37,249 nucleotides of DNA from Nocardioidaceae bacterium (GTDB lineage: Bacteria; Actinomycetota; Actinomycetes; Propionibacteriales; Nocardioidaceae). Where the stretch lies: positions 1 to 37,249 of the forward strand of contig JACCUS010000179.1 in the NCBI GenBank assembly GCA_013811715.1, in the 5' to 3' direction. How positions within the stretch are numbered: the stretch's first letter is position 1; each line of letters begins with the position of its first letter. Shown here piece by piece: positions 1 through 37,249 of the stretch. The notes under the pieces are model-generated. The model was not told the DNA's origin. It saw only the letters and a list, made by a program, of their open reading frames with translations, and did not search any database. The translations under genes were made by a program, and so were the position numbers.

Positions 1-576
1 AACGGGTCGGGAAAGAGCACGCTGCTCAAGCTGATGTCCGGTGTGATGTTGCCCGACGAGGGCAACGTGTTGACGCGTGGCCGAATTGCCGGTCTCATCG
101 AGGTCGGCGCCGGGTTCCACCCCGATCTGAGCGGTCGGGAGAACGTCTACCTCAGCGGCGCCATCCTTGGCATGAGCGAGGCCGAGATCAACCGCAAGTT
201 CGACGCGATCGTGGACTTCTCAGAGATGGAGAAGTTCTTGGACAAGGACGTCCGCCACTACTCATCCGGCATGTTCATGCGGCTGGCATTCGCGGTGGCG
301 ATCCAGACCGACTGCGACATCTTCTTGATGGACGAGATGCTGGCGGTCGGCGATCAGCCGTTCAAGCGCAAGTGCCTGCGGCGGATCAGCGAGCTCAAGG
401 CCGAGGGGCACACGATGGTGTACGTGAGCCACAGCCCACGACAGGTGATGCGGGTGTGCGACCGGGGCCTGGTCCTCCGGGCGGGAAAGGTGGCCTTCCA
501 AGGCTCCGCGGCGGACGCCGTCAAGCACCTCGGCTACGACATCGACTCAGACGACGAGGACGAGAACGGCCGGTGA
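1..576 (+). CDS. ABC transporter ATP-binding protein (polysaccharide/teichoic acid export type), 5' truncated by window edge
   Basis: Frame 1 starts with Walker A NGSGKSTLLKLMSG; then LSGRENVYL, signature YSSGMFMRLAFAVA, Walker B CDIFLMDEMLAVGD and H-loop YVSHS; stop TGA at 574-576. Confidence 0.93.
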   Translation, partial: NGSGKSTLLKLMSGVMLPDEGNVLTRGRIAGLIEVGAGFHPDLSGRENVYLSGAILGMSEAEINRKFDAIVDFSEMEKFLDKDVRHYSSGMFMRLAFAVAIQTDCDIFLMDEMLAVGDQPFKRKCLRRISELKAEGHTMVYVSHSPRQVMRVCDRGLVLRAGKVAFQGSAADAVKHLGYDIDSDDEDENGR

Positions 577-660
577 AGGAGCAGGCCGCATCCACGATGC
601 CGGTCTCGGCGCTAATTGTTTGCGCGGGTCTGCTGCCAGCCACGCGTACTGTGACACGCC

Positions 661-776
661 TCTAGTGCGGCGGCAGGCAACCTTGGCAGTGTCAGGTGTT
701 TCGGCGTGGCTTCCTCCGAGCGCAGCCGGCGGCAGCGGCGCTGCTGTGGCGAGTAGTTGGCGTCCCGAGCGCACTT
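661..776. repeat. Dispersed intergenic repeat, copy A (hairpin-forming)
   Basis: ACCTTGGC..GTCAGGTGTTTCG..CGAGCGCAGCCG is shared colinearly with 7580-7670; both copies can form GCTY..GAGC and GCAGCCG..CGG..TGC hairpins. Confidence 0.6.
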
Positions 777-853
777 AGGCGGTCAGTGCTCGCCAAACCG
801 TGTGGGTGCGCGACATCCGCGGGCCCGAGGGCTGGTTGGCAGCACTTCCCCTC

Positions 854-913
854 CCTCCACCGAGAGGTCGCATATGCACGCGCGAAAGGTCCTAAGTGCA
901 CGCGCGAGAGGTC
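854..913. promoter_or_regulatory. Three direct-repeat motifs (GAGAGGTC / GAAAGGTC / GAGAGGTC) at exact 22-bp period
   Basis: Motif ends at 869, 891 and 913; the last two units share GCACGCGCGARAGGTC (15/16). Confidence 0.5.
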
Positions 914-975
914 GCCCCGCGACTCAAGCGCCGGAACCGACGGCCGAGCGAGCGTCCTCTTCACCCATCCCAAGT

Positions 976-1020
976 TGGGCGGAGAGAACTACTGGGCTGT
1001 AGTTCGTCCGTTTTCGCCCA
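976..1020 (+). promoter_or_regulatory. Nested stem-loop in the leader of the amidase gene
   Basis: Inner perfect stem GAACTAC(986-992)/GTAGTTC(999-1005) with TGGGCT loop; outer TGGGCG(976-981)/CGCCCA(1015-1020). Confidence 0.5.
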
Positions 1021-1087
1021 TCCAGGTGGGGTGTCCGTGACAATTGGTGACTGAGTGACTACCCAGGGCCAACCAATTGGAGATCAG

Positions 1088-3880
1088 GTGCCGATCGTCT
1101 CACCGCATTCTCGTCCACCGACCGCACTGTGGGTCGGGTTGCTCCTCGCCGCCCTGATTGCGCCAGGCTCCGCCACCCAGGCCGGTGCGGTCACCGGCGC
1201 CCCCGCTCTCGCGACGGCCAGCCTGACCGACGCCGACCGCACCGTCTCACCCGAACCCACGGGCCCGATCGAGCCCACGGTGACCTCCTACCCGGTGCCG
1301 GGCGTGAGCCAGATCGGCCGGGCGGCGTTGGCACTGAGCGCTTCAGCAGGTCAGCCCTATGCCGCGCTCAGCGCGCCGTTGCCAGCCAGCGGGTTCGCCG
1401 TGACCGGGGCCACCTGGACCGGCAGGACGCCAGCCGGCCTCCGGCTCGCGGTCCGGACCCGCACCGACGGCTCCTGGTCGGGTTGGACCCGCATGGTCTA
1501 CGACAAGGAACACGGACCGAGCTCCACGTCCGACGAGGGCGACGACGACACACCCGGGACCGATCCGTTCGTGGTGGGCGACGTCGACGACGTACAGCTG
1601 CGGGCCTTCAGCGACACCGGCGTGGCGCCGAACGGCTTGCGGATCTCGATCGTCGATCCGGGCACCGAGGCGACCGCCACGCCGGCATCGTCTACCGAAC
1701 TCTCCGCCTCGGCAACCGAGGCACCGGCAGCCGAGCCGAAGGCGGCCGCCAGCTTGTCCGGCGAGACGCCGACGACGGCGACGCCGCAACCGCGGATCCG
1801 CTCGCGTGCCGAGTGGGGGGCGGACGAGGGCCTGCGTGACTGCTGCATCGAGTACGGCGAGGTGCACGCCGGGTTCGTCCATCACACCGTGAACTCCAAC
1901 GGCTACAGCCGCGCAGAGGTCCCGGCCATCCTCCGCGGGATCTACGCCTACCACACCCAGAGCCGCGGGTGGCGCGACGTCGGGTACAACTACCTCATCG
2001 ACCGGTTCGGTCGGATCTGGGAGGGCCGCGCGGGCGGTATCGACCGTCCGGTCGTGGGCGCGCACACCCTCGACTACAACGAGAACTCCTTCGCCGCCTC
2101 GGCGATCGGCAACTTCGACGAGGTAGGCCCTTCCGCGGCGATGCTCGACGCCTACGCGCGGCTGTACGCATGGAAGCTCAGCCTGCACGGGGTGCGGCCG
2201 CGAGGCACCCAGTCGGTCGCCGGGACGATGTTCGACGCCATCAGCGGGCACCGAGACGCCGCCCAGACCGCCTGCCCTGGTCAGTACCTCTACGCACAGG
2301 TCCCGGCGATCATCGACGGGGCAGCCGGCTACCAGCGTCCCTTCACGGGCCGCGGCCTGTACCACTCCTTCGTGGGCGACGACCGCCCCGACGTGTTGTT
2401 CGCCGCCCGGCGTGGCGGCCAGGTCGCCGCCGCCCGAGGCACCGGGCGGCCTGGATTTGAAAGACGCATAATCGGCCGTGAATTCTCGGGCCGACAGCAT
2501 CTCGTGGGCGCCCGTGACGTCACCGGTGACGGTATCAACGACCTGATGGCTCGTACGGCGAGCACCGGGTCGACCGCGATCTACCCGGGAGCCGGCGACG
2601 GCACGTTCGGCGGCGCCGTCAGGCCGACCCTGCGATGGGCGGACACCAACCTGTTCTCCGCACCAGGCGACCTGGACGGGGACGGACTCGTCGACGTGGT
2701 GGCGCGGGACTCCGCCACCGGTTCGCTCCTGTTCTACCCTGGCAACGGCGCCGGCGCCTTCGGTCGCGGCAGGGTCGCGATCGAAGCGTTCCGGGGCTTC
2801 AGATCGCTCGCCCCCGCTGGCGACTTCGACGCCGACGGCCACGAGGACGTGCTCGGCCACGGCAGGAACGGATCGCTCTGGGTCCTGTTCGGGGACGGCG
2901 CCGGCAGGTTCCCGACCAAGCTGCGGCTGGCGGATGACTGGTCGGACAAGGACCTGATCAGCGGCGGGTCCGACCTCACCGGAGACGCGCGGCCCGACGT
3001 GGTGGCCCGAAACGCCAACACCTTGGCCGTGCGCATCTTCGCCAACGTCGAAGGCTCGGCACTGTCCGCCCCCATCGCACGTCTGCGGACCCCGCTCGCT
3101 TCGCTCGACCTGAGCCGCGACGTCAGCGGTGACCGGAGGCCCGACCTGGTGGGAATGACCCCTGGCGGCAGGCTCGTGCTGGTGCCGGCCCGCCGTCAGA
3201 ACTGGCTGTCGTCGATGCGTCAGCGGACGACGTCGTGGCCGGGCACGAACAAGGTGATGGTCGTCGGCGACTGGGACGGCGACGGGGAGGTGGACGCGAT
3301 GTCGCGCCAGCAGAGCACGGGGCTGATGTGGCTGTACCCCGGGAACGGCCGCGGCGGCTTCGGCGCCCGCGTCGGCGGCTGGGAGAACTGGGGTGGCCGC
3401 AGCCTCGTCACGCCAGTGGGTGACTTCGACGGCGACGGGTACGCCGACCTGATGGCGCGGGCACCCGACGGCCACATCTACCTCTATCCGGGCCGGGCAA
3501 GGAACGGCTTCGGGCGGCGCGTCATCATGCGCTCTGACCTGCCGGACGGCGCCACGATCTCCTCGGTGGGGCGGTGGGACGGCGACGGCGCGCCCGACGT
3601 CGTCGTACGCACGGTCGAGGGCACGATGCTGCTGTACCCGGGCAACGGACCCGGCGGCCTCGACGAGCCCAAGGTGATCGGGCTCGGCTTCGACCGCTAC
3701 ACCGCCGTGATCGGCATCGGTGACCTCACCGGAAACGGCCGGCCCGACCTGATGGGACAGACACCGAACGGGCAGGCTTGGCTCATCCCCGGACTGTCCG
3801 CGGGTCAGCGGCGGCCCGATGGGGGCTTCGGCAAGCAGCGCTACGTCGCCGCGGACTGGCCGGGCTACCTGTTCGGCTAG
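1088..3880 (+). CDS. Secreted N-acetylmuramoyl-L-alanine amidase (PGRP/amidase_2) with C-terminal FG-GAP/VCBS repeats
   Basis: Signal-like N-terminus (GLLLAALIAPGSATQAGA); PGRP domain IRSRAEWGAD...FVHHTVNSNGY...YNYLIDRFGRIWEGR...HRDAAQTACPG; about nine GDxDGDGxxDxxx..LYPGNG repeats. Start chosen at GTG 1088 with GGAG upstream; ORF also allows GTG 1055. Confidence 0.92.
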   Translation: MPIVSPHSRPPTALWVGLLLAALIAPGSATQAGAVTGAPALATASLTDADRTVSPEPTGPIEPTVTSYPVPGVSQIGRAALALSASAGQPYAALSAPLPASGFAVTGATWTGRTPAGLRLAVRTRTDGSWSGWTRMVYDKEHGPSSTSDEGDDDTPGTDPFVVGDVDDVQLRAFSDTGVAPNGLRISIVDPGTEATATPASSTELSASATEAPAAEPKAAASLSGETPTTATPQPRIRSRAEWGADEGLRDCCIEYGEVHAGFVHHTVNSNGYSRAEVPAILRGIYAYHTQSRGWRDVGYNYLIDRFGRIWEGRAGGIDRPVVGAHTLDYNENSFAASAIGNFDEVGPSAAMLDAYARLYAWKLSLHGVRPRGTQSVAGTMFDAISGHRDAAQTACPGQYLYAQVPAIIDGAAGYQRPFTGRGLYHSFVGDDRPDVLFAARRGGQVAAARGTGRPGFERRIIGREFSGRQHLVGARDVTGDGINDLMARTASTGSTAIYPGAGDGTFGGAVRPTLRWADTNLFSAPGDLDGDGLVDVVARDSATGSLLFYPGNGAGAFGRGRVAIEAFRGFRSLAPAGDFDADGHEDVLGHGRNGSLWVLFGDGAGRFPTKLRLADDWSDKDLISGGSDLTGDARPDVVARNANTLAVRIFANVEGSALSAPIARLRTPLASLDLSRDVSGDRRPDLVGMTPGGRLVLVPARRQNWLSSMRQRTTSWPGTNKVMVVGDWDGDGEVDAMSRQQSTGLMWLYPGNGRGGFGARVGGWENWGGRSLVTPVGDFDGDGYADLMARAPDGHIYLYPGRARNGFGRRVIMRSDLPDGATISSVGRWDGDGAPDVVVRTVEGTMLLYPGNGPGGLDEPKVIGLGFDRYTAVIGIGDLTGNGRPDLMGQTPNGQAWLIPGLSAGQRRPDGGFGKQRYVAADWPGYLFG

Positions 3881-4890
3881 CCCGCGGCAGGTGGCACGGG
3901 CGGCTCGCCGTGGGTGGGCGCCCATGCCTGCCAGGCGGAGTCGACCATCTCGGCCAGCGTCTTGGTCGTGGCCCAGCCGAGCACGTCTCGGATCCGTTGG
4001 ACGTCGGCGACCAGCATCGCCGGGTCTCCGGGTCGGCGCTCGATGACCGGTGCGTCCAGGCGGTAGCCGGTCGACGCCTTGATCTGGTCGAGCACCTCGG
4101 TGACCGAGGCGCCCACGCCGGTGCCGACGTTGAACAGCTCGTACGGCCGGGTGTCACGCTGGAGGTAGTCAAGCGTCGCGAGGTGGGCGCGGGCCAGGTC
4201 GAGGATGTGCACGTAGTCGCGGACGCAGGTGCCGTCGGGGGTGGGGTAGTCGCCGCCGAAGACCTTCGGCTGGTCACCGCTCGTCAGCGCCCGCAGCGCG
4301 ATCGGGATCAGGTTGAGCACGGCCGGGTCGCCGAGGTCGGGCCAGCCCGCGCCGGCGACGTTGAAGTAGCGCAACCCCGCCCAGCGCAGCCCCCAGGCGG
4401 CAGCGGCGTCGCGGCACATCCACTCACAGATGAGCTTGGTCTTGCCGTAGGGGCTGATCGGGTTGCACACGACGTTCTCGTCGAGCAGCACGTCGGCCGG
4501 CACGTCGGGCAGGCCGTAGGCGGCGGCGGAAGACGAGAACATCAGGTTTGCGACGTCGGCCGCCTCCATCGCCATCAGCAGGTTGGCCATGCCACCGACG
4601 TTCTGGCTGTAGTACCAGGCCGGCCTTTCGGCGGACTCGCCCACCTGCTTCTTGGCGGCGATGTGGACGACGGCGGCGACGCCGTACTCGTGCATCACCG
4701 CGACCAGCTTCTCGACCGCGTCGTCGGCCGCGAGGTCGATCTGCACCAGCGGAGTGTCGCCGACGCGATCGGGGGCACCCGTGCTGAGATCGTCGACCAC
4801 CACCGCAGTGCCACGCTCGCGCAGCAGCCGGACGACATGGGCGCCGATATAGCCGGCGCCGCCGGTCACCAGGACAGTCATGGGGGTCAC
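3877..4890 (-). CDS. galE: UDP-glucose 4-epimerase
   Basis: MTVLVTGGAGYIGAHVV (GxxGxxG), SSSAAAYG, YGKTK, LRYFNVAGA, DGTCVRDYVHILDLA: GalE hallmarks. Confidence 0.95.
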   Translation of the reverse strand: MTPMTVLVTGGAGYIGAHVVRLLRERGTAVVVDDLSTGAPDRVGDTPLVQIDLAADDAVEKLVAVMHEYGVAAVVHIAAKKQVGESAERPAWYYSQNVGGMANLLMAMEAADVANLMFSSSAAAYGLPDVPADVLLDENVVCNPISPYGKTKLICEWMCRDAAAAWGLRWAGLRYFNVAGAGWPDLGDPAVLNLIPIALRALTSGDQPKVFGGDYPTPDGTCVRDYVHILDLARAHLATLDYLQRDTRPYELFNVGTGVGASVTEVLDQIKASTGYRLDAPVIERRPGDPAMLVADVQRIRDVLGWATTKTLAEMVDSAWQAWAPTHGEPPVPPAAG

Positions 4891-4891
4891 C

Positions 4892-5689
4892 CTAGCGCGC
4901 GGCGAATCGCTCGCAGGTCACCCGCTCCTGATGGGCGATGTCGCCTCTCGTCTTGCCGTCGGCGTTGACGAGGAGCACGACGGATGAGCCGGTCACGAGT
5001 GGGCCGACCAGCGCGACGGCAACGCCCTCGGGGGTGGCCGGGTTCAGGTCGGTGAGCAGCCGGCCGCCAGGCCGCAGCGCACTCGTCACGGCGGTGTCCC
5101 TCCCCAGTTTCACGAGCTCGGCGTGCGACGTCGCACCCGCCACAACGCGCAGCGCCACGTCGTCGGGTCGCACTGGTGCCGGATTGGCCATCAGGTCAGG
5201 CTGCGGCGGCACTTCCGCGGCGAAGTCGAGCCACCCATTGGGTAGCGGGTCTGAGAAGCGGCCGCCCAACGGCCGAAGCGAACACGCCACCACCTGTCCT
5301 GCCCAGGCGGCGGGGTCCGCGGTCGCCGTCGGCCCGACCACACTGAGACACACCGTCCCCGTGGTCACGCCTGCGGCGATCGAAGTGGATGGCTTCTCGC
5401 CCGATGACAGCACCACCTCCATCCCAGCCGCCCATACGCCGAGCAGAGTCACGGTGGACAACCAGTGGGTGGGCAGGTCGACGGCCACCAGATCTCCGGG
5501 ATCGAGCAGCAGATCCTCAGCCAGGTTGGCCACCTTGTTGACCCAGTTCGCGAACGTCGTCACGCTCAGTTCGACCCGCTCTCCGCTGGCGCCGTCGTAG
5601 AAGGTGACGAGTGGACGGCCGGGCTCGGTCGCCAAGGCGTCGGTGAGCGCCGTCACGACGGTGGGGGAGTGTCTGCGCACCCAGACCAC
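4892..5689 (-). CDS. TIGR03089-like protein (acyl-CoA synthetase-related, conserved actinobacterial)
   Basis: TVVTALTDALATEPGRPLVTFYDGASGERVELSVTTFANWVNKVANLAEDLLLDPGDLVAVDLPTHW; start uncertain (GTG 5689 or 5680); longer ORF would overlap the divergent gene at 5782. Confidence 0.8.
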   Translation of the reverse strand: MVWVRRHSPTVVTALTDALATEPGRPLVTFYDGASGERVELSVTTFANWVNKVANLAEDLLLDPGDLVAVDLPTHWLSTVTLLGVWAAGMEVVLSSGEKPSTSIAAGVTTGTVCLSVVGPTATADPAAWAGQVVACSLRPLGGRFSDPLPNGWLDFAAEVPPQPDLMANPAPVRPDDVALRVVAGATSHAELVKLGRDTAVTSALRPGGRLLTDLNPATPEGVAVALVGPLVTGSSVVLLVNADGKTRGDIAHQERVTCERFAAR

Positions 5690-5781
5690 GATAGGTGGAC
5701 GGCGAGGGTCCGGCGGTCTCCCGGGTTTGCGCGGCCCGCCTGCGGGGTACATAGGGCCCATCTCCAGGAAGGAGTGATGCA

Positions 5782-6429
5782 ATGAAGTTCTCCAAGAGCG
5801 GCGTGACAGGTATCGCCGCAGCCTCGATCGTCGCCGTGGTGGCGGCGCTCGTACCGGGTGCGCAAGCCGCACCCCAACCAACCGAAGGGCCGTCGGTGGC
5901 AACAGCCGCGCAGACTGCCGTCTCGCAAGTCAGTCAGGCCAGCCAAGCAATGGCGGCGCCAGGCGAGATCACGAGCAATGTCCGTGGGACATTCGGCAGA
6001 TCTGGTGTGGTTCGGGGAACGTTCGAGCCGAAGCGGTTCGTCTTCAGGAACGGCGAGGTGTACGCCGTCGGCACGCTGCAAGCGGCTCTTCGCCGCGGCG
6101 ACGGTTCTTTCGTCGGCAGTGCCGACCGGCAGATCAGCATCCCGGTGCGCAACGCAACCTCTCCGAGTATGGCGGTGGGGGGTGGCCAGTCCGCGATGCG
6201 GACCTGCGACATCCTGCGCCTGGTGCTCGGGCCGCTGGACCTGGACCTGCTGGGGCTGCAGGTGCACCTCAACAGAGTGGTGCTCACCATCACCGCCGTG
6301 AGCGGGCCAGGAAACCTGCTCGGCAACCTGCTGTGTGCTGTCGTCGGGTTGCTGGACCGGACGTCGCTCCTGTCCCAGCTGCGGTTGGCCAACGTGCTCG
6401 ACCGGATCCTCAGCATATTGAGGGTCTGA
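5782..6429 (+). CDS. Conserved secreted protein of unknown function
   Basis: RBS AGGAAGGAG before ATG; signal peptide ...VVAALVPGAQA-A; C-terminal CDILRLVLGPLDLDLLGLQVHLNRVVL..GPGNLLGNLLCAVVGLL, common in actinobacterial secreted proteins. Confidence 0.85.
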   Translation: MKFSKSGVTGIAAASIVAVVAALVPGAQAAPQPTEGPSVATAAQTAVSQVSQASQAMAAPGEITSNVRGTFGRSGVVRGTFEPKRFVFRNGEVYAVGTLQAALRRGDGSFVGSADRQISIPVRNATSPSMAVGGGQSAMRTCDILRLVLGPLDLDLLGLQVHLNRVVLTITAVSGPGNLLGNLLCAVVGLLDRTSLLSQLRLANVLDRILSILRV

Positions 6430-6443
6430 CTCCACACAACGAT

Positions 6444-6476
6444 GCGGCGGCGGGCGGGCTTGGACCCGCCAGCCGT
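6444..6476 (+). terminator. Candidate terminator hairpin
   Basis: GGCGGG(6453-6458)/CCCGCC(6465-6470) plus outer GCGGC(6444-6448)/GCCGT(6472-6476), directly after the secreted-protein stop; weak T-tract. Confidence 0.45.
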
Positions 6477-6513
6477 CGCTTCGTTCGACTAGGGTCTCTT
6501 GGATAATGGGGGT

Positions 6514-7584
6514 GTGGAAGCCGTCATCGTGGCCGGAGGGTTGGGCACCCGGCTCTGGCCGCTCACCGTGCACCTGCCCAAGCACCTGCTGCCGGTCGCG
6601 GGGGTGCCCTTCGTGGCGCACCAGATCGCCAAGCTCGCCGCTGCCGACGTACGCCGGATCGTGCTCGCCACCAGTTACCACGCGGACATGTTCGAGCCGG
6701 TGCTCGGCACCGGCAGCGCGTGGGGGGTCGAGCTCATCTACGTCACCGAAGACGAGCCGCTCGGCACCGCGGGGGCGATCCGCAACGTCAGCGGCCACCT
6801 CGAGTCCGCCGGCGACGACCCGGTCGTCATCTTGAACGGCGACATCCTCAGCGGTCACGACCTCGGCGCCCAGCTCGACCTGCATCGGCGGCACCAGGCC
6901 GAGGTCACCTTGCACCTGGTGGAGGTGGCCGACGCGCGAGCCTACGGCAGCGTACCCACGGACCACCACGGCAACGTCACCGCCTTCTCGGAGAAGTCGC
7001 CCGACCCGGTGTCCCGGCAGATCAACGCCGGCTGTTATATCTTCGCCGCGAAGGTGATGGACGACATCCCGGCGAACCGGGTCCTGTCGTTGGAGCGGGA
7101 GACGTTCCCGCGGCTGCTGAGTGAGGGCCGCCGGGTGATGGGATATCCAGAGGCTGGCTACTGGCTGGACGTCGGTACGCCGCAGGCGTTGTGTCGCGGG
7201 TCGGCTGATGTCGTGCGCGGCATCGTGACCACGCCCGCCTATCGGTCGCCGCCAGCCGAGCGGTGGGTCGCCGGGGACGCGGCTGTCTCCCTGGACGCGT
7301 CGGTGAGCGGGGGCAGCGCGGTGGGGCCTGGTGCCCGGGTCGGGCCTGGCGCCATCCTCGACGGGAGCCTGGTGTGCGCCGGGGCGGATGTAGGCGCCGG
7401 GGCATGGGTGGTGGACTCCGTGCTCGGGCCAGGCGCGCGGCTCGGCCGCGACGTCGTGCTGCGGGACTCCGTGGTCGGCGATCGGGCGTACGTCGGCGCC
7501 GGCTGCGTGCTCGTCGACGGCGCCAGGGTGGCGTGTGACACCGCCATCGCAGACGGGTCGATTCGTTTCAGCACCGACGTCTAG
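6514..7584 (+). CDS. NDP-sugar pyrophosphorylase (mannose-1-phosphate guanylyltransferase-like), left-handed beta-helix C-terminus
   Basis: VEAVIVAGGLGTRLWPLT, LNGDIL, YWLDVGTPQAL, hexapeptide-repeat C-terminus (GPGARVGPGAILDGSLVCAGADVGAG). Confidence 0.92.
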   Translation: MEAVIVAGGLGTRLWPLTVHLPKHLLPVAGVPFVAHQIAKLAAADVRRIVLATSYHADMFEPVLGTGSAWGVELIYVTEDEPLGTAGAIRNVSGHLESAGDDPVVILNGDILSGHDLGAQLDLHRRHQAEVTLHLVEVADARAYGSVPTDHHGNVTAFSEKSPDPVSRQINAGCYIFAAKVMDDIPANRVLSLERETFPRLLSEGRRVMGYPEAGYWLDVGTPQALCRGSADVVRGIVTTPAYRSPPAERWVAGDAAVSLDASVSGGSAVGPGARVGPGAILDGSLVCAGADVGAGAWVVDSVLGPGARLGRDVVLRDSVVGDRAYVGAGCVLVDGARVACDTAIADGSIRFSTDV

Positions 7585-7670
7585 CTGCGGCGAGCGACCT
7601 TGGCCTTCGAGTCAGGTGTTTCGCCACAGCTCCTTCGAGCGCAGCCGTCAGCGGTGCAGCTTCGACACCT
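7580..7670. repeat. Dispersed intergenic repeat, copy B (hairpin-forming)
   Basis: Homologous to 661-776; exact shared blocks GTCAGGTGTTTCG and CGAGCGCAGCCG; AGGTGT(7614-7619)/ACACCT(7665-7670) closes two hairpins. Confidence 0.6.
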
Positions 7671-7751
7671 ACGTAACTGGTCACATACCACGCTCGCGAC
7701 CTGCTTCCGGCTGTCGTTCGGGACCAGTTTCCGCAGGTCTGCTCAGCGCTG

Positions 7752-8213
7752 TCAGCGGTCGGTGAGCCAGCTGACCCCGCCGAGGAGCGCGGCGAACTGC
7801 AGAGTGCGGCCGACCACGATCGCGAGGTAGAAGAGCGGCCGGCTGAACCGCAGCTGCCCGGCCAAGACGGTGGTGATCGCGAGTGGCGGCACGGCGACCA
7901 GCGCCGACGAGAACAGCATGGCCATCCCCACCCACGGGCGCTCTTCGCTCACTGACCTCACCTTGTCGTAGCGCCGTTTCCACTTCGGCTTCTCCATCTT
8001 CTTGCGGATGTATCCCCAGTCCATCGACCGTCGGCTGGCCTCATACCAGGGGATCTTGCCCACGGCTTGGCCGAGGCCGCCCGACAACGCGATGAACCAG
8101 ATATTGGGCTCGCCGACAGCGACGCCGAGCCCGGTGATGAAGACCTCCATGTTGACGAGCGGGAACGCCGCGGAGACGACGCCGACCCCGAACGTCGCCA
8201 GCAGGAGCCTCAC
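7752..8213 (-). CDS. Small membrane protein, VTT/DedA-like
   Basis: MRLLLATFGVGVVSAAFPLVNMEVFITGLGV..GGLGQAVGKIPWYEASR..LFSSALVAVPPLAITTVLAGQ; several hydrophobic segments. Confidence 0.8.
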   Translation of the reverse strand: MRLLLATFGVGVVSAAFPLVNMEVFITGLGVAVGEPNIWFIALSGGLGQAVGKIPWYEASRRSMDWGYIRKKMEKPKWKRRYDKVRSVSEERPWVGMAMLFSSALVAVPPLAITTVLAGQLRFSRPLFYLAIVVGRTLQFAALLGGVSWLTDR

Positions 8214-8258
8214 GCGCTGCCCATAGGCACGATCTAGATCCTCCAGCAGGGCGGACGA

Positions 8259-9023
8259 CTAGTGCCAGAGATAGCCCTCGGGCGCGTCGTCGTAGGGATA
8301 CTTCTCCATGAAGCGCTCCAGCGCGGCGCCGGAGAAGGAGTCGCAGTACTGGCTGACGCCGAACGACTCCGAGGGCAAGTTCTCCCGGGATGGCACGACG
8401 TTCGGGTCCTGGTGCACCGACCAGTGGGAGAAGGCGATGTGCTTGCCGTCGGGGATGGACTCACCGTCCTCCTCGGTCCACGGTGCGATGATCATGTTGA
8501 AGCGCGGGTCGCTGCCCTCGGCGTCGAACTTTGCGGCGGTCGCCTCGAGCTGCCCCAGCTGCTCGTCGTCGTCGGCCACAGTCTCGTCGTACCAGACGAC
8601 CGACCAGCCGTGCTCGAGGTTGTGCACCAGCAGCCCCACGTCGGGGCGTTCGCCCGGGCCGAAGAAGTGAGTACCGCTTTCGACGGTCGTTGGGTTGTGG
8701 GGTCCGGAACTGGGCGGCACGATGTCGTAGTCGACCGGCGTCGTGACGTGCTCGCCGCTGCCGGTGGCGCGTTGCTCCTCGACCGGGGCGCATCCGGCCT
8801 GCTCGGCTGCGGTGCCGATGTCGGTGAGCTTCTCGTTCGCGAGCTCTTCCTTCTGCTGCTGCTCCCGCACGATCTGCCAGACGGCGGCCCCGACGATGAT
8901 CAGCGCGACGACGACACAGGCGGCGATCACGGTGAGCGTGCGGCGGCGCTCGGCCGCTTTGGCCTGCTTGCGCATCTGCTCGACCATCTCGCGGCGGTCG
9001 CGGTTCTTGTTCGACTTGCTCAC
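8259..9023 (-). CDS. DUF3105 domain membrane-anchored protein
   Basis: One TM segment (TVIAACVVVALIIVGAAVWQIV), then VDYDIVPPSSGPHNPTTVESGTHFF...VHNLEHGWSVVWYDE typical of DUF3105; GTG start at 9023. Confidence 0.88.
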   Translation of the reverse strand: MSKSNKNRDRREMVEQMRKQAKAAERRRTLTVIAACVVVALIIVGAAVWQIVREQQQKEELANEKLTDIGTAAEQAGCAPVEEQRATGSGEHVTTPVDYDIVPPSSGPHNPTTVESGTHFFGPGERPDVGLLVHNLEHGWSVVWYDETVADDDEQLGQLEATAAKFDAEGSDPRFNMIIAPWTEEDGESIPDGKHIAFSHWSVHQDPNVVPSRENLPSESFGVSQYCDSFSGAALERFMEKYPYDDAPEGYLWH

Positions 9024-9064
9024 TTGTGGTTGGCACCTTTCGGATGGGGCGGCGACGATCGAGT

Positions 9065-10120
9065 CTACGCAAGGACGAAGCCGAGGCAGCCGACAGTTCG
9101 CCAGCCAGTGTCCGGCCGACCTTGCCGGGTCGGCTCTGCCTCCCGCAGCCGGTGAGCCGACGCGAGGGTGCGCGCGCGCTCGAGAAGCGCCCCCGCATGC
9201 AGCCACGCATGCTCATCGGCGTCGCGGTGTACGTCGACCCGCACCACCCACTCGGCAGCCGTCTTTGGCGCTGCGGCCGAGCTCGTCACGGTCGCCGCCA
9301 CGTTTTCGTGCGTGGACGTCAGGCCGGTGAAAGGGGGGCTATCGGCACCCGAGAAGGCAGGGAAATGCGCCAGGGCGACAGCGTCGTCCCGGAGTCCCGC
9401 TGCAGTGGCAGCCTCCCGGGCACCCAGCCCGAAGAGGTCGTCCTCGCGTCTCCGGATGAGCGCGGCGGCGCCCGGGCCGTGGTCGCCCACCCGCAGCACC
9501 TGGCCGCCGACGCCTCGGATGACAGCCAACGGCCGGCCGGTTGCCTTGCCCTTGACCAGGTCGGCGGCAGAGGCGAGCTCGTCGGCGACCGCGGGCGCTG
9601 TCACGCTGAGCAGCTGCCCCTGCGCATCGGTGCTGCCCTGCAGGTCGACGAGCGCGGCGATGCCCGCACAGCCGACGGCCATGTCCGTCTGCCCCATCCG
9701 CCACGCCCGCCCCGCGGTGTCGGAGATGACGACGGCGACGTTGACCCCAGTGGCGGTGTGGAGGCGCTCCCGCAGCGACCGGGCCGAGCCGTCGGGATCA
9801 ACAGGCAGCCTCAGCACGGTCCCGGCAGGCGCGTTCGACGCGTCCACTCCGGCGGCCGCCATCACCAGGCCAAGGCGGGTCTCGGCGATGAGGGCGTCCC
9901 CACGACGCGCGAGCACCCGGACCGACTCGGCATCGATGATCTCACCGCGGTCGGCTGAAACGCCCCGTCCCTCGGCCTTGCTCACCACCTTGCTGGTGAG
10001 GGCCATGACGTCACCGTCGCGCAAGGCGGTGGACTCGAGGGTCAGCTGGCAGAGGTCGTCGCCGGGCAAGACCTCTGGCCACCGAACGGCGAAGAGCTCG
10101 ACGCGGTCGGGGACGTTCAC
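9065..10120 (-). CDS. fbiB: Coenzyme F420-0:L-glutamate ligase (CofE/FbiB N-terminal domain type)
   Basis: ALTSKVVSKAEGR, VLRLPVDPDGSARSLRERL, VAVVISDTAGRAWRMGQTDMAVGCAGI, DELASAADLVKGKATGRPLAVIRGVG: CofE motifs; overlaps fbiA stop (GTGA). Confidence 0.9.
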   Translation of the reverse strand: MNVPDRVELFAVRWPEVLPGDDLCQLTLESTALRDGDVMALTSKVVSKAEGRGVSADRGEIIDAESVRVLARRGDALIAETRLGLVMAAAGVDASNAPAGTVLRLPVDPDGSARSLRERLHTATGVNVAVVISDTAGRAWRMGQTDMAVGCAGIAALVDLQGSTDAQGQLLSVTAPAVADELASAADLVKGKATGRPLAVIRGVGGQVLRVGDHGPGAAALIRRREDDLFGLGAREAATAAGLRDDAVALAHFPAFSGADSPPFTGLTSTHENVAATVTSSAAAPKTAAEWVVRVDVHRDADEHAWLHAGALLERARTLASAHRLREAEPTRQGRPDTGWRTVGCLGFVLA

Positions 10121-11109
10121 GAGGCGCCGACGGCCTGGATCGACGCAGCCAGCTCAAGGGTGTCCCGGGCGAGGGACTGCGCCGCGTCAGGACCGGTCAT
10201 GTACAGCGGCACCGCCCGGGCGGCAAGGCCGACACGTTCGATCTCGGCGATGTCGGCGGCGTCGGCCTCGTCGACGAGCCACCCGTCGAGCAGTCCGCCC
10301 GCGGACCGCGAGCCGTAGTGAGCTGCCACTGCGCGCGCTGACACGTCGACGCCGATGACCGGCAACAGCTTGTCGGCCATCCCGCGAACCGGAGCACCGC
10401 CGATGATCGGGGATACGCCGACGACCGCGGCGGACGTCTGACGAATCGCATCGGCCACGCCTGGGACAGCCAAGATCGTGCCGATCGACACGACCGGGTT
10501 CGAAGGCGGCAGGATCAGCACGTCGGCCTCGGCGATCGCCTCGACGACTCCCGGGCCGGGTCGGGCGTCCTCCGCGCCAACCGGTACCACCGAGTGCGCC
10601 ACCGGGGCGTGTAGCCGCACCCAGTACTCCTGGAAGTGCACGGCGCGCCGGCCGGCTTCGGCAGTGGGGTCGTCGACCACGACATGGGTCTCCACCCGGT
10701 CGTCGGTCATCGGCAGCAGCCGCAGTCCGAGATCCCACCGGGCACACAACGCCTCGGTTACAGCGGACAGCGGATAGCCCGCGGTGAGCATCTGGGTGCG
10801 GACCAGATGGGTGGCCATGTCGCGGTCTCCCAGCCCGAACCAGGTGGGCTCGACCCCGTACGCCGCCAACTCGTCCTTCGCCTGCCAGGTCTCGTCGCGA
10901 CGGCCCCAGCCACGTTCGGGGTCGATTTCGCCACCGAGCGTGTACATCACCGTGTCGAGGTCAGGGCACACCCGCAGCCCGAAGAGCCAGATGTCGTCGG
11001 CGGTGTTGCCGATGACCGTGATCGGGTCGCGGTCCGGGTCGACGGCGGAGCGCAGGCCGGTGAGGAACCGGGCGCCGCCGATGCCGCCGGAGAGCACGGT
11101 GATTCGCAT
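10117..11109 (-). CDS. fbiA: 2-phospho-L-lactate transferase-family protein (CofD/FbiA)
   Basis: MRITVLSGGIGGARFLTGL, TVIGNTADDIWLFGLRVCPDLDTVMYTL, ILPPSNPVVSIGTIL, PIIGGAPVRGMADKLL. Confidence 0.96.
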   Translation of the reverse strand: MRITVLSGGIGGARFLTGLRSAVDPDRDPITVIGNTADDIWLFGLRVCPDLDTVMYTLGGEIDPERGWGRRDETWQAKDELAAYGVEPTWFGLGDRDMATHLVRTQMLTAGYPLSAVTEALCARWDLGLRLLPMTDDRVETHVVVDDPTAEAGRRAVHFQEYWVRLHAPVAHSVVPVGAEDARPGPGVVEAIAEADVLILPPSNPVVSIGTILAVPGVADAIRQTSAAVVGVSPIIGGAPVRGMADKLLPVIGVDVSARAVAAHYGSRSAGGLLDGWLVDEADAADIAEIERVGLAARAVPLYMTGPDAAQSLARDTLELAASIQAVGAS

Positions 11110-11192
11110 ACGGGCAGGTTAGCCACAGTCCGACCTCGCGGTATGGCAGGCTATGGGTCTGAAAGCCGCCACCTCACCCAAGGGGTTTACCC

Positions 11193-12266
11193 GTGGTCAA
11201 CGAAGCGATCAAGAAGCAGCGCGAGATCTTCGCGTACGGCCTGTTGGGCGTCGCCGCCCTCTACCTCATCGGCGGCCTGTCGCTGCTCTTCAAGAGCGGG
11301 GACGATCTCGGGGGGGCTGGCTTCGCCGAGAAGGGGGCGTACTTCGGCTACGTGTTCACCCATCCGCTGTTGGTGCTCTCGATCGTCGCAGCGGTCGCGC
11401 TGGTGACTGCGTTCGGCGAGGCGAGCAAGAATGCCAAGGTCGTGGTGCTGGCGGCGCTCGGCATCACCGCGTTGTCGCTGCTGTTCGGCCTGATCAGCTG
11501 GTTCGCCGGCTTCGGCGCAGACAGCACAGGGGTCGGTGAACTCTTCGGCGGCATCTTCGGTGCGGGCAAGGTCGTCGGGATCTTCGTCGGGCTGGCGCAG
11601 CTGCTGCTCCTGGGTCTCGGTGGCTGGTACGTGTTCACCGCGTTCCAGAGTTTCCCGAAGGCGGCGCCCGCCGCCGGGCAGTGGGGTCAGCCGGGCCAGG
11701 GTCAGCAGGGGTACGGCGGGCAGCCGGCCTGGGGCGGCCAGCAGGACCCGGGCTACGGCCAGCCGGGCTACGGCCAGCCCGGCTACGGTCAGCCGGACTA
11801 CGGCCAGCCCGGCGCCGGGCAGCCCGGCTACGGTGCCGCCGCGGGCGGGGCTGGGGCCACTGCTGCTGGCGCCTGGGGTGATCAGTCGCAGGCACAGGCA
11901 GGGCAGCAGGGCCAGCCGGCATCGGCTTGGGGCCAGCCCGAGCAGGAACAGCCCACCACAGGGTGGGGATCTCCGGGCCAGCCGCAGGAGCAACCGGCAT
12001 GGGGCCAGCCGGAGCAGCAGGCACAGTCCGGCTGGGGCGCACCTGCCGGCGAGGCCGGCGAAGCAGAGCAGGCACAACAGAACTGGGGTCAGGAGCAACC
12101 GTGGGGTCAAAGCGACCAGCCGACCCAGCCCGCCTGGGGACAGCCGGGAGCGCCGGCCGAGCCGCCCCGCCGCGAGACTCCCGAGTCGGAGTCGGCTGAG
12201 GAGGAGCCCACCGATGACGATCAGCCTCCCCAGCAACAGGGCTGGTGGCAGCAACCTCCGCGGTAA
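11193..12266 (+). CDS. Integral membrane protein with long low-complexity Q/G/P/W/Y-rich C-terminal tail
   Basis: N-terminal ~160 aa with about four hydrophobic segments; tail of GYGQP and WGQP repeats; GTG start. Confidence 0.88.
   Translation: MVNEAIKKQREIFAYGLLGVAALYLIGGLSLLFKSGDDLGGAGFAEKGAYFGYVFTHPLLVLSIVAAVALVTAFGEASKNAKVVVLAALGITALSLLFGLISWFAGFGADSTGVGELFGGIFGAGKVVGIFVGLAQLLLLGLGGWYVFTAFQSFPKAAPAAGQWGQPGQGQQGYGGQPAWGGQQDPGYGQPGYGQPGYGQPDYGQPGAGQPGYGAAAGGAGATAAGAWGDQSQAQAGQQGQPASAWGQPEQEQPTTGWGSPGQPQEQPAWGQPEQQAQSGWGAPAGEAGEAEQAQQNWGQEQPWGQSDQPTQPAWGQPGAPAEPPRRETPESESAEEEPTDDDQPPQQQGWWQQPPR
11751..11834 (+). repeat. 15-nt in-frame tandem repeat (GGCTACGGCCAGCCS), ~5.6 copies, encoding GYGQP
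   Basis: Direct reading: GYGQP GYGQP GYGQP DYGQP GAGQP GYG. Confidence 0.9.
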
Positions 12267-12283
12267 CGCCGACCGGATCTTTG

Positions 12284-12323
12284 CGAGAAATCAGGGACTT
12301 CTCGGCGTGTCGAGTCGCTTTTT
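12284..12323 (+). terminator. Candidate terminator: hairpin CGAGAA/TTCTCG followed 15 nt later by TTTTT
   Basis: CGAGAA 12284-12289, TTCTCG 12299-12304, T-tract 12319-12323, after stop of 11193-12266. Confidence 0.35.
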
Positions 12324-12335
12324 CTCTCAGACCCC

Positions 12336-12365
12336 TTGACGCGAGCACCCCTACGGGCATGTAAT
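12336..12365 (+). promoter_or_regulatory. Candidate sigma70-type promoter for whiB
   Basis: TTGACG (12336-12341), 18-nt spacer, TGTAAT (12360-12365); gene start 59 nt downstream. Confidence 0.6.
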
Positions 12366-12423
12366 TCCATATGTGTCATTAGGCACGCCAAACCGCAACA
12401 CCGAGGGTCCAGGAGGCAAAGAC

Positions 12424-12678
12424 GTGCGAGAGCTTGAAGTGCTCGACGGCGGCGCCGAAGAACTGATGTGGCAGGAGCGAGCCTTGTGCGCGCAAACCGA
12501 CCCCGAGGCGTTCTTTCCGGAGAAGGGCGGCTCGACGCGAGAGGCCAAGCGGGTCTGCCTGTCGTGCGATGTCCGAGGCGACTGCCTGGAGTACGCATTG
12601 CAAAACGACGAGCGTTTCGGCATCTGGGGCGGACTGTCTGAGCGGGAGCGTCGCAAGATGAAGAAGCACGCGGTCTAG
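12424..12678 (+). CDS. whiB2: WhiB-family Fe-S transcriptional regulator (WhiB2-type by synteny)
   Basis: WQERALCAQTDPEAFFPEKGGSTREAKRVCLSCDVRGDCLEYALQNDERFGIWGGLSERERRKMKK: four Cys and GI/VWGG loop; AGGAGG RBS 12411-12416, GTG start. Confidence 0.95.
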   Translation: MRELEVLDGGAEELMWQERALCAQTDPEAFFPEKGGSTREAKRVCLSCDVRGDCLEYALQNDERFGIWGGLSERERRKMKKHAV

Positions 12679-12732
12679 CGCCATGCCGTCACGGCCTGAG
12701 CCTGGGCCTGGGCGTTAGGAGACCTTCGCCGG

Positions 12733-13089
12733 TCACCCGTCGGTGGAGCGCAGGACCCGAAGGTGGCCGCGTCGGCCGATCTCGACGCCTTGCCCGGATG
12801 ACTCGTGCACGAGTCTGGGCCGGGCCGCTTCGCGCACCGCGTCGGCCAACGCCAGCAGGTCGTCCGCCGTCGGCCGCAGCGCCGACGGGTCCTGCGCGAG
12901 TCGGATGACCTGCCACCCGCGGGGGGCGCTGAGACTTTCGGCGTGGGAGTCGCACAGGTCATAGGCATGCGGTTCGGCGTACGTCGCAAGCGGGCCCAGT
13001 GCAGCGCTCTGCTCCGCATACACGTACGTCAAGGTGGCGACAGCGACACGCCCGCAGGCGCTGCGCGAACACATGCGGCGACGACTCAC
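12733..13089 (-). CDS. DUF3499 family protein (Rv3258c-like), Cys/His zinc-ribbon-like
   Basis: MCSRSACGRVAVATLTYVYAEQSAALGPLATYAEPHAYDLCDSHAESLSAPRGWQVIRL, position between whiB and manB. Confidence 0.9.
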   Translation of the reverse strand: MSRRRMCSRSACGRVAVATLTYVYAEQSAALGPLATYAEPHAYDLCDSHAESLSAPRGWQVIRLAQDPSALRPTADDLLALADAVREAARPRLVHESSGQGVEIGRRGHLRVLRSTDG

Positions 13090-13166
13090 GAGGAGACGCT
13101 ACCGCCGCGACATTGCCCAAGCCCGGATTGGCGCGGCCGTCGGCAGCCAAAGAGTAGCGTGGCGGC

Positions 13167-13631
13167 GTGCCGAACCCTCAGGTCTCGCCGACTGGCCGCC
13201 TTCCCGTCGCGGCCCCTCGGCGGGGCGTCACTCGGGAACGCCACGGCAGAGGCATCCGGGGCCCGCTGATGCTGCCCGGCCCGCTGAGCCCTGATGCCCG
13301 CGCGGCCGGGCCGACCAGCCGGGAGGAGTTCGACGAGCTCGTGCTGTCGCTGGTCGACCGGTTGGGCGGCCGCCTCGAGGCGGAGCTGGCAGACGTCGAG
13401 TTCGGCACCGAGGACGTGCCGCAGGTCCCTACGGACTGGATCGATGAACCGGTTCCGTTCGGCTCTCACGTCCGGGCCGGCAATCGCACGCCCGCACGGA
13501 TCGTCCTGTTCCGCCGCCCTATCGAGGCCCGCACCAACACCAGGCTCGAGCGCGCCGCGCTGGTCAACGAGGTGCTGGTCGAGCACATCGCCGACCTGCT
13601 CGGCCGCGACCCCGCCGAGATCGACCCCTGA
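13167..13631 (+). CDS. Zincin-like metallopeptidase-family protein (DUF1025-type), active-site motif degenerate
   Basis: TSREEFDELVLSLVDRLGGRLEAELADVEFGTEDVPQ..RIVLFRRPIEART..ALVNEVLVEHIADLLG; Rv3259 position. Confidence 0.82.
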   Translation: MPNPQVSPTGRLPVAAPRRGVTRERHGRGIRGPLMLPGPLSPDARAAGPTSREEFDELVLSLVDRLGGRLEAELADVEFGTEDVPQVPTDWIDEPVPFGSHVRAGNRTPARIVLFRRPIEARTNTRLERAALVNEVLVEHIADLLGRDPAEIDP

Positions 13632-13687
13632 TGCCGCGCCGGTGAACGACAACCAGCGTGGCGAGACGGTCTGCGAGGATTGCAGCC

Positions 13688-15055
13688 GTGGCTGACCTCG
13701 ACGCGATCTTCAAGGCGTACGACGTCCGGGGTCTGGTCCCGTCCCAGCTCGACGAGGAGACCTCCCGCACGATCGGGGCGGCCTTCGTCGCCGAGGTCCT
13801 CCCCGACGACCCCGACTCCGCAGTCGTCGTCGGCCATGACATGCGGCCTTCCTCTCCGGGTCTCGCCGCCGCGTTCGCTGAGGGTGTCCGCGACACCGGC
13901 GCAGACGTGGTGCTGATCGGGCTCGCATCCACCGATGAGGTGTACTTCGCCTCCGGAAGCCTGGGGCTCCCAGGCGCCATGTTCACCGCATCGCACAACC
14001 CCGCCGGCTACAACGGCATCAAGTTGTGCAGGGCCGGAGCGGTCGCGCTGTCCGACGCGACCGGCCTGGACGCGGTTCGTCGGCGTACGGCCGAACACGA
14101 TGTCGTGCTGGTGCCGCCGTCTCGACGCGGCCGTCTGGAGCAGCGCGAGATGACGAAGTCGTACGCCGAGCACCTGCACCGGCTCGTGCCCGTGGCCGGT
14201 CGGCGGCTCACCGTCGTGGTGGACGCCGCCAACGGGATGGCGGGGCACACCGCCCCGCACGTGTTCGCCGGCCTCGACGTGGACATCGTCCCGCTCTACT
14301 TCGAGCTCGACGGCACGTTCCCGAACCACGAGCCCAACCCGCTCGACCCGGAGACGCTCCATGACCTGCAGGCCATGGTCGTCGAGACGGGCGCCGACCT
14401 GGGCCTGGCCTTCGATGGCGACGCCGACCGGTGTTTCGCGGTCGACGAGCGCGGCAGCCTCGTCTCGCCGTCCGCGCTGACGGCGCTCATCGCCGTACGG
14501 GCGCTTGCCGACGACCCGGGGGCCCGCATCATCCACAACCTGATCATGAGCCGGGCCGTTCCAGAGATCATCGAACGGCACGGCGGGGTGCCTGTGCGGA
14601 CCAAGGTGGGCCACTCCCTGATCAAGGAGACGATGGCCGAGACCAACGCGGTCTTCGGCGGGGAGCACTCGGGCCACTACTACTTTCGCGACTTCTGGTA
14701 CGCCGACTCCGGCATGCTGGCGGCGCTGCACCTGCTGGCGGCGGTCGCCGAGACCGGCCAGTCGGTGTCGCACCTCGTCGGCGACCTCGACCCGTACGCC
14801 TCCTCCGGTGAGATCAACCGGGCCGTCGACGATGCCGACGCGGTGCTGCGTGCGGTGTCCGCAGCGTTCGATGGCCGAGACGACGTCCACATCGACCGCC
14901 TCGACGGGCTGAGCGTCATAAGCAAGGATTGGTGGTTCAATGTCCGGGCGTCCAACACCGAGCCGCTGCTGCGGCTCAACGTAGAAGCCGAGACTGAAGA
15001 CACGATGATCGACACCGTGGATGCGGTGCTGTCGTTGATGAGGAGACAACTGTGA
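13688..15055 (+). CDS. manB: Phosphomannomutase/phosphoglucomutase
   Basis: [72 protein letters not shown]. Confidence 0.95.
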
Positions 15056-15297
15056 GGCTGGATCCGGTCCTGCTGGAGATCTTGGTGTGCCCCGACTGTA
15101 AGAGCTCACTGACCGTCGACCACGACCACGACGAGCTCATCTGCAACGGGTGCGGACTCATCTACCCGGTCCGCGACGACATTCCGGTGATGTTGGTCGA
15201 GGAGGCCCGGCGAGGCGACGACGACCCAGCCACATCGCACCCCCCGGCCACACCGCACCCCCCGGCGACGTCCGCGGACTCTGATCCGGCTGGCTGA
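15052..15297 (+). CDS. Trm112-family zinc-binding protein
   Basis: [47 protein letters not shown]; overlaps manB stop (GTGA). Confidence 0.92.
15231..15266 (+). repeat. Two tandem 18-nt units (CACAYCGCACCCCCCGGC) in the Trm112 C-terminus
   Basis: Two units differing at one position, encoding [12 protein letters not shown]. Confidence 0.85.
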
Positions 15298-15300
15298 ACA

Positions 15301-16338
15301 GTGGCCGACGTATTCGATGACGCCCGGCTCGACGACCGGGACGTGCTCGAGGCGGCAGACGCACCGCTGCGGCGGCTGGCCGAGTCCGGAGCGCGGGTCC
15401 GGCTGGAGGCCGGGGGCGCGGCCGACTCCGTCGCCGGGTTGGAGCGGGACGCCATGCCTCGCGCGATCGTCGCGGCGGGGGCCGATGCTCGGCTGCTTCG
15501 GGCAGTGCTCGAACCGTGGTGCCCCGTTCCGTTCGTCGCCTGGCCAGGTCCCAGCCTGCCCGGCTGGGCCGGGGCCCTCGATCTGGTCATCGTGTTGGCG
15601 CCGGCCGGTGGTGACGCCCACACCGCCTCGGCGGTGCGCGAAGCAGTTCGCCGCGGCTGCTCGCTCATCACCGCATGCCCGCCGCACTCGGTGCTCGCCG
15701 AGCATGCGCAGGGCCGGCACAGCAGCGTCCTTCCGACTCAGACCGACGACACGCTGGCAGTGGCGGTGGTCATGCTGCAGGCGCTCCATCGGATCGGCGT
15801 CGGACCGGAGGTCGGCGACGACGACGTCGCGCGAGTTCTCGACGAGGTGGCCATGGCGTGCTCTCCGCGTGCCGACATAGCGTCCAACCCGGCGAAGGAC
15901 CTGGCCCTGATGCTGGCCGACTCGCTGCCGCTCGTCTGGGGAGGGTCGGTGCTGGCGGCCCGTGCCGCCCGGCGGGTCGCCGAGGCGCTGCGGCGTACGA
16001 CGGGGCGGCCCGCGCTGGCTGCGGACGCCGGACTCCTGCTGCCGGTGCTCGAAGCCACCCGGGCTCGGGACCTGTTCGCCGACCCCTTCGAGGCAGACGG
16101 CACCGCGCCGTCCCGTGCCTGCCTGCTCATCCTCGACGACGGCACCGAGGAGGCCACCATTCGCGAGGAGCGGGGGCGGCTGACAACGACGGCCGTCGCC
16201 CACGACGTAAGATCACACACCATCGATGCCACCGAGGGCGCCGAGGTGGCGCGGTACGCGGCACTGCTGACGACGGGCGCCTACGCCGCGACGTACCTCG
16301 GCATCGGTCTGGCCCGCGACGATGGAGAGAGCCGTTGA
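15301..16338 (+). CDS. SIS-domain/phosphosugar isomerase-like protein (Rv3256c-type)
   Basis: Position after manB/Trm112 as in mycobacteria; VPFVAWPGPSLPGWAGALDLVIVLAPAGGDAHTASAVREAVRRGCSLITACP. Confidence 0.8.
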   Translation: MADVFDDARLDDRDVLEAADAPLRRLAESGARVRLEAGGAADSVAGLERDAMPRAIVAAGADARLLRAVLEPWCPVPFVAWPGPSLPGWAGALDLVIVLAPAGGDAHTASAVREAVRRGCSLITACPPHSVLAEHAQGRHSSVLPTQTDDTLAVAVVMLQALHRIGVGPEVGDDDVARVLDEVAMACSPRADIASNPAKDLALMLADSLPLVWGGSVLAARAARRVAEALRRTTGRPALAADAGLLLPVLEATRARDLFADPFEADGTAPSRACLLILDDGTEEATIREERGRLTTTAVAHDVRSHTIDATEGAEVARYAALLTTGAYAATYLGIGLARDDGESR

Positions 16339-17273
16339 GCACAGAAGGCTCCACGAAGGCGGTCATCGCCGCCTTGCTCGCCAACACCGGCATCGCGGTC
16401 ACGAAGTTCCTCGCCTGGATCCTGACCGGCGCGTCTTCGCTGCTGGCCGAGGCGATCCACTCCGTCGCGGACGCGGGCAACCAGGGGCTGTTGCTGATCG
16501 GCTCCAAGCGGGCCAGTCGGGAGCCGACTGAGCAGCACCCGTTCGGATTCGGCCGCGAGCGCTACATCTACGCGTTCATCGTGTCGATCGTGCTGTTCAG
16601 CGTCGGCGGCCTGTTCGCCTTGTACGAGGCCTACCACAAGTACCAGGAGCTGGCCGACGACCACGGTGGTGAGAGCCTGCTGACCAGCCAGTGGAAGTGG
16701 GTCCCGATCGTGGTGTTGTTGGCCGCGATCGTGATGGAGTCGTTCTCGTTCCGAACCGCCATCGTCGAGTCGAACAAGACGCGAGGCGATGCCAGCTGGA
16801 AGGAGTTCATCCGCAGGGCGAAGGCGCCCGAGTTGCCAGTGGTGCTGCTGGAGGATCTGGCCGCCCTGCTCGGCCTCGTGTTCGCCCTCGTCGGCGTGGG
16901 CGTGAGCCTGATCACCGGCGACCTGCTCTGGGACGTCCTCGGCACTACCGCGATCGGCCTGTTGCTGGTCGTGGTGGCCATCACCCTCGCGATCGAGACC
17001 AAGAGCCTGCTGCTCGGCGAGTCGGCCGCCCCCGAGGCACGAGCCCTCATCGAGCAGGGCATCCTCGGCGACGACACGGTGGAGCGGATCATCCACATGC
17101 GCACGCTGCACGTCGGGCCGGAGGAGATCCTCGTCGCCGCGAAGATCGCCGTCGCCCCCACCGAGAGCGCCCAGGTGCTGTCCGACACGATCAACTCTGC
17201 CGAGGAACGTGTCCGGGCGGCTGTGCCGGCAGCGATGCACATCTACATCGAGCCGGACATCTACCGGCCCTGA
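16335..17273 (+). CDS. Cation diffusion facilitator family transporter
   Basis: [64 protein letters not shown] start at 16335 overlaps previous stop. Confidence 0.93.
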
Positions 17274-17311
17274 CGATCTGGGTCTCCGCCGCGGCAATTA
17301 GGCTGGCGGCT

Positions 17312-18742
17312 ATGGACTTCAAAGTTGCCGACCTGTCGCTGGCGGACTTCGGCCGTGCCGAGATCACCCTCGCCGAACACGAGATGCCCGGCCTGATGGC
17401 CATGCGCGAGCGGTACGGCGACAGCCGGCCGCTGACGGGCGCCCGGATCGCCGGGTCGCTGCACATGACTGTCCAGACGGCCGTCCTGATCGAGACGCTC
17501 ACAGCGCTCGGGGCCGACGTCCGCTGGGCCAGCTGCAACATCTTCTCCACCCAAGACCACGCGGCCGCCGCTGCCGTCGTCGGCAAGGACGGTACGCCGG
17601 AAGACCCGCGAGGCGTCCCCGTCTTCGCCTGGAAGGGCGAGACCCTTGCCGAGTACTGGTGGTGCACCGAACAGATCCTCACCTGGCCCGACGACGAATC
17701 TCCCAGTCTCATCCTCGATGACGGCGGGGACGCGACATTGCTTGTCCACCTCGGCGTCGAGTACGAGAAGGAGGGGGCCGTTCCGGCACCCGACTCGACA
17801 GACAACGCCGAGCTGCGTGAGGTTCTCGAGGTCCTGTCCCGCACGGTGCGCGACGCACCCACCAAGTGGACGACGGTGGCGAACGGCGTTGTGGGAGTGA
17901 CGGAGGAGACCACCACCGGCGTACACCGACTCTACGAGCGCCAGCGCGAAGGAACACTTCTGTTCCCCGCCATCAACGTCAACGACTCGGTGACCAAGTC
18001 GAAGTTCGACAACCGCTACGGCTGTCGGCACTCCCTCCTCGACGGCATCAACCGGGCCACCGACGTGCTGATCGGCGGCAAGGTGGCCGTGATCTGCGGG
18101 TACGGCGACGTCGGCAAGGGATGTGCGGAGTCGCTGCGCGGGCAAGGGGCGCGGGTGGTCATCACCGAGATCGACCCGATCTGCGCGCTGCAGGCCGCGA
18201 TGGACGGCTACCAGGTGGCCACCCTCGACGAGGTCATCGGCCAGGCCGACATCGTGATCACCGCGACGGGCTGTTTCAACGTCGTCACCGCCGAGCAGAT
18301 GGGCAGGCTCAAGCACCAGGCGATCGTCGGCAACATCGGACACTTCGACAACGAGATCGACATGGCCGGCCTCGCGGCGACTCCGGGCATCGAGCGCACG
18401 ACCGTCAAGCCGCAGGTCGACGTCTGGAGGTTCCCCGACGGGCATACGCTGATCGTGTTGAGCGAGGGGCGGCTGCTCAACCTCGGCAACGCCACCGGTC
18501 ACCCGTCGTTCGTGATGTCGAACTCCTTCACCAATCAGGTACTGGCCCAGATCGAGCTGTTCACCATGGCCGAGGCCTATCCGTTGGGTGTGTACACGCT
18601 GCCAAAGCGGCTCGACGAGGAGGTCGCCCGACTGCACCTGGACGCGCTGGGCGTCTCTTTGACAACGCTCACTGACGAGCAGGCGGCGTACCTTGGCGTC
18701 GCGGCCGAAGGTCCGTACAAGTCCGAGCACTACCGCTACTGA
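17312..18742 (+). CDS. ahcY: Adenosylhomocysteinase (S-adenosyl-L-homocysteine hydrolase)
   Basis: [84 protein letters not shown]-terminus. Confidence 0.98.
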
Positions 18743-18832
18743 CGCCGGTTTGCCGCTTGCCTTGCCGCGCTGCGACATCGCGACGACGTACCCTTTGCCT
18801 ACAGTTTGTTGCAGGCACCGAGTTGAGGGCAG

Positions 18833-19543
18833 ATGGTGGAACCAGTCCGAACGCATCGCGGCAAGATCCTCGTCGTCGACGACGACTCGTCGCTGGCAGA
18901 GATGTTGACGATCGTGCTGCGAAACGAGGGTTTCGAGCCACGGGTCTGTCCCACCGGCGACAAGGCGATGGCGGCCGTCCGAGAGTTCAAGCCCGATCTG
19001 GTGCTGCTGGACTTGATGCTTCCCGGCAAGGACGGGGTCGACGTGTGCCGCGAGATCCGTGCGGAGTCGGGCCTCCCCATCATCATGCTGACCGCCAAGA
19101 GCGACACCATCGACGTGGTCGTCGGTCTGGAGTCGGGAGCAGACGACTATGTCATCAAGCCCTTCAAGCCCAAGGAGCTGCTGGCCCGGCTGCGAGCCCG
19201 GTTGCGGACGTACGAGGAGTCGGCGCCGGAAGCGTTGGCGATCGGGGATCTCGTCATCGACGTCGCCGGCCACACCGTTCAGCGCGATGGTGAGAAGTTG
19301 TCGCTGACGCCGCTGGAGTTCGACCTGCTCGTGTGTCTGGCCCGTAAGCCGTGGCAGGTGTACACACGCGAGATCCTGCTCGAACAGGTGTGGGGCTATC
19401 AGCACGCCGCCGACACCCGCCTGGTCAACGTGCATGTCCAGCGTCTGCGGTCCAAGGTCGAGATCGACCCGGAGAACCCGCAGATCGTGATGACGGTGCG
19501 GGGAGTCGGGTACAAAGCCGGCGAGGCCGCGGGTAGTCGGTAG
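18833..19543 (+). CDS. mtrA: Response regulator MtrA (OmpR family)
   Basis: ILVVDDDSSLAEMLTIVLRNEGF..LDLMLPGKDGVDVCREIR..winged helix LTPLEFDLLVCLARKPWQVYTREILLEQVWGYQHAADTRLVNVHVQRLRSKVE. Confidence 0.98.
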   Translation: MVEPVRTHRGKILVVDDDSSLAEMLTIVLRNEGFEPRVCPTGDKAMAAVREFKPDLVLLDLMLPGKDGVDVCREIRAESGLPIIMLTAKSDTIDVVVGLESGADDYVIKPFKPKELLARLRARLRTYEESAPEALAIGDLVIDVAGHTVQRDGEKLSLTPLEFDLLVCLARKPWQVYTREILLEQVWGYQHAADTRLVNVHVQRLRSKVEIDPENPQIVMTVRGVGYKAGEAAGSR

Positions 19544-19550
19544 GTGGCCG

Positions 19551-21218
19551 GTGCTGATCGGGCTGCTCAGGTTCCTTACCGCACCGCTGCGCAAGCTCGT
19601 CTACCTGTGGCGCCGGTCGATCCAGGCGCGGGTCGTGATCGGCACGCTGACCTTGTCGGCAGTGCTGGCTGTGCTGGCCGGATGGGTCCTGCTGCGGCAG
19701 GTCACCGATGGGCTGCTGGACAGCAAGCAGCAGTCGGCGCTGACCCAGGCGGCCGCCGGTGTCGACACCGCGCAGTCGCGGCTCAACGCCTCCCCTGAGG
19801 TCGGCGACTTCTCCGACGTCGGCTCCACGCTGAATCAGCTCATCGAGGTGCTGGCGCCGCGCGACGAAGTCCGCGACGACTACCTGGTGGTCGTCATCGG
19901 CCCCTTCGACCCGTTCTCCGACAACCCTGTCACGGGAGGAAGCCGCGCCTCGAACGACGAGCTCGACCCAGCCTCGATCCCGGCGAACCTGATGGAGCGG
20001 GTGCAGGGCTCGTCCCGGAGCTGGTTCGCCTACTCCGAGGTGCGGTTCCAGGAGTCGTCGGTCGCGTCGCTTCCCGGGCTCGTGGTGGGCTCCCAGATCA
20101 GGGTGCCCACGACCGGGGAGGCCTACGCCTTGTTCTACGTGTTCTCCCTCGAAGAGCAGCAGCAGACGCTGTTCGTCGTCCGGAACGCGTTGATCACGAC
20201 AGGGGCGTTGCTGGTCGTCTTGTTGGGGACGATCGCCTGGCTGGTGACGCGGCAAGTGGTGACCCCGGTGCGGCTGGCGCGACGCATCGCCGAGCGGCTG
20301 GCCGCCGGTCGGCTGGAAGAGCGGATGCATGTTCGCGGCGCGGACGACATCGCGCGCCTGGGGGTGTCGTTCAACCAGATGGCCAGCGGTCTGCAGAACC
20401 AGATCCGTCAGCTGGAGGAGCTGTCCCGGGTGCAGCGCAGGTTCGTCGCCGACGTCAGCCATGAGCTGCGCACACCGTTGACGACGGTACGGATGGCCGC
20501 CGATGTGCTGCACGATGCCCGGCCTCGGTTCGACCCCGCGACAGCCCGGTCGGCGGAGCTGCTGCAAAACGAGCTGGACCGGTTCGAGGCCTTGTTGACC
20601 GACCTGCTGGAGATCAGCCGCTTCGACGCCGGCGCGGCGGTCCTGGAGCTCAGCGACGTGGATGTGCGCGACGTCGTACGAAGTGTCGTCGAAGGGGCTG
20701 CCCCGCTCGCCGAACGCCGCGGGTCGTCGGTGGTGGTCGAGGTGGCGCCGCGTCCCTGTATCGCCGAGGTCGACGTTCGTCGGCTGGAACGGATCGTGCG
20801 CAACCTCGTGGTCAACGCCATCGAGTACGGCGAGGGGAACCCGATCGAGGTTCGGGTGGCCACCGGGGACGGGACGGTCGCCTTGACGGTGCGCGACCAT
20901 GGGGTCGGGCTGCAGCCGGGTGAGGAGACGATGGTTTTCAACCGTTTCTGGCGTGCCGATCCCGCACGCGCACGTACCCGTGGCGGCACCGGGCTGGGAC
21001 TCTCGATCGCCGTCGAGGACACCACCCTGCATGGCGGTCGGTTGGACGCGTGGGGACAGGTAGGGCGCGGTGCACAGTTCCGTCTCACGCTGCCCGGGCG
21101 GGCCGGTGACCCACTAGGCACATCACCGCTGCCGCGGGTCCCGGTCGAGCATGCACCGATCGGCGTGGGAGCGCCCTACGCCAGCTACCCGCACGGCAGC
21201 CGTGGCGGTGTCCGATGA
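19551..21218 (+). CDS. mtrB: Sensor histidine kinase MtrB
   Basis: HAMP, RRFVADVSHELRTPLTTVRMAADVL (H-box), NLVVNAIEYGEG (N-box), GTGLGLSIAVEDTTLHGG (G-box), following mtrA. Confidence 0.97.
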   Translation: MLIGLLRFLTAPLRKLVYLWRRSIQARVVIGTLTLSAVLAVLAGWVLLRQVTDGLLDSKQQSALTQAAAGVDTAQSRLNASPEVGDFSDVGSTLNQLIEVLAPRDEVRDDYLVVVIGPFDPFSDNPVTGGSRASNDELDPASIPANLMERVQGSSRSWFAYSEVRFQESSVASLPGLVVGSQIRVPTTGEAYALFYVFSLEEQQQTLFVVRNALITTGALLVVLLGTIAWLVTRQVVTPVRLARRIAERLAAGRLEERMHVRGADDIARLGVSFNQMASGLQNQIRQLEELSRVQRRFVADVSHELRTPLTTVRMAADVLHDARPRFDPATARSAELLQNELDRFEALLTDLLEISRFDAGAAVLELSDVDVRDVVRSVVEGAAPLAERRGSSVVVEVAPRPCIAEVDVRRLERIVRNLVVNAIEYGEGNPIEVRVATGDGTVALTVRDHGVGLQPGEETMVFNRFWRADPARARTRGGTGLGLSIAVEDTTLHGGRLDAWGQVGRGAQFRLTLPGRAGDPLGTSPLPRVPVEHAPIGVGAPYASYPHGSRGGVR

Positions 21219-22999
21219 GCCGCACCATCCGCACCCCCCTGGTGACGGCAGCCCTGGCGGCCGTGGTCCTTGTGCCGGCCACGGGCTGCGTCTCGATCCC
21301 GACCGACTCTGCGGTGCAGCCCGGCCGCAGCGTCGGCGTACAGGAGGAGCCCCGGCTGATCAGCAACGTGCCCCCCGGTCCGGTGCCCGGCGACAGCCGC
21401 GAGGAGGTCGTGACGGGGTTCTTCGCGGCGATGCTCGCCTACCCGCAGAGCGCCTCGATAGCACGTGAGTTCCTGGCGCCCGACGCGGCCAAGGCGTGGG
21501 ATCCCGAGGCGGACCTGGTGGTCTACCAGGACCAGGAGATCATCGAGCAACGCGAACGGATCGCGGTGACGGCGCGCAAGGTGGGTTCCCTCGACGACCG
21601 AGGCGCCTGGTCCTCCGCCAAGCCGAAGCGCGACGGCATCTCGGCCGACCTGCGCCTCGCCCGCGTCCGCGGCGAGTGGCGGATCGTCAACCCGCTGCCG
21701 GGCACCTACGTCGACTTCGACTACTTCGACCGCTACTTCGCCCCGTTCGCACTCCACTTCCTCGACCCCACACGCACCGTGCTGACCCCTGATCCGGTGT
21801 ATCTGCTGCTGGACGAGACGACCGCCACCTCGTTGGTCAGCAACCTGCTGCGGGGCCCCACGAAACACCTGGTCGGCGTGGCGACAACGGCTGCGCCCCC
21901 GCAGACCGAGGTCGATGTGGCGGTGTCGATCACGCCGACCGGGCTGGCCGAGGTGCCGCTGACTGGGGAGGCTCTCGCATTGTCGCAGGAGAACCGGCTG
22001 CTGCTGGCTGCCCAGTTGACCTGGACGCTGCGGCAGCTGGTCGAGATCGACGAGATCGCTGTCACCGTGGACGGGAACAGCCTCGAGGTCCCCGGCTTCG
22101 GCGAGAGGTTCGGTGTCGACGAGTTCGACGGCTACGATCCCGCCGGGCTCGCCGCCAGCCGGCAGCTCTTCGCGCTGTCAGCAGCTGGGCTGGTCACGGT
22201 GTCGGAGTCCGACGTGTCGCCGGTGCTCGGCTCACTCCAACGGACGTCTCGAAGCGCCAGCTCGGCGGCGGTCGACCCGTCCGGCAACCTCACCGCGCTC
22301 GTCGGCCGCGCGGGTCAGGACGTGGTCGTCGCCGCGGCCGCCGCCACGGCCGAGGGGGGCCCGAAGAAGTGGTTCTCAGGCGGTGCGGACCTGTTGCCGC
22401 CGTCGTGGGACGTGCACCAGCTTTCCGATGGCGGACAGCCCTCGCATCTGCTGTGGCTGGTCGACCGTACCCGTCGCGGTGCCGTGGTGTACGCCGTCAC
22501 CCAGACCGGCGGCCGGCAGGTCCGGGCATCCGGCATCACCGGCGCGGACGTGATGTCGTTCGCCGTTTCCCGCGACGGCGTGCGGTTGGCCGCGGTCGTT
22601 CGCCGTGACGGTCGGCCGCGGTTGATGATCTCGATCATCGACCGCGACGCTCAGCGGCCCGCGCGGGTGTCCTTGTCGCCGGCGCAGGAGGTGATCAGCC
22701 CCGAGTTCAGCCCCTCCGGCGTGACGGGTCTGGCTTGGGCCAGCCCGACGTCGGTCGTGCTGCTGGCAGACGAAGGCGGCGAAAGGCAACCGTTCGAGGT
22801 GAGCATCGACGGCTCCAGCGCTGCCGAGACAACCGGCTTCATCCCGGTCGAGCCGGTGAGCATCGCGGCCGGCCCCAACGTCGATGCACCCGTCGCGATC
22901 GGGTCGAAGGCTGGCGAGATCTATGTCCAGACGGCCGATCTGCAGTGGGTGCAGTTCGGCGGCTCCACCAGGCTGTACCAGCCGATCTACCCCGGTTGA
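21215..22999 (+). CDS. lpqB: Lipoprotein LpqB (GerMN domain plus beta-propeller)
   Basis: Lipobox VPATGC; LLRGPTKHLVGV GerMN-like; 4-nt ATGA overlap with mtrB. Confidence 0.95.
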   Translation: MSRTIRTPLVTAALAAVVLVPATGCVSIPTDSAVQPGRSVGVQEEPRLISNVPPGPVPGDSREEVVTGFFAAMLAYPQSASIAREFLAPDAAKAWDPEADLVVYQDQEIIEQRERIAVTARKVGSLDDRGAWSSAKPKRDGISADLRLARVRGEWRIVNPLPGTYVDFDYFDRYFAPFALHFLDPTRTVLTPDPVYLLLDETTATSLVSNLLRGPTKHLVGVATTAAPPQTEVDVAVSITPTGLAEVPLTGEALALSQENRLLLAAQLTWTLRQLVEIDEIAVTVDGNSLEVPGFGERFGVDEFDGYDPAGLAASRQLFALSAAGLVTVSESDVSPVLGSLQRTSRSASSAAVDPSGNLTALVGRAGQDVVVAAAAATAEGGPKKWFSGGADLLPPSWDVHQLSDGGQPSHLLWLVDRTRRGAVVYAVTQTGGRQVRASGITGADVMSFAVSRDGVRLAAVVRRDGRPRLMISIIDRDAQRPARVSLSPAQEVISPEFSPSGVTGLAWASPTSVVLLADEGGERQPFEVSIDGSSAAETTGFIPVEPVSIAAGPNVDAPVAIGSKAGEIYVQTADLQWVQFGGSTRLYQPIYPG

Positions 23000-23091
23000 C
23001 CGCGCATCCACCATCCGCTGGCAAGCGACGGTGGTCCACAGGCCGACGGCTGGGTCTGGCTTTTGACTTCGGCGTCGCCCAGGGTGAGCAC

Positions 23092-23790
23092 ATGTCGAAC
23101 TCTCGGGATCTCCTCTCGGCCTCGGTCGACCTGGTGCTGGGAGGCTCCTGCGCGGGGTGTGGGCGGCCTGGTCCGCCGCTGTGCCTGCGCTGCGGATCGA
23201 GGCTCGAGGGGCTTCCCTTCCGGGCGCATCCGTCCCCATGCCCACCGGGCCTCCCCCCGGTCTTCGCCGTCGCCGAGTACGATGCCGCGCCGCGGGCCGC
23301 GCTTGTCGCCCACAAGGAGGAGGCGCGCCTTTCCCTGGCCAAGCCACTAGGCCGAGCCCTCGCCCTCAGCGTCTTCGGGGTCTTGTCTCGCGCTGCGCCA
23401 CCGGCCGCGGGGGTGACAGCGATCATTCCGGCCCCGTCGACGCGCAGTATCGTGCGCGAGCGTGGCCATGACCCACTGCTGCGGATGAGCAGAGAATGCG
23501 GTCGCGCGTTGCGATCCGCTGGCGTCCCAGCCCGCGTCGACCCCCTCCTGCGGGTGGTCCGACCCGTCTCCGACCAGGCCGGGTTGTCCGTGGGTGGGCG
23601 TTCCCACAACCTCTCGGGGGCGTTCGCCGTACGGGGCAGAAGCAAGATGGCTGGCCGGTCGGTGATCGTCGTCGATGACATCATCACCACCGGCGCCACT
23701 GCCGCTGAAGCAGTCCGGGCGCTCCGGTCGGCGGGTGCCGACGTGCTCGGCGTCGCCGTGGTCGCCGCCACCCAGCGACGTCAGCGTTGA
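23092..23790 (+). CDS. comF: ComF family protein / phosphoribosyltransferase
   Basis: CAGCGRPGPPLCLRCGSRL zinc finger; VIVVDDIITTGATAAEAVRALRSAGA PRPP-binding motif. Confidence 0.94.
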   Translation: MSNSRDLLSASVDLVLGGSCAGCGRPGPPLCLRCGSRLEGLPFRAHPSPCPPGLPPVFAVAEYDAAPRAALVAHKEEARLSLAKPLGRALALSVFGVLSRAAPPAAGVTAIIPAPSTRSIVRERGHDPLLRMSRECGRALRSAGVPARVDPLLRVVRPVSDQAGLSVGGRSHNLSGAFAVRGRSKMAGRSVIVVDDIITTGATAAEAVRALRSAGADVLGVAVVAATQRRQR

Positions 23791-23859
23791 TCTTGCGAGC
23801 ATGGGGGCCCTCCCAAGGACTGAGCCGATATGACCCCGTCCAAGCACATTCGCATGACA

Positions 23860-24215
23860 GGCCGTAGTGTTTGGCGATGGCACCCGTCCGGGTCCGTGGT
23901 TGCGCCGACCGGGTCTCGATGCGTCGAGACCCGTATCGGCAAGCCGATGCCAGCCGCAGGCGAAACGGCCCACGTAAGGCCGACAAGGTCGTCACGACGC
24001 CTCGTCGGCCGATCACGGAGCGGCTTAGCCGTAAGTCCTGTCCCGCCGGTTGGTCAGACACCGACCGTCACCGGGAGAAGGCCGCTAGTGGCGACGAGCT
24101 GCGAAAGCCTCAGCAGGCGAGTGTGGGGACGAAGACCAGGTCGGACGGGCGGGTGCCAGCCCGGTAAGTCCAGCGTCCACCAACGAGGCTGCGGTCGGTA
24201 TCCACCGGCCGTCGT
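23860..24215 (+). ncRNA. Large structured RNA upstream of hpf (candidate raiA RNA motif)
   Basis: Long-range helix GGCACCC-GTCCG-GGTC (23879-23894) with GACC/CGGAC/GGGTGCC (24134-24157); hairpins GGGTCTCGA-TGCG-TCGAGACCC (23911-23932), GGCCGAC/GTCGGCC (23978-24010), TCCCG[GGTTGGT-CAGAC-ACCGACC]CGGGA (24041-24076), CGGTCGG/CCGGCCG (24192-24211); sits directly 5' of hpf. Confidence 0.72.
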
Positions 24216-24233
24216 CACATGAAGGAGGCACGA

Positions 24234-24854
24234 GTGGAAGTCGTGGTCAAGGGCCGGCACTGCGAGGTGTCGGATCGATTCCGCAGCCATGTCGAGGAGA
24301 AGCTGGCTCGGCTGGAGAAGTACGACCAACGCATTATCCGTGTTGATGTCGAGGTGTCGCAGGAAGCCAACCCCCGGCGCGCTGACCAGTCAGTCCGGGT
24401 GGAAATCACGATCCGCAGCAGGGGCCCGGTGATTCGCGCCGAGGCTGCGTCTGACGACAAGCTGAGCGCTCTCGACAAGGCGGCCGAACGGCTCAGCACG
24501 CAGATGCGCAAGGCTTCGGACCGTCGGCGCATCCACCATGGAGCCCGCACTCCCACCTCGCTCTCCCAGGCGATGGCGGCCGGTTCGGTCGGTGCGGAGC
24601 CGGCGGTCGACGAGCCCATCGAGGGTGGGCCGAGCGAGCACAAAGTCGGACCGATCACCGTGTGGGGAGACGGGCCGCTTGTCGTTCGGGAGAAGTCCCA
24701 CCCGGCAGACCCGATGACGCTGGACCAGGCACTACACGAGATGGAGCTCGTTGGCCACGACTTCTACCTGTTCATCGACAAGGAGGATCACCAGCCTGCC
24801 GTGGTCTACCGGCGCAAGGGCTACGACTACGGCGTCATCCGGCTGAACGGTTGA
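24234..24854 (+). CDS. hpf: Ribosome hibernation-promoting factor, long form (HPF/RaiA)
   Basis: VEVVVKGRHCEVSDRFRSHVEEKLARLEKYDQRI; C-terminal LDQALHEMELVGHDFYLFIDKEDHQPAVVYRRKGYDYGVIRL; AAGGAGG RBS, GTG start. Confidence 0.95.
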   Translation: MEVVVKGRHCEVSDRFRSHVEEKLARLEKYDQRIIRVDVEVSQEANPRRADQSVRVEITIRSRGPVIRAEAASDDKLSALDKAAERLSTQMRKASDRRRIHHGARTPTSLSQAMAAGSVGAEPAVDEPIEGGPSEHKVGPITVWGDGPLVVREKSHPADPMTLDQALHEMELVGHDFYLFIDKEDHQPAVVYRRKGYDYGVIRLNG

Positions 24855-24921
24855 CCGCCCCGTCGAGGCGGCGGGCGACATCGATTCCGGACTTCCCCGC
24901 CGCGGGTACGCCAGACGTGCC

Positions 24922-25623
24922 ATGATTTCGGCTATGGACCAGGCTGTCGAGTTCACTGCGCTGCGTGAGCCGGTGCGTGTGGTGGTGATCGACGATCAGG
25001 AGCTCTTCCGGCGCGGCCTGATCATGTTGGTGTCCGCCGAGGACGACATCGAGGTCGTGGGTGAGGCATCCGACGGTGACCAAGCCGCTGAACTCGTCGC
25101 GGCGACGGTCCCCGACGTGGTCTTGATGGACGTCCAGATGCCGAAGACGTCCGGCATCGAGGCATGCGCGGCCATCAAGCAGATCGTTCCGTCGGCCAGG
25201 ATCGTCATGCTCACCGTCTCCGACGAGGAGGCCGACCTCTACGACGCGATCAAGAGCGGCGCCTCCGGGTACCTGCTGAAGGACGCCTCCACCGACCAGG
25301 TCGCGCAGGCCATCCGGCTGGTGGCCGACGGGCAGTCCCTGATCAGCCCCTCGATGGCCGCGAAGTTGCTCGAGGAGTTCAAGACGATCTCCCACCCGAG
25401 CTCCAAGGCAGACTCGCTGACGCCGAGGCTCACAGATCGCGAGCTGGAGGTGCTCAACCTCGTCGCCCGCGGACACAACAACCGCGAGATCGCCAAGGAC
25501 CTCTTCATCAGCGAGAACACCGTGAAGAACCACGTGCGCAACATGTTGGAGAAGCTGCAGCTGCACTCTCGGGTTGAGGCCGTGATGTATGCCGTCCGCG
25601 AGAAGCTGCTCGACCCTCCGTGA
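24922..25623 (+). CDS. LuxR/NarL-family response regulator
   Basis: VRVVVIDDQELFRRGLIMLV..VVLMDVQMP..LTDRELEVLNLVARGHNNREIAKDLFISENTVKNHVRNMLEKL. Confidence 0.95.
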   Translation: MISAMDQAVEFTALREPVRVVVIDDQELFRRGLIMLVSAEDDIEVVGEASDGDQAAELVAATVPDVVLMDVQMPKTSGIEACAAIKQIVPSARIVMLTVSDEEADLYDAIKSGASGYLLKDASTDQVAQAIRLVADGQSLISPSMAAKLLEEFKTISHPSSKADSLTPRLTDRELEVLNLVARGHNNREIAKDLFISENTVKNHVRNMLEKLQLHSRVEAVMYAVREKLLDPP

Positions 25624-26807
25624 GGCGAGAGACCCTGAGCCGGTCCCAGGCCAGGCGGGTGGCGCTCGCTGCCCAAGGATTCGTCGACCCGGCCCACGCC
25701 ACCCCGACGATGCGCACGCTTCTGCGCACGGTCGACCGCACCGGGGTGCTGCAGATCGACTCGGTCAACGTGCTCCAGCGGGCCCACTTCATGCCGCTCT
25801 ACAGCCGCATGGGCCCGTACGACGTCGGGCTGCTGGCGCGCGCGGCCCAGCACCGGCCCCGGCGGCTCGTCGAGTACTGGGCGCACGTGGCGGCGTACAT
25901 GCCGGTCGGCCTGTGGCCGCACATGCAGCACCGGATGCGCCGCTATCGCGATCTCTACCGGGAGTTCCACGACGAGCGGGCGGAGCAGGTGGCGTCGGTG
26001 CTGGCTCAGGTCAAGGAGCGCGGCGCGTCCACTCCACGCGACCTCGACGCCGGACAACCCCGGGTCAAGGACGGCTGGGGCTGGAACTGGTCGGAGACCC
26101 AGAAGGCGCTGGACTATCTCTTCGCGACCGGGCAGCTGGCCATTGCCGGGCGCAACGCTCACTTCGAGCGAGTGTTCGATCTTCCCGAGCGGGTGATCCC
26201 CTCGGAGGTGCTCGGTCAGCGCGAGCCGACCGATGCCGAGGCGCAGATCGAACTCGTCCGCCGGGCGGCCGCCTCCCACGGTGTCGCCACCGAGAGCTGC
26301 CTGCGCGACTACTACCGGATGCGCCACTCCCAGGTGCGACCGGCGGTGCGGGCGCTGCGCGAGTCGGGCGAGCTGCTGCCCGTGCGGGTCGAGGGTTGGG
26401 ACAAGCCTGCGTACCTGCACCGCGACGCCCGGCTGCCGCGTCGGATCGGCGCCCGCAGCCTCCTGAGCCCGTTCGACCCGGTCGTCTGGGAGCGGGAGCG
26501 GGCCTTGCGGATCTTCGGATTCCACTACCGCATCGAGATATACGTCCCGGCGCCCAAGCGGAAGTTCGGCTACTACGTGCTGCCGTTCCTGCTCGGCGAC
26601 CAGATCGTGGCCAGGGTCGACCTCAAGGCCGACCGCTTGGCCGCGGCCCTCGTCGTCAAGGGCGCCTACTCCGAACCAGGAGCTCCAGCGGAGACCGCGG
26701 CCGAGCTGGCTGCCGAGCTGGAGGCGATGGCAGGCTGGCTGGGCCTGAGCGGCGTTCAGGTGGCTCCGCGGGGCGATCTGGCTGCCGCCCTGGAGATGTC
26801 CCTCTAG
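25620..26807 (+). CDS. Winged-helix DNA-binding protein, YcaQ/AlkX-type crosslink-repair DNA glycosylase family
   Basis: RTVDRTGVLQIDSVNVLQRAHFMPLYSRMG, RRLVEYWAHVAAYMP, LLSPFDPVVWERERALRIFGFHYRIEIYVPAPKRKFGYYVLPFLLGD; overlaps the previous stop. Confidence 0.9.
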   Translation: MRRETLSRSQARRVALAAQGFVDPAHATPTMRTLLRTVDRTGVLQIDSVNVLQRAHFMPLYSRMGPYDVGLLARAAQHRPRRLVEYWAHVAAYMPVGLWPHMQHRMRRYRDLYREFHDERAEQVASVLAQVKERGASTPRDLDAGQPRVKDGWGWNWSETQKALDYLFATGQLAIAGRNAHFERVFDLPERVIPSEVLGQREPTDAEAQIELVRRAAASHGVATESCLRDYYRMRHSQVRPAVRALRESGELLPVRVEGWDKPAYLHRDARLPRRIGARSLLSPFDPVVWERERALRIFGFHYRIEIYVPAPKRKFGYYVLPFLLGDQIVARVDLKADRLAAALVVKGAYSEPGAPAETAAELAAELEAMAGWLGLSGVQVAPRGDLAAALEMSL

Positions 26808-26869
26808 TCGTCGCCGGCTGGTTCTCCGGCGGATCGGTGGCCGCTGTTCGCGCCCCGCGGGATCCACCG

Positions 26870-26886
26870 CGGTGAGGTCCTCACCG
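26870..26886. other. Near-perfect dyad CGGTGAGG-T-CCTCACCG
   Basis: 8-bp arms around a single base in the glycosylase-secA intergenic region. Confidence 0.5.
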
Positions 26887-27050
26887 AGCGACTGCAAGCC
26901 GCGCTGAACGTTGGCGCCGGTGCTTCTCGCCAGGTCACGCCGGTGGCGAGGGTGGTTGGGTGGGTCACCTAGTATGGGCACGTGGGGGCGCGCCGCGGCG
27001 TCGCCCTGACGCGTCTCCTACTGACCGCGGCTGACGAGGGAGTTCTGCCT

Positions 27051-29915
<2,865 letters not shown>

Positions 29916-29918
29916 CCA

Positions 29919-29982
29919 CGTGTCTTCACCGCCTCGACCGCGGGGACCTCCGCAACCTCATGTGCTTGTGGCTGAAGACACG
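29919..29982. terminator. Inverted repeat between convergent genes; candidate bidirectional terminator
   Basis: CGTGTCTTCA (29919-29928) and TGAAGACACG (29973-29982), 10-bp perfect arms, GC-rich interior. Confidence 0.5.
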
Positions 29983-30017
29983 CCCGCCATATGCCGCCAA
30001 CCGTTAGCCACAGGCAG

Positions 30018-30569
30018 TCAGCCGAAGCAGATGGCGGTGCAGAGCCAGCGGTCCCGGCTGAAGACGAGTCGCGCGGCAACGGCGCGCGAGCGCCCGCCCA
30101 TCGACACCCGGGCCGACACCTCGGCGACGGTAGGTGCCGGGTGACAGATGTGGACCGTGGCGACCTGCTGACGGTTCGTCCGCACCACCGTGCTGCGTCG
30201 GTGGGCGGCCACTCGCTGCTGGCGCCTGGCGATCTCGGCGTACACCCGCTGGTCGGTCCAGCGGACGAGCTGGGTGAGCGGGCGATCGCTGGACACCACC
30301 TCGACCACCGCCTGCAAGAATCTGGCCGCCCAGGTATGTGCGTCGGGTGCCTCACCCGCTTCCTCCGGTGCCGGATGCACGAGGGTCAACGCCGACGAGC
30401 GGGGATCGGCTTGGACTCCGCTCGGCAGCGAGTAGGTCAGTGCCAGCGCGCCTTGCATGTAATGGCTTCCGGCTTCTTGTCGGCGCCAGTCAGAGATGAG
30501 AGTCGGGCGCCGGTCCCTGCCGGCGGGAATCTTCGGGACGGCGCCGATGGGCTGGGCTTGTTCAGTCAC
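30018..30569 (-). CDS. Rv3235-family protein (DUF6459-like)
   Basis: ARFLQAVVEVVSSDRPLTQLVRWTDQRVYAEIARR..VHICHPAPTVAEVSARVSMGGRSRAVAARLVFSRDRWLCTAI; next to secA as in Mtb. Confidence 0.88.
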   Translation of the reverse strand: MTEQAQPIGAVPKIPAGRDRRPTLISDWRRQEAGSHYMQGALALTYSLPSGVQADPRSSALTLVHPAPEEAGEAPDAHTWAARFLQAVVEVVSSDRPLTQLVRWTDQRVYAEIARRQQRVAAHRRSTVVRTNRQQVATVHICHPAPTVAEVSARVSMGGRSRAVAARLVFSRDRWLCTAICFG

Positions 30570-31221
30570 GGGAACCTCCGGGTGCGTGTAGGTGTGTTCC
30601 AGGGAAGATCAGGTCAGGATCAGGGCCGATGGTGGACCGATTCGCCGCGTAGAGGGCGGCCACTCTTCGAGCGATCTCCACGTCGCCGGCGCGTGGCCCC
30701 AGGTCGTCGCCGGCCAACGACCACAGCGAGTCTCCGGGCCGGACGGTGATGCGATCGGGTGGGTCGGCGACGGGAAGGTCTGGCAGCGACAACCCGTCCA
30801 GCCGTACCGCACAGCTGGTCGCACAGCCGCCGTGGTGATCGGTGTCGTGCGCAGCGGCGGCTGACGCGGCAGCAGGTGTGGCGATGGCGAGCCCACAGGC
30901 GGCGAGCACTGCCCGTCGCCACCACGGTGGGCCGCTGACCTTCGCCAGCCGGGCAAGCCAGGGAAAGGTTGAGCCGGTGAGCGTGGCGAGCACGGTGAGC
31001 AGGGCCGACAGCACGAGCATCGCCGCCGCAACGACCGCGCCGCAGGCGGCCATGTCGACGATGAGCCGGTCGAACGTCACACCGCCAGGACGGGCATTAC
31101 CCGTGACGAGAAACGCCCAAATCTCCTGGACCGGCTCCGCGGCCGCCCACCACAGTCCGCCGCCGATGGCCGCCGCTGAGCAGACGGCCAGTAGGCATCG
31201 GGCGAGGCGGATCACGGCCAT
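30562..31221 (-). CDS. Membrane protein with C-terminal LysM domain
   Basis: Multiple TM segments then ITVRPGDSLWSLAGDDLGPRAGDVEIARRVAALYAANRSTIGPDPDLIFPGTHLHAP. Confidence 0.88.
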   Translation of the reverse strand: MAVIRLARCLLAVCSAAAIGGGLWWAAAEPVQEIWAFLVTGNARPGGVTFDRLIVDMAACGAVVAAAMLVLSALLTVLATLTGSTFPWLARLAKVSGPPWWRRAVLAACGLAIATPAAASAAAAHDTDHHGGCATSCAVRLDGLSLPDLPVADPPDRITVRPGDSLWSLAGDDLGPRAGDVEIARRVAALYAANRSTIGPDPDLIFPGTHLHAPGGSRD

Positions 31222-31237
31222 CTACATCTCCGTTCCC

Positions 31238-31257
31238 TACGTTTGCTTACGTTTACT
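31238..31257. promoter_or_regulatory. 10-bp tandem repeat TACGTTTGCT/TACGTTTACT in divergent promoter region
   Basis: Two head-to-tail 10-mers differing at one base, AT-rich relative to context, 17 bp from the LysM gene start. Confidence 0.55.
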
Positions 31258-31344
31258 TGTTTTAGCTGCCATTTGGACTCCAGTCAAGTGGCTGTCCACA
31301 ACCACGCCCGACACGGTCCGTCGCTGGATCGGTAGCGTCTGAGC

Positions 31345-31908
31345 ATGCGTTGGCAGGAGTTGTTCGCCGATCTGGAGAGTCAGGCCCGGTCGCTGGAGCG
31401 TGCCGACCAAGATGCCGAGATCGCGGAGCGGACCCGCGCCGAGTTAGGTCAGATCACGCTGGTCAACCGGCTACGGGCACAGGTCGGCCAGTCGCTTCGG
31501 CTCACCGTGTCGGGTCAGCAGACTCTGAGCGGCCGACTCGATCAGGTCGGCTCCGACTGGCTGTTGCTGGCCAGCCCGACGGAGGTCATCGTCCCGATGA
31601 GCGGCGTGACCTCAGTTACCGACCTACCGCTGACGGCCGTCAGCCCCGAAGGCGTTGGGGCGGTGGCAAGCCAGATCACCTTGGCCTCCGCACTTCGCGC
31701 GGTGGCGATGGACCGGGCGACGGTGAGAGTGCGGTTCCGTGACAAGGGCACGCTGACGGGGACGCCGGACCGGGTCGGCGCAGATTTCTTCGACCTCGCG
31801 GTCCACGACCTGGGCGACGTACCGAGGACGTCGTCGGTACGGACGCGGGAGACGATCGGCTATGGGGCGGTGGCCTTTGTGCAGCGGGCAAACACGGGTT
31901 GGTGTTGA
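31345..31908 (+). CDS. Conserved hypothetical protein
   Basis: MRWQELFADLESQARSLERADQDAEIAERTRAELGQITLVNRL; two repeated GxLxxVGxDxxxL segments. Confidence 0.8.
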   Translation: MRWQELFADLESQARSLERADQDAEIAERTRAELGQITLVNRLRAQVGQSLRLTVSGQQTLSGRLDQVGSDWLLLASPTEVIVPMSGVTSVTDLPLTAVSPEGVGAVASQITLASALRAVAMDRATVRVRFRDKGTLTGTPDRVGADFFDLAVHDLGDVPRTSSVRTRETIGYGAVAFVQRANTGWC

Positions 31909-31934
31909 GCCGACCGGACAGTCCAACCGCACCC

Positions 31935-32207
31935 TCAACCCCGGTCTGGCACGTCGGCATCTTCGTCGGCCGAGGCGTCCTCGCCGACGAACGGGTGCTT
32001 CTTGATGAACTCCTGGGTGCGCTCGTAGTTGTCGGCGATGTACCTTTCGAGCTCGGCTGACTCGACTCGCCATTGACCGCGCCCGCCGATCTTGATGGCG
32101 AGCAGGTCGGCGCGTCGAACCAACGCATAGACCTGGCGCACCGAGATATTGAGGATCTCTGCGACATCGGCGAGGGTGAGAAAGCGTGGCGTGCCGGTGG
32201 AGGCCAT
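31935..32207 (-). CDS. MerR-like/excisionase-type helix-turn-helix protein (BldC-like)
   Basis: RFLTLADVAEILNISVRQVYALVRRADLLAIKIGGRGQWRVESAELERYIADNYE. Confidence 0.88.
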   Translation of the reverse strand: MASTGTPRFLTLADVAEILNISVRQVYALVRRADLLAIKIGGRGQWRVESAELERYIADNYERTQEFIKKHPFVGEDASADEDADVPDRG

Positions 32208-32308
32208 GAGGGCGATTCTCCCATGCGATGCCCTTGAAACATCGGCTGGTGAGTATCGGTTGTGGACAACGCTTCCCAAGACTCCTGCGATCGGGCAACA
32301 ATGTCCCG

Positions 32309-32995
32309 GTGTCCATCTCGCACCCGAGATCGCGGACCTCCGCCGTGGGCGATGATCCCGGCGCCGTGCTCGCCTCGCCACCGGCAAGCCGTTCCCTGTC
32401 GTCCCGCTGGCGGGATCCACGGCTGTGGATCGGCATCCTGCTCGTGCTCGCCTCTGTCGTGGTGGGCGCAAGAGTGCTGGCCGCGGCCGATGACACCGTG
32501 GCGGTCTGGGAGGTGAATCGCGAGATCGCCGCCGGCATGCCCATCGGTAGCGGCGACGTTGACTCCACCCGGCTGCGCTTCGCCGATGCCGAAGACGTCG
32601 ACCGGTACCTGCTCGCAAGCGAACCGATCCCGGTCGGCGCTCACCTCACCCGCGACGTGGGGGCTGGTGAGCTGCTGCCGACGGCATCGTTGACGACAAC
32701 CGACTCCAACGTCGCCTACCAGCTTCCGCTGGGAGTCGGCAGCGAGGGAGTTCCGGCCGGTCTGTCGGTCGGCGACCACGTCGATGTCTGGGCCGTACCC
32801 GAGTCCGAGGAGCCGGCCGCCGAGCCGGTGCTGGTGGTGTCCGACACGGCGGTGATGTCGATGGGCGAGGCGGGCCCGGGCGGTCTGAGCTCCGATCGCC
32901 AGGTGTTGGTTGTGCTGCCGAGGGACGCCGATGTCGGGCAGATCCTGGCCGAGCTGAACGGCTCAGCGGTAGTGCTGATCCTGGTCGGTGGGTGA
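32309..32995 (+). CDS. SAF-domain membrane protein (CpaB/RcpC-like)
   Basis: TM LWIGILLVLASVVVGARVLAAA, then VWEVNREIAAGMPIGSGDV..IPVGAHLTRDV..VPAGLSVGDHVDVWAV. Confidence 0.85.
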   Translation: MSISHPRSRTSAVGDDPGAVLASPPASRSLSSRWRDPRLWIGILLVLASVVVGARVLAAADDTVAVWEVNREIAAGMPIGSGDVDSTRLRFADAEDVDRYLLASEPIPVGAHLTRDVGAGELLPTASLTTTDSNVAYQLPLGVGSEGVPAGLSVGDHVDVWAVPESEEPAAEPVLVVSDTAVMSMGEAGPGGLSSDRQVLVVLPRDADVGQILAELNGSAVVLILVGG

Positions 32996-32998
32996 ACA

Positions 32999-34276
32999 GT
33001 GTCCACGGGGCTGCTGGTCGCCGTCGGGGCGGTGGGATTCGAGGCTGCCTTGCTGCAGGCGGCCGCGGGTCCGCAGTTCCACGTCGTACGGCGCTGCGTC
33101 GACGTGCCCGACCTCGTCGCGACCGCCGCGAGCCGTCAGGCAACGGCTGCGCTGGTGTCGGCTCAGCTGCGGGGTCTCGACTCCGAGATCGTGGCCCGGC
33201 TTCGTGAGGAGGGCGTGGCGGTCATCGGGGTAACCCCCGAGTCGTCGAGCGCCGACGAGGCCGTGCTGCGTCGGCTGGGCGTCGACCAGATCCTCTCTGC
33301 GGACGACATGGGGTCGTTCGCCGACGCCGTCGCGGCGGCGCAGCATCGGGCGACGTCGCCAAGCCCCGACTCCGGGCCATCGCGGGACCGCCACGGATCC
33401 GGCGCGCCAGGTGATGCAGCGCAAGAGCCCGGCGGCGGTCAGGTCATAGCGGTGTGGGGGCCCACCGGTGCGCCAGGCCGTTCGGTGCTCTCACTGTGCC
33501 TCGCCGCCGAGCTCGCCGCATCGGGCACTGCGACCCTGCTCGTCGACGCCGACGTCTACGGCGGTGCCGTCGCCGCCATGCTCGGTCTGCTCGACGAGTC
33601 CTCTGGGCTGTTGGCGGCGGCGAGGGCGGCTAACTCCGGGGCGCTTCGGCCCGACGGGCTGGCCGGCCATGCGCGCGAGGTCAACGCCACGCTTCGGGTG
33701 CTCACCGGGATCCCGCGCGCGGACCGGTGGACCGAGCTGACCGCGCCGCTGCTGCGCAACGTCGTCGAGACCGCGCGCAGGCTCTGTGCGTTCACCGTCC
33801 TCGACTGCGGCTTCAGCCTCGAGCTCGACGAGGAGGTCTCCTACGACACCGCCGCGCCACGCCGAAACGGCGCCACGCTGGAAGCCCTCTCCGAGGCCGA
33901 CACGTTGGTCGTGGTCGGCGGCGCCGATCCGGTGAGCCTGAGTCGGCTCATCCGGGGTTTGAACGACCTTTCCGAGTCGCTGCCGGGGCTCACGCCGTAC
34001 GTCGTTGTCAACCGTGTCAGGGGGAGCCTGGGCTGGTCGGAGGACGAGATCGCCGCGACCGTCACCCGGGCGACCGGTGTCTCCTCGATCCGGATGCTGC
34101 CCGACGACCCCGCGGCCTGCGACAAGGCGCTCGTGCACGGTCGCACCCTCACGGAGTGCGCGCCGGAGGCCAAGATCACCAAGGCCGTGCGGGCGATGGC
34201 GGCCGACCTCGCCGGCCTTACGGCCCCAGCACGGCGACCGACCGGGCCGAGGCTGGGCAGGCTCCGACGGCGCTGA
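32999..34276 (+). CDS. CpaE/ParA-like P-loop ATPase
   Basis: VIAVWGPTGAPGRSVLSLCLAAELAASGTATLLVDADVYGGAVAAMLGLLDESSGL: deviant Walker A (GAPGRS) and DAD motif; LDCGF. Confidence 0.88.
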   Translation: MSTGLLVAVGAVGFEAALLQAAAGPQFHVVRRCVDVPDLVATAASRQATAALVSAQLRGLDSEIVARLREEGVAVIGVTPESSSADEAVLRRLGVDQILSADDMGSFADAVAAAQHRATSPSPDSGPSRDRHGSGAPGDAAQEPGGGQVIAVWGPTGAPGRSVLSLCLAAELAASGTATLLVDADVYGGAVAAMLGLLDESSGLLAAARAANSGALRPDGLAGHAREVNATLRVLTGIPRADRWTELTAPLLRNVVETARRLCAFTVLDCGFSLELDEEVSYDTAAPRRNGATLEALSEADTLVVVGGADPVSLSRLIRGLNDLSESLPGLTPYVVVNRVRGSLGWSEDEIAATVTRATGVSSIRMLPDDPAACDKALVHGRTLTECAPEAKITKAVRAMAADLAGLTAPARRPTGPRLGRLRRR

Positions 34277-34309
34277 ACGCTCGGACGGCCTGCGAAAAGG
34301 ACGGGTCGA

Positions 34310-34356
34310 GCGCGGTTCGGTCCACAGCACACGCTCGGGCGCGGTTCATCCACAGC
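34310..34356. repeat. Short direct repeat GCGCGGTTC(GG/A)TCCACAGC
   Basis: 34310-34328 and 34339-34356, one gap and one mismatch. Confidence 0.6.
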
Positions 34357-34403
34357 CGCCTCATGGTAGCCGGAAGTGTCGGTGGGTGAACTATAGCGTT
34401 AGT

Positions 34404-35318
34404 ATGTTCGATAAGAGGCTCGACGAGCTGGACGCCGACGAGACAACTGACCCGTGTCTCGGCGCTGCGAGCCGCGGCAGAGCGGGCCGACCTGGGCATC
34501 TTGCAGGCGGCCGGGCACTGGGCGGTCGTGGACGCCGCACTGATCGCCGCCGACCCCGAGCGGGCCCGCGCGGACGCCGCCGAGCGTCGCAGCGAGCACG
34601 GAGTGTGGCTCGGCCGGTCCAACGACGCCGAGACCGGCACCGCGTTTATCCGCGGCGACGCGGTCGACCTGCGCTTCTTCGACACCGGCATCGACCGGAT
34701 CGCGGACGGGCTGGGACTGCTCGGCGACACCTCCACCAAGCAGGCCCGACGGGCCCGCGCGGTCGGCGTGATCGCCAATCCGCAGCACACCCTCGTCGTG
34801 TACGAGCAGGCCGCCGACGCCGCCGCCACGTGCGACTCCGACGACCTACCGGACGGCATCACCAGCGACCACGGGCTGGCCGAGGCGGACGCGCAGGCCG
34901 CCGACGCCTCCGGCAGCGGCCAAGCGACCCACGATCCCGCATCGGCCCGCCGCACCGCGCCCGCACCGGCCGGAACGCAACCTGCTCGACGGAAGGTCGA
35001 CCCGAGACCGCCGGCGGTGCTGTCCACCTGAGCAAGGCGGCCATCATCGGAGGCGCCGGCGTGGCACGGGTGGAAGGGGTCGGCCCGGTCAGCCTCGACC
35101 AGGCCAAGAAGTGGCTCGGCCACGGCCGGGTCACGATCCAGCCGGTATTGGACATTGCCGGGATGGCGCCGGTCGACGCCTATGAGATCCCCGACCGGAT
35201 GCGCGAGGCGGCACATCTGATGACTCCCGCGGACGTGTTCCCCTACGCCACCGGCACCGGCCGGAAGCGCGACATCGACCACACCGGCACTCGCCGACTC
35301 CGCGGCGACGCAGCCTGA
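34404..35318 (+). pseudogene. Frameshifted DUF222/13E12-type HNH endonuclease
   Basis: MFDKRLDELDADE (one frame), SALRAAAERADLGILQAAGHWA...FFDTGIDRIADGLG (second frame), LDQAKKWLGHGRVTIQPVLDIAGMAPVDAYEIPDRMREAAHLMTPADVFPYATGTGRKRDIDHT (back to first frame); no intact HNH core. Confidence 0.85.
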
Positions 35319-35542
35319 CGCACTCGGCTGACCCGACGACGCGTTGCACTCCCAGTTGCTGCACGGCCTCAGGCGTTGGGGCGTGCTTCGGTTCGGCGGG
35401 CGCTCCTAGGACGAATCATTTCCAGTCCTTCGCCGAGTAGGCCACATTCAGGGCGGAGTCAACGAAGTGACGGACTCTTCGAGGCGGCGGACATTGTTGC
35501 CATACGCCGAGGGCGGTCGGTTGCCGATGTGGATTCAAGAGG

Positions 35543-35840
35543 AGAACAGGAGCCACAGATCGGTGAGGGTGTAGCTGACCATCAAGAACAGCGTCCGCAG
35601 CTGGCCGGCCAGCGCGTGGCGCGACGGAAGCAGCCGGACCGCCCGGTCGTGCGCGGCGACCACTCTTAGCACGTGCCCGATGATCGCCGCCAGCTGCTCG
35701 AACGTGGCGATGTGGTCGAGTCGGTACGGCGGCCGAAGGGGTACAGCCGGAGCCACCAGGGAGGAGTGCACCTCGACCCGGTTGCCGTGCTCGAACCAGT
35801 TGCCGCCGTACGCCGTCGCGAGACGCAGCTCCGCGCGCAT
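35543..35840 (-). pseudogene. Internally deleted duplicate of the membrane protein gene at 36828-37249
   Basis: 35543-35692 aligns gap-free with 36836-36985 (17 mismatches in 150 by my count), then jumps to AGCTGCTCGA..GTGGCGA homologous to 37090-37107. Confidence 0.82.
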
Positions 35841-36009
35841 GGGTGCAGCGCTCCGGGCAGTGGAACCGCCGTACTGACCCGCCCCTCTTCTCGTGCACGC
35901 TGCTCTACCGCGGGCGGCGTAGGAGGGCGGGTGGCGCTACCGGTCGGGGCGTACGGCAAGTGCCGACGTGCGACGGACGCGCCGGAGCGCCGTCAAAGGA
36001 AGGCTCGTT

Positions 36010-36034
36010 GTCAGCGGACCAAAGGGGTCCTGAC
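36010..36034 (+). promoter_or_regulatory. Hairpin upstream of the DoxX-like gene
   Basis: GTCA/TGAC and GGACC/GGTCC stem, AAAGG loop, 17 nt before ATG 36052. Confidence 0.4.
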
Positions 36035-36051
36035 ACAGAACGGAGATCGTC

Positions 36052-36577
36052 ATGTCGGTCATCGAAACGCCTCCTCGCCCCATCGCCGAGTCTGTCGACG
36101 TCGAGCCACCGGGGGATCGGCAGCGGATGCTGCGCGCGGTGGAGACAGGAGCCGCAAGGCTGCTCGCCACCTACAGCGTTCCGGCGCTGCAGATCAGTCT
36201 CGGGCTGGTCTTCATCGTGTTCGGCGTCTACAAGTTCGGGCGCGAGCCCGGCCGAGGATCTGGTCGTCCGTACCTTCGACGCGCTCTCGCTCGGCTACGT
36301 TCCGGCGACCGCGGCCCTGATCGTCACGGCGGTCGCGGAGTGCTTCATCGGAGTGACCCTGACGACGGGCAGGTTCCTCCGCGCCGGCCTGGTGGTCCTG
36401 GCCGGCTCCATGGTGGGGATCATGTCGCCGCTCGTCTTGTTCTACGGCGACCTGTTCCCGGGTGGGGTTCCCACCCTCGAGGGCCAGTACGTGTTCAAGG
36501 ACATCATCCTGATCGCCGCGGGCCTGGTCGTCGCGGCGAGCAGCTTGGGTGCACCGCTCGCGGTGCACGACGCCTGA
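36052..36577 (+). pseudogene. DoxX-like membrane protein, single frameshift near 36235
   Basis: SVPALQISLGLVFIVFGVYKFG in frame 1, continuing as GASPAEDLVVRTFDALSLGYVPA...VPTLEGQYVFKDIILIAAGLVVAASSLG in another frame. Confidence 0.8.
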
Positions 36578-36635
36578 CCATGCACCGCCAATCCGCCACC
36601 ACCGGGCGCCGACACGAGCCAGCAGGAGGCCAGAG

Positions 36636-36800
36636 ATGAACCGCACAGTCACCACGCCGCGACACCGGGATCACCTTGGGTATCGGCACCAAGTACGGTC
36701 TGCTCCGCTTCTGGTCGGTCGCTGTCAAGTTCTCCCTGAACGTGCCCCTCGCCGTCTGCCTGTCAGTATGCAAGCCTTGGGGCCGACTCCGAGGCCCATC
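36636..36800 (+). pseudogene. Remnant of a small integral membrane protein (GTKYGLLRxW..VKxxLN motif)
   Basis: MGIGTKYGLLRFWSVAVKFSLNVPLAVCLSV in one frame with MNRTVTTP start in another; resembles a common actinobacterial membrane-protein segment. Confidence 0.5.
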
Positions 36801-36827
36801 CGCTGAGCGGACGAGCGAGCCACCCAG

Positions 36828-37249
36828 TCACGTCGAGAACAGCAGCCACAGGCCGGTGAGGGTGTAGCCGACCATCAAGAACAGCATCGGCAGCTGGCCG
36901 ACCAGCGCGTGGCGCGACCGCAGCAGCCGGACCGCCCGGTCGTGGGCGGCGACCACCCCGAGCACGTGCCCGACGATCACGGCGATGACCTTCGTGACCG
37001 CCAGTGCGGTCGGGTGGCCGAAGATCGCGTACTGGTTGACCCCCGACATCCACGCCGTCAGCTGCCACCCGCGGGAGAGCGGGTCGCCGAGCTGCTCGAC
37101 GGTGGCGACGCCGGCCGAGACGAAGAACGACAGGTAGTGCGCGACGACGTACCCCACCACGATCGGCACCACCGAGTGCGCCATCAGGTCGGGCAGGTCG
37201 CGCCTTCGGACGTCGGCGATGTGGCCGATCCCACCGGTCGCCACCGAGG
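36828..37249 (-). CDS. Multi-TM membrane protein (3' part; gene continues beyond right edge)
   Basis: SVVPIVVGYVVAHYLSFFVSAGVATVEQLGDPLSRGW..TALAVTKVIAVIVGHVLGVVAAHDRAVRLLRSRHALVGQLPMLFLMVGYTLTGLWLLFST; ORF open to window end. Confidence 0.8.
   Translation of the reverse strand, partial: SVATGGIGHIADVRRRDLPDLMAHSVVPIVVGYVVAHYLSFFVSAGVATVEQLGDPLSRGWQLTAWMSGVNQYAIFGHPTALAVTKVIAVIVGHVLGVVAAHDRAVRLLRSRHALVGQLPMLFLMVGYTLTGLWLLFST

Follow-up and report, generated by a model that had tools for sequence, protein, structure and literature searches.

In Actinomycetes, the raiA/ModT RNA encoded upstream of hpf is likely to be bifunctional, acting both as a structured non-coding RNA and as a leaderless leader cistron of hpf; its transcription start site, its translation and its coupling to hpf are inferred. 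The RNA was analysed in a 37,249-nt stretch of DNA from a Nocardioidaceae bacterium (the window; contig JACCUS010000179.1), where it lies in the 443-nt gap (23791-24233) between comF (23092-23790, + strand), the upstream gene that forms the left boundary, and hpf/raiA (24234-24854, + strand). The latter encodes a long hibernation-promoting factor (PF02482 and PF16321) and is preceded by a Shine-Dalgarno sequence, AAGGAGG, which was assigned from sequence at 24222-24228 (+). The closest named relatives of the hpf protein come from Nocardioidaceae/Propionibacteriales metagenome bins, which places the host among the actinomycetes of that family. The comF-hpf gene order is kept in relatives both with and without the raiA RNA. 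Downstream of hpf, the window encodes a NarL-type response regulator (24922-25623; PF00072 and PF00196) followed by an AlkZ-like DNA glycosylase (25620-26807; PF06224).

The Rfam RF03072 raiA (ModT) covariance model matches positions 23883-24153 (+) with 120.5 bits (E 2.8e-29), ∼19 bits higher than the gathering score of 101.3 bits; the match is the sole one in the comF-hpf gap, and the RNA is single copy in the assembly. Membership of the raiA/ModT family is thus as good as certain, and on its own would make this RNA an ordinary member of a known family. Including a part of P1 that extends beyond the Rfam model and shows compensatory changes, the RNA spans 23877-24158 (+) and folds with a minimum free energy of -147.7 kcal/mol (z -4.5), equalled by none of 200 shuffled sequences. 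A preliminary description had proposed a raiA-motif ncRNA candidate in a structured comF-hpf gap and had named an Rfam search, covariation and fold energy as checks. Both proposals held: the gap is real, the match exceeds the gathering score, paired positions covary and the RNA folds better than its shuffled versions.

The element layout was taken from cryo-EM work (PMC11751092), and all of its elements, P1, the optional P2, P3a/P3b, P4-P8, pk1 and pk2, could be placed on the + strand of the window. The structure is shown by comparison of 55 sequences, drawn both from the window's class and from other classes of actinobacteria, in which 92.2% of cells of the cryo-EM-type structure are standard pairs versus 31.7-43.4% when it is slid, and in which 58 of 83 pairs have changed on both sides, a number that none of 500 shuffles came near. 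The 5′ strand of P1 (23878-23890) pairs with 24146-24158 (93.8% of cells paired), and all 13 pairs have changed on both sides; where it exceeds the Rfam model it reads GGCACCC/GGGTGCC in one group and GGAGTCC/GGACTCC in another. Inner P1, composed of CCG and UGGUU (23894-23901), is 99.6-100% paired, with 23894-23896 opposite 24142-24144 and 23897-23901 opposite 24134-24138. The P2 hairpin (23904-23940) has covarying basal pairs and a length that mostly shifts in steps of three, the P3a/P3b hairpin (23943-23969), laid out after PMC11751092, is 100% paired with compensatory changes, and the P5 hairpin (23978-24010) has covarying pairs and an apical part that aligns poorly. The 5′ strand of P4 (23970-23974), which pairs with 24122-24126, is invariant in the 55 sequences and is therefore uninformative for covariation. 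The pk-loop (24016-24038), with its conserved TTAG..GTAAG, carries strands of both pk2 and pk1: pk1 joins 23952-23957 in the P3 loop to 24020-24025 (99.7% paired in the 55 sequences), and pk2 joins 24016-24017 to 24130-24131 (98.2% paired), changing from CG to UA in 15 of the 55. P6 (24037-24117), with P7 (24042-24075) and P8 (24079-24110), is 95.5-100% paired and shows many compensatory changes.

Several helices of the preliminary description were upheld, including the outer helix GGCACCC/GGGTGCC, GCCGA/TCGGC with its hairpin (P2; the hairpin has 9-10 bp), GGCCGAC/GTCGGCC (P5) and CCCG/CGGG with GGTTGGT/ACCGACC (P7). Its next two P1 registers and their bulges failed, since P1 continues unbulged to 23890/24146 and inner P1 differs, and P3, P4, P6, P8, pk1 and pk2 had been missed. 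It had also drawn attention to a sequence occurring twice, GTAAGTCC, and to a 3′ hairpin. The first copy of the repeat, at 24031, corresponds to the conserved motif of the pk-loop; the second, at 24164, lacks conservation in relatives and was rejected as a functional repeat, though it carries the stop of the leaderless ORF. For the hairpin (24192-24211), no sequence-conserved counterpart was seen in relatives (sequence conservation only), and it gave no match to the Rfam raiA-hairpin at E ≤ 5 in the window or at E ≤ 1 in 20 relatives.

A leaderless ORF of 96 codons (23877-24167, +; stop TAA at 24165-24167) spans the whole RNA, and the preliminary statement that the gap holds no plausible CDS is therefore probably wrong. 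Among 198 distinct Actinomycetes RNAs the RTG frame is open through the entire RNA in 183, compared with 11 and 20 for the other two frames. Stop triplets occur in conserved motifs, as TAA in P4 (CACGTAAG), as TAG/TAA in one phase of the pk-loop and as TAG in P8, and the RTG frame avoids those of the conserved core motifs. The combined phase of P2 and P5 that would give a stop at the pk-loop is found in 1 of 194 sequences, the P4 stop phase only in L158, which is also the sole CTG-start sequence, and in-frame P8 TAGs number 11 versus 41 expected by shuffling (the shuffle ignores relatedness). Length-change events counted by tree parsimony are multiples of three in 58/76 (P2) and 56/72 (P5), with p about 1e-14 when events are treated as independent, as in all p-values given here, whereas P7 and P8, negative controls in the same RNAs, give 3/28 and 4/38 on the tree. 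Disjoint nearest-neighbour pairs agree, with length differences in multiples of three in 33 of 46 pairs for P2 and 26 of 38 for P5, and in just 4 of 20 for P7 and 3 of 21 for P8. The spacer between the RNA and hpf shows no multiple-of-three bias (17/73).

The selection for an open frame is thus shown computationally, and it is very likely that a translated frame running from +1 is under selection in Actinomycetes, in the absence of ribosome-occupancy or reporter data. GC content by codon position is 0.77/0.71/0.78 in P2 and 0.72/0.75/0.67 in P5 versus 0.72/0.34/0.85 in hpf; P2 and P5 thus lack a codon-position signal, which makes a functional peptide unlikely and leaves the frame as the only support for the case. 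Across lineages, the P3-P4 part is read in two frames (RQADASRRRNGPRK in one, GKPMPAAGETAHV in the other) and the frame downstream of P5 varies, and the peptide of the leaderless ORF has no Pfam match. We reason that avoidance of stops would by itself make about 75% of P2 length changes multiples of three, so that a conserved peptide is not needed. Because the peptide is not protein-like in codon composition, translation itself, rather than the peptide, appears to be selected, an inference that has not been shown directly.

Upstream of the frame lies a predicted promoter of the RNA's own, with a TANNNT-type -10 box, TAGTGT, at 23865-23870 (+). The box is shown by comparison: a TANNNT box precedes the RNA 5′ end by 6 nt in all 36 relatives compared and in most class members. 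A -35 element, CTNNCG, is present at 18-nt spacing in most close relatives and is not clear in the window. The inferred +1 coincides with the leaderless ATG (23877-23879, +), which is recognized by RTG conservation and the lack of a Shine-Dalgarno sequence. The RTG at this position is likewise shown, the first triplet being ATG in 182, GTG in 15 and CTG in 1 of the 198 RNAs, and the T at start position 2 is invariant, though it is paired in just 53 of 82. No Shine-Dalgarno sequence precedes the leaderless start in any of 136 sequences, whereas hpf has one in 122 of the 136. In a set of 32 named loci that carry the RNA (Actinomadura, Nocardiopsis and others) and that partly overlap the 198 sequences, ATG is the start in every case and frame 0 is open in 31; raiA RNAs of other actinobacterial classes have no consistent RTG and mostly short frames. 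In mycobacterial reporters, ATG and GTG start leaderless translation and CTG and TTG do not (PMC4633059). In the window, the TAG of the -10 box provides an in-frame stop shortly before the leaderless start, and the box supplies such a stop 12 nt upstream in 144 of the 198 RNAs; the open frame as a continuation of an upstream ORF was rejected on this ground. That transcription starts at the RTG is inferred from the -10 box, no TSS data being available, and translation from it is likewise inferred.

The position at which the frame ends is also non-random. Between 25 and 50 nt before hpf, 44 of 1034 frame-0 codons are stops in a set of 136 dissimilar sequences, the other two frames having 12/1013 and 9/1015 (p 3e-8), so that frame-specific stops are shown computationally, and the histogram of stop-to-hpf distances peaks at 0-50 nt. 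The stop of the window's own ORF, a TAA inside the second GTAAGTCC, is 66 nt before hpf and outside the main stop peak. About a third of ORFs (63/178) run past the hpf start, and precise coupling is therefore not universal. The Nocardiopsis ORF, which extends 73-170 codons further towards hpf, was discounted as evidence because the other frames are equally stop-poor. Coupling of leader translation to hpf is at present as plausible as its absence.

A search for an intrinsic terminator found no terminator-like site within window positions 23700-24300. Runs of at least four T after P1 occur in 2 of the 198 Actinomycetes RNAs versus 14 of 30 in other actinobacterial classes, and because such terminator-like runs are rare in Actinomycetes, co-transcription of the raiA RNA with hpf is likely in this class; this is inferred from sequence alone, without RNA-seq data. 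At many deep loci of other actinobacterial classes (L032, L034, L040, L049-L052 and similar), the RNA is found 400-760 nt before hpf with a T run directly 3′ of it, unlike in Actinomycetes.

The raiA RNA was detected in 37 of 99 genomes of the window's family and order, in 148 of 250 genomes when the family was sampled more densely, in 103 of 396 class genomes and in 113 of 298 phylum genomes, and it adjoins hpf upstream on the same strand in relatives and at all examined class loci where hpf was found. One family member (G865) yielded three raiA matches on short contigs; two of the three are partial, and assembly fragments or contamination may account for these matches. Of the 99 family and order genomes, 98 have hpf; since the RNA is lost while hpf stays, the RNA is dispensable. 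The comF-hpf gap measures 18-263 nt in RNA-less relatives versus about 320-600 nt with the RNA (gap lengths of 247 and 276 reflect mis-called comF ends), and no diverged raiA RNA was detected at E ≤ 3 in 40 gaps of RNA-less relatives. The C. difficile ModT has been linked to c-di-GMP (PMC11706538); c-di-GMP as a universal target is unsupported here, as 8 of 37 carriers are without a detectable GGDEF protein, and GGDEF proteins are often numerous in RNA-less genomes.

In 36 of 47 RNA-less relatives, the -10 box followed by an RTG is kept, in 30 of these as ATG at the exact 6-nt spacing; the leaderless start therefore outlives the RNA, and survival of the leaderless ORF is shown computationally. 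Several of these relatives retain a P1 remnant, and their ORFs, of 7-108 codons, mostly end 10-65 nt before hpf or overlap its start. Nine have the -10 box and then, 6-7 nt later, a bare ATG-TGA located 26-65 nt before hpf (start-stop loci L063, L065, L070, L074, L077, L081, L086, L087 and L090). One RNA-less large-genome family (L107-L114) has a leader beginning ATGACACCCGC that keeps both P1 strands with the core gone, and a uniform ORF of 47-50 codons ending 27-30 nt before hpf, as in a shrunken raiA locus. No comparable leader was found in orders without the RNA (Streptomyces, Mycobacteriales relatives), and hpf therefore does not need it generally; a GTG after a -10-like box in Streptomyces was not counted, its ORF lengths being erratic.

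It is proposed that the RNA would have its own promoter and be transcribed between comF and hpf, and that the transcript would either fold as compact ModT or be read as a leaderless mRNA. In the second case a 70S ribosome would start directly at the 5′-terminal AUG/GUG, read the RNA from end to end and terminate a little upstream of the hpf ribosome-binding site, the act of translation mattering because it may unfold the RNA and deliver ribosomes to hpf, or sustain transcription into hpf. It has been established that leaderless mRNA is bound by 70S particles (PMC9031893). HPF silences 70S ribosomes. As leaderless initiation uses the very 70S ribosomes that HPF silences, feedback is the simplest model: idle 70S particles would translate the leader and HPF synthesis would be favoured, and with busy ribosomes folded ModT would accumulate and perform a separate function in trans. 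For such an increase in HPF through leader translation by free 70S ribosomes there is no direct evidence, and the model is held only tentatively, on balance rather doubted than believed. The bolder reading, in which the choice between fold and leaderless mRNA is a sensor of idle 70S ribosomes that determines how much hibernation factor is made, is similarly a possibility that falls short of being the more probable one. Against the leader reading, the AUG lies in or beside the end of P1, and this helix end would need to be opened.

Other explanations are less well supported. The RNA could be a plain trans-acting ncRNA like ModT in clostridia, its open frame a by-product of GC-rich sequence; in C. 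difficile, ModT acts in trans with no ORF reported (PMC11706538), GC-rich sequence has few stops, and codon bias is lacking. This is unlikely given the multiples of three in P2 and P5 that are absent in P7 and P8, the invariance of RTG at the inferred +1, the frame-specific stops before hpf and the leaderless ATG that outlives the RNA; moreover, the stops concerned belong to conserved motifs of the core, so that their avoidance is not explained by GC content. Also unlikely is a cis-acting, riboswitch-type regulator in which ligand binding alters hpf expression. Such a role would suit the relatives' RNA, which immediately precedes hpf in the same orientation without an intervening terminator, and also the Rfam type 'Cis-reg; riboswitch', but clostridial deletions are complemented in trans (PMC11706538), many relatives have lost the RNA yet kept comF-hpf, and to our knowledge no ligand is known. 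The Rfam typing of RF03072 itself conflicts with the trans complementation in C. difficile.

That the ORF encodes a functional small protein, with the RNA fold secondary, could be argued from the frame-preserving indels and from the similar N-terminus, M(A/E)(P/S)xRVRGC, in most sequences. It is very unlikely, as P3-P4 is read in two frames, the post-P5 frame is not fixed, the composition is not protein-like, base pairs covary throughout, no Pfam match exists and frame-preserving changes are roughly as frequent as stop-avoidance alone predicts. The bifunctional reading remains preferred, and under it a translated ORF, which the preliminary description had listed as a refutation of the structured RNA, is apparently no alternative to it, the RNA of this class seemingly combining the two roles of structured RNA and translated leader.

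The window RNA resembles clostridial ModT (RF03072; C. acetobutylicum and C. difficile; PDB 9CXF, 9ELY) in P1-P8, pk1, pk2 and conserved loop nucleotides, and in having comF upstream, hpf/raiA downstream and its own promoter. comF(C) upstream and raiA/hpf downstream is the commonest raiA context, although not universal (PMC11706538). The window RNA differs from clostridial ModT in its large P2, which C. difficile lacks, in a P1 longer than the Rfam model, in the lack of a terminator after P1, and in the RTG at the inferred 5′ end with an open frame through the RNA. The clostridial raiA RNA is an abundant, stable, trans-acting transcript, properties known for clostridia only. In clostridia it is an independent unit with an intrinsic terminator, which is not a defining feature of RF03072. 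An ortholog from Acetohalobium arabaticum is given as Actinomycetota in PMC11706538; it belongs to Bacillota according to NCBI taxonomy, and hence no actinobacterial raiA RNA was tested in that study.

With the leaderless uORFs of mycobacteria, which are coupled to downstream genes and in which linkage but not the peptide is conserved (PMC4633059), and with the 5′-uAUG mRNAs of E. coli, whose 5′-terminal uAUGs can influence the next cistron (PMC4965119), the locus shares an RTG at the 5′ end (inferred for the window) without a Shine-Dalgarno sequence and an ORF that ends near a Shine-Dalgarno-led gene, the linkage being kept and the peptide not conserved. Unlike in those systems, the window ORF overlies a whole ancient structured ncRNA and its translation is inferred only. 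The leaderless polycysteine attenuators of mycobacteria (Canestrari et al., 2020, cited in PMC9094748) likewise place a leaderless leader ORF before a regulated gene, but the window ORF has no cluster of cysteine or other codons and no sign that particular codons are sensed. A leaderless ORF over a whole structured ncRNA was not found in the literature searched; mention in the primary raiA papers (Weinberg, 2017; Soares, 2024) cannot be excluded.

raiA/ModT is among the most widespread bacterial structured RNAs, and is not known to have a defined molecular function. In the literature searched it is considered non-coding, and the adjacent hpf is taken as a hint of synteny without informative value; what is new here is that an RNA regarded as purely non-coding is probably also translated in Actinomycetes. 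This would be a rare case in which selection acts on one sequence for a complex fold and for an open frame alike, and 'ncRNA' loci in leaderless-rich bacteria deserve to be checked for an RTG at +1. The leaderless frame ending at hpf provides the first testable link between the raiA RNA, ribosomes and ribosome hibernation and, if true, a switch that senses idle 70S ribosomes would tie the ModT RNA directly to hibernation.
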